Assembly (NCBI RefSeq): GCF_014643635.1
Contig: NZ_BMJV01000001.1
Span: forward strand, 874,925 to 938,924
Direction of reading: 5' to 3'
DNA length: 64,000 bases
Source: Salipiger pallidus
GTDB lineage: Bacteria > Pseudomonadota > Alphaproteobacteria > Rhodobacterales > Rhodobacteraceae
Part shown: positions 1-64,000 of the stretch, in pieces
How positions within the stretch are numbered: position 1 is the first letter of the stretch
Layout of the letters: every line of letters begins with the position of its first letter
The notes under the pieces: generated by a model
Databases searched by the model: none
Told to the model about the DNA's origin: nothing
Seen by the model: the letters and a program-made list of their open reading frames with translations, nothing else
Position numbers and translations under genes: made by a program

Positions 1-13
1 TCCCCTCTCCGCC

Positions 14-2158
14 TCAGCTGGCCTTCAGCTCGAGGCGGCGACGGTGCAGCACCGGCTCGGTGTAGCCCGACGGCTGCATGCGGCCCTTGAACACCAGATC
101 GCAGGCCGCCTTGAAGGCCACCCCGTCAAAGCCCGGCGCCATGGGCGTGTAGGACGCATCCCCCGCGTTCTGACGGTCCACGACCTCGGCCATCTTCTTC
201 ATGGCGGCCATGGCCTCAGCATCCGAGATCACGCCATGATGCAGCCAGTTCGCCATATGCTGCGAGGAAATCCGGCAGGTCGCCCGATCCTCCATCAGGC
301 CCACGTCATGGATGTCCGGCACCTTGGAACAGCCCACGCCCTGATCGACCCAACGCACCACGTAACCAAGGATGCCCTGCGCATTATTCTCGATCTCCTC
401 GGCGATTTCCGCTTCGGACCAGTTGGCGCCATCCGCCACAGGGATCGTCAGCAGATCCTCCAGCGTGCCGCGCGGACCGCCTGCAGCGATCTTTGCCTGC
501 ACCGCCAGAACGTCCACCGCGTGGTAGTGTAGCGCGTGCAGCGTGGCAGCGGTGGGCGACGGCACCCAGGCGCAGTTGGCACCCGCTTTGGGGTGGCCGA
601 TCTTGGCTTCGAGCATGTCGGCCATGAGGTCCGGCATCGCCCACATCCCCTTGCCGATCTGCGCCTTGCCGCGCAGCCCGCAGGCAAGACCGATGTCGAC
701 GTTGCGATCCTCGTAAGACGTGATCCACGGCAGGCCCTTCATGGCCCCCTTGCGCACCATGGCACCCGCCTCCATCGAGGTGTGCATCTCGTCTCCGGTG
801 CGGTCGAGGAAGCCGGTGTTGATGAAGGCCACCCGGTGCTTGGCGGCGCGGATGCACTCCTTGAGGTTGGCGGAGGTCCGACGCTCTTCGTCCATGATGC
901 CAAGCTTGACGGTGTATTGCGGCAGCCCCAGCGCCTCTTCGACAAAGCCAAAGATCTCGTCAGCGAAGGCCACTTCCTCGGGGCCGTGCATCTTGGGCTT
1001 CACCACATAGACCGATCCTTCGACCGAATTGCGAGGACCATCGGTCTTGGCAAGGTCATGTTTGGCAATCAGCGTGGTGATCATGGCGTCCATGAGCCCC
1101 TCGTAGATCTCCGAGCCGTCCTTGAGCAGGATCGCGGGGTTGGTCATCAGGTGGCCGACATTGCGCACCAGCATGAGCGCCCGCCCCTTCACCGTGGCCT
1201 CCGAGCCATTCGGCGCGGTGAACACCTTGTCTCCGGCCAGCACGCGGGTGACGGTCTTGCCGCCCTTCTCGAAACTGTCCGCCAGATCGCCCTTCATCAG
1301 GCCCAGCCAGTTGGTGTAGGCCAGCGTCTTGTCCTCGCCATCGACACAGGCGACGGAGTCCTCACAATCCATGATGGCCGACACGGCAGATTCCATCAGC
1401 ACATCCGCCAGCCCCGCGCTGTCGGTCCTGCCAATGAAATGGTCTCGGTCAAAGACCAGCTCCACGTGCAGGCCATTGTTGACCAGAAGCACCGCCTCCG
1501 GGGCCTCGGGCGCACCGCGGTAGCCCGCGAACTGAGCGGGCGACGCAAGAGGCTTGCCCCCCACCACAAGCGCGCCGCCTTCGACGGTATAGCTCTCGGC
1601 ACCCACGTGGCTGCCGCCTGCGACAGGGAAGCTTTCGTCGAGGAAGGCCTTAGCCCGCGCCACCACCTGCGCGCCACGTGCCTCGTCGAAGTCGCCCTTG
1701 GGCGGGACCGATCCCAGAGCATCGGTGCCGTAGAACGCATCATAGAGCGAACCCCAGCGCGCATTCGCAGCGTTCAGCGCGTAGCGGGCGTTGGTGATCG
1801 GCACCACCAGCTGCGGGCCGGGGACCGAGGCGAACTCGGGGTCGGTGTTCGTGGTCTCGATCTCGAAATCGGCCCCCTCGATCACGAGATAGCCGATTTC
1901 CTCGAGGAAGGCGCGGTAGGCCTCGGGATCGAAGGCGCTGCCCTTGTGCTCGAGATGCCAAGCGTCGATGCGCGCCTGAAGGTCCTCGCGACGTTTCAGC
2001 AGCGCCGCGTTGCGCGGTCCGAACTCGTGGGCCAGCTGCGACAGGCTCTCCCAGAACGCATCCGCCGCCACACCACTGCCCGGCAGGGCACGGGTTTCGA
2101 GGAAGTCGAACAGCAGCGGGTCGATCTGAAGTCCGGCGCGTTGGATGCGGTCGCTCAT
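14..2158 (-). CDS. glcB: malate synthase G
   Basis: Condenses glyoxylate with acetyl-CoA to malate, the second step of the glyoxylate bypass and the exit route for glyoxylate from glycolate. The 714-residue protein matches the long G-type family (about 720 residues) rather than the shorter A-type. Visible family signatures are [15 protein letters not shown] near the middle, [15 protein letters not shown] and [23 protein letters not shown]-like text in the C-terminal half, where the catalytic base lies. The ATG is followed by a normal N-terminus and no better start is seen. It is the downstream member of a same-strand run after the ABC exporter but is separated by 130 bp that hold two palindromes, so it probably has its own promoter. 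Cytoplasmic. No isocitrate lyase gene is in view. Confidence 0.97.
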
Positions 2159-2200
2159 GTGGGGCCTCTTTCATGGAGTCGGTGCCGAAGGTGTAGGGGT

Positions 2201-2216
2201 GTTTCCTATCGGAAAC
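2201..2216. promoter_or_regulatory. perfect palindrome upstream of glcB
   Basis: GTTTCC-TATC-GGAAAC is a perfect 6+4+6 inverted repeat 43 bp upstream of the malate synthase start. Its position suits an operator controlling glyoxylate-cycle expression. The regulator is unknown, and I infer function only from symmetry and position. Confidence 0.35.
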
Positions 2217-2257
2217 AAGACCGGTCACCTGATTTGACCAATTCCGCGCCTGCACCG

Positions 2258-2280
2258 CAAATTTCTTGCCAAGGAATTTG
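2258..2280. promoter_or_regulatory. AT-rich imperfect palindrome between exporter and glcB
   Basis: CAAATTTCTTG and AAGGAATTTG flank a CC centre as an inverted repeat with one mismatch. It ends 8 bp from the ABC exporter stop codon. It could be a second operator for glcB or a structure at the 3' end of the exporter message. There is no T-run typical of an intrinsic terminator. Confidence 0.3.
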
Positions 2281-2288
2281 CCCCCGGC

Positions 2289-4133
2289 TCAGCCTGCGTC
2301 CGGGTCCGCCTGCTGCCGCGCCCAAAGCTGCGCATAGCGCCCACCCCGCCCCAAGAGCGCCTCATGCGTGCCCTCCTCGATCACCTCGCCGGCTTCCAGC
2401 ACTACGATGCGATCCGCGTCCGAGATGGTCGACAGCCGGTGCGCGATGGTGATCACGGTGCGCCCCTCACCGGCCCGTTTCAAGGCCCCCTGGATCTGCG
2501 CCTCGGTTTCCGTATCGAGGGCCGAGGTCGCCTCGTCCAGCAGCAGGATCGGCGGGTCCTTGAGCAGCGTCCGTGCGATGCCCACCCTCTGCTTCTCGCC
2601 GCCCGACAGCTTCAGCCCGCGCTCGCCCACCTGTGTGTCGTAGCCTTCGGGCAACGCCTCGATGAAGCCGTGGATCCGCGCCGCCTTCGCCGCCGCGACG
2701 ATCTCGTCATCCGTAGCGTTGTCGCGGCCGTAGGCGATGTTGTAGCGGACGGTGTCGTTGAACAGCACCGTGTCCTGCGGCACCACCCCGATGGACCGGT
2801 GCAGGCTGTCCTGCGTGACGTCCCGCAGATCCTGCCCGTCGATGCGGATCGCTCCGTCAGCCACGTCATAAAAACGGAACAGCAGCCGTCCGATGGTGGA
2901 CTTGCCAGACCCCGACGGTCCCACAAGCGCCACGCTTTCCCCTGCCCCCACCTTGAGGGACACGCCCTTCAGGATTGGCCGGGTGGGATCGTAGGAAAAG
3001 CGCACGTCGTCCAGTTCGACCACGCCGCCGCGCACGTCGATGGCCGGGGCGTTGGGCTTGTCGGTGACTTCGGCGGGCTGGTCGAGCAGGTCGAACATCT
3101 GCCCCATGTCCACAAGGCTCTGCCGGATCTCGCGATACACCGTGCCGAGGAAATTCAGAGGCATGGTGATCTGGATCATGTAGGCATTGACCATGACGAA
3201 ATCGCCCACGGTCAGCGCCCCGCTCTGCACCCCCATGGCAGCCATCACCATAACGATCACCAACCCCGAGGTGATGATCAGAGACTGACCAAAGTTCAGC
3301 GTTGCCAGCGATGTGGCAGTCTTCACCGCCGCCGCTTCGTAGCCCTTCATGGCGCTGTCGTAGCGTGCCGCCTCACGGCCTTCAGCGTTGAAATACTTGA
3401 CTGTTTCAAAGTTCAGAAGGCTGTCGATGGCCTTCTGGTTCGCATCCGTGTCCTGTTCGTTCATCTTGCGGCGCAACCGGACGCGCCATTCGGTGACCTT
3501 GAAGGTGAACCAGATGTAAAGGCCGATGGTCACCGCCACCACCACGAGATACCAGATGTCAAAAAGCACGGCGAGCACGATACCCACCAGCAGCAGCTCG
3601 AGGAACAGCGGCCCGATGCTGAACAACAGGAAGCGCAGCAGGAACTCGACCCCCTTCACCCCGCGCTCGATGATCCGGGACAGCCCGCCGGTCTTGCGAG
3701 TGATGTGGTAGCGCAGGCTCAGCTGGTGCATGTGGGTAAAGGTCTCGAGCGCCAGCTGCCGCAGGGCCCGCTGCCCCACCCGGGCAAAGGTCGCGTCCCG
3801 CAGTTGCTGGAAGCCCACGTTCATCAGCCGCGCAAGGCCATAGGCGAGGGTAAGTCCGATCGCCCCGATGGCCAGCTCCGGCAGATCGCCGGACAGCGTG
3901 TCCACCGCCCGCTTGTAGAACAGCGGCGTCGACACAGCGATCAGCTTGGCGATGAGCAGGAAGGCCATGGCGATGACCACCCGCCGCTTTACCCATGCCT
4001 GCTCCTCGGGCCACAGATACGGCCCCACCCGGCGGATCGTACGCAGCGCCGATCTGCGTTCTTCGCGGGCGATCTCGTTCTGGGTGTCCGGGTTTGCGGC
4101 AAGATGGGGGGGCATTGGCGGTCCTGGGCTCAT
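2289..4133 (-). CDS. Atm1-type ABC exporter (fused permease-ATPase)
   Basis: Half-transporter of the Atm1/HMT1 family: an N-terminal six-helix exporter domain (about residues 50-340) followed by an ATPase domain. The ATPase shows Walker A GPSGSGKS at 405-412, the ABC signature LSGGE at 509-513 and Walker B ILLLDEA at 529-535, followed by the H-loop in ITIAHRLST. Family members export glutathione-linked or sulfur-containing compounds, support cytosolic Fe-S assembly in mitochondria, and give heavy-metal tolerance in bacteria. Membrane helices LLIAKLIAVSTPLFY and LFLELLLVGIVLAVLF are obvious. The 614-residue length is normal. It lies between the LysM gene and glcB on the same strand with no overlap, so its neighbours do not sharpen the substrate. 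Function as an homodimeric exporter is inferred. Confidence 0.92.
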   Translation of the reverse strand: MSPGPPMPPHLAANPDTQNEIAREERRSALRTIRRVGPYLWPEEQAWVKRRVVIAMAFLLIAKLIAVSTPLFYKRAVDTLSGDLPELAIGAIGLTLAYGLARLMNVGFQQLRDATFARVGQRALRQLALETFTHMHQLSLRYHITRKTGGLSRIIERGVKGVEFLLRFLLFSIGPLFLELLLVGIVLAVLFDIWYLVVVAVTIGLYIWFTFKVTEWRVRLRRKMNEQDTDANQKAIDSLLNFETVKYFNAEGREAARYDSAMKGYEAAAVKTATSLATLNFGQSLIITSGLVIVMVMAAMGVQSGALTVGDFVMVNAYMIQITMPLNFLGTVYREIRQSLVDMGQMFDLLDQPAEVTDKPNAPAIDVRGGVVELDDVRFSYDPTRPILKGVSLKVGAGESVALVGPSGSGKSTIGRLLFRFYDVADGAIRIDGQDLRDVTQDSLHRSIGVVPQDTVLFNDTVRYNIAYGRDNATDDEIVAAAKAARIHGFIEALPEGYDTQVGERGLKLSGGEKQRVGIARTLLKDPPILLLDEATSALDTETEAQIQGALKRAGEGRTVITIAHRLSTISDADRIVVLEAGEVIEEGTHEALLGRGGRYAQLWARQQADPDAG

Positions 4134-4219
4134 GCGGTCCAGCCCCGAATACCCTCAAGGACGCCCGGTTGCCAGAGGGGCACCCTGCCACGTCGCGAGG
4201 CGCCGGCGCCCGATGCGCC

Positions 4220-5872
4220 TTATTCGGGCATGTCGAAGACCTGCCCGGGGTAGATAAGGTCCGGGTCGCGGATCTGCGTGGAATTGGCCGAGAAGATCTT
4301 CACGTAGGCCAAGCCGTCGCCATAGCGGTCGCGGGCCAGCGCCCAGAGCGTGTGGCCGGGCTGGACGGTAACCGCCCTGAGCGGCTCCTCTCCGCCAGCC
4401 TTCTCGGCTGCAGCGGCGAGTTTTTCGGGGTCTTCGCGCAGGAACGGGCTTTCGGCGCGCGAGCTGACGGCCCCCTCCTCGACCTGATCAACGCGCAGGG
4501 TGTAGGTGCCCGGCTCGACCTGCGGCAGGCGGCTTTGCCAGCGCCCTGTGCCAGGGATTTCGGCGGCAGCGACCGAACGGTTGTCGAGGTAGATGCGCAG
4601 CCCCGCCTCGGCACTGCCCCGCCCCGACAGGGTGACATTGCCCTCGTCATCGTAGGTGATCGCGTCAATGGCCACCTGCCCGGTGACCACCGGCTCGGGC
4701 GCCTGCATGATCTCGACCCCGTTACGGGTGGACAGGATCACCGCCGGGGCGGTGGCGATCTCGGGAGTGGCGGGGAGCTCGGGGGCGCTTGCGATGGTCT
4801 CGGGCACGGTCGGATCTTCATCCGCGACATCGAAGGGCGCCTCGGGCGCAGCAGCTTGCGGAGGCGGAGGTGCAAGCAGCAGCTCGTCGGTGCCGCTGAC
4901 GTCGCGGCCATCCAGCTGCATGCGCAGCGACAGGCGGCGCGGGCTGCCGGTGGCGGGCAGGTCGAGGAACTGCACGAAGCGCCCCGATGCATCGACGGCC
5001 ATGGCAGGCTGCGCCTCACCATCGACCAGGATCTCGACCTCTGCCCCTGCCGGAGCCTGCCCTGCCACAAGGGTCTGTCCATCTGGCTCGGCACGCACGA
5101 TGTCGAACCGGGGTTCCTGTGCCGGGGCCTCGGCCTGCGGCGTGGCCTCGGCAACCTGCGGCTCGCGGGCGGCGGCAATGGCGCGTTCAGAGGCAGAGGC
5201 CGAGCCTTCCTCAACGGGGTTGCCGGCCGCAGCCTCAGGCGAAGGCGTGATCGTGTCCGCATTCGCGGCAGGGCTTCCGGCGGACATGCTGTCGGTGGAG
5301 GTTATGCCGACGGCAGCCTGCGCCGCGTCATCCTCACCATCGGAGCCGTCCTCCGGCAACCGTATGTCAGCCACATCATCGCCTTGAGCGGCATTTACGT
5401 CCGGACTGCTCTCTTCAGTCAAAGCTGCGCCCCCTGCGTTGCCCGCTCTGTCAGAGGCCGCATCCAAGGAGGCGGATGCCTCGGGTGCACCCCCGGCGTC
5501 GGAGGTTGCGGAGGGCTCGCCAGCATCGGGGGTGCCTGCGGTTCGGTCTGTCCGGGGTGTTTCGCGGCTGCCACCTGTCGCAAGCGCGGCGGCGTTTTCG
5601 TCCGTTGCGGTCGCGTCCGTGCTTCCGTCCGCCCCGGCTCCTTCGACGCTTCCGCCCGGCCCCGGTTCCCCAGACCTTCCGCCCAGGTCGGACGCCATGG
5701 AGCTTTCACCCGTGTCGCGTCCACCAGAGCTTTCGCTCGTTTCTGGCGACGCGACGGTTTCGTCGTCCGCAAAGGCATCCGCCCCCGGGCCGATCACGTC
5801 GCCCATGTAAAGCCCCGCCACCAACGCGACGACACCCAAGATCCCCCAGCCGAGCAGCTTCGACGTATTCAT
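4220..5872 (-). CDS. membrane-anchored LysM-domain protein
   Basis: A 550-residue protein starting MNTSKLLGWG with one N-terminal membrane helix (about residues 7-24), so anchored in the inner membrane with the rest in the periplasm. Residues about 30-300 are low-complexity and rich in Ala, Ser, Glu, Asp, Gly and Pro. The region after that looks like one or more Ig-like/BON-like beta domains (for example VAGQAPAGAEVEILVDG and GRGSAEAGLRIYLDN). The last 50 residues are a LysM peptidoglycan-binding domain, with HTLWALARDRYGDG and IYPGQVFDMPE. An in-frame Met 18 codons further upstream is less likely because the hydrophobic anchor follows this Met directly. Proteins of this build are common in Rhodobacteraceae and are thought to bind murein; no enzyme domain is visible. 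Confidence 0.85.
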   Translation of the reverse strand: MNTSKLLGWGILGVVALVAGLYMGDVIGPGADAFADDETVASPETSESSGGRDTGESSMASDLGGRSGEPGPGGSVEGAGADGSTDATATDENAAALATGGSRETPRTDRTAGTPDAGEPSATSDAGGAPEASASLDAASDRAGNAGGAALTEESSPDVNAAQGDDVADIRLPEDGSDGEDDAAQAAVGITSTDSMSAGSPAANADTITPSPEAAAGNPVEEGSASASERAIAAAREPQVAEATPQAEAPAQEPRFDIVRAEPDGQTLVAGQAPAGAEVEILVDGEAQPAMAVDASGRFVQFLDLPATGSPRRLSLRMQLDGRDVSGTDELLLAPPPPQAAAPEAPFDVADEDPTVPETIASAPELPATPEIATAPAVILSTRNGVEIMQAPEPVVTGQVAIDAITYDDEGNVTLSGRGSAEAGLRIYLDNRSVAAAEIPGTGRWQSRLPQVEPGTYTLRVDQVEEGAVSSRAESPFLREDPEKLAAAAEKAGGEEPLRAVTVQPGHTLWALARDRYGDGLAYVKIFSANSTQIRDPDLIYPGQVFDMPE

Positions 5873-5971
5873 GCGACAGTGTCCCAACCCGCGCCCATCC
5901 CCGACGCGGTTGAGAACGTATAACAATCCCGTTATCTCGGGTCAAAACGGCAAATACGCTGGAGCCCCTCC

Positions 5972-6547
5972 ATGACACCAAAATGCAACCCCACGCCGCC
6001 TGCGCGGTCAATCTGCGTCTATTGCGGCTCGCGTACCGGCCATGATCCGGCCCACGTGGAGGCAGCAGAAACGCTCGGACAGCTCATCGCCGGTGAAAAC
6101 TGGCGGCTGGTCTACGGCGCAGGCGACGTGGGCCTCATGGGCACCGTGGCACGGGCGGCGCAGGCGGCGGGGGGCGATACCTTCGGGGTGATCCCCACCC
6201 ACCTGCTCGACCTCGAGGTGGGCAAGACCGACCTCACCCGCTTCATCGTCACTGAGACGATGCATGAGCGCAAGAAGGTCATGGTTATGAACGCCGACGC
6301 CATCGTCCTGATGCCCGGCGGCGCTGGCAGCCTCGACGAGTTCTTTGAAGCGCTGACGTGGCGCCAGCTGGGCCTGCATGACAAACCCATCGTGCTTCTG
6401 GATTCGAACGGATTCTGGAAACCCCTGCAGGCGCTCATGAAACACGTGGTGGACGAAGGTTTTGCTGATGCCAGCCTGCTTGATTTCGTGCAGGCCGCCC
6501 CGTCCCCCGAAGGCGTGATGGAAACGCTCCGCCGCGCCCTGACCTGA
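5972..6547 (+). CDS. LOG-family (TIGR00730) nucleotide phosphoribohydrolase
   Basis: A 191-residue Rossmann-fold protein of the LOG/TIGR00730 family. Relatives release free base from nucleoside 5'-monophosphates (cytokinin activation in plants, purine or pyrimidine nucleotide turnover in bacteria). Family motifs are VYCGSRTG near the N-terminus, VYGAGDVGLMG, the ERKKVM segment and PGGAGSLDEFFE, a version of the PGGxGTxxE active-site signature with Ser in place of the common Thr. Transcribed divergently from the LysM gene, and it converges on the lytic transglycosylase gene across a strong hairpin. Cytoplasmic. The substrate cannot be told from sequence. Confidence 0.9.
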   Translation: MTPKCNPTPPARSICVYCGSRTGHDPAHVEAAETLGQLIAGENWRLVYGAGDVGLMGTVARAAQAAGGDTFGVIPTHLLDLEVGKTDLTRFIVTETMHERKKVMVMNADAIVLMPGGAGSLDEFFEALTWRQLGLHDKPIVLLDSNGFWKPLQALMKHVVDEGFADASLLDFVQAAPSPEGVMETLRRALT

Positions 6548-6602
6548 GGCGTCGCCCACGCAGTGGGCTGCTCTGCGGCGTCCCCACGCCCATGAGCCCG
6601 GC

Positions 6603-6637
6603 ACCAGGCCCGCGCCGGACGGCGGCGCGGGCCTGGT
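6603..6637. terminator. long hairpin between convergent genes
   Basis: A perfect 14-bp stem (ACCAGGCCCGCGCC with its complement) around a 7-nt loop sits between the converging LOG and transglycosylase genes. It lacks a T-run on either strand. It probably acts as a bidirectional 3'-end structure rather than a classical terminator. Confidence 0.55.
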
Positions 6638-6640
6638 CGA

Positions 6641-8602
6641 TCAGTTGACCTCTGCCAGGGTCGAGCCGGTCAGCTCTTCGCTGAAGGGCACAGGCAGCGG
6701 GTCGAGGCCCAGCCGTGCGCGATAGACCGGAAGGCTTTCCGACACGCGCATGACGTAGTTGCGGGTCTCGTTGAACGGAATCATCTCGATCCAGTCCACC
6801 ACGTCGATCTCGCCACCACCGGGGCCACTGCGGGGATCGCCGCGCTCTTCCATCCAGCGGATGGGGCGGCTGGGGCCTGCATTGTAGCCTGCCGACATCA
6901 TCACCACGTTGCCGTTGAACCGCCGCGCCAGGCTCGCGAGATACTCAGACCCGAGCCGTGCGTTGTAGGCCGGATCACCGGTCAGATCGTCATGGCTGTA
7001 GGCAATGTCGAGCCAGCCCGCCACTTCGCGCGCGGTGCCCGGCATCAGCTGCATGAGGCCCCGCGCCCCCGCGCCCGACACCACCACCGGGTCGAACTCG
7101 GATTCGCGGCGGGCGATTGCCAGCACCATCTCCTTGGGCACCGGGAAATCGGTGCGCACGATGTCTGGGTGCAGCGCGTAATAGGGCCCCGGCACCTGGA
7201 TGCCGTAGCGCGCCGCGCGCTTGCCCACCATGACCTGCACATGCGGGCGCTGCATCTCGTCCAGCATGGCCCCCAGCTGACCGATCTCCTGCCGCTCGAG
7301 CCCCTCGGCGAGGTGGGTCAGGAACCGCTCGCCAAGGGCAGTTTCGCCAGAGGCCAGAAGCAGCACCGCGGCCTTGTAGACGCTGGTTTCGGTGAAAGGC
7401 GCCTCGCGCCAGGGGGGGAAATCTTCGGTCCCGGCAAGAGTGGGGTCTGCCTCCATGCCGGCCTTTTCGGCGGCAAGCAGGCCGTAGAACGAGGTCTGCC
7501 AACGGCCGCCCTCGCGGTAGGCGGTCTGCGCGCCCTCTTCGTCTCCGAGTGCTTCGAGCGCTCGGCCCCGCCAATACCCGGCCCGCCCGAGCGAAATCGG
7601 AGAGTCCACCGCTCCGCCATGGCCCCGGAAATGTTCAAGCGCAGTTTCCGCGTCATCAAGGAAGCGCAGCGCGATATACCCCGACAGCCATTCAAGCTCC
7701 GCGTAATCGGCACCGTCCGACAGGTAATGGGTCGAGGCCACCGTGTAGGCATCGCGGTAATCTCCGCCACGCATCAGCTGGTGCGCAAGGTCGTGACGCC
7801 GCTCGGCCCACGCCCAGGGCTCGCCCAGGGCCTCGGCGCTGGTGGAATACTCGCTCAGCAGTTCGATTGCGTCACTCTCGCGTCCCTTGCGCAGGCGCCA
7901 CAGATAGCGCTCGTAGGCAAGGCCCGGGTGATCGCGCAGATCCTCGGGGACCGCCTCGATCAGGCTATCCACGCCGGCGACCATCTCGCGCAGGCCGATA
8001 CGCGCCTCGGCCAGCGCGCGCCAGCCGTCCGACACCAGCGGCAGCATGGCGCGGGCGTTGCTTTCCCAGCCCTGCCACAGTGCCATGTCGAGCCGTGCCT
8101 CGTGATGCGGCCCCAGCACATCTCCCCACTGGTCGACGAAGGCACGGCGCTCGTCCCCCGACAGCGCGAGGGTGCGCCAGGCCAACACAACCTCGGCCTC
8201 GGCCTGGCCGCGTTCACCGCTCGCCGCATAGGCACGGGCCAGCGCCAGCGCCCCGGCGCCGGTCTGCGGACGGTAGCCGTCAAAGAAGGCGCGGGTAATC
8301 TCGTTGTCACCGGATTCGGAGATGGCGATTTCACTCTTTTCCCGCAGGTATGGCATGCCCGGCCAGTTCGGGTTGCGGGTGATGAAATCCATGATCTGCG
8401 ATGCATCGCCGTAGCTTGACCGAAGGTAATGCCAGAGGATGACATCAAGCGCCGCCTGGCCGTCACCACGCGAATCGATCAGCGCCGCGGCCCAGTTGCC
8501 GCCCCGCATGTCCTGCATTGCGGACGCAAGGGGGCGATCGGCCTGGGCGGCAGCGCCTTGAGGGAGTAGGATAATCAGGATGAGGGCCCAGAGGCGCGAC
8601 AT
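6641..8602 (-). CDS. soluble lytic murein transglycosylase (Slt family)
   Basis: Cleaves the MurNAc-GlcNAc bond of peptidoglycan with formation of 1,6-anhydro ends, in the periplasm. The 653-residue protein begins with a signal peptide (MSRLWALILIILLPQGAAAQA), then a long alpha-superhelical region with repeated TPR-like helices. The C-terminal catalytic domain has ARRESEFDPV, whose Glu after ARR is the catalytic acid, then GARGLMQLMPGTA and AGYNAGPSRP. Length and order match Slt70-type enzymes. It lies 133 bp from dapA on the other strand, so the two are divergently transcribed. Confidence 0.93.
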   Translation of the reverse strand: MSRLWALILIILLPQGAAAQADRPLASAMQDMRGGNWAAALIDSRGDGQAALDVILWHYLRSSYGDASQIMDFITRNPNWPGMPYLREKSEIAISESGDNEITRAFFDGYRPQTGAGALALARAYAASGERGQAEAEVVLAWRTLALSGDERRAFVDQWGDVLGPHHEARLDMALWQGWESNARAMLPLVSDGWRALAEARIGLREMVAGVDSLIEAVPEDLRDHPGLAYERYLWRLRKGRESDAIELLSEYSTSAEALGEPWAWAERRHDLAHQLMRGGDYRDAYTVASTHYLSDGADYAELEWLSGYIALRFLDDAETALEHFRGHGGAVDSPISLGRAGYWRGRALEALGDEEGAQTAYREGGRWQTSFYGLLAAEKAGMEADPTLAGTEDFPPWREAPFTETSVYKAAVLLLASGETALGERFLTHLAEGLERQEIGQLGAMLDEMQRPHVQVMVGKRAARYGIQVPGPYYALHPDIVRTDFPVPKEMVLAIARRESEFDPVVVSGAGARGLMQLMPGTAREVAGWLDIAYSHDDLTGDPAYNARLGSEYLASLARRFNGNVVMMSAGYNAGPSRPIRWMEERGDPRSGPGGGEIDVVDWIEMIPFNETRNYVMRVSESLPVYRARLGLDPLPVPFSEELTGSTLAEVN

Positions 8603-8738
8603 GAGCTTGCATTTTCGGTTGTGACAGGGAATAGACGCGTCGCCGAGGGTATCGCCTCGCGGGAAGCTTTCAAACTCACATTCCCTTCAGGCGAGACGAT
8701 TTCCACGGGAAAACGCGAAAAGGATAAAGGAGCGTGTG

Positions 8739-9614
8739 ATGTTGAAAGGTTCTATGCCTGCCCTGGTCACGCCGTTCAAGGACGGCGCAGTGGACTTCGA
8801 CACGCTCAAACGTCTGGTCGAATGGCACATTGCCGAAGGCTCTGACGGGCTTGTCCCGGTGGGCACCACCGGTGAAAGCCCCACGGTCAGCCACGAGGAA
8901 CATGAACAGGTCATCGCCTGCGTGGTCGAAGCCGCCGCGGGCCGTGTGCCGGTGATTGCTGGTGCCGGGTCCAACAGCACCGCAGAGGCGCTCCACCTCG
9001 TGCAGTTTGCTCAGCGCGCCGGGGCCGATGCCGCCCTCGTGGTGACGCCCTACTATAACAAGCCCACCCAGGCCGGGATGATTGCGCACTTCACCGCGCT
9101 GCATGACGGGTCGGACCTTCCGATCATCATCTACAACATCCCCGGCCGTTCGGCGGTCGACATGACCCCGGCCACCATGGGCGAGCTTGCCAAGCTGCCG
9201 CGCATCGTCGGCGTCAAGGACGCCACCGGCGACCTCGCGCGGGTCTGTGCCCAGCGCATCACCTGCGGGCCAGACTTCATCCAGCTTTCGGGCGAGGACG
9301 CGACTGCGCACGGCTTCAACGCGCAAGGCGGCGTGGGCTGCATCTCGGTTACCGCGAACGCGGCGCCGCGGCTTTGCGCCGACATGCAGGATGCCTGCGC
9401 GGCCGGCGATTACGCCACCGCGCTGGAACTTCAGGACCGCCTGATGCCGCTGCACCAGGCCATCTTCCTCGAGCCGGGCCTGTGCGGCGTGAAATACGCC
9501 ATGGCCCGCCAGGGACTCTGCTCCGAGGAAATGCGCCTGCCACTGGTGCCCGTCACCCAGCCGGTGCGCGACCGCATCGATGCGGCCCTGCGCCACGCAG
9601 GCCTGCTGAACTGA
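8739..9614 (+). CDS. dapA: 4-hydroxy-tetrahydrodipicolinate synthase
   Basis: Condenses pyruvate with aspartate semialdehyde, the first committed step towards lysine and meso-diaminopimelate. The 291-residue TIM barrel carries the Schiff-base lysine at K160 ([10 protein letters not shown]), the catalytic tyrosine at Y132 (IIYNIPGRS) and the pyruvate-binding GTTGESPT at 42-49, all at the spacing of the E. coli enzyme. I chose the ATG at 8739 rather than the GTG one codon earlier because AGGAG ends 6 nt before it. Cytoplasmic homotetramer in known relatives. The monocistronic context, facing away from slt, fits a housekeeping gene, although DAP is also a murein precursor. Confidence 0.97.
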
Positions 9615-9621
9615 GCGAAAT

Positions 9622-9661
9622 CGCCCTGCCCGGCGCTCCTTCGGGGACGGCGGGCAGGGCG
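9622..9661 (+). terminator. hairpin after dapA
   Basis: CGCCCTGCCCG and its complement form an 11-bp stem with a 18-nt loop just after the dapA stop. A second small stem, GTTGCC/GGCAAC, follows at 9664-9678. There is no T-run, so a 3'-stabilising or Rho-assisted role is as likely as intrinsic termination. Confidence 0.4.
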
Positions 9662-9721
9662 ACGTTGCCTGCGGCAACGAGCGCCGGACGGTGTCACGGC
9701 CTCACTTTTAGCATCCAGCCC

Positions 9722-10189
9722 TTACAACTTCGACGAGATTACGCCGGTGTTGAAGCCGCCCATGCGCAGCTCGCCATTGAGGCGCTGATATTCGATCTTG
9801 GGACAGCGGTTCATCACCACGTCCACGCCCTGCGCCTCGGCCATCGCCGCCGCCTCGGGGCTTTCCACCCCGATCTGCATCCAGACCGTGCGCAGCCCCG
9901 GAAGATGGGCCAGCGCCTCCTCGACGATGCCCGGCACTGCGTCGGAGCGGCGGAAGATGTCCACCATGTCCACATCCCCGGGCAGCTCCGTGATCGAGGA
10001 ACGCACCTCCTCACCAAACAGCATTGCACCGGAATGGCCGGGATTGACCCCGATCACGCGATAGCCCCGCAGCGACAGGTAGCGCGCCACGTAATAGCTT
10101 GGCCTCACCGGGTTCAGCGACACGCCAATGACGGCGATCACCTTGGTGCGGTTCAGGATGTCCTTGAGATAGGCGTCGGAATAGCTCAT
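9722..10189 (-). CDS. CoA-binding domain protein (YccU-like)
   Basis: A 155-residue protein made of a single Rossmann-like CoA-binding domain, as in succinyl-CoA synthetase alpha subunits. Motifs are VIAVIGVSLNPVRPSYYVAR, where the glycine-rich turn would bind the nucleotide, and YRVIGVNPGHSG. No ligase domain or other catalytic domain follows. Relatives such as YccU bind CoA but have no established reaction. It lies alone between dapA (convergent) and the decarboxylase gene, 220 bp from the latter. Confidence 0.88.
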   Translation of the reverse strand: MSYSDAYLKDILNRTKVIAVIGVSLNPVRPSYYVARYLSLRGYRVIGVNPGHSGAMLFGEEVRSSITELPGDVDMVDIFRRSDAVPGIVEEALAHLPGLRTVWMQIGVESPEAAAMAEAQGVDVVMNRCPKIEYQRLNGELRMGGFNTGVISSKL

Positions 10190-10237
10190 GCGCCGACGCT
10201 AGCGCAGGTCGAAAAAAAGCGACAGCCCAAAGAAAAA

Positions 10238-10262
10238 GCGCCCAAGGACAAGCCTTGGGCGC
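10238..10262 (-). terminator. intrinsic terminator on the decarboxylase strand
   Basis: On the minus strand GCGCCCAAGG-loop-CCTTGGGCGC is followed by TTTTTCTTT (A-run at 10231-10237 on the plus strand). It lies about 150 bp beyond the decarboxylase stop, so that message would have a long 3' tail, and upstream of the CoA-binding gene start. The stretch 10263-10410 contains no gene I recognise. Confidence 0.75.
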
Positions 10263-10410
10263 AAGTGCGGAACGAGGGACAGTGAAGGCATCGCGGGGTT
10301 CCAGCTCCGCGTTGCTGATAGAGAGATAGGCAGATCGGCAACATTTGTAAGGTCTCTCAAGAAACCGTGAACAAAAAACTTGACCGACCACTCTTTTCCT
10401 GAATTGAAGC

Positions 10411-11550
10411 CTAACCTGCGGCGGTCATTTGCACCACCCGCTTGGCGCCGTAACCATTGAACCCGGTGACAAGAGACCGCGAATAGGCACCCATGCCCTC
10501 GAATACGAGATAGTCGCCCTCGGCCAGCGTTACGGGCAGCGGCAACGGATCGGGCAGCCGATCGATGCTGTCACAGGTCGGCCCGAACACGATGCGCGGC
10601 GCCATCTCCCCACCCCGGGGCAACCCGACAGTGGTCACCACCCGCAGCCGCTGCATCGAGCCCATGTCACGCCATTCTGCCATGCCGCCGTAGATGCCGT
10701 CATTGAGAAAGACAGCGTCCCGCTCGACCGCCTTGACCCTCAGGGCCAGCATGAAGGCCTCCGCGCTCAGCGCCCGGCCCGGCTCACAGACCAGCTGCGG
10801 CGCCTCGTCGAAATGCGCTTCCACGGCATGGGCGATGGCGGCGAAGATCGCCTCGAGGTCGGCACGCCCCTCCCCCCGATCCGACGGAAACCCGCCGCCG
10901 ACGTTCAGCCGATGCAGCCGCACGCCCGCCTGCCGCGCAACCTCGGCCGACGCTTCGATATATCGCTCCCACGCCGCGCCGCTGCGGCATTGCGTGCCGG
11001 GATGGAAGGTCAGCGAAGGGGTGAGGCCCATCTCCACCACCCTTTTGAGCAGCGCCACCGCCCCGGCAGGCTCAGCCCCGAACTTGGCACCGAAATCATA
11101 GGCCGCGCCCGGCACCGGCAGCTTCAGTCGAACGGCGATCTCGGTCCCTTCGGGCAGGCCCGACAGCTTTTCCAGCTCGCTCAAACGGTCCACCGACCAA
11201 GAGGTACACCCCTGCGTCAGCCCCTCGGCGACCTCCGCGCCAGAGCGCACCGGGTTATGGTAGTGTAGCACGGCATCGGGGCAGTGCGCACGTACCAGCG
11301 CCATCTCGGCCGGAGAGGCCACGTCGAAGCTGCGCAGCCCCAGCGCCACCAGCCCCTCGATCATCTCGGGCGACGGGTTGGCCTTCACCGCATAGGTGAC
11401 AAGCCCCGGGAAGCCGTCAAGGAATCGCGCCGCGACCTGCCCCAGCCGCATCGGGCAGAAGAAGAACACCGGATCGTCGGGTCGCTCCCGCGCGAGGTAG
11501 GTTTCGGGGGATGGCAGAAGGGCCTGCTCTTTGCCCATCTCTTTGCCCAT
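10411..11550 (-). CDS. type III PLP decarboxylase, ornithine decarboxylase-like
   Basis: Fold-type III (alanine racemase-like) PLP enzyme of the eukaryotic-type ornithine decarboxylase group, 379 residues. The PLP lysine is K56 in YAVKANPS. The phosphate-binding glycines are in GGGFPSDR, and FHPGTQCRSG and EPGRALSAEA are further family blocks. The substrate-site Cys is C326 in FGPTCDSID. The DSID text favours ornithine or lysine over diaminopimelate, so putrescine or cadaverine is the likely product. The N-terminus carries a 12-bp duplication, ATGGGCAAAGAG twice; I take the first ATG because AGGAG lies 8 nt before it. Divergent from an Lrp/AsnC regulator 85 bp away, which plausibly controls it. 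It could instead be a carboxynorspermidine-type enzyme, but the motifs fit less well. Confidence 0.88.
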   Translation of the reverse strand: MGKEMGKEQALLPSPETYLARERPDDPVFFFCPMRLGQVAARFLDGFPGLVTYAVKANPSPEMIEGLVALGLRSFDVASPAEMALVRAHCPDAVLHYHNPVRSGAEVAEGLTQGCTSWSVDRLSELEKLSGLPEGTEIAVRLKLPVPGAAYDFGAKFGAEPAGAVALLKRVVEMGLTPSLTFHPGTQCRSGAAWERYIEASAEVARQAGVRLHRLNVGGGFPSDRGEGRADLEAIFAAIAHAVEAHFDEAPQLVCEPGRALSAEAFMLALRVKAVERDAVFLNDGIYGGMAEWRDMGSMQRLRVVTTVGLPRGGEMAPRIVFGPTCDSIDRLPDPLPLPVTLAEGDYLVFEGMGAYSRSLVTGFNGYGAKRVVQMTAAG

Positions 11551-11562
11551 GACGGTCTCTCC

Positions 11563-11578
11563 TGTTGGTTTTCCAACA
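11563..11578. promoter_or_regulatory. perfect palindrome in the decarboxylase/Lrp divergent region
   Basis: TGTTGG-TTTT-CCAACA is a perfect inverted repeat that overlaps the spacer just upstream of the decarboxylase ribosome-binding site. It is a natural candidate for the binding site of the divergent Lrp-type regulator. Only symmetry and position support this. Confidence 0.4.
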
Positions 11579-11635
11579 AGTGTGGCACCGTAAATGCTCG
11601 ATTTCGCCCGTCAGCTTTGTCAAACTGAGTGACAC

Positions 11636-12094
11636 ATGAAACAAATCGACGAACCTGCACTACAGATAGACGAAACTGACCGCGCGCTTGTGGCGTTGCT
11701 GTCGTCGGATGCGCGCATGCCAGTGTCGGACATCGCGCGACGGCTGGGGCTGGCGCGCACCACGGTGCAGGCCCGGATCGAACGGCTGGTGGCGCGCGGT
11801 GCCATCGCAGGCTTCACCATCCGGCGCGGCCCGGCCCTTCGGGAAGCGATCCGCGCCACTGTCCTTGTCAGCATTGAGCCGCGCACCCAGGCCGAGGTCC
11901 TGACCCGCCTGCGCCAGATGCCCGCGGTCGAGACCGTGCACACGACTTCGGGGCGGGTGGACCTGATGGTGATCGTCTGCGCCGCATCAACCGAGGCGCT
12001 GGACGCCGCACTCGACCGCATTGCGGAGGCGCGCGGGGTCAGAAGCTCGGAAAGCCTTATCCACCTGACCACCAAGATCGACCGGAGAGGCTAG
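11636..12094 (+). CDS. Lrp/AsnC-family transcriptional regulator
   Basis: A 152-residue regulator: N-terminal winged HTH (about residues 9-60; LVALLSSDARMPVSDIARRLGLARTTVQARIERL-type helices) and a C-terminal RAM ligand-binding domain with the typical VSIEPRTQAEVLTRLRQMPAVETVHTTSGRVDLMV pattern. Members act as octamers that sense amino acids and often regulate the gene next door. It is divergent from the ornithine-decarboxylase-like gene with an 85-bp shared region containing a palindrome. Its TAG stop is followed immediately by a hexanucleotide repeat. Confidence 0.92.
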   Translation: MKQIDEPALQIDETDRALVALLSSDARMPVSDIARRLGLARTTVQARIERLVARGAIAGFTIRRGPALREAIRATVLVSIEPRTQAEVLTRLRQMPAVETVHTTSGRVDLMVIVCAASTEALDAALDRIAEARGVRSSESLIHLTTKIDRRG

Positions 12095-12142
12095 ACCTCA
12101 CCCTCGCCCTCACCCTCGCCCTCGCCCTCGCCCTCGCCCTCG
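12095..12142. repeat. hexanucleotide tandem repeat CCCTCR
   Basis: Eight consecutive 6-bp units start at the base after the Lrp stop codon: one ACCTCA, then CCCTCG/CCCTCA variants, ending with five pure CCCTCG copies. Because the unit is two codons long it reads as an Arg-Ala or Leu-Ala stretch in several frames, which explains a spurious reading frame across it. Confidence 0.95.
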
Positions 12143-12500
12143 GGAGGTTATGCAATGTAGGTGACCGGACAACAGGCGACCACGAACTGGCGGCAACGCC
12201 ACGACACTGGCGGGACATCCCCCATTCTGATGTTCTGCACCCGGCCCACGCGGCCAGAGCCACCGTGGTGAGCCCCACAATTACCTTGAAAATTGCGGAT
12301 ACAGCCGCCAGCCAGCCCGGGCAGTTTCAAATCATGTGCTGGACGGCTTCACGGCCCGCCGGCGCCAATCCCATCGCATCCCCCGGACAGCGGGGTACAA
12401 TCCGGCAGATCGGCGCAATCTGCCAGCCGAGCGATATATTGGTCATGGACCCTGACAGTGCGTGATGGCTCGCCCCCGAGCATCGCCACCGGAAAAACGA
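12143..12500. other. gene-free stretch
   Basis: Between the hexanucleotide repeat and the terminator of the acidic-protein gene I see no ribosome-binding site with a credible reading frame on either strand. The sequence has no recognisable domain remnant. Confidence 0.6.
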
Positions 12501-12501
12501 A

Positions 12502-12529
12502 AACGGCGGGCGCAACAGCACCCGCCGTT
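12502..12529 (-). terminator. intrinsic terminator of the acidic-protein gene
   Basis: On the minus strand AACGGCGGGTGC-TGTT-GCGCCCGCCGTT forms a 12-bp stem with one mismatch, followed by TTCGTTTTT. It lies 21 bp past the stop of the 847-residue protein. Confidence 0.85.
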
Positions 12530-12550
12530 TCGGTTCGTGTAGGCCAGACC

Positions 12551-15094
12551 TCAGCCTGCTGCGCGGGCGTCCGGCTTGAAGCTGATGCGGTCCGATGCGG
12601 TGAACCGACCGCCACGGGTTTTCTCGATCTTGCCCTCGCGCAGCAGCTGACCGAAGGTCCGCAGCCGGTCTTCGCGGCTGGACTCGCTGACCTCGGCCTG
12701 TCGCACCTTGGTCATCAGCTGCGGGCGCGAGAACTGCTCGCGGTGCTCCACGAAGGACATGTAGGCCGCTGCCGCCTCGAGCAGCTCGGGAAGATCACGC
12801 GCGCCGACGCTTTCGGCATATGCGGCGAAATCACCGTCTCCTTCGCCGCCCGACACGAAATCGTCCTCGAGATCGGCCAGCTTGACCCGGCGGGGCCGCG
12901 GCGCGGGCTCTTCGCTGTCGACGCGTTGCTCGGCGACCAGCTTCAGCGGTGCAGGGCGTGCAGCCTCGTTGGGACGCTCGGTGAGGGCGCGGGCACCTTC
13001 CGGGCGACGCGGGCGCACCGCGTTGGCCAGATCTTCGCGGTAGGGTTCGATGACCTCTTCACTGTCCTGGCGACGACCCAAAAGCTTGTCGGCACGGGTC
13101 GCGGCCACGGCGGCGCGCAGATGCGCGATGGCACTGCGGCGGCGGTTGCCTTCCGGCTCGCTCAGCTGCGAGTTGGTTTCGTCGAGGATGCGCGAGGCGT
13201 CGGTGTCACCGACACTGTTCTCGGTTAGCATGGCGCGAGCCGGGCTCGACATCTTGACGGCCTTGCGGACCTGCTCGCCGGCAAGGCGATCAGCCTCCAG
13301 GGCAAGGGCCGAGATCCGCTCGAACTCGGCGGCCTCTTCGGATTGCTCATTGTCGTCTGCGCAACTGGCAAGCGAAAGGCTGTCCTCGTCGAGGTCGTCA
13401 TAGTCTTCGTCATCATCGAAGGCCCGATCGAACTCGTCCTCCAGCTCGGACGAGAACGACGCGGCATCGAGTTCATCTTCGGGGGCCTCGTCTTCGGCAG
13501 CGACTTCAGGCTCGCGGCGCGGGCGAAGCGGCTCTTCGCGGGTGTCCGCAACCTCCGGCTCGGACCACTCATCGTCGTCACCGAAATTCCAGTCATCCTC
13601 ATCATCGAACGACGACGTGTGTGCGGTGGCTGCGCCCAAGGAGGGCGCATACCAGTCCCCGTCTTCCTCATCGTCGAGGTCATCCGAACCCTCCGATTCG
13701 CCGAACGCGGCCTCTTCGGTGTCGGCAAAGGCGGGCTGTTCGGCGGCAGTAACGGGTGTGGTGTCGTCTTCGCCCTGATCTTGGACTGCCGGCTGCATGG
13801 CCATGACCGGCTGTGCGTCCTCTTCCACTGACAGGGCCTCGGACCAGTCGTCATCGCTTTCGTCATCATCGGCGAAGGCGCGATTGAAATCAGCTTCAAG
13901 CTCGGCCTTCACGGCTGCCAGCTCGCGAGAGAGGTCGTCCTCGTCCTCATCCGACAGGCTGCTCACCGTGTCATCGCCCGAGGGAGCTTCTTCGACTTCC
14001 TCGAGGGTGCCTCGGGCGACCGCCGCGTCGAACGCCGCACGCTTGACCGTCACGACGCGAGCGCGCACGCGACGCGGCTCGGCGGGGGCTGTTTCGGGCA
14101 CGGCCGCCGGCATGGCTTGCGAGGCCGGGACGGAGAACAGCGGCTCTTCGTCTTCGAAGGTCTCATCGAAGTCACTGCTTGCCGGTGTGTCGGCAAAGAG
14201 ATTGTCCCGCGCGATCATCGGCTCGACGGCGGCAAGCTCGGGATCTTCATCGGTGTCCTCTTGGGCGACCGTCACATCGCCACGGGCCACGACCGCACGG
14301 ATGCGGCGCAGCTTGGCGGCCACGTTGTCGCTGTCACTGGCAGAGAAGGCCGGGGCGTCAGCTGCAATCATCTCGTGTTCGAAGAACTCGGCCTCGGCCT
14401 CGATGCTGTCATCGCCCTGTTCTGCCGCAACATCTTCGGAGGCCATGTCGTAGATGAAGGCGTCGTCGGCGACGACCTGCCTCTCCGGAGCTGCCTTCGT
14501 TGCCGTATCCTGCACCGGTTGGGCTGCAAGCAGGCTGGCGACGCTGTCTTCGGCCGCCATGTCGGGGGAGCCTTCATCGTCAGTTTCGACGGGACCATCG
14601 ACAAGCGGCTCTGCAGAAACCTGGTGATCCGCCACTGCGGCCGCGATGGTGTCCGCCATGGACGCCTCGAGGCGGGCGATCTCTTCGAGTTCTTCGGCGG
14701 TCGGCGCTTCGCGTTCGGGTTCCGGTTCGGTCCGGGCCTGCTCCGGTTCGCTGGACACGGATGCATCGCTGGCGCCGGGCGCCGGACGGGCCGAAGCCAG
14801 TGCAGCCCCCATGGCCCCGGCAGACGGTCCCGTCGAGGCGGTGCCTGTGCCGAACGGGCTGCGCAGGGTCAAAGTGCCCTGCCCCGCCTCGGCGGCCAGC
14901 TGGTTCTTCAGCAGTTCGGCTGCCAGCTCGGGATCGAACTGCGGCGGTTCGGCACCAAAGAAGCGGTCTTCACGGATCACCCCGCGGAAGAAATGCGTGG
15001 ACTCCTTGACCACGGCGAGCGGATCCTCGAACCCTTCTGCCGTGCAGGAGAAGGTGCCGTAGGAGACCGTCAGAATCTTGCTCGAACTCACCAT
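12551..15094 (-). CDS. large highly acidic protein of unknown function
   Basis: An 847-residue protein I cannot assign to a characterised family. Its first 70 residues (KILTVSYGTFSCTAEGFEDP and VVKESTHFFRGVIREDRFF) and last 110 residues (YMSFVEHREQFSRPQLMTKV and GKIEKTRGGRFTASD) look folded and conserved in style. The last block resembles a helical DNA-binding-like or assembly domain. In between, about residues 100-620 are low-complexity, dominated by Asp, Glu, Ala and Ser with runs such as DEDEDDLSREL, so probably disordered. There is no signal peptide or membrane helix. It is monocistronic, with a strong terminator, and diverges from thiN across 139 bp. The pattern of two conserved ends with a variable acidic linker suggests a scaffold or adaptor; that is inference. 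Confidence 0.8.
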   Translation of the reverse strand: MVSSSKILTVSYGTFSCTAEGFEDPLAVVKESTHFFRGVIREDRFFGAEPPQFDPELAAELLKNQLAAEAGQGTLTLRSPFGTGTASTGPSAGAMGAALASARPAPGASDASVSSEPEQARTEPEPEREAPTAEELEEIARLEASMADTIAAAVADHQVSAEPLVDGPVETDDEGSPDMAAEDSVASLLAAQPVQDTATKAAPERQVVADDAFIYDMASEDVAAEQGDDSIEAEAEFFEHEMIAADAPAFSASDSDNVAAKLRRIRAVVARGDVTVAQEDTDEDPELAAVEPMIARDNLFADTPASSDFDETFEDEEPLFSVPASQAMPAAVPETAPAEPRRVRARVVTVKRAAFDAAVARGTLEEVEEAPSGDDTVSSLSDEDEDDLSRELAAVKAELEADFNRAFADDDESDDDWSEALSVEEDAQPVMAMQPAVQDQGEDDTTPVTAAEQPAFADTEEAAFGESEGSDDLDDEEDGDWYAPSLGAATAHTSSFDDEDDWNFGDDDEWSEPEVADTREEPLRPRREPEVAAEDEAPEDELDAASFSSELEDEFDRAFDDDEDYDDLDEDSLSLASCADDNEQSEEAAEFERISALALEADRLAGEQVRKAVKMSSPARAMLTENSVGDTDASRILDETNSQLSEPEGNRRRSAIAHLRAAVAATRADKLLGRRQDSEEVIEPYREDLANAVRPRRPEGARALTERPNEAARPAPLKLVAEQRVDSEEPAPRPRRVKLADLEDDFVSGGEGDGDFAAYAESVGARDLPELLEAAAAYMSFVEHREQFSRPQLMTKVRQAEVSESSREDRLRTFGQLLREGKIEKTRGGRFTASDRISFKPDARAAG

Positions 15095-15233
15095 TTTCTG
15101 CTCACTCTCAATTCGGACTGCAAGGATGTGTTTACCACCCCATCCGAGACCAAAGCTGATCGAATCTTAGGTATTCAGCGTATCATTTCGTGTCCGCATT
15201 GTGATCTGTTTCCGGGAAAGCCATTAATTCGCC

Positions 15234-15923
15234 ATGAATCAAACCGTGATACGCTCGGAAACTGCCATCCTTCTGGTCGGTGGCGGCTTCAGCAACCCTG
15301 AATTGCTGACGGATCTGACACAATCTTGCGACACGCGTGTTGCCGCCGATGGCGGGGCGGCGCGGCTTCTGGCGGAAGGCATCCTGCCCGACGCGGTGAT
15401 CGGCGACCTGGATTCGCTCGAGGAGGAGGCGCGCGCACAAATCCCCGCCGATCGGATTCACCATGTTACCGAACAGGACAGCACCGATTTCGACAAGTGC
15501 CTGCGCAGCATCGACGCGCCGCTGGTGCTCGGGACCGGGTTTCTCGATCCGCGCATCGACCATGGCTTGGGTGCGCTGACGGTGCTGGCCCGCCACCCGG
15601 ACCGGCGCTGCATCCTGATCGGTGCCGAGGACGCGGTGATGTTGGCCCCCCCCCGGCTGTCGCTCGCCCTGCCCAAGGGCTGCCGCGTGTCGCTCTGGCC
15701 GCTGGGTCCGGTGACCGGGCGGTCTACCGGGCTGCGCTGGCCCATCGACGGGCTACACTTTGCCCCCGACGACATCACGGGCACCTCGAACGAGGCGACC
15801 GGGACGGTCACGCTCGAGATGGACGGGCCAAGGATGCTTCTTATTCTGCCGCTGGAGGCGCTTTGGGCACTTCGGCAAGCGCTAGCGTCCGCTCCCGCAG
15901 AATGGCCCGCTCGCGCAGGATAA
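15234..15923 (+). CDS. thiN: thiamine pyrophosphokinase
   Basis: Transfers pyrophosphate from ATP to thiamine to make the cofactor TPP. The 229-residue protein has the family motifs VAADGGAARLL, the metal-binding GDLDSLEEE, QDSTDFDKCL, and the C-terminal thiamine-binding segment SNEATGTVTLEMDG. Its 3' end overlaps the convergent EamA transporter gene by 83 bp, which is unusual; both reading frames are well supported. No riboswitch is visible upstream. Cytoplasmic salvage enzyme. Confidence 0.92.
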   Translation: MNQTVIRSETAILLVGGGFSNPELLTDLTQSCDTRVAADGGAARLLAEGILPDAVIGDLDSLEEEARAQIPADRIHHVTEQDSTDFDKCLRSIDAPLVLGTGFLDPRIDHGLGALTVLARHPDRRCILIGAEDAVMLAPPRLSLALPKGCRVSLWPLGPVTGRSTGLRWPIDGLHFAPDDITGTSNEATGTVTLEMDGPRMLLILPLEALWALRQALASAPAEWPARAG

Positions 15924-16767
15924 TATAGAGGCCACAAGCAATGGTGACGCCGATCCCCACCGCGGCCAGTCCGTCGGGCAGATCCGCAAAGAAGATGTAG
16001 CCCATCACCGTGGCCACCGGGATCTCGATATACTGCATGGGCGCAAGCGTGGCACCGGGAGCAAAGCGCAGCGACCATGTCATCAGCAGGTGCCCCAGCG
16101 TGCCCAGCACCCCGATTGCCAGCAGCTGCACCCAGATCAGTGTTTCGGCCAATGGAGGAACACCTCCGGGCATCAGCCACACGAAAGGCAGGATCAGCGG
16201 AATCGCCATGAGCCCCGACACCGCCTGAAGCCGCACCGCCCCCACCTCTCGCGATATTGTGCGGGTGCAAAGCATGAAGAGCGCAAAGTTCAGCGCCACC
16301 CCCAACGGCAGGAGCGCCGGCCAGCCCACGTCGCGGAAGGCAGGCTGCACCACCATGAGCGTGCCCACGAAGCCCACCGCACAAGCCAGAAGGCGGCGGA
16401 TTCCCACCTCTTCGCCCAAAAGCAGGTGGCCAAGCAGCAACAGGATGAGCGGCATGACAAAGGCGATGGCCACCGCATCCGCCAGAGGCAGGTAATAAAG
16501 CGCGGTGAACATCAGCGCGATGCCGATGATATGCAGCACCGTGCGCACAAGCGTCATGCGCAACACGCGGGCACTCATCCGCAGGCCTGTACCCTCGCGC
16601 AGAGCAAGCGGCAGCAGCAGCACCACCTGCACCGCAAAGCGCAGCAGCACGATTTCGGGGACCGGGACCTGCCCGGTCAGCATCTTCGCCACCGCGTCCG
16701 AGAGCGGCGCGAGCACGCAAAAACCAAGCATGAGGGTGATGCCCAGGAGGGGCCGATCATGGGACAT
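15841..16767 (-). CDS. EamA-family (DMT) metabolite transporter
   Basis: A 308-residue inner-membrane protein with about ten transmembrane helices in two EamA repeats, for example ITLMLGFCVLAPLSDAVAK at the N-terminus and the second repeat from about residue 150. Members export amino acids or other metabolites, and the substrate cannot be read from sequence. The C-terminus overlaps the end of thiN by 83 bp on the other strand. Divergent from secG. Confidence 0.88.
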   Translation of the reverse strand: MSHDRPLLGITLMLGFCVLAPLSDAVAKMLTGQVPVPEIVLLRFAVQVVLLLPLALREGTGLRMSARVLRMTLVRTVLHIIGIALMFTALYYLPLADAVAIAFVMPLILLLLGHLLLGEEVGIRRLLACAVGFVGTLMVVQPAFRDVGWPALLPLGVALNFALFMLCTRTISREVGAVRLQAVSGLMAIPLILPFVWLMPGGVPPLAETLIWVQLLAIGVLGTLGHLLMTWSLRFAPGATLAPMQYIEIPVATVMGYIFFADLPDGLAAVGIGVTIACGLYIILRERAILRERTLALAEVPKAPPAAE

Positions 16768-16834
16768 TCGCGCACGCTAGGCGGCAGTGCCCCGCCGATC
16801 AAGCACAACAGGGACATTGCACGCATTCGGCGGG

Positions 16835-16863
16835 TTGCGTCGCTGCCCCGCTTTCTCTAGATA
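16835..16863 (+). promoter_or_regulatory. candidate secG promoter
   Basis: TTGCGT and TAGATA are separated by 17 bp, ending 31 bp before the secG start. This is a reasonable sigma-70 type match. Confidence 0.45.
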
Positions 16864-16894
16864 GCGCCGAGAACCGCAGGCTTCGGGACACTCC

Positions 16895-17284
16895 ATGCAG
16901 AACGTCATCCTCATCGTGCACCTCATCCTCGCGCTGTCGCTGATCGGCGTGGTGCTGCTGCAACGTTCCGAAGGGGGCGGGCTTGGCATGGGTGGCGGCG
17001 GTGGTGGCGGTGCCATGAGCGCACGCGCCGCGGCAACGGCCATGGGCAAGGTCACCTGGATCCTCGCGGCCGGCTTCATCGCCACCTCCCTGACGCTGAC
17101 GATTCTCGCAGCACAGGATTCGGCCGGCGGATCGATCATGGACCGGTTCGGCGGCGACGCCCCGGCTGTGGAAGGCCAAAGCGCGCCTGATGGGGAATTC
17201 AACGCCGACGGCCTGCTGCCGCCGCCCTCCGCATCCGGCGACGATGGCGCCTCCGACGCGCCGCTGGTGCCGCGCGCCGACTGA
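16895..17284 (+). CDS. secG: preprotein translocase subunit SecG
   Basis: A 129-residue accessory subunit of the SecYEG protein channel. It has the classic two-helix hairpin: helix 1 NVILIVHLILALSLIGVVLL, the conserved loop QRSEGGGLGMGGGGGG, then helix 2 ITWILAAGFIATSLTLTIL-like text. The tail after residue 75 is a longer, Asp/Pro-rich extension than in E. coli, which is usual for alphaproteobacteria. It is followed by pyrG, the order typical for this group. Inner membrane. Confidence 0.93.
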   Translation: MQNVILIVHLILALSLIGVVLLQRSEGGGLGMGGGGGGGAMSARAAATAMGKVTWILAAGFIATSLTLTILAAQDSAGGSIMDRFGGDAPAVEGQSAPDGEFNADGLLPPPSASGDDGASDAPLVPRAD

Positions 17285-17361
17285 GGCGGATCACATCCTG
17301 TAAAGGATTCTACAACAGATTGAGGGCCGCGCCCCGAACCGCAACAGCATCTTGCGGTCGT

Positions 17362-17390
17362 CTGGACATTTGTGCGCGAATCTCTATACC
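17362..17390 (+). promoter_or_regulatory. candidate pyrG promoter
   Basis: CTGGAC and TATACC with a 17-bp spacer lie about 80 bp upstream of the pyrG start in the secG-pyrG gap. Read-through from secG is also possible because no terminator is seen between them. Confidence 0.4.
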
Positions 17391-17471
17391 ATGGACTCCC
17401 GTGATGCTGCGGCCCCCGACGGGCCTGCGGTGGTCCAGAACACGTTTCAATTCACGGGGTCTTGCGTATCC

Positions 17472-19115
17472 ATGGCACGATACATCTTCATCACCGGCGG
17501 TGTGGTCTCTTCGCTCGGCAAGGGGCTTGCCTCGGCGGCGCTGGGGGCATTGCTTCAGGCACGCGGCTTTTCGGTCCGTCTGCGCAAGCTCGACCCCTAC
17601 CTGAACGTCGATCCGGGCACGATGTCGCCCTTCGAGCATGGTGAAGTCTTCGTCACCGATGACGGAGCGGAAACCGATCTCGACCTCGGCCATTACGAGC
17701 GCTTCACCGGCGTGTCAGCGCGCAAGACCGATTCCATCTCGTCGGGCCGGATCTACACCAACGTGCTCGAGAAGGAGCGCCGCGGCGACTACCTCGGCAA
17801 GACGATCCAGGTGATTCCCCACGTCACCAACGAGATCAAGGATTTCATCGACGTCGGCAGCGACGAGGTCGATTTCATGCTCTGCGAGATCGGCGGCACC
17901 GTCGGCGACATCGAGGGCCTGCCCTTTTTCGAGGCGATCCGCCAGTTCGCGCAGGAAAAGCCCCGCGGCCAGTGCGTGTTCATGCACCTCACCCTGCTGC
18001 CGTGGATCAAGGCATCCGGCGAGCTCAAGACCAAGCCGACCCAGCACTCCGTCAAGGAACTGCGGTCGATCGGCCTTGCACCCGACATCCTCGTCTGCCG
18101 CTCTGAAGGGCCGATTCCCCAGAAGGAGCGCGAGAAGCTGGCGCTGTTCTGCAACGTGCGTCCCGATGCGGTGATCGCCGCGCAGGACCTGTCGTCAATC
18201 TACGACGCCCCGCTGGCCTACCACCGAGAAGGCATGGACCAGGCGGTGCTGGACGCGTTCCAGATCACCCCTGCCCCGCGCCCCAACCTCGACAAGTGGG
18301 AAGACGTCTCCGAGCGCATCCACAACCCCGAGGGCGAGGTCAACGTGGCCATCGTCGGCAAGTACACTCAGCTCGAGGACGCGTACAAATCCATCGCCGA
18401 AGCGCTCACCCACGGCGGCATCGCCAACCGGGTGAAGGTAAACGTGAACTGGGTCGACGCTGAGCTGTTCGACCGCGAGGACGCGGCCCCCTACCTCGAG
18501 AACTATGACGCCATCCTCGTGCCCGGCGGCTTTGGTGAGCGCGGCACCGAGGGCAAGATCAAGGCGGCCAAGTTCGCCCGCGAACACAAGGTACCCTACC
18601 TCGGCATCTGCCTCGGCATGCAGATGGCGGTGATCGAGGCGGCCCGCAATGTCGCCGGCGTCAGCAAGGCCGGCTCCGAGGAATTCGACCACGAGAAGGG
18701 CGAAAAGCGCTTCGAGCCGGTGGTCTATCACCTCAAGGAATGGGTGCAGGGCAACGAGCGGGTGAACCGCACGGTCGCCGATGACAAGGGCGGCACCATG
18801 CGCCTTGGCGCCTATCACGCCGTACTGACCGAAGGGTCGAAGGTGGCCGAGGTCTACGGCACCACGGCCATCGACGAACGTCACCGCCACCGCTACGAGG
18901 TGGATGTGAAATACCGCAAGGCGCTGGAAGACGCCGGCCTGTGCTTCTCGGGGATGTCCCCTGATGGTCGCCTGCCCGAGATCGTCGAATGGCCGGATCA
19001 TCCGTGGTTCATCGGTGTGCAGTTCCACCCCGAGCTGAAATCCAAGCCCTTCGATCCGCACCCCCTGTTCAAGGACTTCGTGCGCGCCGCCAAGGATGTG
19101 TCGCGCCTCGTCTGA
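17472..19115 (+). CDS. pyrG: CTP synthase
   Basis: Makes CTP from UTP, ATP and glutamine. The 547-residue protein starts [18 protein letters not shown], the conserved N-terminus of the amidoligase domain. I therefore chose this ATG and rejected a start 40 codons upstream whose extra sequence is not family-like. The synthase domain continues with [14 protein letters not shown] and [12 protein letters not shown]. The C-terminal class I glutamine amidotransferase has [12 protein letters not shown] with the nucleophilic Cys, and [12 protein letters not shown] with the catalytic His and Glu. Cytoplasmic. Ends 30 bp before a strong intrinsic terminator. Confidence 0.98.
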
Positions 19116-19145
19116 GCCTTTGTGCCCTGCAAGAGATCTTCAATG

Positions 19146-19176
19146 AAAAGGCCCTGCCATAAGCGCAGGGCCTTTT
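19146..19176 (+). terminator. pyrG intrinsic terminator
   Basis: AAAAGGCCCTGC-loop-GCAGGGCCTTTT is a perfect 12-bp stem followed by CTTTT. It is a textbook terminator 30 bp after the pyrG stop. Confidence 0.92.
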
Positions 19177-19395
19177 CTTTTGTCCTCTACCGGCGCGCAT
19201 CTGACACATGTCAGCGACGCCCCCCCTCTTGGCTAAAGGGGCGCGTCTGTGATGCGTCACAAGTCCGCGACGCCGCCCAAACCACCGGCACTAGCGGATC
19301 CGATCTCCGCACTGGGCTCTACCGTCAGGGCTTCGGCCGGATAGACGTCTTCGGGATAGATCCTGTCCCACCCGCTACAGCGCCCGCTATGATCA

Positions 19396-19862
19396 TCAGC
19401 TGCGGGGGGACGCCATGACGCCCCCGGTGTAATCGTCGGGGTTCATGCCCGGGAGATAGCGACGGAGGACATGGCTCTCCTGCTGCAGCAGGTAGCGCTG
19501 CAGTGCCTCCAGCGTCGGATCACGGTCGTCGATACAATCCACGGTCCGGTTCAAAGGCTGCGGCATGGCCGACGGTGGCACCACCCCAAGGTCTAAGCGC
19601 GGCTCACCCTGTCACGCCGCCGCGAACAGCATCGTGGCGCTGGTGGCCGGCGTGTCCGAGGCCACAAGCGCCTCGTAGAATATGCGGTGTACCTCCTCCC
19701 ACGCCGCTTTATGGGACATCGCCCAACCTCGTTGCCGATGCCGCAATAGGCGTCATGCACCGCGACCGCGTTGACTTATTCCGGCGATGTCGGATGCCCT
19801 ACGAGCGACACGAATATCTCGGGGATCGGGGCTCCGTCGGTCAGCCCGCCCTGCGGCACTTC
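19396..19862 (-). pseudogene. decayed DUF1353-like gene
   Basis: Read by joining frames, the minus strand gives EVPQGGLTDGAPIPEIFVSL, then GHPTSPE, a TAA at 19776-19778, NAVAVHDAYCGIGNEVG, a frameshift near 19720-19731, SHKAAWEEVHRIFYEALVAS and ATMLFAAA. A TGA follows at 19612-19614, and then DPTLEALQRYLLQQ. This tracks the DUF1353 layout (a TDgAsIPr..fw segment, a vHDaYc segment, then a w.evHr.fyeaL segment) known from phages and Rhodobacteraceae. A further TAG at 19863-19865 closes the frame upstream. At least three stops and one frameshift make it non-functional. Sequence above about 19900 may hold its lost 5' end but is not readable. Intact relatives have no established biochemical function. 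Confidence 0.72.
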
Positions 19863-19899
19863 CTATGTGCGGGCATGCGTCGGTAAAGATCATGGCGCG

Positions 19900-20175
19900 G
19901 ACGATGAGACAGAAGGTGTAGGGCCGCCTTGGGATCGTCACCGCACATCACCGCGCAGTCGCAGGGGTGTGTTCCGGTAATTGCAGGCGTCCCGACGGGG
20001 GCACAGATGGTGCCTCCGACCACGGACCTCACCACCGGCGCACAGGCCGGCAGGCCCGAAACAAGGGCGACTGGCAGAAGCTATCATCACATGATGAAAT
20101 CCTTGGGGAGCCTTGGGATGCCTTTCATTCGCAACGCAGCGCTCCGTCTCAGCTTGGACGGAGGCAGTGTCTCCC
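19900..20175. other. gene-free stretch
   Basis: Between the decayed gene and the phosphatase gene no frame shows a family-like protein. The segment 19177-19395 on the other side of the pseudogene likewise has nothing I can name. Confidence 0.55.
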
Positions 20176-20640
20176 TTACGCCTTTTCAGCCTCAAGCTTG
20201 GCCAGAAGCCCCCGTGCAGAGGCCTCGACAAGGTCCAGCGCCCCATCGAAATCGCGGTTGTAATAGGGGTCCGGAATCTCAGACGCGCCGGTTTCCGGGG
20301 CATATCCGGTGAACAGCGCCAGCTCGGCCCGCGACCCGCTGGGCTGCATCGCTTCGAGGTTTGCAAGGTTGTCGCCGTCCATCGCCACGATCAGGTCGAA
20401 GCGGTCGAAATCGCCCCGCGTCACCTTGCGCGCCCGCAACCCCGACAGGTCATAGCCACGGGCGCGGGCTGCCTCCTGCATGGAGCCATAGGGCGGTTCT
20501 CCGATATGCCACGCGCCGGTGCCCGCGCTGTCAAGATCAAGGTCAAGCCCCCGGTCCTCGGCCATACAGCGCAATACCCCCTCCGCCGCAGGCGAGCGGC
20601 AGATGTTGCCGAGGCAGACGAAGAGGATAGAATAGGCCAT
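20176..20640 (-). CDS. low molecular weight protein-tyrosine phosphatase
   Basis: A 154-residue cysteine phosphatase. The P-loop CLGNICRS begins at C9, the nucleophile, with R15 for phosphate binding, and the general-acid Asp is in EIPDPYYNRDF near the C-terminus. Length and motif order match the LMW-PTP family. Bacterial members dephosphorylate tyrosine kinases or arsenate-related substrates; nothing nearby fixes the target. The start at MAYSILFVCLGN is the only position compatible with the family. Divergent from the sirtuin gene, 60 bp apart, so the two may share a promoter region. Confidence 0.95.
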   Translation of the reverse strand: MAYSILFVCLGNICRSPAAEGVLRCMAEDRGLDLDLDSAGTGAWHIGEPPYGSMQEAARARGYDLSGLRARKVTRGDFDRFDLIVAMDGDNLANLEAMQPSGSRAELALFTGYAPETGASEIPDPYYNRDFDGALDLVEASARGLLAKLEAEKA

Positions 20641-20700
20641 GAGCACCCCCGGGATGGTTTCGCGGGCCATCTTAATCTTTGGAAGAACACGGGAAAAGCC

Positions 20701-21396
20701 ATGGCGGACAAGATTGTCATCCTGACCGGCGCCGGGATCTCCGCCGAAAGCGGCCTTGGCACCTTTCGCGACGAGGGCGGGCTGTGGTCGCAGCACCGTA
20801 TCGAGGATGTCGCCACCCCCGAGGGCTTTGCCCGCGATCCCGCACTGGTGCACCGGTTCTATAACGCGCGCCGGGCGCAGGCGTCCGAGGCACAGCCGAA
20901 CCCCGCCCACCACGCGCTGGCGCGGCTTCAGGCGGAATGGCCCGGCGACGTGGTGATCGTCACCCAGAACGTCGACGGGCTGCACGAGGCGGCGGGCGCG
21001 CGGGCGATCCACATGCACGGGATCCTTGCGGGCGCGCTCTGCGGCTGCTGCGATCACCGCTGGCCCGCCCCTCCCGAGATGGCCCCCGGCATGCCCTGCC
21101 CCGCCTGCGGCCAGCCCACCGCGCGCCCTGACGTCGTCTGGTTCGGCGAGATGCCCTACCACATGGACGACATCGAAGAGCACTTGCAGACCTGCGATCT
21201 CTTTGCCTCAATCGGCACGTCTGGGCAGGTCTACCCGGCGGCGGGTTTCGTGCAGGAGGCCCGGCTCTATGGCGCCGCGACCATCGAGCTGAACCTTGCG
21301 GGCACCGATATCGGCGCCGCCTTTGAAGACCGCCGCACCGGCCCCGCGAGCCGCATCGTCCCCGCCTGGGTCGAAGAGCTTCTGTCGCAGCGCTGA
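20701..21396 (+). CDS. cobB: Sir2-family NAD-dependent protein deacylase
   Basis: Removes acyl groups from protein lysines using NAD. The 231-residue protein shows GAGISAESG at 10-18, TQNVD at 88-92, the catalytic His at 106 (IHMHG), and a zinc ribbon with C114, C116 or C117, C133 and C136. FYNARR around residues 53-58 provides the Tyr-x-x-Arg pair that lets class III sirtuins take succinyl or malonyl groups, so desuccinylase activity is plausible. The start MADKIVILTG matches family N-termini. It converges with the copper chaperone gene across a hairpin. Confidence 0.94.
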   Translation: MADKIVILTGAGISAESGLGTFRDEGGLWSQHRIEDVATPEGFARDPALVHRFYNARRAQASEAQPNPAHHALARLQAEWPGDVVIVTQNVDGLHEAAGARAIHMHGILAGALCGCCDHRWPAPPEMAPGMPCPACGQPTARPDVVWFGEMPYHMDDIEEHLQTCDLFASIGTSGQVYPAAGFVQEARLYGAATIELNLAGTDIGAAFEDRRTGPASRIVPAWVEELLSQR

Positions 21397-21406
21397 CTGC
21401 GAAACA

Positions 21407-21436
21407 GGGCCGCCCTGCGGATCAGCAGGACGGCCC
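21407..21436. terminator. hairpin between cobB and copper chaperone gene
   Basis: GGGCCGCCCTGC and GCAGGACGGCCC form a 12-bp stem with one mismatch and a 6-nt loop between the two convergent stop codons. No strong T-run is present. It probably marks both 3' ends. Confidence 0.5.
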
Positions 21437-21468
21437 GTCATGGTTCGGACTGTCAGACGCTCAGGTGG

Positions 21469-21963
21469 TCATTTCCCGTGATCGTCATGATCCCCGTGGC
21501 CGCCATCCATGCCGGTCTGCATCGCGCCGTGATCGGGCTGGCGTTCGGAATCGACAGGTATCTCGATGGTCACAGCCCCGGCATTCTCGAAGGTCAGGGT
21601 GACGGTCACGGTTTCGCCCTGCACCAAGGGCTCATTCAGCCCCATGAACATGACATGGTCGCCGCCACGGGCCAGGACGTGTTCGCCATTGGCCGGGATG
21701 GCGAATCCCTCTTCGACGTGGGTCATCTTCATGACTCCGTTGTCATCGGAGATGTGAGTGTGCAATTCGACGCGCTTCGCCGCATCCGAAGCGACGGAAA
21801 CGAGCCGGTCGGCACTGCCCGAGTCGTTGCCGATGACCATGAAGGCGGCTCCGGTGGGCGCGCCGGGCATGGCGCTGCGGACATAGGCGTCTGTCACGGT
21901 GATGTCGGCGAAGGCAGGGCCGGCGGCCAGTGCGACGGCACCGGCGAGAATCAGGGTCTTCAT
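21469..21963 (-). CDS. periplasmic copper chaperone PCu(A)C
   Basis: A 164-residue secreted cupredoxin-like protein that delivers Cu(I), in known cases to the Cu-A or Cu-B centre of cytochrome c oxidase. A signal peptide (KTLILAGAVALAAGPAFA) is followed by the copper-site pattern of the family: ELHTH, then VMKM, then GGDHVMFMGL, giving the H-x-M ligands. The C-terminus ends in a His/Asp tail (GGHGDHDDHGK) that could hold extra copper, as in other members. Of two close ATGs I chose the second because AAGGA lies 7 nt before it but only 1 nt before the first. It is downstream of a frameshifted small secreted protein gene, probably a former operon partner. Confidence 0.93.
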   Translation of the reverse strand: MKTLILAGAVALAAGPAFADITVTDAYVRSAMPGAPTGAAFMVIGNDSGSADRLVSVASDAAKRVELHTHISDDNGVMKMTHVEEGFAIPANGEHVLARGGDHVMFMGLNEPLVQGETVTVTLTFENAGAVTIEIPVDSERQPDHGAMQTGMDGGHGDHDDHGK

Positions 21964-22001
21964 GTGCATATCCTTGAATGGGTGGTCTGTGCGAAAGGCA
22001 A

Positions 22002-22351
22002 TCAGACCAGCACCGGAGGCTCCCTCGCCTGCACTGTCGGGGCGTCCCGCCCTTCGCGTTTCGTGGCCTCTCTGCCTTGCACCCGCACCAGCACGGCGAC
22101 ATCGGGCAGTGGTAGCATGTCAGAGCAGCCCACCGAGACGAACAGCGTCGTCAGCCCATCCGGGCAGACATGGACATGGCTTGCAGGCTCGCCATTTTCA
22201 TCAACGATGACAGTGACAAGGCTCAGGCCAGAGCAGATGCCCATTGCGCCTACCGGCATCGTTCAGCGCGCGCGGCTGCCATCTGGAGGCTTGCGGTGGC
22301 AAGCCCCAGGGCCAGGATTACAGCCCGAAATGGGTGTGTTTTCCTCCGCAT
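22002..22351 (-). pseudogene. small secreted protein gene split by a frameshift
   Basis: One frame starts at 22351 and reads MRRKTHPFRAVILALGLATA then SLQMAAARAER, a clear signal peptide, and stops three codons later. The next frame opens within that overlap (ATG at 22259) and reads GAMGICSGLSLVTVIVDENG and HVHVCPDGLTTLFVSVG, a mature secreted-looking domain with three cysteines but no signal of its own. Adding one base at the overlap joins them into a single protein of about 115 residues. The family is unclear; it is reminiscent of DUF2946-like small proteins found beside copper genes. Either the gene is broken, the sequence has an error, or two overlapping genes are translated together. Only 38 bp upstream of the copper chaperone on the same strand. 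Confidence 0.6.
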
Positions 22352-22399
22352 CGACCAAGGAATAAGCGGACGGGCGCTGTTTGTCATGCGACAAACGAA

Positions 22400-22429
22400 A
22401 CAGCCCCGGCGCTTTCGCGCCGGGGCTGT
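22400..22429 (-). terminator. rpmB intrinsic terminator
   Basis: On the minus strand ACAGCCCCGGCGC-GAAA-GCGCCGGGGCTGT is a perfect 13-bp stem with a GAAA tetraloop, followed by TTCGTTTGT, starting 22 bp after the rpmB stop. Confidence 0.88.
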
Positions 22430-22450
22430 GGATAACTCTGTGGAGTCACA

Positions 22451-22741
22451 TCAGGCCTTGGCGGCCTGCGCCTTTGCGATCTCTTTCTTGACCTTCAGCG
22501 CACCATCGCTGAGTTCAGTGTCCTTCGCCTTGGCGAGGAACTTGTCGAGACCACCGCGGTGGTCGACCGAGCGCAGCGCGGATGCCGAGATCCGGAACTT
22601 CACACCGCGGCCGAGGGTCTCGGACTGCAGGGTGACGTCGTTCAGGTTCGGCAGGAAACGACGCTTGGTCTTGTTGTTGGCGTGGCTTACGTTGTGACCC
22701 GTCATCGGGCCTTTGCCGGTCAGTTCGCATACGCGCGACAT
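22451..22741 (-). CDS. rpmB: 50S ribosomal protein L28
   Basis: A 96-residue ribosomal protein. The N-terminus [20 protein letters not shown] and the following [12 protein letters not shown] are diagnostic of bL28 in alphaproteobacteria. The start used has GAGGA 7 nt upstream; a reading frame extends further upstream but without family-like sequence. The C-terminal Lys/Ala-rich tail is typical. It stands alone, bracketed by its own terminator, as usual in this group. Confidence 0.97.
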
Positions 22742-22922
22742 GGGTCCATCCTCATCTTTGTCTGGGGCGATTCCCCCGATCAGACACATGCAGACCGAAG
22801 CGCTCGCCAATATCAAAGGGCGCCCCACTGGCGCCCTGAATCTGGTGGGGCTTCTCTAGCCCCAAGCCGGGATGCCGTCAACCCTTCCTTCGCGGGGTTT
22901 TCACCTCTCCTGCAGGTGCCGC

Positions 22923-23726
22923 TCACCCCTTGGCCACAACCGGCACCGCCGCCGCGCCCGCGGCCTCATATCGGGCGGCGAGGGCGTCGCGGCCATGGCG
23001 CAGGGCGACCTTTCGCATATGGTCGTAATAGCTTGGCGACAACCGCCGCGCCGCGCGATGCAACCCGATGAGCGTGGACGCATCAACTGTCCCGTGAACC
23101 AGCTCGAGCTGCATCCGTGCAAAGCTGCCCCCTTGCCGCAGCACACGGGTCGGAGGGTGCCCTCCCCCGGCCATCCGGCAGATCCGAAGGCCGGGGAATC
23201 GCTGCCGGATCATCCCGGCGTGGCGCAGATCCATCCGGTTGAACGGATCGCACAGGATCGCGCCGCGCAGCCCCTTGTTGCCGTGCCGCCTAAGATCCCC
23301 GAGCGCAGGGTCGAAGCCCTCTGCCTCAACCGTGTAGCGCAGATCGAAGGGAACCAGGTCCGGCGCGATGGACACCTGCGGCGCGATAGCGATAATCTGC
23401 GCCATGTTCAGCGCCCCGGAAAAGCGCAGCGCACCGTAGCCGCCCATGGAAAACCCCATGGAGACGATGCGCCGGTAGCGTGGGGCCATCTCGCGCAGCA
23501 ACGCTTCGAGTGCGCTTGTCTCGGGGTTGATGAACCAGTCGTTGAGGCGCGACTGGATGTGCAGGTGGGCATAGCCCCGCGCGGTATAGGCCAGCACCGG
23601 GCGCGGCGGATCGAAAGCGCCGGGGGCACCGATGCGCTGGCGGAAGCTGACAAAGAGCCGCCGGTTGCCGCCCTTGAACAGATCGGCCCGCAGATGCGCG
23701 CCATCGAAGACGCGCTGCGATTTCAT
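22923..23726 (-). CDS. alpha/beta hydrolase-fold protein
   Basis: A 267-residue protein with the nucleophile elbow [11 protein letters not shown], Ser being the likely nucleophile, after a hydrophobic strand (RRIVSMGFS). A candidate acid lies in [10 protein letters not shown] and a candidate His in [10 protein letters not shown]. No signal peptide. The gene begins inside the last codons of meaB (4-bp ATGA overlap), so the two are translationally coupled. Despite that link I cannot infer the substrate: relatives include esterases and acyl hydrolases. Confidence 0.8.
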
Positions 23727-24712
23727 GCCTCGCGGGTTTCTCCGAGATAGGTTTCGAGCAGCTCCTCGGCGGCGGCCACGGCACTGATGCCGCCATCCTC
23801 CACCTGCAGCGCCAACGCCGCCATGGCGCCTTTCACCGGCTCACGCCTGAGCCGGGCAAGCAGACCCTCCCGAACCTCGGCCTCGAACCAGTGGCGCGCC
23901 TGCGCCGCGCGGCGGGCGGCGAAATGCCCGGTCTCGCGCCGCCAGTCGGTCAGCTGCTGCATCTCGGCCCAGGCGGTCCCCATGCCGGTGAGCTCCACCG
24001 CCGAGACGGTGAGGGCCTTCGGGAACCCCTCCGGGTCTTGCGGCCGCTTGCGCAACAGGCGCAGGGCGCCGGCGTAGTCGGCGCAGGTCCGGGTGGCGGT
24101 GGTCTTGAGATCGCCATCCGCCTTGTTGATGAGGATGAGGTCTGCGGTCTCCATGATGCCGCGCTTGACCCCCTGCAGTTCGTCACCGCCCGCGGGCGCG
24201 AGCAGCAGCAGGAAGAGGTCGGACATGTCGGCAACCATGGTTTCGGACTGGCCGACGCCCACGGTCTCGATGAGGATGACATCAAAACCCGCCGCCTCGC
24301 ACAGGTCCGCAGCCTCACGGGTGCGCCTCGCGACGCCGCCGAGGTGGGACTGCGACGGTGAGGGACGGATAAAGGCGTTCCGCTCGCGGCTGAGCCGCTC
24401 CATCCGGGTCTTGTCCCCAAGGATCGAGCCGCCGGACCGCGCCGAGCTTGGGTCCACCGCCAGCACCGCCACCTTGAGCCCCTGCTCGGTGAGCATGAGG
24501 CCGAAGCCCTCGATGAAGGTCGATTTGCCGACCCCCGGTGTGCCCGAAAGGCCGATGCGCAGGGCCTGCCGATCGTGCCCCCGCAGATCCTCGATCAGCT
24601 GTCGGGCCTGCGCACGATGATCGGTCCGCCCGCTCTCCACGAGGGTGATCGCCCGCGCCAGCGCGCGCCGCTCCCCCGCGAGAATGCGCTTTCCAAGATC
24701 CGCGATATCCAT
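23723..24712 (-). CDS. meaB: methylmalonyl-CoA mutase-associated GTPase MeaB
   Basis: A 329-residue G3E-family P-loop GTPase that protects and reloads adenosylcobalamin-dependent methylmalonyl-CoA (or ethylmalonyl-CoA) mutase. P-loop [15 protein letters not shown], then [20 protein letters not shown] and [15 protein letters not shown] (switch II region) and ILINKADGD (NKxD) are all in place. Mutase genes are not in this window. Rhodobacteraceae often assimilate acetate by the ethylmalonyl-CoA pathway; finding malate synthase in the same window fits that but does not prove it. Overlaps the downstream hydrolase gene by 4 bp. Confidence 0.95.
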
Positions 24713-24901
24713 GCCGATGCCCCTTCTCCTGCCCGTCCGCCTGAAATGACCCGTCCCCGAAGGCGATGTCCACCCCCTGCCCCGCTGTTAGCGCATGCGC
24801 AAAGGCCCGACCGGGGGAGGCGCTGCCCCCCCACCCCGCGCGCCCTGGGATATTTTCCGTCAAATGAAACTAGGCGCTTTTGCGGATTTCCTTTGACTGC
24901 A

Positions 24902-24921
24902 AATATCCCCGCCGGAGGCAG
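24902..24921. repeat. variant of interspersed palindromic element
   Basis: Read on the minus strand the segment GCCTCCGGCGGGGATATTTG repeats the core found at 56020-56040 (GCCTCCGGCGGGCGTATTTG). A second GGATATTTT lies at 24848-24856, and a GGGGGAGGCGCTGCCCCCC palindrome is just before it. The whole gap 24713-24963 between meaB and hrpB holds such repeat material and no gene. Confidence 0.55.
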
Positions 24922-24963
24922 GCCGGACCTTTCGGCTTGGCACTCTGCCCGGCAAGAGGGCAG

Positions 24964-27402
24964 TTAGCGCCCCCGCGGCTTTGCGCGCAGCGTGGGATCC
25001 GCTTCGCGCGGGTCTTCGGGCCATGGGTGGCGAGGGTATTGCGATTTCATGTCCTTGCGCACATCCGCGTAAGAGCCATCCCAGAAGCCTGGCAGGTCCA
25101 TGGTTGTCTGCACGGGACGCTGCGCCGGGGACAGCAACGTCACCCGGAGGGGGGTGCGGCCCACCGTAGGATGCGTGCGCTGGCCAAAGAGCTCCTGCAG
25201 GCGCAGGGCGATCTCGGGGTGGTCGCCCGAGTAGTCGATGGGGATCTCGCGGCCCAGCGGCGTGGTAAATCGGCCCGGCACCGCGGCGTCCAGCGCCTGC
25301 ATCTGGGTCCAGTCGAGCCGTGCGCGCAGAGCGGGCAGCGCGTCAAAGCGTTTCCAGTCTTCGGCAGACTTCACCCCTTGCAGGTAGGGCAGCAGCCAGT
25401 CCTCGAGCGTCTCGAGCAGCGCCTCGTCGGACATGTCGGGCAGGTCGAGCCCGCCCTCCCTCCCGATCGCCACGCGGGCGCGGAAACGGTTGGCGGCGTT
25501 TGCAAACGACAGTCCCAGATCGCGCACCCCGTCCAGCATGGCGCGAGCAATGGCCTCGGGCGGGGCGTCCTTCCACAGCCGGTCATCCAGCGCGATGGCC
25601 CCGAGCCGTTCCTGGCTGCGGGCCACGACCCGGCGGTCGCGGCGGGACCAGTCGCAGGTGTCCTGCCAGCCGATGCGGTCCGCGAAAAGCTCACGCAGCT
25701 CACCTTCGGCGACCTGCACCGCTTGCCGGATGCGGGCCTCGCGCGGGTTGCCGTCGGTGTCCGTAACCACGATCAGCCGAGCCGATGCCAGCGGATCCGC
25801 GTCGTCCAGCACCGCGCCCTTGCCGCCCGACAGCTGGTAGCGCGCCGCATCCCCCTTGCGGCGCAGGCCAATGCGGTCGGGATAGGCCAGCGCGGCAATG
25901 GCGGCGGGGCTCATTTGCGGCCCCTGCCCCGACCGCTTGCGTAGGCGCGCCGCCTCGGAGCGGATGCGCTCCAGGGGGGCTCGGTTTAGACCATAGGGCC
26001 GGGTGTCAGCAAAGCGGCGCGGATCGCGCAGCGCCTCGAGCCGCAACCCGAGGTCGACCGGAGCGCCCTTGAGCGGGTCCCGCTCTGACAGGAGCGCCGC
26101 GATCGGGGCGGCCTGCCCCCCCGCCAGCGTCAGCATGTGCGCAAGCCTCGGATGCAGCGGCAAGGCTGCCAACGCGCGCCCATGAGCGGTTATGAGGCCG
26201 GCCTCGTCCAGCGCACCCAGCATGCGCAGCAGTGCCTGCGCCTCGGCCCAGGCTCCGGGATTGGGCGGGGTCAGAAACGGCAGATCCGTCGGTGCCGCCC
26301 CCCAGAGCGCCAGTTCCAACACCAATGCCGCAAGGTCGGCGCTTTCGATTTCCGCCGGGGGGAAGGCCAGCATCGCGCCCTCCTCTCCCCTGGTCCAGAA
26401 CCGGTAGGCGGTGCCCTCGGCAACGCGGCCCGCGCGACCCGCACGCTGGGTGGCCTCGGCACGGGTCACCCGTTCCGTCACGAGCCGCGACATGCCCGAG
26501 CCGGGGTCGAAGCGGGCCCGTCGGGCGCGACCGCCGTCGATGACCACGCGAATGTCCTCGATGGTGAGCGAGGTCTCCGCGATGGAGGTGGCCAGCACCA
26601 GTTTGCGCCCTTGCGTTTCAGGACGGATGGCGGCGGCCTGCGCGGCGAACTCCATGGCACCGAACAGGGGGCGGATTTGCACATCCTTCGGCAGGCGGGA
26701 TTTGAGCAGGGATTCCGTGCGGCGGATCTCGCCCTCGCCGGGGAGGAAGGCCAGCATGCCGCCGGTGGTCTCGCAGGCCGCTTTCAGGATGAGATCGGCC
26801 ATCGCCTCCTCATAGCGGCGGGTTTTCGGCGTTGGCGCATCGAGCCAGCGGGTTTCCACCGGGAAGGCGCGGCCCTCGGAGGTGACCATGGGCGCCTCCA
26901 TCAGCTCCGCCACCGGGGCGGCGTCGAGCGTGGCGGACATGGCCAGCAGGATGAGGTCATCGCGCAGCGCGCCTGCGATCTCGAGGCAGAGCGCGAGGCC
27001 GAGGTCGGCGTTCAGGGACCGTTCATGGAATTCGTCGAAGATCACCGCGCCGATGCCCGAAAGTTCCGGGTCGGACTGGATCATCCGGGTGAGGATGCCC
27101 TCAGTGACCACCTCGATGCGGGTGGCCTTGCCCACCTTGGCCTCGCCGCGGATGCGGTAGCCCACCGTCTCGCCGGGGCGCTGGCCCAGCGTATCCGCCA
27201 TCCGCGAGGCGGCGGCGCGGGCGGCAAGGCGGCGCGGCTCGAGCATGAGGATGCGGCCATCGCACAGCCCTGCGTCAAGCATGGCCAGCGGCACACGGGT
27301 GGTCTTGCCCGCGCCCGGCGGGGCCTGCAATACGGCGCGGCCCTTCGCTCGAAGGGCGTTGATAAGATCCGGGAGGGCGTCGTCGATGGGAAGTCGGTCC
27401 AT
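24964..27402 (-). CDS. hrpB: ATP-dependent helicase HrpB
   Basis: An 812-residue DExH-box helicase of the HrpA/HrpB group. Walker A is APPGAGKTTRVPLAML, motif II is FDEFHERSLNADLG (DEFH), motif III AMSATLDA, and motif VI ATQRAGRAGRVAEG. The C-terminal HrpB-specific domain (LTLLSPAQRPVQTTMDLPGFWDGSY and DMKSQYPRHPWPEDP-type text) distinguishes it from HrpA and other DEAH proteins. Its RNA or DNA substrate is unknown in any species. The start matches the conserved MDRLPIDDALPDL. Same strand as meaB and gnd, with independent spacing. Confidence 0.96.
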   Translation of the reverse strand: MDRLPIDDALPDLINALRAKGRAVLQAPPGAGKTTRVPLAMLDAGLCDGRILMLEPRRLAARAAASRMADTLGQRPGETVGYRIRGEAKVGKATRIEVVTEGILTRMIQSDPELSGIGAVIFDEFHERSLNADLGLALCLEIAGALRDDLILLAMSATLDAAPVAELMEAPMVTSEGRAFPVETRWLDAPTPKTRRYEEAMADLILKAACETTGGMLAFLPGEGEIRRTESLLKSRLPKDVQIRPLFGAMEFAAQAAAIRPETQGRKLVLATSIAETSLTIEDIRVVIDGGRARRARFDPGSGMSRLVTERVTRAEATQRAGRAGRVAEGTAYRFWTRGEEGAMLAFPPAEIESADLAALVLELALWGAAPTDLPFLTPPNPGAWAEAQALLRMLGALDEAGLITAHGRALAALPLHPRLAHMLTLAGGQAAPIAALLSERDPLKGAPVDLGLRLEALRDPRRFADTRPYGLNRAPLERIRSEAARLRKRSGQGPQMSPAAIAALAYPDRIGLRRKGDAARYQLSGGKGAVLDDADPLASARLIVVTDTDGNPREARIRQAVQVAEGELRELFADRIGWQDTCDWSRRDRRVVARSQERLGAIALDDRLWKDAPPEAIARAMLDGVRDLGLSFANAANRFRARVAIGREGGLDLPDMSDEALLETLEDWLLPYLQGVKSAEDWKRFDALPALRARLDWTQMQALDAAVPGRFTTPLGREIPIDYSGDHPEIALRLQELFGQRTHPTVGRTPLRVTLLSPAQRPVQTTMDLPGFWDGSYADVRKDMKSQYPRHPWPEDPREADPTLRAKPRGR

Positions 27403-27423
27403 GGCGACGGTTATGCGCCATGC

Positions 27424-27454
27424 AAAAAGCGGCGTCGAGTCGCCCCAACGCCGC
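27424..27454 (-). terminator. gnd intrinsic terminator
   Basis: On the minus strand GCGGCGT, a 12-nt loop, ACGCCGC, then TTTTTGC. It lies between the gnd stop and the hrpB start. Confidence 0.7.
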
Positions 27455-27517
27455 CTTGTCTCATGTCTGGCAGGCCAGCCCCTGAAGATCAGGCGCTTTG
27501 CCGCAGGTCAGGCCTGC

Positions 27518-28924
27518 TCAGTCCCACCACGGGCCGTGGCGCGCGTCCTTGCCGTCCACCCGGTCGAAGCCGTGGTAGCCGAAGAAATCGCGCTGCGCCT
27601 GGATCACGTTGGCGGTGCCCGACGGCTGGCGCATGGTGTCCCAGAAGCCAAGGGCGGCGCTCAGCACCGGCAGAGGGTAGCCCGCGGTCACGGCGGCTGC
27701 GACGACGCGGCGCAGGGCCGGGATGCCGACGGCGAAGACATCCGCAAAGGCCGGCGCAAGGAACAGCCGGTCCGCCGCGATGCCCTCGTGGAAGGCGGTG
27801 GCGATGTCGCCCAACATCTTGGCTCGGATGATGCAACCGGCGCGCCATGTTTCGGCAATGGCGGCGTGGTCGAGCGACCAGTCGTATTCCTTCGACGCGG
27901 CCTCGAGAATGCGGAAGCCCTGCGCGTACTCGATGACCCGGGCGGCCAGCAGCGCGGCCTCAAGATCATCGGGCTCCACGGCAAGGTTCAGGCGGGCGCT
28001 GCCAAAGGCGGCGCCGGTGGCCTCGCGCAGGGGCTTTTCGGACGACCATGCACGCGCTGCAACGGCGCCTTCGATCATGGTGGCCGACTGGCCAAGGGTC
28101 ACCGCCTCGATCGCGGTCCAGCGACCCGTGCCCTTCTGTCCGGCCTTGTCGAGGATCGCATCGACCATGGGGCCGGACCCGTGCGGATCGGCGTAGCGCA
28201 GCACTTCGGCGGTGATTTCCACGAGGTAGGACCCCAGCGCGCCGTCGTTCCAGTGCTCGAGCACGTCGGCCACCTTCTCGGCGGACATGCCGAGGCCGCC
28301 GCGGAGCAGATCGGTGGTTTCCGCGATCATCTGCATGTCGGCATATTCGATGCCGTTGTGCACGGTCTTGACGAAATGGCCTGCCCCATCGGGCCCCAGT
28401 CGCGCCACGCAGGGCGCATCGCCAAAGCGGGCTGCAATGGGTTCGAGGATCGGCTTAAGGCCGTCCCAGCTGGCCTGTGCGCCGCCGAACATCATGGACG
28501 GCCCCTTGCGCGCACCGGCTTCACCGCCCGACACGCCGAGGCCAACGAAGTTCAGGCCATGTTCCGCGAGCTGCACGGCGCGGCGGCGGGTGTCGTGGAA
28601 ATCGGCGTTGCCCGCGTCGATCACCGTGTCACCTTCGTCGAGCATGGGGATCACCTGGCCAAGCATCTCGTCGATGGGGCCGGTCGAGGGAATCATCGCC
28701 AGCAACAGGCGCGGGCGCGGCAGCGCCTGCACGAGGGCGGCAAGATCCGGGGCAGTGGTTACACGATCCGTAAGGCCGTCCGCTTCGGCGCGGGGCACGA
28801 AGGCCTCGATCAGGTCGGGCGTCACGTTCGAGACCGCAATGTCGATCCCCTTTTCCGCCATGTTGAGCGCGAGGGCCGAGCCCATGGTGCCAAGCCCGTA
28901 TACCCCGATCTTCGGATCAGCCAT
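27518..28924 (-). CDS. gnd: 6-phosphogluconate dehydrogenase (decarboxylating)
   Basis: Oxidises 6-phosphogluconate to ribulose 5-phosphate with NADP in the pentose phosphate pathway. The 468-residue length is the long form. N-terminal Rossmann motif is GVYGLGTMGSALALNMAEKG. The family signature VSGGEAGARKGPSMMFGG and the catalytic Lys region HFVKTVHNGIEYADMQ are present, and the C-terminal SALGFWDTMRQPS is also typical. Cytoplasmic dimer. Ends ahead of its own terminator; upstream is a repeat-rich gap before argF. Confidence 0.96.
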   Translation of the reverse strand: MADPKIGVYGLGTMGSALALNMAEKGIDIAVSNVTPDLIEAFVPRAEADGLTDRVTTAPDLAALVQALPRPRLLLAMIPSTGPIDEMLGQVIPMLDEGDTVIDAGNADFHDTRRRAVQLAEHGLNFVGLGVSGGEAGARKGPSMMFGGAQASWDGLKPILEPIAARFGDAPCVARLGPDGAGHFVKTVHNGIEYADMQMIAETTDLLRGGLGMSAEKVADVLEHWNDGALGSYLVEITAEVLRYADPHGSGPMVDAILDKAGQKGTGRWTAIEAVTLGQSATMIEGAVAARAWSSEKPLREATGAAFGSARLNLAVEPDDLEAALLAARVIEYAQGFRILEAASKEYDWSLDHAAIAETWRAGCIIRAKMLGDIATAFHEGIAADRLFLAPAFADVFAVGIPALRRVVAAAVTAGYPLPVLSAALGFWDTMRQPSGTANVIQAQRDFFGYHGFDRVDGKDARHGPWWD

Positions 28925-29129
28925 TTTCGTCTCCTAACTGCGTCGGGAGGCTACTTAACAGGAATGTTGGCGATAACAATGCCCTCTCGCGCAGAGCTGA
29001 TGTGCGCGGCTCCGGCCAATCCGCGACGGTCTGATCCGTGCCCCCGTCGGGCGGCAGGGCCAGAAGATAAGGGGGCGACCGTGATGGTCGCCCCATATGG
29101 TTCGAGACTTTGAGTGCCTATCCCACACA
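28925..29129. other. gnd upstream region
   Basis: This stretch between the gnd start and the outermost 27-bp unit holds no recognisable gene. It must contain the gnd promoter, which I could not place with confidence. Confidence 0.5.
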
Positions 29130-29291
29130 GGTTTCGGTGAGGGCTTTCCGTCTTCGTGCATCATGCGATGACTTCAGCCGAAGCGTTTGCCCCAGAGCCT
29201 TCAGCTCATGCGTTTCTGGCGGGGCCTTCAGCCCGAACGTCTCTGGCGGGGCCTTCAGCCCGAACGTCTCTGGCGGGGCCTTCAGCCCTCG
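29130..29291. repeat. 27-bp tandem repeat overlapping the end of argF
   Basis: Three nearly identical 27-bp units (29211-29237, 29238-29264, 29265-29291) share the core CTGGCGGGGCCTTCAGCC. A fourth, diverged copy lies at 29184-29210, and two weaker ones lie further out at 29157-29183 and 29130-29156. The unit nearest argF contains the argF stop codon. On the minus strand, in a frame other than argF, the units read as LKAPPETFG nonapeptides that decay outward (LKAPPETHE, LKALGQTLR, LKSSHDARR). Confidence 0.9.
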
Positions 29292-30208
29292 ACACACCAT
29301 TTCATGATGGCCTTCTGGGCGTGCAAGCGGTTCTCGGCCTCGTCCCAGATGACCGATTGCGGCCCGTCCATGATCTCGGAGGTCACCTCTTCGCCGCGGT
29401 GGGCGGGCAGGCAGTGCATGAAGAGCGCATCCTTGCCCGCCGCCTCCATGAGCTTTTCATTGACCTGGTAGGGGCGCAGCATGTTGTGGCGCCGTTCCTT
29501 GGCCGATTGCGCGTCATGCATCGACACCCATGTGTCGGCGACGATGAGATCCGCGCCCTCGACCGCCTTGAACGGGTCACGCTCGATGGTCACGGTGCTG
29601 CCCGCGTTGCGGGCGAGGCCGACGAACTCCATCTCGGGGTCGAGCTGGACCGGACCGGTGAAGGTAAAGTCGAAGCCGAACTGCCCAGCCGCGTGCAGGA
29701 AGGACGAGCACACGTTGTTGCCGTCGCCGCACCACACGACCTTCTTGCCGGCGATCGGGCCGCGGTGTTCCTCGAAGGTGAGGATATCGGCCATGATCTG
29801 GCAGGGGTGAGTGCGGTCGGTCAGGCCATTGATGACCGGCACCGTGGCGTATTCCGCCATCTCGGTCAGCACCGCCTCGTCAAAGGTGCGGATCATGATC
29901 ATGTCCACGAAACGCGACAGCACGCGGGCGGTGTCGGCGATGGTCTCGCCATGGCCTAGCTGCATGTCCGAGCCCGACAGCACCATGGTCTGGCCACCCA
30001 TCTGGCGTACGCCCACGTCAAAGCTGACGCGGGTCCGGGTCGAGGGCTTTTCGAAGATCAGCGCGACCATGCGGTCCTTGAGCGGCAGATCCGCGTCGGG
30101 CGACGCCTTGGGACGGCCGTTGCGGGCATCCTTGATCTGCTTCGCGGTGTCGATGATCTGCCGGAGCTCGGATTTGTCCGTTTTGTGGATGTCGAGGAAA
30201 TGCTTCAT
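29282..30208 (-). CDS. argF: ornithine carbamoyltransferase
   Basis: Forms citrulline from ornithine and carbamoyl phosphate in arginine synthesis. The 308-residue protein has the carbamoyl-phosphate motif [15 protein letters not shown] (STRTR), the [10 protein letters not shown] loop, and the ornithine-site Cys in [12 protein letters not shown]. Located 97 bp downstream of argD on the same strand, an arrangement common in alphaproteobacteria, so likely one transcript. The normal C-terminus [10 protein letters not shown] ends inside the first unit of a tandem repeat. Confidence 0.97.
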
Positions 30209-30229
30209 GTGTCTATGCTTCTTGGCGGC

Positions 30230-30300
30230 CGGGGCGGTGGGGGCGCTGCCCCCGTCTCCTGCGGAGCCTCCCCCGGCGTATTTGGAAAGAGAAGAAGGGT
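30230..30300. repeat. interspersed palindromic element in the argD-argF gap
   Basis: GGGGGCGCTGCCCCC is a palindrome followed by CCTCCCCCGGCGTATTTGG and AAAGAGAAGAAG. The GCGTATTTGG and AGAGAAGAAG cores recur at 56031-56053 and, inverted, at 56091-56113. This fits a family of short intergenic repeats typical of Rhodobacteraceae genomes. Confidence 0.7.
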
Positions 30301-30305
30301 GCGGG

Positions 30306-31481
30306 TCACGCCTTTTCGATGGCGGTGGCGGCGGCGTCGAGGCGGGTCACCGCCTCGGCGATCTCGTCATCGCTGATGATGAGCGGGGGCAGCAGGCGCA
30401 CCACGTTGTCGGCGGCGGGCACGGTGGCGACAAGAGCGTCATGGCCGGCCTTCACGAAATCGCCGGGGGCACATTTCGTCTTGAGCCCCAGCATCAGGCC
30501 GACGCCGCGCACTTCCTCGAAGACGTCTGGGTGGCTGGCAACAAGGCCCTCGAGCTTCTGGCGCAGCAGGCCCGCCTTGCGGTTCACCTCGGCGAGGAAT
30601 TCGGGGGCTGCGACGTGGTCCATGACGGTGCAGCCCACGGCGCAGCCCAGCGGGTTGCCGCCATAGGTCGAGCCGTGGCTGCCTGCGGTCATGCCGCTTG
30701 CGGCCTCTTCGGTGGCAAGCACCGCGCCCAGGGGGAAGCCGCCGCCGATGCCCTTGGCAACCATCATGATGTCCGGTGTGACCCCGGCCCATTCATGGGC
30801 AAAGAGCTTGCCGGTCCGGCCGACGCCGCATTGCACCTCGTCGAGGATCAGCAGCACGCTCTTGTCATCGCAAAGCTGCCGCAGCGCTTGCAGGTCGGCG
30901 TCGGGCATGGGGCGGATGCCGCCTTCGCCCTGCACCGGTTCGATGATGATGGCGGCGGTATTGTCGTCGATGGCCGCCTCGAGCGCTTCGAGATCACCCC
31001 AGCCGAGGTGCTTGAAACCCGGCAGCAGCGGGCCGAAGCCCTTTGTCATCTTCTCTGACCCGGCGGCGGCGATGCCCGCGGCGGAACGGCCGTGGAAGCT
31101 GCCGGTGAAGGCGATGATGTCGGTCTTGTCGGGCTGACCTTTCTCATACCAGTACTTGCGCGCCATCTTGACGGCGAGCTCGCACGCTTCGGTGCCGGAG
31201 TTGGTGAAGAACACCGTGTCGGCAAAGGTCGCATCAACCAGCTTGTCGGCCAGCGCCTGCTGCTGCGGGATCTCGTAGAGGTTGGAGGTGTGCCACAGCT
31301 TGCCCGCCTGCTCGGTCAGGGCCGCCACCAGCGCCGGGTGGGCGTGGCCGAGCGCGTTCACCGCGATGCCGCTGGCAAGATCGAGGAATCGGCGGCCGTC
31401 TTCCTCCACGAGCCATGTGCCTTCGCCCTTCGCGAAACGAAGGGGGGCGCGGGAATAGGTCGGCAGGACGGACGGGATCAT
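30306..31481 (-). CDS. argD: acetylornithine aminotransferase
   Basis: Class III PLP aminotransferase acting on N-acetylglutamate semialdehyde, and often also succinyl-diaminopimelate synthesis. The 391-residue protein has [48 protein letters not shown] and the PLP lysine in [16 protein letters not shown] chose the start [14 protein letters not shown] because AGGAG lies 8 nt upstream and family members begin this way; an upstream Met 18 codons earlier adds unlike sequence. First gene of the argD-argF pair. Confidence 0.94.
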
Positions 31482-31909
31482 GCGAGATCTCCTCGTGGAA
31501 ATGAGGCCCGATTGGTGCCAAGCACCGGGGGGCAAGTCAAGTTGTGCGGGATGGATATGGCGCAGAGCGGAGGGGCGCGCCCCTCGAAGGGCACGCGGGA
31601 AGAGCGTTCAGGCTCGTCGGATGAGGCTCGCTTGCGTCATGGAGCCGCTCATAGCGCGGTTCGGACGCGGCGTGAAGGGGGATTGTGCGCCCCTGCCCCC
31701 GATGCGCGTGGGGTGCGGCGACAGGATCAGGCACCCCCCAGTATCGCGTGGCGCTTTTCGGGCGCACTCATGTCAGCGGGGCTGGCGTCGTGGGGGCCGA
31801 CCTCGGGCCGAGGGGGGCATCACCCGTCAGCGCGCCGTATCAGTGCTCCCGTGAAAGACGGACGATGTCGGGCAGCCCGCTCCCGATCCAGCCTGACAGG
31901 AAACTAACC
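31482..31909. other. gene-free stretch upstream of argD
   Basis: About 430 bp between the argD start and the MFS gene stop. Open frames exist on both strands because of high GC, but none has a ribosome-binding site or family-like protein. The region should contain the argD promoter; I see no convincing operator. Confidence 0.55.
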
Positions 31910-33205
31910 TCAGGTCGGCTGCGGGTCTTCGCCCTGCTCCGATTGCTCGGCCTGTTCGGCAGCCCATGCGCCTGCCGCCTCGACTGCTACCGGCGAAGCG
32001 CCGGGCACGACGCCGAGATAGCTTTCGGTTTCCGTCGGGGTCGCGCCGCCCCGGGCAATGCGCCACAGGCCGTAGCCGACGATGATGCCGAAGGTCACCG
32101 ACAGCACGATCCAGAAGGTCCATGCCCCCAGATGCTGCATGAACCAGCCAGTCAGGAGCGGGCCGATGATCGCGCCGAGGCCGAAGGTAAAGACAAGCCC
32201 GCCCGATGCGGCGGGCATCTGGTCCGTGGTGAGGTAGTCGTTGGTGTAGGCCAGGAACAGCGCGTAGAGCGGTGTGGTCACCCCGCCCGCAAGGAAGGCC
32301 CCGGCCATGACCACACGCAGGTCGTCGCCGCCGAGGAACCCGAGCACCCCTGCAGCGGCACCGGCGAGCGCCAACCCGACGATCATCACCCGCCGGTCGC
32401 AGCGGTCCGAGAGCCACCCGATCGGGTACTGGAACAGCAGCGCCCCGGCAAAGAGCATCGCCACGAACAGCGCAACCTGGTCCGTGGTCATTCCGGTCTG
32501 GGTGCCGAAGACCGCGCCCATGCCGCTTTGGGTGGCATAGGCACTGCCCAGCAGGAAGATGCCAACGGTGCTGAGCCGGGCGTAGGAAAACAGTTCGCGC
32601 AGGGACATGGGCCGGATCACGGCGGCGGCGGGCACCGGCGTCACCGACAGCAGGATCGGCGCAAAGGAAATCGACACCAGGATCGACGCCCCGATGAACA
32701 GCGTCGCATCAGCGGCGTCTCCGAAGGTCAGCAGCCCCTGCGCGCCGATGATGCCCAGCGTCTGCGCGATCATGTAGGCGGACAGGATCTTGCCCCGGGT
32801 TTCGTTGGTGGCCGCATCGTTGAGCCAGCTTTCCGCGGTGACGTAGACGCCGGACATGCAGAACCCCAGCATCAGACGCAGCACGGTCCAGGCCCAGGGC
32901 TCGGCGATCAGCGGGTAGGCGATGAGGCCGGCGGACATGAAGCTGCCCAGCGCCGCGAAGACCCGCACGTGCCCCACCCGGCGGATCATCCGGGGCGCCA
33001 TTTGCGCGCCAGTGAGGAAGCCGACGAAATAGCCCGAGGTGATGATGGCAAGCGCGGTGGTCGAGAAGCCCTCAACGTCGCCGCGCAGGCCGATAAGGGT
33101 GAAGTGCATGCCGTTGCCCAGCATGATGAACACCACGCCGACAAGCAGCGCCCAGACGGCGGACAGGACCTGGATCATATGGGCGGACGCTCCCGAGGAT
33201 GGCAT
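31910..33205 (-). CDS. MFS transporter (YcaD-like)
   Basis: A 431-residue inner-membrane protein with 12 predicted helices, for example IQVLSAVWALLVGVVFIMLG and LAIITSGYFVGFLTGAQMAP. The loop 2-3 motif GAQMAPRMIRRVGHVRVF is a version of the MFS signature. AESWLNDAATNETRGKILSAYM is characteristic of the YcaD-like subgroup. The last 40 residues are Ala/Glu/Gln-rich and cytoplasmic. An alternative start 9 codons in (MIQVLSAVW) is possible, since neither Met has a strong ribosome-binding site. Substrate unknown. Confidence 0.87.
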   Translation of the reverse strand: MPSSGASAHMIQVLSAVWALLVGVVFIMLGNGMHFTLIGLRGDVEGFSTTALAIITSGYFVGFLTGAQMAPRMIRRVGHVRVFAALGSFMSAGLIAYPLIAEPWAWTVLRLMLGFCMSGVYVTAESWLNDAATNETRGKILSAYMIAQTLGIIGAQGLLTFGDAADATLFIGASILVSISFAPILLSVTPVPAAAVIRPMSLRELFSYARLSTVGIFLLGSAYATQSGMGAVFGTQTGMTTDQVALFVAMLFAGALLFQYPIGWLSDRCDRRVMIVGLALAGAAAGVLGFLGGDDLRVVMAGAFLAGGVTTPLYALFLAYTNDYLTTDQMPAASGGLVFTFGLGAIIGPLLTGWFMQHLGAWTFWIVLSVTFGIIVGYGLWRIARGGATPTETESYLGVVPGASPVAVEAAGAWAAEQAEQSEQGEDPQPT

Positions 33206-33923
33206 GAAAAGGAGGTCAAGAGACGGTCGGCACAGGAAGCAGGGGCGCGGCCAGCGCCGGGTCGCTCCGGGACAATGCCCCCTCGCACAGGCGCGCGGTT
33301 GGGGCAGGTCTGCCAGCGCCGGAAACTTGTCCGTTTGCGACCGACTGCGCCTTGTCTCGGGGCGTGGGCCCTAAAGATTTTGCGAAGCCGAACGGCACGT
33401 CGCACCCGGACCCGTTCAGGGCCTGCCCTGAGCGGTTTTCAGGGGTCAGATCCCAAGCCATGCCGCCGACCGCGCTGGCGCCAAGGTTTGGCAGGCCGCT
33501 GCAAACCGTATGGGACTCCGGGGGGCGGATTTCGCCGGCATGGTCACGCCTTGCCAGTGCAGAAGACAGGCTGCACCACCGGCTCAAACCAAAGTGCGCT
33601 ATTGAGGACCTGACCGCCCCCCTGTTGGAGGTTTTGTGCAGCCTGTTGGTGCCATGGCAGCCTCGGCGGTCCACGCCCGCCGGCACGGCAAGGGCGACTA
33701 CCGGCGGGCAAGGCACCGGCAGGCAGCACGGATAACACCGGCAGGCCAGGCACCGGTTGCCAACATACCCGCAAACGGGAATGCCGCAGGCGGACACACT
33801 TCCAAGAGAGTGCAAGCGGATCAAGGGCCCGCCGGGGGCAACGCCCTCTGCGACCGCAAAAACAGGTGCCGCCCGCAAGCCAGGCCGCAGGACAAGCAGC
33901 CTGGCCTGTGCCTGCAACAGACC
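33206..33923. other. gene-free stretch between MFS and truA genes
   Basis: About 720 bp with no gene I can support. A 233-residue open frame on the minus strand (33216-33917) is Cys/Pro/Arg-rich with no domain and no ribosome-binding site. ACCGGCAGGC occurs twice (around 33714 and 33738). It could be a decayed gene or a long 3' region of truA; nothing is recognisable. Confidence 0.5.
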
Positions 33924-34691
33924 TCAGGCGAAGGGGTCGTCCGGGTAGCCCACACCCATCAGGTAAAGCCCGTCCGGCGGGCAGACCGGCCCGCAGGCGG
34001 CACGGTCCCGTGCGGCCAGCGCCTCGGCCACGCGGGATGGCTCCCACGCCCCCGTCCCCACCCGTTCGAGCGTCCCGACGATGGACCGCACCTGGTTGTG
34101 CAGGAAGCTTCTGGCGCGCAGGTGGAACCGGATCTCGGGGCCGGCGTAGGCGTCGACCTCCTCGATGCGGATCTCGTCCATGGTCTTCACCGGCGACTTC
34201 GCCTGGCACATGGTCGACCGGAAGGTGGTGAAGTCATGCAGACCCACGAGATGCACCGCCGCCTCGCGCATGGCATCTGCATCAAGCGGGTTCATCACCC
34301 GCCAGACCTGCCCGCGCTCCATGGTGCAGGGGGCGCGGCGGGCAAGCACGCGGTACAGATACCGCCGCTCCATCGCCGAAAACCGCGCATGCCAGTCGTC
34401 CGATACCCGCTCACAGGCGCGAATCGCCACCGGGGCGGGCTTCAGGTGATGGTTGAGCGCTTCGGACAGGCGGAACGGATCCCAATCCTTTTCCATGTCG
34501 CAATGGGCCACCTGCCCGCGCCCATGAACACCGGCATCGGTGCGCCCGGCGGCGGCGATGGTATGCTCGCGCCGCTCCAGTTTCGACAGGGCGGACTCTA
34601 TGGCCCCCTGCACCGACGGCTGGTCGGCCTGGCGCTGCCACCCGGCGAAGGGGCCGCCGTCATATTCCACGAGAAGAGCGTATCTTGGCAT
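33924..34691 (-). CDS. truA: tRNA pseudouridine(38-40) synthase
   Basis: Makes pseudouridine at positions 38-40 of the tRNA anticodon arm. The 255-residue protein begins [20 protein letters not shown] and has the catalytic Asp in [35 protein letters not shown] and [14 protein letters not shown] are further conserved blocks. Divergent from the Nudix gene across 253 bp. Confidence 0.96.
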
Positions 34692-34944
34692 GGTCTTGCC
34701 TTAGCCAATGGTGTCCGCCTGAGCAATGCCCAGCCGCCTCTTCGAGGCAGCACAGGCGGGGCATCTGGCAGGGTTCGGGCGGCCTTGCACAGGCCCCTGT
34801 TCATAGCGGCATCAGCGCCCGAAGCGCCGGAGCACCCCTGACGGAGTGATGCCGTTACGCGGCAACCGGGACAGCGCGGGGTTGCCTTGTTGAGTTTTTG
34901 TCGCATCTTCGTTACATGACCGCGTCAACCCCGACCTTCTCCCG

Positions 34945-35469
34945 GTGAACCGCATGCTCTTTGGCATATGGAAAAGTTATCTCGCGCCACTCCTTGGCAG
35001 GCCGCCCCGATACCAGATCGGCGCGCTGTGCTACCGCAATGGCACCGCCGGGCTCGAGGTTCTGCTGATCACGTCGCGCACCACCCGTCGCTGGATCATC
35101 CCCAAGGGATGGCCGATGCAGGGCACGGACGCCGGCGGCACCGCGCTCGAGGAAGCGTGGGAAGAGGCCGGGATCAAACCGTGCGGTGGCAAGCCGCTGC
35201 GGATCGGGCGCTATCGTTACGACAAGATCATGGATGGCGGACTGCCGCTGTCCACCGAGGTGGATGTCTACGCCATCGAGATCGAAAAGCTCTACGACAG
35301 CTGGCCCGAGATGGAAGAACGCGAGCGCCGCTGGATGTCTCCCAAAGAGGCTGCGAAGCTGGTTGCCGAGCCTGAGCTGGCCGCGCTAGTGCGCGACCTT
35401 CCCGAGCTTCCCGACAGCCGCGGCAACGGGAAACGCGCGTCATCCGGCACAGCCGGAGACGCTTCCTGA
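34945..35469 (+). CDS. Nudix hydrolase (diphosphoinositol/dinucleotide type)
   Basis: A 174-residue Nudix protein with IGALCYRNGTAGLEVLLITS and WIIPKGWPM, the PKGW text of the diadenosine or diphosphoinositol polyphosphate group. The Nudix box reads GWPMQGTDAGGTALEEAWEE then AGI. The catalytic EE pair is kept, but the box Glu after five residues is Thr and the Arg of the REUxEExGU block is Glu, so it departs from consensus at two positions. Activity may be altered. The GTG at 34945 and ATG at 34954 are both possible starts; no ribosome-binding site decides. It is 53 bp upstream of the phosphate transporter gene on the same strand, a pairing that may link pyrophosphate chemistry to phosphate uptake (inference). 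Confidence 0.85.
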   Translation: MNRMLFGIWKSYLAPLLGRPPRYQIGALCYRNGTAGLEVLLITSRTTRRWIIPKGWPMQGTDAGGTALEEAWEEAGIKPCGGKPLRIGRYRYDKIMDGGLPLSTEVDVYAIEIEKLYDSWPEMEERERRWMSPKEAAKLVAEPELAALVRDLPELPDSRGNGKRASSGTAGDAS

Positions 35470-35522
35470 GGACGGCCCGGCGCCACAATGCGCCGGCCTC
35501 CCAGCGATCCAAGGACCCCCAC

Positions 35523-37016
35523 GTGACACAGCACGACCAGACCGGCACCGACGCTTCCGAGCGCCAGTGGAAGACGCTCGACCAGGACCTCAACCGGCTG
35601 TCCCGGCTCGAGGCCGCGACCATGTACACCTCGCGCTCGCTGGTGGGGATCGGCGTGTCGCTGGCCTTCGTCACGCTGGCCGCGCTCTCTGCGGCGCTGC
35701 TGGTGGGGCAGGAACCGCAGGGCCTCGTGGTGGCGGTGGCCGCCGCCTTCGGCGCCTACATGGCGCTCAACATCGGGGCCAACGACGTGGCCAACAACAT
35801 GGGCCCGGCGGTGGGCGCGCGGGCGCTGTCGATGCTGGGCGCCATTGCCATCGCCGCCATCTGCGAAACCGCCGGGGCGCTGCTGGCGGGGGGCGACGTG
35901 GTCTCGACCATCTCGAAGGGTATCGTCGATCCGGCGGGGCTGTCGGATGTGCGGGTCTTCGTCTGGGCCATGCTGGCGGCGCTGCTGTCCGCATCCATCT
36001 GGGTCAACCTTGCCACGGTGATCGGCGCGCCGGTGTCCACCACCCATTCGGTCGTGGGCGGCGTCATGGGCGCGGGCATCGCGGCGGCGGGCCTCGGGTC
36101 GGTGAGCTGGCCCACGATGGGCGCCATCGCCGCAAGCTGGGTCATCTCTCCGCTGCTGGGGGGCGTCTTCGCCGCCGCCATGCTGGCATTCATCAAGTGG
36201 AAGGTGATCTACGTCGAGGACAAGATCGCCGCCGCCCGCACCTGGGTGCCGGTGCTTATCGGCTTCATGGCCGGGGCCTTTGCCACCTACCTGTCGCTCA
36301 AGGGCCTTGGCAAAGTCATCGACATCGACATGGCCCACGCGCTGCTGATCGGCATCGCTGCCGGGGTCGTCGTCGGCTTCGTGTCGGTGCCGCTGGTCAA
36401 GCGTCAGTCCGAGGGGCTGGAGAACCGCAACCGGTCGCTCAAGGTGCTGTTCCGCCTGCCGCTTGTGGTTTCAGCGGCGCTGCTGTCCTTTGCTCATGGC
36501 GCCAACGACGTGGCGAATGCGGTCGGCCCGCTTGCGGCGGTGGTCTATGCCCAGCAGTCGGCGGGCGTTGCCGGTGAGGTGTCGATCCCGCTGTGGGTGA
36601 TGGTGATCGGTGCGCTGGGCATCTCGTTCGGCCTGATCCTCTTTGGGCCGAAGCTCATCGGCATGGTGGGCAACCAGATCACCAAGCTGAACCCCATGCG
36701 CGCCTATTGCGTCGCCCTTTCGGCGGCGATCACGGTGATCGCTGCGTCGTGGCTCGGGCTGCCGGTCAGCTCCACCCACATCGCCGTTGGCGGCATCTTC
36801 GGCGTCGGATTCTTCCGCGAATGGTACATGGAGCGCAACCGCCCCGGCCGGGTCAAGGGCGCGGCCCGTCCCCTGGCAAGCCGCGAACGACGCCGCCGCA
36901 AGCTGGTGCGCCGGTCGCATTTCATGACCATCGTCGCCGCCTGGGTCATCACCGTGCCCGCCGCCGCGATGCTGTCAGCTCTGTGCTTCTGGGCCCTGCG
37001 CGCCATGGGCGTCTGA
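35523..37016 (+). CDS. inorganic phosphate transporter, Pit family
   Basis: A 497-residue inner-membrane permease with two PHO4 repeats. Each carries the signature: GANDVANNMGPAVGARAL near residue 85 and GANDVANAVGPLAAVVY near residue 325. STTHSVVGGVMGAG and SSTHIAVGGIFGVG give the second conserved motif of each half. Family members take up metal-phosphate with proton symport at low affinity. An N-terminal soluble extension of about 40 residues is present. Possibly co-transcribed with the preceding Nudix gene. Confidence 0.93.
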   Translation: MTQHDQTGTDASERQWKTLDQDLNRLSRLEAATMYTSRSLVGIGVSLAFVTLAALSAALLVGQEPQGLVVAVAAAFGAYMALNIGANDVANNMGPAVGARALSMLGAIAIAAICETAGALLAGGDVVSTISKGIVDPAGLSDVRVFVWAMLAALLSASIWVNLATVIGAPVSTTHSVVGGVMGAGIAAAGLGSVSWPTMGAIAASWVISPLLGGVFAAAMLAFIKWKVIYVEDKIAAARTWVPVLIGFMAGAFATYLSLKGLGKVIDIDMAHALLIGIAAGVVVGFVSVPLVKRQSEGLENRNRSLKVLFRLPLVVSAALLSFAHGANDVANAVGPLAAVVYAQQSAGVAGEVSIPLWVMVIGALGISFGLILFGPKLIGMVGNQITKLNPMRAYCVALSAAITVIAASWLGLPVSSTHIAVGGIFGVGFFREWYMERNRPGRVKGAARPLASRERRRRKLVRRSHFMTIVAAWVITVPAAAMLSALCFWALRAMGV

Positions 37017-37023
37017 GCCCTAA

Positions 37024-37050
37024 CCCCGGCCCGCCCACGGGTGGCCGGGG
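37024..37050 (+). terminator. hairpin after the phosphate transporter gene
   Basis: CCCCGGCC and GGCCGGGG flank an inner CGCCC/GGGTG pairing, giving a long GC stem 8 bp after the stop codon. No T-run follows, so it is a 3'-end structure or a Rho-independent terminator of low confidence. Confidence 0.45.
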
Positions 37051-37146
37051 CCGCAGCACTGGCAAGATGCCGCCTGCAACTCTATCTAACGCACGTACCC
37101 ACGCGGATTTCGCGCCGGGCAGCGACGACAGACAGGGAGACCGCAC

Positions 37147-38574
37147 TTGGTCATCGGACACTTCGCCGACAGCATCACCCGCAGCCTTGGCAACGTCACG
37201 GACACGCTTGCCCAGCCGTTCACCGAACCGGTGATCCGGCTTGGTGTGACGGGGCTCAGCCGGGCGGGTAAGACGGTGTTCATCACCTCACTGGTGGCGA
37301 ACCTGCTGGACCGCGCGCGGATGCCGCAGCTGGTCGCCGAGGCCGAGAACCGTATCCTTGCCGCCCACCTGCAACCGCAGCCCGACGACACCATGCCGCG
37401 CTTCGACTACGAACAGCATCTGGGTGCGCTGACCTCCGCCACGCCGTTCTGGCCCGAGGGAACCCGCGCCGTGTCACAGCTGCGCCTGTCGCTGAAGCTG
37501 CGGCCCACCGGCCTGCTCGCGGGGGTGTCCGGGGCGCGCAAGGTCCACCTCGACATCGTGGATTACCCCGGAGAATGGCTGCTTGATCTGGGGCTGATGG
37601 ACAAGACCTACGACCAGTGGGCCGCCGACACCCTGTCGCGCCTTGCCAAGCGCCCCGGTGGAGAGACCTACCTTGCGATGGCCCGCTCCGAGGACGGCTC
37701 TGCCCCCTTCGAGGAGCCGCGCGCCAAGGCGCTCGCCGCCAGCTTTACCCAGGCGCTGCACACCGCGCGCAACGCGGGCTTTTCCGACTGCACCCCGGGG
37801 CGCTTTCTGCTGCCCGGCGAGAAAGAGGGCAGCCCCGCGCTGACCTTCGCCCCCCTTCCCCCTGTGGCAGACGCACCGCGCAAATCGCTTCAGCGCGAGA
37901 TGGAGCGGCGGTTCGAAGCCTACAAGAGCCAGATCGTAAGGCCCTTCTTCCGGGACCACTTCAGCCGCATCGACCGGCAGGTTGTTCTGGTGGACGCGCT
38001 TGGCGCGATCCACGCGGGGCCTGCGGCGGTCGAGGATCTGCGCCGCACAATGGCCGAGATCCTCGGAGCCTTCCGCCCCGGCGCCAACGCCTTTTTGCAA
38101 AGCCTGCTGCTGGGCCGCCGGGTCGAGAAGATCCTCTTTGCCGCCACCAAGGCCGACCACCTGCACCATTCCCAGCACGGCCGGCTGTCGGCGATCATGG
38201 AGGCGCTGACCCGTGACGCCCGTGACCGGGCGCGCTTTGCCGGGGCCGAGACGCACTCCATGGCTATTGCCGCCCTGCGCGCCACGGTGGAACAGACCCT
38301 GCCCCACGAGGGTCGCAGCCTTGATTGCGTGCGCGGCACATTGCTGAAGGACGACGGCACCCGTGGCCGGGAAGCGGCGTTCTACCCCGGAGAGCTGCCA
38401 CAGGATCCTGGCCGCCTGCTCGGCGTGGCCCGCGAAGGGGCCGAGAAATGGCTCGACGGCGATTATTCCATCATGCGCTTTGCCCCGGCACCGCTGTCGC
38501 TGAAGCCCAATGAAGGCCCGCCGCATATCCGGCTCGACCGGGCGGCACAGTTCCTCTTCGGGGACCGGCTGTGA
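37147..38574 (+). CDS. ycjX: YcjX-like P-loop protein (DUF463)
   Basis: A 475-residue predicted NTPase. The Walker A motif GLSRAGKTVFITSLVAN is near residue 38, and DIVDYPGEWLLDL is the probable Walker B/switch region. Members sit beside ycjF across proteobacteria and are linked to envelope stress (Psp/sigma-32 related in enterics), but no reaction is established. It starts with TTG; AGGGAG lies about 7 nt before it, and the protein aligns in style with family N-termini (DSITRSLGNVTDTLAQPFTE). First gene of a three-gene operon in which successive genes overlap by 4 bp. Confidence 0.9.
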   Translation: MVIGHFADSITRSLGNVTDTLAQPFTEPVIRLGVTGLSRAGKTVFITSLVANLLDRARMPQLVAEAENRILAAHLQPQPDDTMPRFDYEQHLGALTSATPFWPEGTRAVSQLRLSLKLRPTGLLAGVSGARKVHLDIVDYPGEWLLDLGLMDKTYDQWAADTLSRLAKRPGGETYLAMARSEDGSAPFEEPRAKALAASFTQALHTARNAGFSDCTPGRFLLPGEKEGSPALTFAPLPPVADAPRKSLQREMERRFEAYKSQIVRPFFRDHFSRIDRQVVLVDALGAIHAGPAAVEDLRRTMAEILGAFRPGANAFLQSLLLGRRVEKILFAATKADHLHHSQHGRLSAIMEALTRDARDRARFAGAETHSMAIAALRATVEQTLPHEGRSLDCVRGTLLKDDGTRGREAAFYPGELPQDPGRLLGVAREGAEKWLDGDYSIMRFAPAPLSLKPNEGPPHIRLDRAAQFLFGDRL

Positions 38575-39128
38575 TCCGCCTGCGCCCCGCCGCGCCCACG
38601 GACGCCGGCAGCCTCGGGGCGATGATGACCGAGGCCACAGCCGAGCACGGTTGGAAGCCGCGCCTACACAGCGGAGCCGAAGACATCGCCCACGCGGGCG
38701 CGATGATCGACCGGGGCTGGGTGTCACTGGCCGAGGGCCCCACGGGCGAGCCGCTGGGGTTCATGGCCCGCGAGGGGGCTTACGTGCATGCGCTTTTCGT
38801 CGCGCCCGGCGCCCGGCGCGGCGGCATCGCGCGACGGCTACTGGCGCAGGCGCAGGCCGCCTGTGACCGGCTGGAACTCTGGGCTTTCGAAGCCAACACT
38901 GCAGCGCGCGCGTTCTATGACAGCGCCGGGTTCGAGATCACTGCGCGCGGCGACGGAGACCGCAGCGACGAGGGTCTGCCCGAGATCCATTACCGCTGGA
39001 CCGCGCCGGTCGCCACTGCGCGCGCCACAAACGTTTCCGAACCCTCCGAACCCTCCGAACCCTCCGAACCCTCCGAACCCTCCGAACCCTCCGAACCCTC
39101 CGAACCCTCCGAGGAGCGCAGCCGATGA
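38571..39128 (+). CDS. GNAT N-acetyltransferase with a Ser-Glu-Pro repeat tail
   Basis: A 185-residue acetyltransferase. The acetyl-CoA site is visible as VAPGARRGGIARRLL (Q/RxxGxG/A), followed by the C-terminal strand LWAFEANTAARAFYDSAGFE. GTG start overlaps the ycjX stop by 4 bp, and its own stop overlaps the ycjF ATG by 4 bp. After residue 151 come eight exact Ser-Glu-Pro triplets encoded by a 9-bp tandem repeat. The gene interrupts the usual ycjX-ycjF neighbour pair. The acetylation target is unknown. Confidence 0.88.
   Translation: MIRLRPAAPTDAGSLGAMMTEATAEHGWKPRLHSGAEDIAHAGAMIDRGWVSLAEGPTGEPLGFMAREGAYVHALFVAPGARRGGIARRLLAQAQAACDRLELWAFEANTAARAFYDSAGFEITARGDGDRSDEGLPEIHYRWTAPVATARATNVSEPSEPSEPSEPSEPSEPSEPSEPSEERSR
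39036..39107 (+). repeat. 9-bp tandem repeat within the GNAT gene
   Basis: Eight identical TCCGAACCC units encode Ser-Glu-Pro, followed by one variant TCCGAGGAG. The repeats are at the protein's C-terminal tail, so copy-number change by slippage would alter tail length in steps of three residues without shifting frame. Confidence 0.97.
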
Positions 39129-40162
39129 GCCATCCCGAAGACAAGGCCAATCGCGGCCCCGTGCTGATCGAGCTGGGCGACGACAGCCCCCGTATGACCC
39201 CGTCGGACGCTCCGCCCGTGCCCGAGCCCGAAGCCGCCCCCGGCCTGCCCGAGGGGCGTGCCATGGCCACCGCTGCCGCCCTCGCGGCCCGTCGCCCCTC
39301 GCGGCTGGCGCGCTGGTTCTGGGCGCTGCTGGGCGCGCTGGTGTCGGCGCTGGTGTCGATCGCCGCATGGCGCTTTGTCACCGACCTCGTGGCCTCTGTG
39401 CCGGTGCTGGGCTACGCGCTCAGCGCGCTAATGGTGCTGTTCGTGATGGTGGTGCTGCTTATTGTCGTCAAGGAACTGGCCGCCCTGTCGCGGCTCGGGA
39501 CCGTTGACGCGCTGCACCGCGCCGCGGACAGGGCGCTGGCAGACGACGACCTCAAGGCTGCGCGTGCCACGGTGGACAAGCTGGCCAAGCTCTATGCGGG
39601 CCGCGATGACACCGCATGGGGACGCGAGCGCCTGCGCGACCGTTCGCCCGAGATCTTCGATGCCGCTGGGGTGCTGGGCCTTGCGGAAAACGAGCTTCTA
39701 GGGCCTCTCGATGCCGCCGCGCGGCGCGAGGTCGAGGCCTCGGCCCGGCAGGTGGCCACCGTGACCGCGCTGGTGCCGCTGGCGCTGGCGGACGTGGTGG
39801 CGGCGCTTGGGGCGAACCTTCGCATGATCCGCCGCATCGCCGAGATCTATGGCGGGCGGTCCGGCACGCTGGGCAGTTGGCGGCTGACCCGGGCGGTGAT
39901 GTCCCACCTCGTGGCGACGGGGGCCGTGGCCGTGGGAGACGACATGCTCGAGCCGATCCTCGGAGGAGGCATTCTCGGCAAGCTGTCGCGCAGATTCGGC
40001 GAGGGGATGGTGAACGGCGCCCTGACAGCCCGCGTCGGCGTTGCCGCGATGGAGGTCTGCCGCCCCCTGCCCTTCGCAGCAGGCAAGCGGCCTTCGGTGC
40101 GCTCGATCATCCGCACGTCGCTCGCGGGCCTCGTGACCACCGGCGGCAAGAGGGACCACTGA
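39125..40162 (+). CDS. ycjF: YcjF-like membrane protein (TIGR01620)
   Basis: A 345-residue inner-membrane protein. After a soluble N-terminus it has two close transmembrane helices (RWFWALLGALVSALVSIAAW and ALSALMVLFVMVVLLIVVKE). The C-terminal DUF697-like domain includes LGANLRMIRRIAEIYGGRSG and LTARVGVAAMEVCRPLPF. The partner of YcjX in proteobacteria; function unresolved. Overlaps the upstream GNAT gene by ATGA, so the three genes are translationally coupled. Confidence 0.9.
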   Translation: MSHPEDKANRGPVLIELGDDSPRMTPSDAPPVPEPEAAPGLPEGRAMATAAALAARRPSRLARWFWALLGALVSALVSIAAWRFVTDLVASVPVLGYALSALMVLFVMVVLLIVVKELAALSRLGTVDALHRAADRALADDDLKAARATVDKLAKLYAGRDDTAWGRERLRDRSPEIFDAAGVLGLAENELLGPLDAAARREVEASARQVATVTALVPLALADVVAALGANLRMIRRIAEIYGGRSGTLGSWRLTRAVMSHLVATGAVAVGDDMLEPILGGGILGKLSRRFGEGMVNGALTARVGVAAMEVCRPLPFAAGKRPSVRSIIRTSLAGLVTTGGKRDH

Positions 40163-40393
40163 AAGGCGCGCGATCGACCGCCGGAAACCGCACATCCCGT
40201 CGGTGCCGGCCGCCCCCGAAGTCGCCAAACGAAGCAACGGCCTTTTCGCCATGACCGTTTCGCCTTGATCGTTTCGCCATGGGCCGACGGCACCGCATGG
40301 CGCAGGCGAGTGGCTCTGCTCGGCAGGCGTCGAATATGCTGGCGGGGCTGGTCAGATCATCAGCACGGGCGTCTGTCCGCCTGCGCTGAGTCT
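40163..40393. other. intergenic stretch after ycjF
   Basis: No gene. This is the convergent space between ycjF and the small membrane protein gene. I found no strong terminator here. Confidence 0.5.
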
Positions 40394-40654
40394 CTAGTCC
40401 ACCGCCACCGGAGCCGCATAGGCCCCGCCGTCGCCCGAAAGGTCGCGTGTGGTGGTCAGTGCATCGAAGGCGACAAACACCCCGAGGCTCAGCAAGACCC
40501 CGAACACCGCCAGGGCTGCGCCATCAAAGCCGCGCAGGTCGTCCGCATCCGGCTCGTCTGCCGGATCCAGCGCCGGGATTGCCCGGTCGCGTGCCCGCTG
40601 CTGCGCCGGATCGGGCGCAAAGCTTTGGGAAATATCGTGGTTCGTGATGGACAT
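40394..40654 (-). CDS. small single-pass membrane protein
   Basis: An 86-residue protein, start MSITNHDISQSF, chosen because AAGGA lies 8 nt upstream; a longer frame with an earlier Met lacks one. A charged N-terminal half (ARDRAIPALDPADEPDADD) precedes one helix (GAALAVFGVLLSLGVFVAFDAL). A short tail ends PVAVD. I do not recognise a family. It lies alone between ycjF (convergent) and ileS (divergent). Confidence 0.65.
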   Translation of the reverse strand: MSITNHDISQSFAPDPAQQRARDRAIPALDPADEPDADDLRGFDGAALAVFGVLLSLGVFVAFDALTTTRDLSGDGGAYAAPVAVD

Positions 40655-41001
40655 GGCAGCGTCCTTGAAAGGTTGGACCGCCCCGTTGCGACGCAGTGCA
40701 GAACGCGGCGCAGCAGGGAGAGGCTCGGGAATGTCCGGACCGGCGAGCAGTGCCGGACCGTAGTCAACGCTGCATTGCATCGTTTTCGTTCCACTGTCTC
40801 GGAGGGAAATCCGCCCCCTCGAAACGAGGCGAAATGCCGCTCATGGACGAGTTTTCCACGGGCCGGTTCCCGCCATGAGGGCGCTCGAAAAACGGGCATC
40901 ACGCAGGGTTCCGCCCAACCGGCGCGAAAGGCACGGAAATCCGCGCAACCAAGTGGATGGCCCGGCAGCCCCGCAGCATTGCGTCCCCGGCGCCACAGGC
41001 T
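40655..41001. other. gene-free stretch upstream of ileS
   Basis: About 350 bp that must carry the promoter of the small membrane protein gene on the minus strand. No credible coding frame. The following 41002-41174 holds a candidate promoter, leader peptide and hairpin described separately. Confidence 0.5.
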
Positions 41002-41031
41002 CTGGACCATTGCCCGCCCCACCCCTATAAG
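41002..41031 (+). promoter_or_regulatory. candidate ileS promoter
   Basis: CTGGAC and TATAAG are separated by 18 bp. A transcript starting 7-8 nt after the TATAAG would begin at or next to the ATG of the short reading frame at 41039. It would carry about 137 nt ahead of ileS. Confidence 0.4.
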
Positions 41032-41038
41032 CGCCGCC

Positions 41039-41089
41039 ATGATGGGACGTTTCGAGATCATCATTCGAATTACCTGCCCGGCGCTCTGA
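41039..41089 (+). promoter_or_regulatory. possible Ile-rich leader peptide of ileS
   Basis: A 16-codon frame, MMGRFEIIIRITCPAL, has four isoleucine codons (ATC ATC ATT, then ATT) in five positions out of six, and stops 85 bp before ileS. It would be nearly leaderless from the candidate promoter. The end of the frame overlaps the left arm of an inverted repeat, CCCGGCG at 41077-41083 with CGCCGGG at 41100-41106. That layout is what attenuation by stalled ribosomes needs. No T-run follows the hairpin, and the frame stays open for a long way upstream, so this may be chance. Confidence 0.35.
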
Positions 41090-41174
41090 CTTCAGGAGTC
41101 GCCGGGACAAGGCGTATGGACCCGCCGCGCCGCACCATCCTTCCAGACAGTTACAGCCACCGGGACCGCAAAAC

Positions 41175-44105
41175 ATGTGCGCCGATACCACTGCCGATAC
41201 CCCTCAGGACCTGCCCGACTACAAGGACACGCTGAACCTTCCCAAGACCGACTTTCCCATGCGCGCGGGCCTGCCCAAGCGTGAACCGGAATGGCTGGCC
41301 CGCTGGAACGAGATCGCGGTCTACGACACGTTGCGCGAGCGCGCCGAGGGCCGCACGCCCTTCACCCTGCATGACGGCCCACCCTATGCGAACGGCCATC
41401 TGCATATCGGCCACGCGCTGAACAAGACCATCAAGGACATGATCGTGCGCTCGCACCAGATGATGGGCCACGATGCGCGCTACGTTCCGGGCTGGGATTG
41501 CCACGGCCTTCCCATCGAGTGGAAGATCGAAGAGCAGTACCGCAAGAAGGGCAAGAACAAGGACGACGTGCCGGTCATCGACTTCCGCCAGGAATGCCGC
41601 AAGTTCGCGGAAGGCTGGATCGACGTGCAGCGCGACGAGTTCAAGCGCCTCGGGATCACCGGCAACTGGGCCGATCCCTACCTCACCATGAACTTCCACG
41701 CTGAGCGCGTCATCGCCGAGGAATTCATGAAGTTCCTGATGACCGGCACGCTCTATCAGGGTTCCAAGCCCGTGATGTGGTCGCCGGTGGAACAGACCGC
41801 CCTCGCCGAAGCCGAGGTCGAATACCACGACAAGGAGAGCTTCACCATTTGGGTGAAGTTCAAGGCAGAGGGCGCCAGCGACCTCGCCGGGGCCTATGTG
41901 GTGATCTGGACGACCACCCCCTGGACCATCCCGTCGAACAAAGCGGTGGTTTACGGCGCGGACTATTCCTATGGCCTTTACGAGGTCACCGGCACGCCGG
42001 ACGACTGCTGGCTCAAGGTTGGTGAAAAGTACCTTCTGGCCAACAAGCTGGCTGAGCAGACCTTTGCGAAGGCACGCCTGTCGGACGACCAGTGGACCAA
42101 GGTCCGCGACGTCGAGACCGCGGAATTCGAGGCACTCTCGCTGCTGCACCCGCTTGCCGGGGTCGAGGGTAGCGAGGGCGAATGGGACCAGCCCCGCGAC
42201 TTCCGCGCCGCCGACTTCGTCACCGACGAGGAAGGGACCGGCTTCGTGCATTGCGCCCCCTCGCACGGCATGGAGGAATACGAGCTTTACCGTAACCTCG
42301 GGATGCTCGAGCAGGTCATCACCTACAACGTGATGGACGACGGCGGCTTCCGCGCCAACCTGCCCTTCTTCGGTGGCAAGTTCATCCTCAACCGCAAGGG
42401 CGGTGAAGGCGATGCCAACAAGACCGTCATCGATAAGCTGGCCGAGGTTGGCGGGCTGATGGCGCGCGGCAAGATCAAACACTCCTACCCGCACAGCTGG
42501 CGGTCCAAGGCGCCGGTGATCTTTCGCAACACGCCGCAGTGGTTCGCATCCATCGACCGCGCCGTGGGCGATGGTCAGGACACGTACGGCGAGACGATCC
42601 GCACCCGTGCCCTGCGCTCCATCGACGAGCTGGTGAAGTTCACGCCGCAGTCGGGCCGCAACCGCCTGTATTCGATGATCGAGGCGCGCCCGGACTGGGT
42701 GCTGTCGCGTCAGCGGGCATGGGGCGTGCCGCTCACCTGCTTCATCAAGAAGGGCGCTCTGCCCACTGACGAAGGCTTCCTGCTGCGCGACGACGCCGTC
42801 AACGCCCGTATCTGCGAAGCCTTTGAGGCCGAAGGCGCGGACGCGTGGTATAAGGATGGCGCGAAGGAGCGCTTCATCGGCGACGCGGCGAACCCTGACG
42901 ACTATGAGCAGGTGTTCGACGTGCTCGACGTGTGGTTCGACAGCGGCTCGACCCACGCCTTCGTGCTGCGCGACCGCGAGGACGGCACCAAGGACGGTAT
43001 CGCGGACGTCTATATGGAAGGCACCGACCAGCACCGCGGCTGGTTCCACTCCTCACTGCTTCAGGCCTGCGGCACCAAGGGCCGTGCGCCCTATCGCAAC
43101 GTGGTCACCCATGGCTTCACGCTGGACGAGAAGGGCAACAAGATGTCCAAGTCGCTCGGCAACACCGTGGCACCGGATGACGTGGTCAAGCAGTACGGCG
43201 CAGACATCCTGCGGCTCTGGGTGGCGCAGGCGGATTACACCGCCGACCAGCGCATCGGGCCGGAGATCCTCAAGGGCGTGGCCGACGGCTACCGCCGCCT
43301 GCGCAACACCATGCGCTTCATGCTGGGCGCGCTTGGCCACTTCGAGGAAAGCGACCGGGTGGACCCGGCGGACATGCCCGAGCTGGAGCAGTGGGTATTG
43401 CACCGCCTCGCGGAACTCGACGGGATCGTGCAGGAAGGCTACCGCGCCTATGATTTCCAACACGTCTTCCAGGCCGTGTTCAACTTCTGCACACTGGACC
43501 TGTCGGCCTACTACTTCGACATCCGCAAGGACGCGCTTTACTGTGACGGCGACACACCGCGCCGCCGTGCCGCGCGCACGGTCATGGACCTGCTGTTCCA
43601 CCGCCTGACCACCTGGCTGGCGCCGATCCTCGTCTTCACCATGGAAGACGTATGGCTCGACCGTTTCCCTGGCGATGCGTCCTCGGTGCACCTGCAGGAT
43701 TTCCCGGTCACCCCGGCGGAATGGAAGAATGACGCGCTGGCGGCCAAGTGGGCCAAGGTGCGCAGCGCCCGCCGCGTGGTCACCGCCGCGCTGGAAATCC
43801 AGCGCACCGACAAGGTGATCGGCGCCTCGCTCGAGGCGGCGCCAGTGGTCCACGTCGAGGACGAGGCGACTCTCGAAGCGCTCAAGACCGTGGCCTTCGA
43901 GGATCTGTGCATCACCTCCGGCATCGAGCTGTCGGCGGATCCTGCTCCGCAGGAAGCCTTCCGCATGGCAGAGGTGCCGGGCGTTGGCGTGGTCTTCGAG
44001 AAAGCCGATGGCGAGAAATGCCAACGCTGCTGGAAGATCCTTCCCGATGTGGGCACCCATGCCCACCCCGCCACCTGCGCCCGCTGCAGCGAAGCGCTTG
44101 GCTGA
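41175..44105 (+). CDS. ileS: isoleucyl-tRNA synthetase
   Basis: Charges tRNA-Ile. The 976-residue class I synthetase has the HIGH motif as HIGHALNK (GHLHIGHALN) near residue 80 and KMSKS as NKMSKSLGN near residue 658. An editing (CP1) domain lies between them with VIWTTTPWTIPSN. The C-terminal zinc finger CQRCWKILPDVG, then CARCSEALG, contributes four cysteines. This is the usual bacterial type that is sensitive to mupirocin rather than the eukaryote-like type. The ribosome-binding site is weak (CGGGAC). Ends 8 bp before a strong terminator. Confidence 0.98.
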   Translation: MCADTTADTPQDLPDYKDTLNLPKTDFPMRAGLPKREPEWLARWNEIAVYDTLRERAEGRTPFTLHDGPPYANGHLHIGHALNKTIKDMIVRSHQMMGHDARYVPGWDCHGLPIEWKIEEQYRKKGKNKDDVPVIDFRQECRKFAEGWIDVQRDEFKRLGITGNWADPYLTMNFHAERVIAEEFMKFLMTGTLYQGSKPVMWSPVEQTALAEAEVEYHDKESFTIWVKFKAEGASDLAGAYVVIWTTTPWTIPSNKAVVYGADYSYGLYEVTGTPDDCWLKVGEKYLLANKLAEQTFAKARLSDDQWTKVRDVETAEFEALSLLHPLAGVEGSEGEWDQPRDFRAADFVTDEEGTGFVHCAPSHGMEEYELYRNLGMLEQVITYNVMDDGGFRANLPFFGGKFILNRKGGEGDANKTVIDKLAEVGGLMARGKIKHSYPHSWRSKAPVIFRNTPQWFASIDRAVGDGQDTYGETIRTRALRSIDELVKFTPQSGRNRLYSMIEARPDWVLSRQRAWGVPLTCFIKKGALPTDEGFLLRDDAVNARICEAFEAEGADAWYKDGAKERFIGDAANPDDYEQVFDVLDVWFDSGSTHAFVLRDREDGTKDGIADVYMEGTDQHRGWFHSSLLQACGTKGRAPYRNVVTHGFTLDEKGNKMSKSLGNTVAPDDVVKQYGADILRLWVAQADYTADQRIGPEILKGVADGYRRLRNTMRFMLGALGHFEESDRVDPADMPELEQWVLHRLAELDGIVQEGYRAYDFQHVFQAVFNFCTLDLSAYYFDIRKDALYCDGDTPRRRAARTVMDLLFHRLTTWLAPILVFTMEDVWLDRFPGDASSVHLQDFPVTPAEWKNDALAAKWAKVRSARRVVTAALEIQRTDKVIGASLEAAPVVHVEDEATLEALKTVAFEDLCITSGIELSADPAPQEAFRMAEVPGVGVVFEKADGEKCQRCWKILPDVGTHAHPATCARCSEALG

Positions 44106-44112
44106 GCATTCA

Positions 44113-44140
44113 GGGGGCCGCCCACGCGGCCCCCTTTTTT
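44113..44140 (+). terminator. ileS intrinsic terminator
   Basis: GGGGGCCGC-CCAC-GCGGCCCCC forms a perfect 9-bp stem followed by TTTTTT. Confidence 0.95.
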
Positions 44141-44890
44141 CTTGCTGCCCGGGTTTTCTTGCACGCCCCGGCCCGGCTCCCTGCCGAAAACGTCCATCGG
44201 CCTCGAGAATCCCGCGCCAGTCTACGTCCCGCTGCACCGTTGCCGGGAGCCAGTCGGAAGGTGGGCTTTGGTCTCACTGGCTCATGATATTCGGATTTCG
44301 TGGTATGTTTCCTCCGTCAGCGATGGAGCACCCCCATGCGCTGGCGATCCTTCATCTTTACCCTCCCTGCCTTGCCTTGAGACACGCCACCACGAGCACG
44401 CAGCGGCTCGCGACGGGCTCTACACCGGTCCCGACCCGGCGCGCGGACCGCAGCAGCGCCTCTTAGGAGCTGAGCGACCGGGCTGGGAGCAAGCGCTGAT
44501 TGCTGCGCTTGAGGATCTGCCAACAAGCGTCGTCATCAGCCCCGGCAACCAGCGCAGCCCTGACAGCGCTGCACGATTTACAGCCAGCCCGGGGGATCGC
44601 CCCGCAGCGGGTGCCACAGGAGGCTTCCACCGGCGCGCTTGGAGGGGTGGCCCGTGGGGTGAGTGTGATCTGGATCGGCAACAAGGGCAGCCGCACCAGC
44701 AACCCGGGACGTGCTGATCCTGCCGGGCGCACCTCTGCTTATTTGCGGTGCGATTGCCAACTTGCGCAGCGAAGACGCAGCCCGAGTGTCCGTCGAATGC
44801 CGCAGCTACCAGCATCTCACGGCCACGTGACCCCACGTGACGGCAGTTCAGCAACCTTTGCCTTACAAACCGCGCGAATGCCTCCAGATC
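44141..44890. other. gene-free stretch, possible gene remnant
   Basis: About 750 bp with open but unconvincing frames. One frame starts at 44336 with MRWRSFIFTLPALP, which looks like a signal-peptide beginning, and stops at once. A shifted frame then reads HHEHAAARDGLYTGPDPARG and WEQALIAALEDLPTSVV. This could be a decayed small secreted protein gene, but I cannot name a family. No terminator or promoter stands out. Confidence 0.35.
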
Positions 44891-45904
44891 ATGGACATGC
44901 CTGATCTCACCGAGCCCGTCATACCGACCCGCCGCATCTTCGCCCTGACCGCCGCCGCCGCGCTGGCCTGCCCCGCCGTTCTGCGCGCCGCGCCCGGCGA
45001 CATCCGAGACCGTGCGCGCGGCCTCGACCAGCTGCATGCCATCATGGTTCAGCGTGGTGACGAGGTGTTGGTGGAAACCGCGCCGCGCGGGCCGGGACTC
45101 GACGGGTTGGCCAACGTCAAATCCGTGTCCAAGAGCCTGCTGGCGCTGATCCTCGGCGGGGTGATCAAGGACGGGGGTGTGCCCGGCGTCAATGCCACCC
45201 TGGCCCAGGTCGCCCCCTCTCTTCTGCCGAGTGATGCCACCGAGGGAACCGAAGAGCTGACACTCGAAGACCTCGTGACACTGCGCATGGGGCTCGAGCG
45301 CACGTCGGGGAGCAACTACGGCGCCTGGGTGAGTTCGAACAACTGGATCGACTACGTGCTGACCCGTGACCGCGTGGCCGAGAATGGCGGGCGGATGCTC
45401 TATTCCACCGGCACCACCCACCTGCTTGGAGCGGCGTTGGCCACCGCTACCGGCGACAGCCTTCTGACCCTTGCGCGGCGGCACCTCGGCCAGCCGCTCG
45501 GGATCGAGATCCCGCCCTGGACCCGTGATCCGCAGGGCTTCTACTTCGGCGGCAACGAGATGGCCCTGACCCCGCGCCACATGCTGCGCGTCGCCCTTGC
45601 CATGCGCGACGGCGGGCGCATCGACGACCGGCAGGCGCTGCCCGCAACCTGGGTCGAGGCCAGCCAGCGGCCACGCACCCGGTCGCCCTACTCGGGTCTG
45701 AGCTATGGCTATGGCTGGTTCCTCAGCCGGTCCGGCTGGACGCTGGCGCGCGGGTACGGTGGGCAGGTCATCGCTGCGCATCCCGGGCGCGATCTTGCAG
45801 TGGCTATCACCTCGGACCCGCTGCGTCCGGCACGGTCGGCGGGATATTTCGGCGACCTCATGGATCTGCTCGACGGCCCAATTCTTGATCTTGGAAGAGC
45901 TTGA
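44891..45904 (+). CDS. serine hydrolase of the beta-lactamase fold, Tat-type signal
   Basis: A 337-residue penicillin-binding-like hydrolase. The SxxK motif is SVSK (S78-K81 from this start) in VKSVSKSLLAL, the second motif is probably YSTGTTH, and the C-terminal strand GYGGQVIAAHPGRDLAVAIT fits the fold. The N-terminus has TRRIFALTAAAALACPAVLR, a twin-arginine export signal. Members include esterases, D-aminopeptidases and class C-like proteins, and the substrate is open. There are Mets at 44891 and 44897, and an earlier one at 44837; no clear ribosome-binding site decides. It is preceded by a gene-poor region and followed by an outer-membrane-like protein gene on the same strand. Confidence 0.83.
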   Translation: MDMPDLTEPVIPTRRIFALTAAAALACPAVLRAAPGDIRDRARGLDQLHAIMVQRGDEVLVETAPRGPGLDGLANVKSVSKSLLALILGGVIKDGGVPGVNATLAQVAPSLLPSDATEGTEELTLEDLVTLRMGLERTSGSNYGAWVSSNNWIDYVLTRDRVAENGGRMLYSTGTTHLLGAALATATGDSLLTLARRHLGQPLGIEIPPWTRDPQGFYFGGNEMALTPRHMLRVALAMRDGGRIDDRQALPATWVEASQRPRTRSPYSGLSYGYGWFLSRSGWTLARGYGGQVIAAHPGRDLAVAITSDPLRPARSAGYFGDLMDLLDGPILDLGRA

Positions 45905-46051
45905 CGCGAGGTCGCCTTTAGCTGGAGCGAAAACGTGATTTGAAGCGATTCACCTTGGCCGTTATCGCGGGGATGTCCGCGCTGGGAGAGCCACCGTGGC
46001 CCCCGGATTCCAGAATGACGCCCTGCAATAGAACACGAGCTTCGCTGCCCC

Positions 46052-46966
46052 ATGCATGCGCTGATCGCAAAAGTCATATTGCCCGCGCTTTGCGCGCTGA
46101 CCCTGCCCGGCCCCGCCACGGCGAACGAGGAAGATCTGCGCTATGCCCTCAAGCGCGGCGCCTCGACCACGCTGGCCACCGACATCTCGGCCCATGAGTC
46201 GGCGCTGGGACGGGTGATGACCGGCTACCGGCACGTGAACCTCTATGGCAACGGGCTGTTCCTGTCGACGAAGGCCCGGCCCAATATGGCCCGGGCCTGG
46301 GCGGCGTTCCACATGACCGATTACAACGGCGACACCCGAGGGGCGAGCCGCCGCATCCTGCTGGGCTACGATCTTCCGGTGATGAACCGCAGCCGGCTGG
46401 GCTTCGTGCTGGGGATCGGGAAAGCGGATCTCGACACCGGCGGCGAAGAAATCCATAGCAGCGCCCTGTCCTTCGGCCCCCACCTCAAGACAAGGCTGGG
46501 CAAATACCTGCGCCTGCGCACATGGGCCACGCTGTCGCGCCCGGCCTACCGGTTCTCGGGAGATAGGGTGCATGCCACCCGCGTAGGGGCCGGAATGCGC
46601 GCTGGCATCGACCGAACGTTCGAGCTCGTCAAGCTGTCGGGCTCCGCTTCTTTCGGCTATTCGCATCAGCGGGTGCCGGGCACCGGCCGCCTACGCGGGT
46701 TCGAGATCACCCGCGCGAACACCTCCCTGACAACCCGCGCCACCTTCTACCCGCAGAACAACTGGCGGCCATATCTCGATTTCGGACTGTCCCGCGGGAT
46801 GTGGCGCAACGACGACGGGAGCGACGCCTACAGCACCCCAAGCATGGCGGCAGGTCTGCTGTGGAACTACAAGAAGCGGTCGATCTCGGTGTCGGTGGAT
46901 GGCCGGCAGGTGTTCGATCCTGCGATGCCCCTCAAGCTGACAACGAACTACCGCCTGACGTTCTGA
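46052..46966 (+). CDS. outer-membrane beta-barrel-like protein
   Basis: A 304-residue secreted protein. A signal peptide (AKVILPALCALTLPGPATANE) is followed by alternating amphipathic strands with many aromatic residues. It ends NYRLTF with a terminal Phe, the recognition signal for outer-membrane insertion. I do not recognise a named family; the pattern resembles small autotransporter-like barrels or surface acyl/lipid A-modifying barrels. It follows the serine hydrolase gene by 147 bp on the same strand; a functional link is only a guess. Confidence 0.65.
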   Translation: MHALIAKVILPALCALTLPGPATANEEDLRYALKRGASTTLATDISAHESALGRVMTGYRHVNLYGNGLFLSTKARPNMARAWAAFHMTDYNGDTRGASRRILLGYDLPVMNRSRLGFVLGIGKADLDTGGEEIHSSALSFGPHLKTRLGKYLRLRTWATLSRPAYRFSGDRVHATRVGAGMRAGIDRTFELVKLSGSASFGYSHQRVPGTGRLRGFEITRANTSLTTRATFYPQNNWRPYLDFGLSRGMWRNDDGSDAYSTPSMAAGLLWNYKKRSISVSVDGRQVFDPAMPLKLTTNYRLTF

Positions 46967-47228
46967 GCCACGCGAAGACGAAAGCCACTGGCTGATGCTT
47001 TCCCCCGCAAGCGCGGCCCGAGGTGACGTGATCGCTTCAGGGCATGGATTTTACCGGCGTTGCGATACGTCCTTGCGGCGCTTGGTCGAGGCAACCCACT
47101 TCTCCGTATAATGTCAAAGGCACATCCGTCCGCCTGACCGCATCCGCGAACCTTGGAAGATATCTTGGGCGGTTGTGGCTTGACCGGGCGCAATGGCCAC
47201 AGCACACCAACGTCCCCAATCACAAAAA
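46967..47228. other. gene-free stretch after the barrel gene
   Basis: About 260 bp in a convergent gap. No coding frame I can support and no clear terminator for the barrel gene. Confidence 0.5.
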
Positions 47229-47256
47229 AAAGGGCGCCCCGAATGGGACGCCCCTT
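47229..47256 (-). terminator. intrinsic terminator of the sulfate-activation gene
   Basis: On the minus strand AAGGG, a one-base bulge, CGTCCC-ATTC-GGGGCG-CCCTT, followed by a run of eight or nine T. It lies 20 bp past the stop. Confidence 0.88.
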
Positions 47257-47275
47257 GTCTTGACTGTCGCAGCGA

Positions 47276-49354
47276 TCAGAGACCGGCGATCAGACCCATG
47301 CTTTCCAGCTTCAGGATCACCTGATGGGCGCAGTTGTCGACCTCGGTGCCCTCGGTCTCGACCCGCAGCTCGGGGTTTGCCGGGACGTCGTAGGGATCGG
47401 AGATGCCGGTGAACTCCTTGATCTTGCCTTCGCGCGCCAGCTTGTAGAGGCCCTTGCGGTCACGGCGCTCGCATTCCTCGATCGTGGTGGCAACGTGCAC
47501 CTCGACGAAGGCGCCGAACTGCTCCACGTCCTCACGCACCGCGCGACGGGTTGCCGCGTAAGGCGCGATGGGTGCGCAGATCGCGATACCGCCGTTCTTG
47601 GTGATCTCGGACGCGACATAGCCGATGCGGCGGATGTTCAGGTCACGGTGCTCTTTCGAGAAGCCCAGCTCGGACGACAGGTTCTTGCGGACGATGTCGC
47701 CATCCAGAAGCGTCACCGGACGGCCACCCATTTCCATGAGCTTGGTCATCAGTGCGTTCGCGATGGTCGATTTGCCCGAGCCCGAGAAGCCGGTGAAGAA
47801 CACGGTGAAGCCCTGCTTCGAGCGCGGCGGCTTGGTGCGGCGCAGCTCGGCCACCACCTCGGGGAACGAGAACCATTCCGGGATCTCGAGGCCTTCCTGA
47901 AGGCGGCGGCGCAGTTCGGTGCCGCTGATGTTCAGGATGTTGACGCTGTCCTTGTCGGCAATCTCGTCGGCGGGCTCGTACTGGGCGCGCTCTTCAACGT
48001 AGACCATGTGTTTGAACGGCACCATCTCGATGCCCATTTCCTCTTCGTGCTGCTTGAAGAGTTCCTGTGCGTCATAGGGTCCGTAGAAGTCCTCACCGGC
48101 GGAATTCTTGCCGGGGCCCGCGTGGTCGCGGCCGACGATGAAGTGAGTCACGCCGTAGTTCTTGCGGATAAGACCGTGCCACACGGCTTCGCGCGGGCCA
48201 GCCATGCGCATTGCGAGCGGCAGCAGCGACATCGAAGTGGTCGAGGCCGGGTACTTGTCGAGAACCGCTTCGTAGCAGCGCACGCGGGTGAAGTGATCCA
48301 CGTCGCCGGGCTTGGTCATGCCAACGACCGGGTGGATCAGCAGGTTGGCCTGGCTCTCACGGGCGGCCCGGAAGGTCAGTTCCTGGTGCGCGCGGTGCAG
48401 CGGGTTGCGGGTCTGGAAGGCCACGACCTTGCGCCAGCCGAGCTTGCGGAAATAGGCGCGCAGCTCGTTCGGGGTGTCGCGGCGGGCGCGGAAGTCATAG
48501 TGCACCGGCTGCTGGATGCCGGTGATCGGGCCGCCGAGGTAGATCTTGCCCGCGGTGTTGTGCAGGTAGTTGACCGCCGGATGCGCGTCATCATCGGCGC
48601 CAAAGACCTTTTCGGCCTCGAGCGACTTGTTCGGCTCCCACTTGTCGGTGACGGTCATCGTGGCAAGGATCACGCCTTCCTGGTCACGCAGGGCGATGTC
48701 CTGGCCCAGCTCGATGCTGTCGGCGAACTTTTCGGTCACGTCGAGGGTGATGGGCATCGGCCAGAGCGCACCATCGGCAAGGCGCATGTCGTTGACGACG
48801 CCGTTGTAGTCCTCTTCGCCGAGGAAACCCTTGAGCGGGTAGAAACCACCGTTCATCAGCAGCTCGAGGTCGCAGATCTGGCGCGGGGTCAGGTCGTGGC
48901 TGACCAACTCGCCGGCTTCAACCTTCAGCTTCTGGGCACTGTCGTAGGACACGAACAGCTCGGGGATGGGTGCAAGATTGCTTTGCATTAGTCTGGTCCT
49001 TGTCGTTGTAGGGACGTAGCTGCTGGCAGAGCCTGTCAGCTCGGCGTGAAGCGCCTGGTATTCGCGGAATTTCCTTGCAAGGAAGCGGTCCGCAAGCCGG
49101 GCCTTTTCCACCGCGCCGCGCGATGTCAGCGCATAGGCGAAACGCTGGCGCCGGTCCGGCCCCTCACGTTCGCTGATCTTTATGAACCCTGCCTCGGCAG
49201 CTGCCCGAAGCTGTGCGTTGAGCCGCCCCAAAGATACCCCTATCGCCGCCGAGATCGCACGCTGCGATGCGTCCGGCGTCAGGTCGAGCTGGCGCAGGAG
49301 CTGGAAGAGGTTTCCCTCTTCCTCGGTCATGGATTTGGCGACGGGCGCGGACAT
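47276..49354 (-). CDS. MarR-type winged helix fused to sulfate adenylyltransferase/APS kinase
   Basis: Residues about 9-105 form a winged helix of the EPS-associated MarR type (RAISAAIGVSLGRLNAQLRA and YALTSRGAVEKARLADRFLA). Residues 123 to the end are a complete bifunctional enzyme. The ATP sulfurylase carries QTRNPLHRAH (about 313-322) and GRDHAGPG, and the APS kinase carries the P-loop GFSGSGKS (about 521-528) and DGDIVRKNLS. Together these make APS and then PAPS from sulfate. The junction TGSASSYVPTTTRTRLMQSN has no stop codon. MQSNLAPIPELFVSY at 48988 is the usual enzyme start and has AAGGA 8 nt upstream, so the normal 570-residue enzyme may also be made. Whether the 692-residue fusion is produced is unknown. 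A palindrome lies just upstream of the long start. Confidence 0.85.
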   Translation of the reverse strand: MSAPVAKSMTEEEGNLFQLLRQLDLTPDASQRAISAAIGVSLGRLNAQLRAAAEAGFIKISEREGPDRRQRFAYALTSRGAVEKARLADRFLARKFREYQALHAELTGSASSYVPTTTRTRLMQSNLAPIPELFVSYDSAQKLKVEAGELVSHDLTPRQICDLELLMNGGFYPLKGFLGEEDYNGVVNDMRLADGALWPMPITLDVTEKFADSIELGQDIALRDQEGVILATMTVTDKWEPNKSLEAEKVFGADDDAHPAVNYLHNTAGKIYLGGPITGIQQPVHYDFRARRDTPNELRAYFRKLGWRKVVAFQTRNPLHRAHQELTFRAARESQANLLIHPVVGMTKPGDVDHFTRVRCYEAVLDKYPASTTSMSLLPLAMRMAGPREAVWHGLIRKNYGVTHFIVGRDHAGPGKNSAGEDFYGPYDAQELFKQHEEEMGIEMVPFKHMVYVEERAQYEPADEIADKDSVNILNISGTELRRRLQEGLEIPEWFSFPEVVAELRRTKPPRSKQGFTVFFTGFSGSGKSTIANALMTKLMEMGGRPVTLLDGDIVRKNLSSELGFSKEHRDLNIRRIGYVASEITKNGGIAICAPIAPYAATRRAVREDVEQFGAFVEVHVATTIEECERRDRKGLYKLAREGKIKEFTGISDPYDVPANPELRVETEGTEVDNCAHQVILKLESMGLIAGL

Positions 49355-49373
49355 GGCAAGCGACTCAAAGTCT

Positions 49374-49387
49374 GTTCACGCGTGAAC
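49374..49387. promoter_or_regulatory. perfect palindrome upstream of the MarR-like start
   Basis: GTTCACGCGTGAAC is a perfect 14-bp palindrome 19 bp upstream of the MarR-like reading frame. Its position suits autoregulation by the winged-helix domain. Confidence 0.5.
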
Positions 49388-49505
49388 GCATCGCATGGTT
49401 CGCCGTTTCGCGGAACCCCTGATTTCATCAGGAGATCATTTTTCAGGCGATGCGTGCAAGGATCCGCCGACCGGGTCTCGGCTGTGCGCATCGCGCCAAC
49501 GAAAA

Positions 49506-49532
49506 CCGCTCCTGCGGCGGGCGCAGGAGCGG
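49506..49532 (-). terminator. trxB intrinsic terminator
   Basis: CCGCTCCTGCG with its complement CGCAGGAGCGG around a 5-nt loop, followed on the minus strand by TTTTCG. It lies 28 bp after the trxB stop. Confidence 0.85.
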
Positions 49533-49559
49533 CTCGTGTCGTCGTTGGTGCTGACAGGC

Positions 49560-50564
49560 TCAGTGGCTGGCGTCGACCGGGGCGCCATAGCCCAGCGGCA
49601 GAGCTTCGTCCTTGCCCCCATCCAGGTCCTGCTCGGCCAGCCAGCGCTCGGCCTCGAGCGCGGCCATGCAGCCCATGCCCGCCGAGGTCACCGCCTGTCG
49701 GTACTTGTGGTCCGTCAGGTCACCGGCGGCGAACACACCGGGGATCGAGGTGGCGGTGCTGTCGGGCCGCGTCTTGACGTAGCCGCCCATGTGGGTCTCG
49801 AGCACGTCCTTGACCAGCTCATTCGCGGGCGCGTGGCCAATGGCGACGAAGACGCCCTTGCAGGGGATCTCGGAAACCTCTCCGGTCTTGACGTTCTTCA
49901 CCTTCACGCCGGTGACGCCCTTCGGGGTATCCTCGCCCACCACTTCCTCGAGCGCATGGAACCACAGCGGCTCGATCTTGGGGTTCTTGGCAAGGCGGTC
50001 CTGAAGGATCTTTTCGGCGCGCAGTTCGTCGCGACGGTGGATCAGGGTAACCTTGGAGGCGAAGTTGGTCAGGAACAGCGCTTCTTCGACGGCAGTGTTG
50101 CCGCCACCGATGACCACGATCTCCTGCCCGCGGTAGAAGAAGCCGTCACAGGTGGCGCAGGCCGATACACCAAAGCCCTTGTAGGCCTCTTCGCTGTCGA
50201 GCCCGATCCACTTGGCGCGCGCGCCGGTGGCAAGGATCACCGCATCGGCGGTGTAGGTGGTGCCGCTGTCGCCATGCGCCACGAAGGGCCGCACGTCGAG
50301 ATCCAGCTTGGAGATGATGTCACCAATGATCTCGGTGCCCATGGCACGGGCATGCTCTTCCATGGAGACCATGAGGTCAGGGCCCTGCACCTCGGTGTGG
50401 CCGGGCCAGTTCTCGACCTCGGTGGTGGTGGTCAGCTGGCCGCCCGGCTCGAGTCCCTGCACGAGGATCGGCTCCAGCATGGCGCGGCTGGCGTAGACAC
50501 CGGCGGTGTAGCCCGCAGGGCCGGAGCCGATGATGAGAACCTTGGTGTGACGGGTATCGGACAT
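49560..50564 (-). CDS. trxB: thioredoxin-disulfide reductase
   Basis: Reduces thioredoxin with NADPH through FAD. The 334-residue flavoprotein starts [20 protein letters not shown], with FAD motif [16 protein letters not shown]. The redox pair is in [11 protein letters not shown] (CATC), the NADPH motif is [15 protein letters not shown], and the second FAD motif is [15 protein letters not shown]. Upstream in-frame Mets add sequence not seen in the family. Divergent from an Lrp-type regulator; there is no thioredoxin gene nearby. Confidence 0.96.
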
Positions 50565-50702
50565 GGGAAAGCCCCTGCTCATGTGAATCGTGGCGCGTTG
50601 GGGCTGCATATAAACGCGGGAAGGTCCGACGCAAACCCCACCACCGGTTGCACAGGGGAAATGCAGCATCGCACAACAATCTTACACAGATATGAAACTT
50701 TA

Positions 50703-50730
50703 TTGCGCCGACCGCGGCTGGTGATATAAC
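50703..50730 (+). promoter_or_regulatory. candidate promoter of the second Lrp gene
   Basis: TTGCGC and TATAAC with a 16-bp spacer, 28 bp before the start codon. The -10 is close to consensus. An AAAGGA ribosome-binding site follows. Confidence 0.5.
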
Positions 50731-50758
50731 AATCGCGAATTCAGCGAAAGGACTCCAG

Positions 50759-51259
50759 ATGCCCGGACACCGGCTTGACCCGATCGACAGAAAGATCCTG
50801 GCCGAGCTTCAGGCGGACGGTCGCATGACCAATGTCGAGCTTGCCAAGCGCGTGGGGATTTCTGCCCCGCCCTGCCTCCGGCGGGTGCGCACCCTTGAGG
50901 AACAGGGCTTCATACGCGGCTACCACGCCGAGGTCGACCCCCGCGAACTGGGATTCGAGGTGCAGGTCTTTGCCAGCGTCGGACTGCAGAGCCAGGCCGA
51001 AACCGACTTGCGCGCCTTCGAAGAGCGCTGCCGCGCATGGCCGCTGGTCCGCGAATGTCACATGCTGAACGGCGAGGTGGATTTCATCCTCAAATGCGTG
51101 GCGCCGGACCTGTCGACATTCCAAAGCTTCCTCACCGGCGAGCTGCTGACCGCGCCCAACGTGGGATCGGTCAAGACGTCGCTGGTGATCCGCGGCGCCA
51201 AGGACGAACCGGGCGTGCCCTTCGATGTGCTCGAGGAACGGCTGAGCCGCAGCGCCTGA
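50759..51259 (+). CDS. Lrp/AsnC-family transcriptional regulator
   Basis: A 166-residue regulator opening with the classical Lrp text LDPIDRKILAELQADGRMTN and VELAKRVGISAPPCLRRVRT (winged HTH), followed by the RAM domain (residues about 65-150). The ISAPPCLRRVR helix is the form seen in true Lrp-like leucine-responsive proteins, unlike the more divergent Lrp at 11.6 kb. Divergent from trxB, 194 bp apart, which is a frequent arrangement in Rhodobacteraceae. Confidence 0.94.
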   Translation: MPGHRLDPIDRKILAELQADGRMTNVELAKRVGISAPPCLRRVRTLEEQGFIRGYHAEVDPRELGFEVQVFASVGLQSQAETDLRAFEERCRAWPLVRECHMLNGEVDFILKCVAPDLSTFQSFLTGELLTAPNVGSVKTSLVIRGAKDEPGVPFDVLEERLSRSA

Positions 51260-51362
51260 GCCGCGCCAAGTCTTCGCGAAGGACTATCGCGCTGGTGCTG
51301 CCTGCCTGAGCTTCAGGCCTGGGCTGCGCGGCAGGCGCGGTGGCCCCTGGCGGGTCGCCGCC

Positions 51363-52151
51363 TCACACCGCCGACAGCGATTCGAGCACTTCCCGGCTGG
51401 TGCGGGTCATCGTCAGTTCGCCAAAGTCCTGAACCACGTCCACATTGGGGAAGATCGACAGGAACTGCGCCCGCAACGCACCGTTCGACAGTTGCGACAG
51501 TGCCTTGCCCGGATGGTAGGTTTCCATCGCCATGCCGCCCACCATGATGGTGCCGTGATGGCCCAGCATAAGGTGATAGAGCTGCACCGCGCCCACCGGC
51601 GTCACCGTCACGATCCGGTCGCCGTCGGCGAAATCCGACACCGGGACCAGCACCCTGTCCTGCCCGATCAGCGCCTTGAGCCGGGGCCGCTGCACCACCA
51701 TGCGCGCCGCCGGACCGACCAGCACATCCCCCAGAGGGCGGCTTGGCCCGAAGGCATCCGAGGTGATCCGGGTGAGTGAGGCCAGCGTGGTGGCATCGTC
51801 GTCGATCCCCGGCACGTAAGTGGTCGAGCCGATCCACGTCACCGGCTGGCTGCCCGCGTTCGATTCGACGTAATCACCGGGGATGAGGTCCTCGATGGCG
51901 ACGGGGCCGCGCACCGTTGGGATGAGCGTACCGCGCGCAAAGGCAGTGGTTGCCTCTTCAAACAGAGGCGTGGCCGGGGCGACGCGGCTGGTGGTTGTGA
52001 TGGACAGATCGCTCAGCAGAGCGGCGGCCTCGTAGCGGCGCATGAGAGAGGATGCGCGTTGAGGCCGCCCGGCCCGGAGAGACGGTTCGCGAGCGATCTG
52101 AAGGGAAACCGCTTTGGTAACGGACGACTGCGACTCGTAGTGACGCGACAT
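51363..52151 (-). CDS. Hint-domain protein lacking the splicing cysteine
   Basis: A 262-residue protein whose residues about 70-220 form a Hint (hedgehog/intein) fold: FARGTLIPTVRGPVAIEDLI, GDYVESNAGSQPVTWIGS, then VLVGPAARMVV and YHLMLGHHGTIMVGGM. The nucleophile that starts the domain in self-processing members (Cys or Ser) is replaced by Ala-Phe-Ala, so autoprocessing is unlikely. There is no signal peptide. Many Rhodobacteraceae Hint proteins are linked to calcium-binding secreted proteins, but none is adjacent here. Function unknown. Confidence 0.8.
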   Translation of the reverse strand: MSRHYESQSSVTKAVSLQIAREPSLRAGRPQRASSLMRRYEAAALLSDLSITTTSRVAPATPLFEEATTAFARGTLIPTVRGPVAIEDLIPGDYVESNAGSQPVTWIGSTTYVPGIDDDATTLASLTRITSDAFGPSRPLGDVLVGPAARMVVQRPRLKALIGQDRVLVPVSDFADGDRIVTVTPVGAVQLYHLMLGHHGTIMVGGMAMETYHPGKALSQLSNGALRAQFLSIFPNVDVVQDFGELTMTRTSREVLESLSAV

Positions 52152-52460
52152 GTGACAACCCCTTTCAGGTTGGTCACATCCGTGCTGGCCCCCACCAACA
52201 ACGACAGAAGGACGATTTGCGGTATTCGTTGACCGCGAATTGGCCGCAATCCGGCCAGTCTGTCAAAATTGAAATAGCTTCACGTAAGGCGCGCGATCAA
52301 TCACAGGTTTTTTGATCGATTGTCCATAAAACTCGAGGCCAAGCGCCACATTCTCAGCCGGTACATGGCGAATCGTGACGCTTGATCTTCCGCCCCACCC
52401 GGCGCCGCCTCTGGGGTTTCGCGTCCCAGCCCGCGTATGTCCTGTCCCGTCGTCACGGCA
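52152..52460. other. gene-free stretch upstream of the Hint gene
   Basis: Contains the promoter region of the Hint gene on the minus strand. I see no coding frame worth reporting and no recognisable repeat. Confidence 0.5.
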
Positions 52461-52471
52461 GACTGACGCAA

Positions 52472-52494
52472 GAAGGGGCCCGGCGGGCCCCTTC
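52472..52494 (-). terminator. hairpin after the 47-residue protein gene
   Basis: GAAGGGGCCC-loop-GGGCCCCTTC is a perfect 10-bp stem with a 3-nt loop, 33 bp after the stop codon of the small gene. The T-run is short (TTCTTG). Confidence 0.6.
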
Positions 52495-52526
52495 GATCAA
52501 GTTGCGATGCTTGAAAATTATTGGGA

Positions 52527-52670
52527 TCAGGCGCTCTTGCGCAGCGCGGTCTGGCCATTGCGGCGGGCCATGGCTTCGGCGCGGCGCGGGCCACGGGTCC
52601 AGGGCAGTTCGACCTCAGCCATTTTGGCGGTGCTGATCACGGATTTGATGAAACGGCTCTGCTTGCTCAT
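52527..52670 (-). CDS. small basic protein, Rhodobacteraceae type
   Basis: A 47-residue basic protein starting MSKQSRFIKSVISTAKMAEV and containing LPWTRGPRRAEAMARR. It is followed by a good hairpin, and an AGGAG is seen upstream of the ATG (GGAGCAGACGCT). I recognise the style of a small protein common in Rhodobacteraceae, but no function is known to me. The basic, Arg-rich text could bind nucleic acid. It sits downstream of pgeF on the same strand, 162 bp away. Confidence 0.75.
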   Translation of the reverse strand: MSKQSRFIKSVISTAKMAEVELPWTRGPRRAEAMARRNGQTALRKSA

Positions 52671-52832
52671 AGCGTCTGCTCCTGTGTCCCCCTGCGTCGG
52701 GCTGCGTTTGTCTATCTGCCTCGTGACGCAGAATTTTCCGCGTCCCTGAACCAAACATGCTGCCCGATTGGGGCGCCTTCTTGTCGCGCCTCAGACAATT
52801 TCTGGAAAACATCGGGATTGTTTCGACCGAAG

Positions 52833-53588
52833 TCAGAGACGGATGGCCGAGATCAGCCGACCGTAATCCGCCGCCTTTTCGTGACAGGACCGGCGGTACG
52901 AAAAGAAACGCCCCGGATCCGAGTACGTGCAATGGCGAGTCCACTCTGCTTCGACTCCCTCGGCCCGCATCTTTGCAAGGCTGAATCCCGGCAGGTCGAA
53001 CTGCATGCGGTCGCCCTCGCCCCCGGCGAAATGGCGGGCGTTCTCCTGATCCTCGGCAAGGAACGTGTCAAAGAACTCGGGGCCGACCTCGTAGTTGCGC
53101 TGGCTGATGGTGGGTCCGATCACCGCGCGGATACCCTCGCGGGTGGCCCCCAGCGCCAGCATCGCCTCGATCGTCGCCTCAAGCACGCCATCCACCGCGC
53201 CGCGCCAGCCTGCATGGGTGGCACCGATGACGCCGGCCTCGGGGTCCGAGAACAACACCGGCTGGCAATCGGCGGTGAGCACCGCGATGGCAAGGCCGGG
53301 GGTGGCGGTGACGATGCCGTCCGCTTCGGGCAGCGGGGCTTCAAGCGGGCCGTCCACGGTGACCACGCGCGCCGAATGGGTCTGGCTGACATTGACCAGC
53401 CGTTCCACCGGGACGCCCATGGCGTCAGCCACGCGGGCGCGGTTGATAGCGACGATCTCGGACTGGTCCGACGATCCATTGCCACAATTGAGCCCGGAGA
53501 ACACGCCGGACGACGCGCCGCCCCTGCGGGTGAAGAAGCCGTGATGAACCGGCGCGAGAAGATCGGAGGTGATGATTTCCAGTGTCAT
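52833..53588 (-). CDS. pgeF: PgeF-type multicopper-oxidase-like protein (laccase domain)
   Basis: A 251-residue protein of the YfiH/PgeF family. E. coli PgeF removes L-Ser mis-incorporated in murein stem peptides; other members have been called polyphenol oxidases. The metal-site motifs are SQTHSARVV, VLTADCQPVLF and GATHAGWRGAVDG, giving the His-Cys-His set. Its start overlaps the end of the upstream methyltransferase gene by 4 bp, so translation is coupled. Third gene of lgt-midA-pgeF. Confidence 0.93.
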   Translation of the reverse strand: MTLEIITSDLLAPVHHGFFTRRGGASSGVFSGLNCGNGSSDQSEIVAINRARVADAMGVPVERLVNVSQTHSARVVTVDGPLEAPLPEADGIVTATPGLAIAVLTADCQPVLFSDPEAGVIGATHAGWRGAVDGVLEATIEAMLALGATREGIRAVIGPTISQRNYEVGPEFFDTFLAEDQENARHFAGGEGDRMQFDLPGFSLAKMRAEGVEAEWTRHCTYSDPGRFFSYRRSCHEKAADYGRLISAIRL

Positions 53589-54661
53589 TCAGCAAGTCCG
53601 GGCGGCACCGGGGTGCCTGCGGGAAAGAGTCCGAGGGTCCGGAACAGCGAACCCATTTCCTGAGGGTGCGTCAACCGGCGATGTGCAGCGACGTGGCTGT
53701 CAAGCGCCCCACCCGAGAGCCGGGCGGCAAGCGCATGCGCCCGGGCAGTGATGCCCAGCCGTTCAAGAAAGACGCCCTGCGGCACGTCATCAGTGGCCTC
53801 ACAGGGCGCTGCGGCGGCCAGAGCGCCAAAATCCACGTGGGCCGTGAGGTCCGCCTCTCCCGGAGCCTCGAGCGGGGACACCTTTTCGTGACGGCGAACC
53901 GCCTGGAAGGTATCGCCGAGGCTGCGGCTGCTGCCGTAGTCGATGACAAGCGCGGCACCGCCATGTCCGGCGATGCGCCGCCCGATCTCGGCAATGATGC
54001 CGGTGGCCGGGGCGCAGGTCTCGACAAGATCGCCTTCGACGGTGTCCCCTGACCGGTGCTCCAGCGCCGCCACGGGCGCGGGGTCCGTCAGGCCGAAGGC
54101 TAGGGCACCGTCCGACACGCCGATGACCCGCTCGGACCAGCCGTCCCCACTGCGCAGGAACTGGCGAATCGGCAGGGCGTCGAAGAACTCGTTGGCCACG
54201 AGGAACAAGGGCGCCTCGGGCAGCGTCTCGACACTGTCGTGGAAGGTCGGCGAAAGCGCGGCCAATGCCTGGGCTTGGGCGGTCTTTAGTGCCGGGGACG
54301 CCTCGACCAGATGCAGCTGTGCCGCCTCGAGCAGCCCGGGCACCGAGGCCATGGCGCGGGTGGCATCGGTCATCAGCGTGCCGCGCCCCGCCCCAAGTTC
54401 GGCCAAAACAAAGGAAGAGGGCTGCCCTTGGTCCAGCCAGCATTGCGCCAGAGCTAGGCCCAGCATCTCACCGAACATCTGGCTGATCTCGGGGGCGGTG
54501 GTGAAATCGCCGCCCCGCCCCAGAGGATCGCGGGTGGTGTAATAGCCGTGTTCGGGATGGAGCAAACACATCGCCATGTATTCGGCAATGCTCATCGGCC
54601 CTTCCGCAGCTATGCGCCGGTGCAGGATGGCTTCGAGCGGCGTTATGCCCGGATGCGTCAT
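53585..54661 (-). CDS. SAM-dependent methyltransferase, MidA/NDUFAF7 family
   Basis: A 358-residue class I methyltransferase. ISQMFGEMLGLAL, ELGAGRGTLMTDATRA (SAM-binding motif I) and ALVIDYGSSRSLGDTFQAV are diagnostic of the family. The human member NDUFAF7 methylates an arginine of a complex I subunit, so a role in NADH dehydrogenase assembly is possible in this proteobacterium. The start has GGGAGG 7 nt upstream and lies 16 bp after the lgt stop. Overlaps pgeF by 4 bp. Confidence 0.92.
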   Translation of the reverse strand: MTHPGITPLEAILHRRIAAEGPMSIAEYMAMCLLHPEHGYYTTRDPLGRGGDFTTAPEISQMFGEMLGLALAQCWLDQGQPSSFVLAELGAGRGTLMTDATRAMASVPGLLEAAQLHLVEASPALKTAQAQALAALSPTFHDSVETLPEAPLFLVANEFFDALPIRQFLRSGDGWSERVIGVSDGALAFGLTDPAPVAALEHRSGDTVEGDLVETCAPATGIIAEIGRRIAGHGGAALVIDYGSSRSLGDTFQAVRRHEKVSPLEAPGEADLTAHVDFGALAAAAPCEATDDVPQGVFLERLGITARAHALAARLSGGALDSHVAAHRRLTHPQEMGSLFRTLGLFPAGTPVPPGLAE

Positions 54662-54677
54662 GGCGGCGCCTCCCGGA

Positions 54678-55583
54678 TCAGACCGCCGGAGCGGCCGCGC
54701 GGCGGCGGCGCGCCGCAAGCAAAAGGCCCAGCCCCAGCAGGATCATCGGAAGCGACAGGATCTGCCCCATGGTCAGACCGTAGCCGCCAACCTGCCACGC
54801 GAGGCCCAGCGGGTTGCCCGGCGACACGAACTGCGCATCGGGCTGGCGCACGAACTCCACCGCGAAGCGGGCGAGCCCGTAGCCCGCAAAGAACAGCCCT
54901 GCGATGACCCCGGACCGCTTCAGCGCGCCCATGCCGAAGGCCAGCACCAGCAGCAGGCCACCAAGCAGCAGCCCCTCAAGCCCGGCCTCGTAAAGCTGCG
55001 AGGGATGGCGCGCGCACATCTCGCCCAGCGGCTGGCCGCAATCCTGCGCCGCGGCACCGGGGAAAATCACTCCCCAGGGCAGGTCCGTGGGCCGCCCCCA
55101 GAGCTCGGCGTTGACGAAATTCGCCAACCGCCCGAGCAGGAGCCCCGGCGGCACTGCCATGGCCAGAAGGTCAGCGGTGGGCATGAGGCGGATGCCGCTG
55201 CGCAGGCAGAAGGCCACCACCGCGACGACCACCCCCAGAAGGCCGCCGTGGAACGACATGCCACCGTGCCAGACCATCAGGATCTCGGCCGGGTTCGAAA
55301 GGTAATAGGCCGGCTGGTAGAACAGCACAAAGCCTAGCCGCCCCCCGAGGATCACCCCGAGGATCACCCACGTCATCAACTGCTCGACCTGCTCGGCGCT
55401 CATGGGCGGCTGACCGTCACGCCAAAGCGTGTGGCGCTTTACCGCGGCGGTGGCGATGCGCCAGCCGATGAGAATGCCCGCGATATAGGCGAGCGCATAC
55501 CAGCGCAGGGCGAATTCGAACCCTCCCAGAGAGATCGAGAACAGCTCGGGCGAGAGGGGCGGAAAGGGAATGGCGGCTTTCAT
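54678..55583 (-). CDS. lgt: prolipoprotein diacylglyceryl transferase
   Basis: Attaches diacylglycerol from phosphatidylglycerol to the lipobox Cys of lipoprotein precursors. The 301-residue inner-membrane protein has seven helices and the signature [20 protein letters not shown], plus [20 protein letters not shown] with the conserved His pair. [11 protein letters not shown] is another family block. First gene of the three-gene minus-strand operon with midA and pgeF; divergent from the UbiK gene. Confidence 0.97.
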
Positions 55584-55703
55584 GGGCGCATGGTTGACGC
55601 GGCTTTCGCAGGGAAGTCAACCTTGAGCCTGACGGCCATGCAGACCATATAGGGACAAGGCACGCACACCGGCCGCAAGACGGCCCGCATCAGGAGTTTC
55701 CCC

Positions 55704-55949
55704 ATGCAGACGCGCAACAAGGTATTCGACGACATCTCGCAACTGATGACCAACGCCATGGGCGTCGCCCAGGGCGCAAAGCAGGAGGCCGAGACCGCCA
55801 TGAGCTCCATGGTCGACCGCTGGCTCGCCGACCGCGACTTCGTCACTCGCGAGGAATTCGACGCGGTCCGCGCCATGGCCCAGAAGGCCCGCGAAGAGAA
55901 CGAGGCCCTGAAGGCCCGTCTCGATGCGCTCGAAAAGGATCAGGGCTGA
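55704..55949 (+). CDS. UbiK-family ubiquinone biosynthesis accessory factor
   Basis: An 81-residue, mostly helical protein (TRNKVFDDISQLMTNAMGVA, FVTREEFDAVRAMAQKAREE, LKARLDALEKDQ) with a C-terminal coiled coil, matching the BMFP/UbiK family. UbiK supports aerobic ubiquinone synthesis and can bind lipids. The ribosome-binding site AGGAG lies before the ATG. Divergent from lgt. Confidence 0.88.
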   Translation: MQTRNKVFDDISQLMTNAMGVAQGAKQEAETAMSSMVDRWLADRDFVTREEFDAVRAMAQKAREENEALKARLDALEKDQG

Positions 55950-56177
55950 CAGTCCCTTGCGGCGCGGACGCGGCCCTTGCCGCACCGCGCCCGGCCCTGC
56001 GCCTGATGGCCGCGCCGGACGCCTCCGGCGGGCGTATTTGGGAAGAGAAGAAGACGCGCGCGGCGCCCCTGCCAATCGTGGGGCCCTGCCCTTCTTCTCT
56101 TTGATAAATACGCACTGCACGAAGTAGCCGCCCTCGCGAGGATACGTTTCCGGGACCGGCGGCGGCGCCCTCGGCCC
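55950..56177. repeat. inverted interspersed element upstream of rplO
   Basis: The gap between the UbiK gene and rplO has GCGTATTTGGGAAGAGAAGAAG-like text at 56031-56053 and its inverted copy, CTTCTTCTCTTTG then ATAAATACGC, at 56091-56113. The two arms pair over about 20 of 23 positions around a GC-rich centre. The same cores occur at 30275-30297. No gene is present. Confidence 0.75.
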
Positions 56178-56206
56178 TTGCCTAAACGGGGCATGGCCGC
56201 TATAGG
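56178..56206 (+). promoter_or_regulatory. candidate rplO-secY-adk promoter
   Basis: TTGCCT and TATAGG with an exact 17-bp spacer lie 96 bp upstream of rplO. This would drive the ribosomal segment separately from any upstream operon. Confidence 0.5.
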
Positions 56207-56301
56207 CCCCCGGTGGCTTTGCGCCACTGATTCAGAACACCAAGAAACGCCGTGGTTGGCCCAATCGCTTCGGGGGCCACATCCGGCAATGGAGAAGCAA
56301 G

Positions 56302-56766
56302 ATGAAACTCAACGAACTGCGCGACAATCCCGGCGCGACCCAGTCCAAGAAACGCATCGGTCGTGGCCCCGGCTCCGGCAAGGGCAAGATGGGTGGCCGC
56401 GGTATCAAGGGTCAGAAATCCCGTTCGGGCGTGGCCATCAACGGCTACGAAGGCGGCCAGATGCCGCTCTACCAGCGTCTGCCCAAGCGCGGCTTCAACA
56501 AGCCGAACCGCAAGGACTACGCCGTCGTCAACCTGGGCCTGATCCAGAAGTTCGTCGACGCGGGCAAGCTCGATGCCGGCTCGATCAACGAAGACACCCT
56601 CGTGTCCTCGGGCCTCGTGCGCCGCAAGCTCGACGGTATCCGCGTTCTGGCCAAGGGTGATGTCACCACCGCCCTGACCATCGAGACCACCGGTGCTTCC
56701 AAGTCCGCCATCGAGGCGGTCGAGAAAGCCGGCGGCGCGCTCAAGGTCGCGGCGACCGCAGAATAA
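56302..56766 (+). CDS. rplO: 50S ribosomal protein L15
   Basis: A 154-residue uL15 protein: [40 protein letters not shown] and GFEGGQ-like [17 protein letters not shown] are all characteristic. GGAG lies 7 nt before the ATG. Usually it follows rpsE-rpmD, but here the upstream neighbour is a repeat element and the UbiK gene, so the spc operon is split. Confidence 0.98.
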
Positions 56767-56831
56767 GCGGCCGAAGAAGCGGGTTGTGAGCGGCCCGCGG
56801 GCCGCGTACACAATCCCCCGTGTTTTCCATG

Positions 56832-56868
56832 AACGCCGCCGGAGCCGGAAAGCGCTTCCGGCGGCGTT
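56832..56868 (+). terminator. terminator-like hairpin between rplO and secY
   Basis: AACGCCGCCGGA and TCCGGCGGCGTT form a 12-bp stem with a 13-nt loop followed by TTCTTT, 65 bp after the rplO stop and 26 bp before secY. It may attenuate, rather than block, transcription into secY. Confidence 0.65.
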
Positions 56869-56894
56869 TCTTTATCGCCTCAGAGAGGACCCGC

Positions 56895-58258
<1,364 letters not shown>

Positions 58259-58262
<4 letters not shown>

Positions 58263-58837
58263 ACATCATTCTTCTTGGACCGCCCGGGGCGGGCAAAGGC
58301 ACTCAGTCCGGCTTCCTCGTGGAAGAGCGCGGCATGGTTCAGCTCTCGACCGGCGACATGCTGCGCGAGGCGAAGGCCAGCGGCACTGAAATGGGCAAGA
58401 AGGTCGCCGAGGTCATGGACCGCGGCGAACTGGTCACCGACGAGATCGTCATCGGCCTGATCCGCGAAAAGCTCGAGACGGTGAAGACCAACGGCTTCAT
58501 CTTCGACGGCTTCCCCCGGACCATGCGCCAGGCGGACGCCCTCGGCGAGCTGCTCGAGGAGATGGGTCAGAAGCTGGACAAGGTGATCGAACTGCGCGTC
58601 GATGACGAGGCGCTTGTCGCCCGTATCGTTGGCCGCGCCGCCGAGGCCGTGGCCGCGGGCAACGCGCCCCGCGCCGACGACACCGAGGACGCCCTGCGCA
58701 CGCGACTGATGGCCTATTACAAGACCACCTCGCCGCTGATCGGTTACTACTATGCCAAGGGGCTCTACAGCCGCATCGACGGCATGGGCTCCATGGAAGA
58801 GGTCAAGGCCGCGCTGGCGGACCAGCTCGACAGCTGA
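58259..58837 (+). CDS. adk: adenylate kinase
   Basis: Interconverts ATP plus AMP with two ADP. The 192-residue short-type enzyme has the P-loop [20 protein letters not shown] at the N-terminus, [14 protein letters not shown], and [14 protein letters not shown]. The LID is short ([20 protein letters not shown]) and lacks the zinc cysteines of the long form, normal for this group. Coupled to secY by ATGA. Followed by a strong terminator, so transcription of the ribosomal cluster ends here. Confidence 0.97.
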
Positions 58838-58863
58838 GGCCCCTCCCCTTGCGGACCACAGAC

Positions 58864-58894
58864 AAAGGCAACCGGAGATCCGGTTGCCTTTTTT
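58864..58894. terminator. intrinsic terminator after adk, facing the BLUF gene
   Basis: AAAGGCAACCGG-AGAT-CCGGTTGCCTTT is a perfect 12-bp stem followed on the plus strand by TTTC. On the minus strand it ends with TTTGTC, so it may serve the converging BLUF gene as well. Confidence 0.93.
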
Positions 58895-58915
58895 CTTGGC
58901 TTCCGCCCTTGCCTG

Positions 58916-59308
58916 TCAGTGCTTGGCCACCAGCCGCGAGATCTTGCGGAAGGCCATGACCATGCCGCGTGGCTGGTCGGCGAAGGCGGTGGACAAGTAG
59001 GCGCTGTCCTCGGGCGACAGGCTCGCATAGCCCATGGACCAGCCAAGGAAATTGCGCGTCGGCTGGAGCGCCCGGTGGCGCAGCACCACGCCGAAATGCC
59101 TATGATCCCGGGCGATGCTGGCGAAAAGCGGCTCGACCACCTCAGGCAACCCCTCGATCACCTGGCAAAAGGAATGGGTGTCGCGTAAAAGATAGCCCGT
59201 GATCCCCAGCTCGCGATTGCTTTGCATCGCGGACTGAAGGATCAGGAGGTCGGACTCGTGACCCCGCTCGTACCGAGACAGGCTTGTATAGAGCAGTTGA
59301 AGGATCAT
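58916..59308 (-). CDS. short BLUF-domain blue-light sensor
   Basis: A 130-residue stand-alone BLUF flavin photoreceptor. Numbered from MILQLLYTS, the flavin-pocket residues are Y7, N31 (SNRELGITG), Q49 (FCQVIEG), W90 and M92 (FLGWSMG). Their mutual spacing (24, 18, 41, 2) equals that of AppA Y21/N45/Q63/W104/M106. There is no output domain, so it would act through protein-protein contact. A longer reading frame upstream has no BLUF sequence before this Met and was not used. The gene lies on the minus strand between adk and rpsM, inside what is normally one ribosomal transcription unit. Confidence 0.93.
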
Positions 59309-59602
59309 ACCGACCGGAAGCGCGCCGTGGGCGAAGCTGCATTGTCCTGCGATATGATTTTGGCGCGCGTCATGGTAAGCAAACGCGGCTCGCAAGGCGC
59401 GGTTCCGAAAACAGCCCTTGACCCGTTGCGCGAATCCTCATACCCACCCCCATCTCTAGCAGAGAATCAAATCTTGCCCGACGGCATCGGTCGGCGTGGC
59501 AGATCACCTCAGCAGCGGACAGCCCGTGGCAGCGACGCTTCGGGCTCAAGTTGTGAAAAAAGGTTCTGGGACTACGGAACCGCAACGAAAGGAATTAGAG
59601 AC
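59309..59602 (+). promoter_or_regulatory. divergent BLUF/rpsM control region
   Basis: This 294-bp gap must drive both the BLUF gene (minus) and rpsM-rpsK-rpoA-rplQ (plus), because a terminator stops adk transcription upstream. A candidate plus-strand promoter is TTGACC at 59418-59423 with TACCCA 17 bp on at 59441-59446; an alternative is TTGTGA near 59550. Neither -10 is convincing. Confidence 0.35.
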
Positions 59603-59971
59603 TTGGCACGTATTGCCGGCGTCAACATCCCGACTGCAAAGCGGGTGCCCATCGCCCTCACCTACATCACCGGTATTGGCCACACTTCGGCTGCCGCCAT
59701 CTGCGAAGCCGTCGGCATCGACGCGACCCGTCGCGTAAACGAGCTGTCGGACGCCGAAGTTCTCGCCATTCGCGAGCACATCGATGCGAACTTCACCGTT
59801 GAAGGCGACCTGCGCCGTGAGACGCAGATGAACGTCAAGCGCCTGATGGACCTCGGCTGCTACCGTGGCCTGCGTCACCGTCGCAACCTCCCGGTCCGCG
59901 GTCAGCGGACCCACACCAACGCTCGCACCCGCAAAGGCCCCGCAAAGGCCATTGCAGGCAAGAAGAAGTAA
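59603..59971 (+). CDS. rpsM: 30S ribosomal protein S13
   Basis: A 122-residue uS13: [29 protein letters not shown] and [20 protein letters not shown] are characteristic. The reading frame is open far upstream, but family length and text place the start at the TTG at 59603, with AAGGA 10 nt before it. A TTG start for a highly expressed ribosomal gene is unusual. First gene of the alpha-type cluster rpsM-rpsK-rpoA-rplQ. Confidence 0.97.
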
Positions 59972-59986
59972 GGGAGGTCCGCACCA

Positions 59987-60379
59987 ATGGCACGTGATAC
60001 CCGTCGCGGAGGCAAGAAAAAGGTCTCCAAGAACATCGCAGCAGGCGTTGCGCATGTTAACTCGTCGTTCAACAACACCAAGATCCTGATCTCGGATGTG
60101 CAGGGCAACGCGATCTCTTGGTCGTCCGCCGGCACCATGGGCTTCAAGGGCTCGCGGAAATCCACTCCGTACGCTGCCCAGCTGGCCGCCGAGGACGCGG
60201 GCAAGAAAGCCCAGGAACACGGTGTGAAGACGCTGGAAGTCGAAGTTCAGGGTCCCGGTTCGGGTCGTGAATCGGCTCTGCGCGCCCTGGCTGCTGCCGG
60301 CTTCAACATCACGTCGATCCGTGACGTGACGCCGATCGCACACAACGGCTGCCGCCCGCCGAAGCGTCGGCGCGTCTGA
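59987..60379 (+). CDS. rpsK: 30S ribosomal protein S11
   Basis: A 130-residue uS11: [40 protein letters not shown] and [16 protein letters not shown] are diagnostic. It starts 15 bp after rpsM with GGGAGG upstream. Confidence 0.98.
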
Positions 60380-60395
60380 TCGCAAATCACTTTCG

Positions 60396-60427
60396 GGCGG
60401 GGCCTCGCATATTTGCGGGGCCCTGCC
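60396..60427 (+). terminator. hairpin between rpsK and rpoA
   Basis: A 14-bp stem (GGCGGGGCCTCGCA with TGCGGGGCCCTGCC, including G-T pairs) and a TATT loop lie 16 bp after rpsK. No T-run follows. It probably acts as a processing or partial attenuation site within the operon. Confidence 0.5.
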
Positions 60428-60494
60428 TTCGTCATTTCAACCTCGGGCGTCTTTGCCTTTAGGACATGGGGCATAGACAGGAATGGAGGGACGC

Positions 60495-61511
60495 ATGATC
60501 CACAAGAACTGGGCTGAACTTATCAAGCCGACCCAGCTGGAGGTTCGCCCCGGCGCAGACCCCTCGCGCGTGGCCACTGTCGTGGCAGAGCCGCTCGAGC
60601 GTGGCTTTGGCCTGACGCTGGGCAACGCCCTGCGCCGCGTGCTGCTGTCGAGCCTGCAAGGTGCAGCCATCACAAGCGTCCAGATCGACAACGTCCTGCA
60701 CGAGTTCTCGAGCGTGGCCGGTGTTCGTGAAGACGTGACCGACATCATCCTGAACCTCAAGGGCGTCGCCCTGCGCATGGAAGTCGAAGGGCCCAAGCGC
60801 CTGTCGATCAATGCAAAAGGTCCGGGTGCGGTGACCGCTGCCGATATCGCGGAAACCAACGGCATCGAGGTCCTCAACAAGGACCACATCATCTGTCACC
60901 TCGACGATGGTGCCGATCTCTACGTCGAGCTGACCGTCAACACCGGCAAGGGCTACGTCTCTGCCGACAAGAACAAGCCCGAGGATGCACCCATCGGCCT
61001 GATCCCGATCGACGCGATCTATTCGCCGGTCAAGAAGGTCTCGTACGAGGTGCAGCCGACCCGTGAGGGCCAGGTTCTCGATTACGACAAGCTGACGATG
61101 AAGGTCGAAACCGACGGCTCCGTGACCCCGGACGATGCGATCGCCTACGCGGCCCGCATCCTTCAGGATCAGCTGTCGATCTTCGTCAACTTCGACGAGC
61201 CGGAATCGGCCTCGCGTCAGGACGACGATGACGGCCTTGAGTTCAACCCGCTCCTCCTCAAGAAGGTGGACGAGCTGGAACTCTCCGTGCGGTCTGCGAA
61301 CTGCCTGAAGAACGACAACATCGTCTACATCGGCGACCTGATCCAGAAGACCGAAGCCGAGATGCTCCGCACCCCGAACTTCGGCCGCAAGTCGCTGAAC
61401 GAGATCAAGGAAGTGCTGTCCTCCATGGGTCTGCACCTCGGCATGGATGTCGAGGACTGGCCGCCGGACAACATCGAGGATCTCGCCAAGAAACTCGAAG
61501 ATCAGTTCTGA
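60495..61511 (+). CDS. rpoA: RNA polymerase alpha subunit
   Basis: A 338-residue alpha subunit. N-terminal assembly domain: [20 protein letters not shown] and [21 protein letters not shown]-terminal DNA- and activator-binding domain: [21 protein letters not shown] chose the Met of [15 protein letters not shown], four codons into the frame, because GGAGGGA lies properly upstream and family members begin there. Confidence 0.98.
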
Positions 61512-61546
61512 TCTTGAGGGGGCGGGGCCAAGGCCTCGCCCCTCTT

Positions 61547-61596
61547 GCCAAAGGGCACTGCGCCCGGAGGCGCCAAAGGGCATTGCGCCCGGAGGC
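61547..61596. repeat. 25-bp tandem duplication after rpoA
   Basis: Two adjacent 25-bp copies begin GCCAAAGGGCA at 61547 and 61572 and differ only at one position (C/T). They follow a GC-rich inverted repeat at 61517-61543 just past the rpoA stop. Confidence 0.9.
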
Positions 61597-61709
61597 TGCA
61601 GGGTCTAAAGCCCCGCGAACCGGGCATTCGCCCCAAGGAGAGTCGGTGACACGCATCGCCGGCCAGACAAAGCAAAACCGCCCGTAGAGGGCACCTAGGA
61701 GATACGACA

Positions 61710-62129
61710 ATGCGTCACGCAAAAGGTTACCGCCGCCTGAACCGCACCCACGAGCACCGCAAGGCGCTTTGGGCGAACATGGCCGGCTCGCTCATCGAAC
61801 ACGAGCAGATCAAGACTACCCTGCCCAAGGCAAAAGAACTCAAGCGCGTCATCGACAAGCTGATCACCCTCGGCAAGCGCGGCGACGTGCACGCCCGTCG
61901 TCAGGCCGCAGCCCAGCTGAAGGAAGACAAGGACGTCGCCAAGCTGTTCGACATCCTCGGCCCACGCTACGCCGAGCGTTCGGGCGGCTACTGCCGCGTT
62001 CTGAAAGCCGGCTTCCGCTACGGTGACATGGCTCCGATGGCGATCATCGAGCTCGTCGACCGCGACGTGTCCGCCAAGGGTGCTGCCGACAAGGCCCGTC
62101 TCGAAGCCCTGGAAGCCGCCGAGGACTGA
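61710..62129 (+). CDS. rplQ: 50S ribosomal protein L17
   Basis: A 139-residue bL17: [40 protein letters not shown] and [20 protein letters not shown] are conserved. Normal end of the cluster, followed by an intrinsic terminator. A 198-bp gap with repeats separates it from rpoA. Confidence 0.98.
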
Positions 62130-62155
62130 TCCTCGCCGCACCAGAGCCAAAGAAG

Positions 62156-62188
62156 AAGGCGCCGCGCGTTTCCCCGCGGCGCCTTTTT
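62156..62188 (+). terminator. rplQ intrinsic terminator
   Basis: AAGGCGCCGCG and CGCGGCGCCTT form an 11-bp stem with an 8-nt loop, followed by TTTCGTTTT. Confidence 0.92.
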
Positions 62189-62467
62189 CGTTTTCTGAAG
62201 GTTTGATGGCGCAGCTACTCCGACAAGTCGGGAGTAAGCTCCTCTGCCTCCGGTGCCCTTGAGCATCTCGGCGCCGCACCAACCTGCGTCATCCCGAAGC
62301 GTAGCATACGCAATGGAGACTGGCCTCCTTCTTCGGGCGTCGTGGACATAGTGTTCAGGGCTGCGAGTCGCACGCTCCCGCGCAGCCCTTTGCACCAAAC
62401 TGCCCAAAAGCGACCCTGTGGCAGCTAGCTTCTCCGAGAACGCCCATGTCGACGGCCGCAGTATCCT
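62189..62467. other. gene-free convergent gap after rplQ
   Basis: No coding frame. The only structure seen is an inverted repeat, AGCTACTCCGAC with GTCGGGAGTAAGCT, at 62213-62240. Its arms pair except for one base each, with a two-base centre. It may be the 3' structure of the minus-strand host-attachment-family gene. Confidence 0.5.
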
Positions 62468-62923
62468 TCAGGCGCCTTCAAGCTCGCGCTTCACCAGTTC
62501 TTCGATCTTGTTGACAGGGTGATTGGTAAGGGTCTTCGGCACCTCGGCCACGATCTTGTCGGACACTTCCTTGTGCAGCTCGGCACGAAGATCTCCCAGC
62601 ACTTTGGGCGAGGCAACCAGCACCAATTCCTTGAATGCGCCCTTGTGGGCTTCCTCATAGAGCTTTTCAGCAAGGTCAGCCGCAAAGCGTTCCTTTTGCA
62701 GCTCGTGCCAATCGGTGTCGGCCACGGCCGAGCGGTGACCCACGCCACCATCATGCATGCGGCCCGGACGGTTGGCGCCCTGTTCGCGATCGGACGGGTT
62801 CTCCTGCTGCTCCTCGTCGACCACCTCGAGGTTGGGGTTCTCGTGGTCGGTCAGATTGCGCAGGAAGAGAGCCTTCTCGCTGTCGGTGACGACCACCCAG
62901 GTGTCCTGTTTCAGCTCGGTCAT
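62468..62923 (-). CDS. host attachment protein family (AtsE-like)
   Basis: A 151-residue protein of the Host_attach family: TWVVVTDSEKALFLRNLTD at the N-terminus, DTDWHELQKERFAADLAEKL, and LVLVASPKVLGDLRAELH. The name derives from an Agrobacterium gene required for attachment to plant cells; the molecular role is unknown and the protein is cytoplasmic in appearance, with an eRF1-like fold in text pattern. Well-placed GGAG upstream of the ATG. Monocistronic; divergent from the protease gene. Confidence 0.9.
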   Translation of the reverse strand: MTELKQDTWVVVTDSEKALFLRNLTDHENPNLEVVDEEQQENPSDREQGANRPGRMHDGGVGHRSAVADTDWHELQKERFAADLAEKLYEEAHKGAFKELVLVASPKVLGDLRAELHKEVSDKIVAEVPKTLTNHPVNKIEELVKRELEGA

Positions 62924-63097
62924 GGCGGTATCTCCTTCGTTTATGCGTTGCTCAAATAACGCGCAAACCCGCCCAAGCGTTCCCTGCCACCCGGCGCGGA
63001 CGGCACTCGGACCAATGCACCCCGCGTCTGGCTGGCGCGCTTGAAACGGGCCGGTCCAGCGGGCATACCCCGATCATACAGGAGGCCAAGACCAACC

Positions 63098-64000
63098 ATG
63101 CTCCGTCAGTCCCTTATCGCCCTGATCGTCGCCCTTCCACTGACCGCATCCCCTGCCCTCGCGCAGACACGCGTTCCCAAAAGCCCCGCCGAGATCTCTC
63201 TCAGCTTCGTGCCGCTGGTCAAGCAGGCCACCCCCGCCGTGGTGAACATCTACGCCAGCCGTGTTGTCGAAAGCCGCAGCCCGTTTCAGGATGATCCCCT
63301 CTTCGGCAATCTCTTCCGTGATTTCCGCGGACGGCCGCAGGTGCAGAATTCGCTCGGTTCGGGTGTGATCCTGTCCGAAGACGGCATCGTGGTGTCGAAC
63401 TACCACGTGGTGGGCCAGGCCACGGATATCCGCGTCGTGCTCAACAACGGCGCGGAATATGATGCCGAGGTGCTTCTGGGCGACGAGGAATCAGACCTTG
63501 CCATCCTCAAGCTCGACGATGCCGATGACATGCCCAGCCTGTCTCTGCGCGACAGCGACACCGTCGAGGTCGGCGAGCTTGTGCTGGCCATCGGCAATCC
63601 CTTCGGCGTGGGCCAGACGGTGTCGTCCGGGATCGTCTCGGGGCTGGCACGCTCCGGCACGGCCACCGGCAATGCGCGCGGCTACTTCATACAGACGGAT
63701 GCGCCGATCAATCCCGGCAATTCGGGCGGCGCCCTCATCGATGTCAACGGCGCGCTGATCGGGGTGAACACCTCGATCCTCACCCGCTCGGGCGGATCCA
63801 ACGGGATCGGCTTTGCCATCCCCTCGGCTCTGGTGGCGCAGTTCGTGGACCAGGCCCGCGCCGGCAAGCACAGCTTTGCCCGGCCATGGGCAGGGATGAC
63901 GGGCCAGGTGGTCAATGCCGACCTCTCCGAAGGCCTTGGCCTCGGGCTGCCTTCGGGAGTGCTGGTGGCCGACCTTCATCCGCAGAGCCCTTTCGCAGAC
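63098..64000 (+). CDS. HtrA/Deg-family periplasmic serine protease, 5' part
   Basis: The first 301 codons of a trypsin-like Deg protease running off the window. A signal peptide (LRQSLIALIVALPLTASPALA) is followed by the protease domain with the catalytic triad H103 (VVSNYHVVG), D133 (EESDLAILK) and S209 (INPGNSGGALID). One PDZ domain begins near residue 275 (PWAGMTGQVVN) and continues past the end. Such proteases degrade misfolded envelope proteins. AGGAGG lies 12 nt before the ATG. Whether there is one PDZ domain (DegS-like) or two (DegP-like) cannot be seen. Confidence 0.93.
   Translation, partial: MLRQSLIALIVALPLTASPALAQTRVPKSPAEISLSFVPLVKQATPAVVNIYASRVVESRSPFQDDPLFGNLFRDFRGRPQVQNSLGSGVILSEDGIVVSNYHVVGQATDIRVVLNNGAEYDAEVLLGDEESDLAILKLDDADDMPSLSLRDSDTVEVGELVLAIGNPFGVGQTVSSGIVSGLARSGTATGNARGYFIQTDAPINPGNSGGALIDVNGALIGVNTSILTRSGGSNGIGFAIPSALVAQFVDQARAGKHSFARPWAGMTGQVVNADLSEGLGLGLPSGVLVADLHPQSPFAD

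Follow-up and report, generated by a model that had tools for sequence, protein, structure and literature searches.

A conserved in-frame fusion of a MarR-type domain with sulfate adenylyltransferase/APS kinase in Rhodobacteraceae and its predicted role in self-regulation

Our analysis describes a gene of Salipiger pallidus in which a MarR-type winged helix is joined in frame to a bifunctional enzyme of sulfate activation. The fusion is conserved across the family, the linker between the two parts is constrained, a ribosome site and a start codon are kept inside the frame at the head of the enzyme part, and a palindrome that goes with the fusion lies upstream of the gene. We regard it as likely that the gene encodes a self-regulating, sulfate-activating trigger enzyme, whose long form would repress its own gene while the internal start would provide the enzyme alone. 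Coordinates (Table 1) refer to the window, i.e. the whole stretch of 64,000 nucleotides that was analysed.

Table 1. Features of the fused gene and its surroundings, in positions of the window (residues are those of the fused protein)
Feature	Coordinates	Strand	Basis or remark
Fused gene, MarR-type winged helix + ATP sulfurylase + APS kinase	47276..49354	-	692 codons
MarR-type winged-helix domain, residues 10-107	49034..49327	-	AlphaFold2, Foldseek
Linker, residues 108-122, translated, without confident structure	48989..49033	-	dN/dS, pLDDT
Internal Shine-Dalgarno-like AGGA (AGG codon of Arg119 + next base)	48997..49000	-	98/99 distinct genes
Internal start codon, Met123	48986..48988	-	start codon in 99/99
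Sat/CysC enzyme expected from the internal start, 570 residues	47276..48988	-	NF004040 at 121-690
ATP sulfurylase part, residues 130-506	47837..48967	-	Pfam PUA_2, ATP-sulfurylase
APS kinase part, residues 514-665	47360..47815	-	Pfam APS_kinase
Predicted operator GTTCACGCGTGAAC, a perfect palindrome of 14 bp, 19 nt ahead of the first ATG	49374..49387	.	comparative conservation
Promoter-like block	49388..49416	-	deduced from conservation alone; the copy in the window differs from the consensus
Terminator-like hairpin directly after the fused gene, 12 pairs + T run	47229..47256	-	3 such sites vs 2.3 in shuffles, weak alone
Weak terminator-like hairpin after trxB, 5 pairs	49505..49518	-	shuffles give about as many

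The fused gene and its junction

The open frame runs on the minus strand from 49354 to 47276 and is followed by a stop. Pfam profiles match at residues 17-59 (HTH_24), 130-281 (PUA_2), 292-506 (ATP-sulfurylase) and 514-665 (APS_kinase), and the NCBIfam model NF004040 (bifunctional Sat/CysC) scores 1038.7 bits at residues 121-690, above its curated cut-off of 669 and over both catalytic parts. By these matches the bifunctional sulfate adenylyltransferase/APS kinase is complete (residues 121-690). In a 60-row alignment H320 and H323 are invariant, which we take to be the HxxH motif of ATP sulfurylase, as are G522 and S524-T530, presumably the Walker A motif of APS kinase. With the known bifunctional Sat/CysC enzymes (NF004040; solved relatives 2gks and the fungal 1i2d) the gene thus shares the whole-enzyme match and the catalytic motifs, whereas the N-terminal winged helix is found neither in the NF004040 model nor in unfused relatives, whose match to the query begins at about the internal start (near residue 123). 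The full-length AlphaFold2 model is of low quality over the enzyme (mean pLDDT 68.6) and was used for the MarR part and the linker only. Frame reading, Pfam and NF004040 together confirm what an earlier note had read from the letters, namely a frame of 692 codons without a stop that holds a MarR-type winged helix and a complete PAPS-forming enzyme.

Conservation of the junction was surveyed with a query comprising the MarR part, the linker and the first enzyme residues in 394 family genomes, roughly one for each genus. Close matches span the junction in 90 of these genomes, in one open frame without a stop (54-100% identity, E <= 5.2e-38); the frame is shorter in G075 (267 codons) and G423 (601 codons), presumably at contig ends, and one further, divergent fusion was found in G338 (locus L146). 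In none of the 90 close relatives does a stop part the MarR part from the enzyme or make it a separate gene. The next listed matches reach 33-49% identity (E from 2.7e-23), extend to about residue 102-117 and lie mostly in short open frames. All 24 of these weaker matches that were fetched are stand-alone domains, and the remaining ones were judged from the listed match alone. Twelve genomes of the survey hold both a fused and a stand-alone domain.

The 111 fused loci were reduced to 99 distinct genes. In these, dN/dS (taken from the 1270 of 4851 gene pairs that are of moderate divergence) is 0.39-0.44 for the linker, whose sequence varies among the genes, as compared with 0.19 in the MarR part and 0.10-0.14 in the enzyme. 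No linker among the 99 contains a stop, for which the neutral chance is about 1e-8 (945 parsimony changes, 1.9% giving stops), a rough figure from a weakly resolved tree. AlphaFold2 models give the linker a pLDDT below 50 from residue 111 or 114 on; judged by its substitutions, it nevertheless evolves as protein, and a dN/dS of about 0.4 together with the lack of stops argues that the fused chain is under selection. The true fusion that the earlier note had considered is thereby supported. Its two opposing readings, a MarR gene that lost its stop and a sequencing error that removed one, are rejected because the same stop-free junction recurs in 90 of the 394 family genomes.

Among the best 80 of 316 loci the nearest named relatives of the fused gene are those of Salipiger, and named carriers include Salipiger, Phaeobacter, Shimia, Marinovum, Loktanella, Aliiroseovarius and uncultured Roseovarius. 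The family also contains many unfused enzymes. A survey of 289 genomes of the class found the fusion in two of the four belonging to the window's family and in none of the 285 others, an absence that says little because a close full-length bare enzyme is also rare there (3/285) and scoring was limited to four candidates in each genome. Some listed loci have internal stops or partial N-terminal ends; of these, L139 and L147 are intact fusions, L146 is divergent and L141 decayed, and among the matches listed no MarR remnant lies upstream in L140, L142-L145 and L148-L151. An enzyme tree built from 101 fused and 38 unfused rows (139 in all) intermingles the two forms, with 27 changes, at least 8 of them forced by well supported branches, and this patchiness implies that the enzyme works without the fused domain. 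Taken with the MarR tree described below, the pattern suits, but does not prove, a single fusion followed by repeated loss in which the upstream palindrome would have been lost too; L146, with its long-branched MarR part, may be a second, independent fusion. Ten plasmid records, from Sulfitobacter, Roseobacter, Paracoccus and others, reach a query coverage of 80% or more; in each the match starts only at residue 109-129, and these Sat/CysC genes are apparently unfused.

In the window, trxB (TIGR01292) lies upstream on the same strand as the fused gene, and the downstream neighbour is an autotransporter-like gene on the opposite strand. A trxB-like motif precedes 73 of 110 fused and 18 of 27 unfused loci at a distance of no more than 1.2 kb, which means that both forms are often found at one location. 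The fused gene is probably a single-gene unit, with terminator-like hairpins after it and after trxB (Table 1). Near the locus a Hint-domain (Hint_2) protein is encoded on the minus strand (51363-52151).

The MarR-type domain and the upstream palindrome

AlphaFold2 models the MarR part (mean pLDDT 83.6) with helices at residues 11-25, 31-38 and 42-54, strands at 58-62 and 72-76 and a long helix at 78-107. In this model the domain shows the winged helix-turn-helix with flanking helices by which the MarR superfamily is recognized. MarR regulators are its best Foldseek matches in the PDB (E 1.2e-4) with moderate query TM-scores of 0.44-0.64; Sso10a-2, a different winged helix, reaches a higher target TM-score (0.73-0.74), and the Pfam MarR_2 match of the fused protein lies below the cut-off of that profile. 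The model TIGR04176 (MarR_EPS) gives 82.6 bits for the whole protein and 87.2 bits for the MarR part alone, both below its cut-off of 88. Close fused relatives fall on either side of this value, L065 passing with 91.1 bits and L059, L117 and L127 remaining below (83.7-85.6), while the divergent L146 scores 66.1 and two stand-alone relatives score 139 and 152; all 30 members scanned (27 fused, 3 stand-alone) are matched by the model. A tree of the MarR part places 98 fused and 24 stand-alone rows on opposite sides of one branch, with an SH-aLRT support of 90 that is below the star threshold and is drawn from few columns (96) for 122 rows.

The palindrome GTTCA-N4-TGAAC occurs within 150 bp upstream in 110 of the 111 fused loci (99 distinct), and the only exception, L044, has just 25 nt of upstream sequence. 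It was found upstream of none of 27 unfused loci, where the best match is 7/10 (at least two pairs among these loci, L014/L128 and L016/L134, look like one genome seen twice), and 12 further unfused loci carry not even the looser GTTC-N6-GAAC upstream. All 71 copies in the 973 kb around 70 named fused loci stand at the promoter of the fused gene. In the window's genus an extended form of 20 bp occurs, genome-wide, only at the fused-gene locus in nine of ten fused genomes (in the tenth, G003, the core is present and a flank is altered) and in none of ten genomes without the fusion, six of which possess the unfused enzyme. Within the window there is one match at up to one mismatch against 1.01 expected by chance; the palindrome would not stand out there, and its weight is therefore comparative. 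On this comparative footing it is likely an operator associated with the fusion. The gene control by the fused domain that the earlier note had envisaged finds only indirect support here, by way of the conserved operator-like palindrome.

Stand-alone relatives share this type of site: GTTC-N6-GAAC lies within 250 bp upstream in 13 of 24 and is absent in 11, so the site appears tied to the type of DNA-binding domain rather than to the enzyme. L146 has two palindromes upstream. These data predict GTTCA-N4-TGAAC, or its looser form GTTC-N6-GAAC, as a site of MarR_EPS regulators, a family named in the literature. The fused domain resembles the TIGR04176 regulators in the match to the model and in the palindrome type; it differs in being joined to an enzyme, in scoring around or below the cut-off, in having its own, not conclusive, branch of the tree and in lying outside EPS loci. 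In 98 aligned sequences conserved CTTT and TGTG-AT blocks end against the palindrome; a scan with the sigma-70 consensus found no promoter. Since the palindrome immediately follows a promoter-like block, one would guess at repression first.

One might argue that the palindrome is read by another regulator, e.g. a stand-alone MarR protein, and that the fused domain only aids folding or assembly. Stand-alone relatives with the same palindrome type do exist, both domain forms meet in 12 surveyed genomes, where cross-talk may occur, and the same core stands at the malic enzyme gene of the unfused genome G013. Yet the window's genome keeps the site although it holds no second match to the MarR part, and the site is absent from both sets of unfused loci (27 and 12). 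We consider this scenario unlikely.

A second start within the frame

In 98 of the 99 distinct fused genes AGGA stands 8 nt before codon 123, and this codon is ATG in 92, GTG in 6 and TTG in 1 of them, with no other codon found. Arg119 is encoded by AGG in 98 of 99 genes, in contrast to 28 of 5090 arginines elsewhere in the same genes. Where other Met columns vary, ATG gives way mostly to CTG, CTC or ATC, with two TTG and no GTG. After collapse to 89 clusters at 95% identity the counts are ATG 83, GTG 5 and TTG 1, with AGG in 88 of 89, and at any other residue an in-frame AGGA-N5-9-start is never seen in more than 4 of the 99 genes. Two aberrant loci add to this. In L141 (G199, a draft genome of 80% completeness) the MarR part is decayed across frames while the linker, the AGGA and the inner ATG are intact, so that the locus apparently represents a lineage living on the internal start alone. 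In L146 the linker is longer and unrelated, yet AGGA stands 7 nt before the inner ATG.

By this pattern of codons the internal ribosome site and start codon are under selection. The earlier note's remark that the usual enzyme start at 48988 keeps a good ribosome-binding site holds, the ATG at 48988 being codon 123 and the AGGA lying at 48997-49000. As AGGA and start codon are kept alongside a protein-like linker, one frame probably gives rise to two proteins, the fusion of 76 kDa and the enzyme of 63 kDa; this outcome, also listed in the note, is thus supported together with the true fusion and not instead of it. Other genes with two isoforms from an internal start likewise have a second ribosome site within the frame. 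The fused gene differs from them in its predicted products, which would be one enzyme in two forms, the first able to bind DNA and the second enzymatic only.

The internal AGGA could alternatively mark a translation pause between two folding domains, with only the 76-kDa protein being made. According to the accessible text of a study in Caulobacter, also an alphaproteobacterium, internal Shine-Dalgarno-like sites are mostly pause sites, and 75 alternative starts are reported there as well (PMC4117421). In contrast, a pause fits poorly with a codon 123 that is a start codon in all 99 genes, GTG and TTG included, with the constant spacing, and with the retention of AGGA and start in both L141, despite its decayed MarR part, and L146, despite its different linker. 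We judge a mere pause to be rather unlikely, and two products from one frame remain the reading we prefer. The word "sulfate" is absent from the accessible main text of a proteogenomic study of Ruegeria pomeroyi (PMC3305630).

A predicted self-regulating enzyme of sulfate activation

In the scenario we favor, the first start would yield the 692-residue protein, the MarR-type domains would be paired by the oligomeric enzyme, and the fusion would bind the palindrome at its own promoter and repress, rather than activate, the gene. The conserved internal start would yield the 570-residue enzyme without a DNA-binding domain, and the mix of long and short chains would tune DNA binding. Several observations weigh against this scenario: the patchy distribution of the fusion, the 11 stand-alone relatives that lack the site, the negative sigma-70 scan, the pausing at internal Shine-Dalgarno-like sites in Caulobacter, and a 14-bp core that is no commoner in fused genomes and also stands at a malic enzyme gene (see below). 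The DNA affinity of the fusion would most likely be set by the state of the enzyme (substrate, APS or PAPS bound). That the signal is APS or PAPS is a guess by analogy, helped by the fungal relative, which is regulated by PAPS bound to its APS-kinase-like domain and not through DNA (PMC3734648, as far as its accessible text goes). More tentatively, and with less confidence than in self-regulation as such, we suggest that DNA-binding and DNA-free versions co-assemble, the DNA-binding subunits reporting the APS/PAPS state to their own promoter without a separate regulator.

Alternatively, the fused domain might act less on its own gene than on others, for example on exopolysaccharide genes. Three stand-alone relatives examined adjoin genes of the UDP-glucose-dehydrogenase type, two of them epimerase genes as well. 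The core palindrome was sought in ten genomes of the genus (6 fused, 4 unfused). The 14-bp core has 2-3 copies in each fused genome vs 3-8 in the unfused ones and is not enriched. One copy lies just upstream of the NADP malic enzyme gene in all six fused genomes (G000: L199 ~2339, G000:C8:83838) and in the unfused G013; unfused G004 probably carries this site too, a 769-codon frame beginning at the core there. As a target of the fusion the malic enzyme gene was rejected, since the site is also present in unfused G013, and its occurrence in fused and unfused genomes alike means that another factor can use such sites. A third copy recurs in three of the six fused genomes, G005, G006 and G012 (L179, L190, L201, L202), which would speak for wider targets; in G005 and G012 it coincides with the end of a frame of 380 codons, and in G006 it is outside frames of at least 150 codons. 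Further copies in G000 and G001 sit inside long frames. Against regulation of other genes, the few copies in the fused genomes stand at the gene's own promoter, at the malic enzyme promoter, inside long frames or at the third position just described, and the extended form is found at the own promoter only. Control chiefly of other genes is quite improbable to us, and from the placement of these sites the fused domain looks to regulate mainly its own gene. The exopolysaccharide link proposed earlier is not supported either: the gene scores just below the TIGR04176 cut-off and lies next to trxB, not in an EPS locus, and the sole promoter site that goes with the fusion is that of the fused gene itself. 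An ordinary accident, i.e. a lost stop or a sequencing error, could point to the unfused forms in the same family but is already refuted by the recurrent junction and the purifying selection on MarR part and linker, and retains practically no probability.

There are known precedents both for enzymes that carry DNA-binding domains and for genes that have internal starts. Like the trigger enzymes PutA, BirA and NadR, the fused gene combines an enzyme and a DNA-binding-type domain in one chain; it differs in serving sulfate activation, in its MarR-type domain and in the conserved internal start predicted to give the enzyme alone. A response of transcription to its own substrate or product, as in a trigger enzyme, is hinted at solely by the palindrome at its promoter, as is binding of a palindromic operator by a dimer in the manner of MarR proteins. 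PutA of E. coli, according to the accessible text of PMC8249747, binds only the putA/putP spacer and controls transcription. The earlier note knew of no described protein of this layout, and none was found in the open-licence literature, a scope that leaves subscription journals mostly aside. On the control of sulfate activation in Rhodobacteraceae nothing was found in the open-licence literature, among the matches listed.

Rhodobacteraceae are abundant in the sea and important in the marine sulfur cycle. For this family the fused gene offers the hypothesis of self-repression by an enzyme, exerted by a domain of the same chain at a predicted site, and fused and unfused species form a natural comparison set. 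The second start would set the dose of the repressor form. If, as more tentatively suggested above, the two forms also co-assemble and report the APS/PAPS state, sulfate activation would read its own output without a separate regulator.
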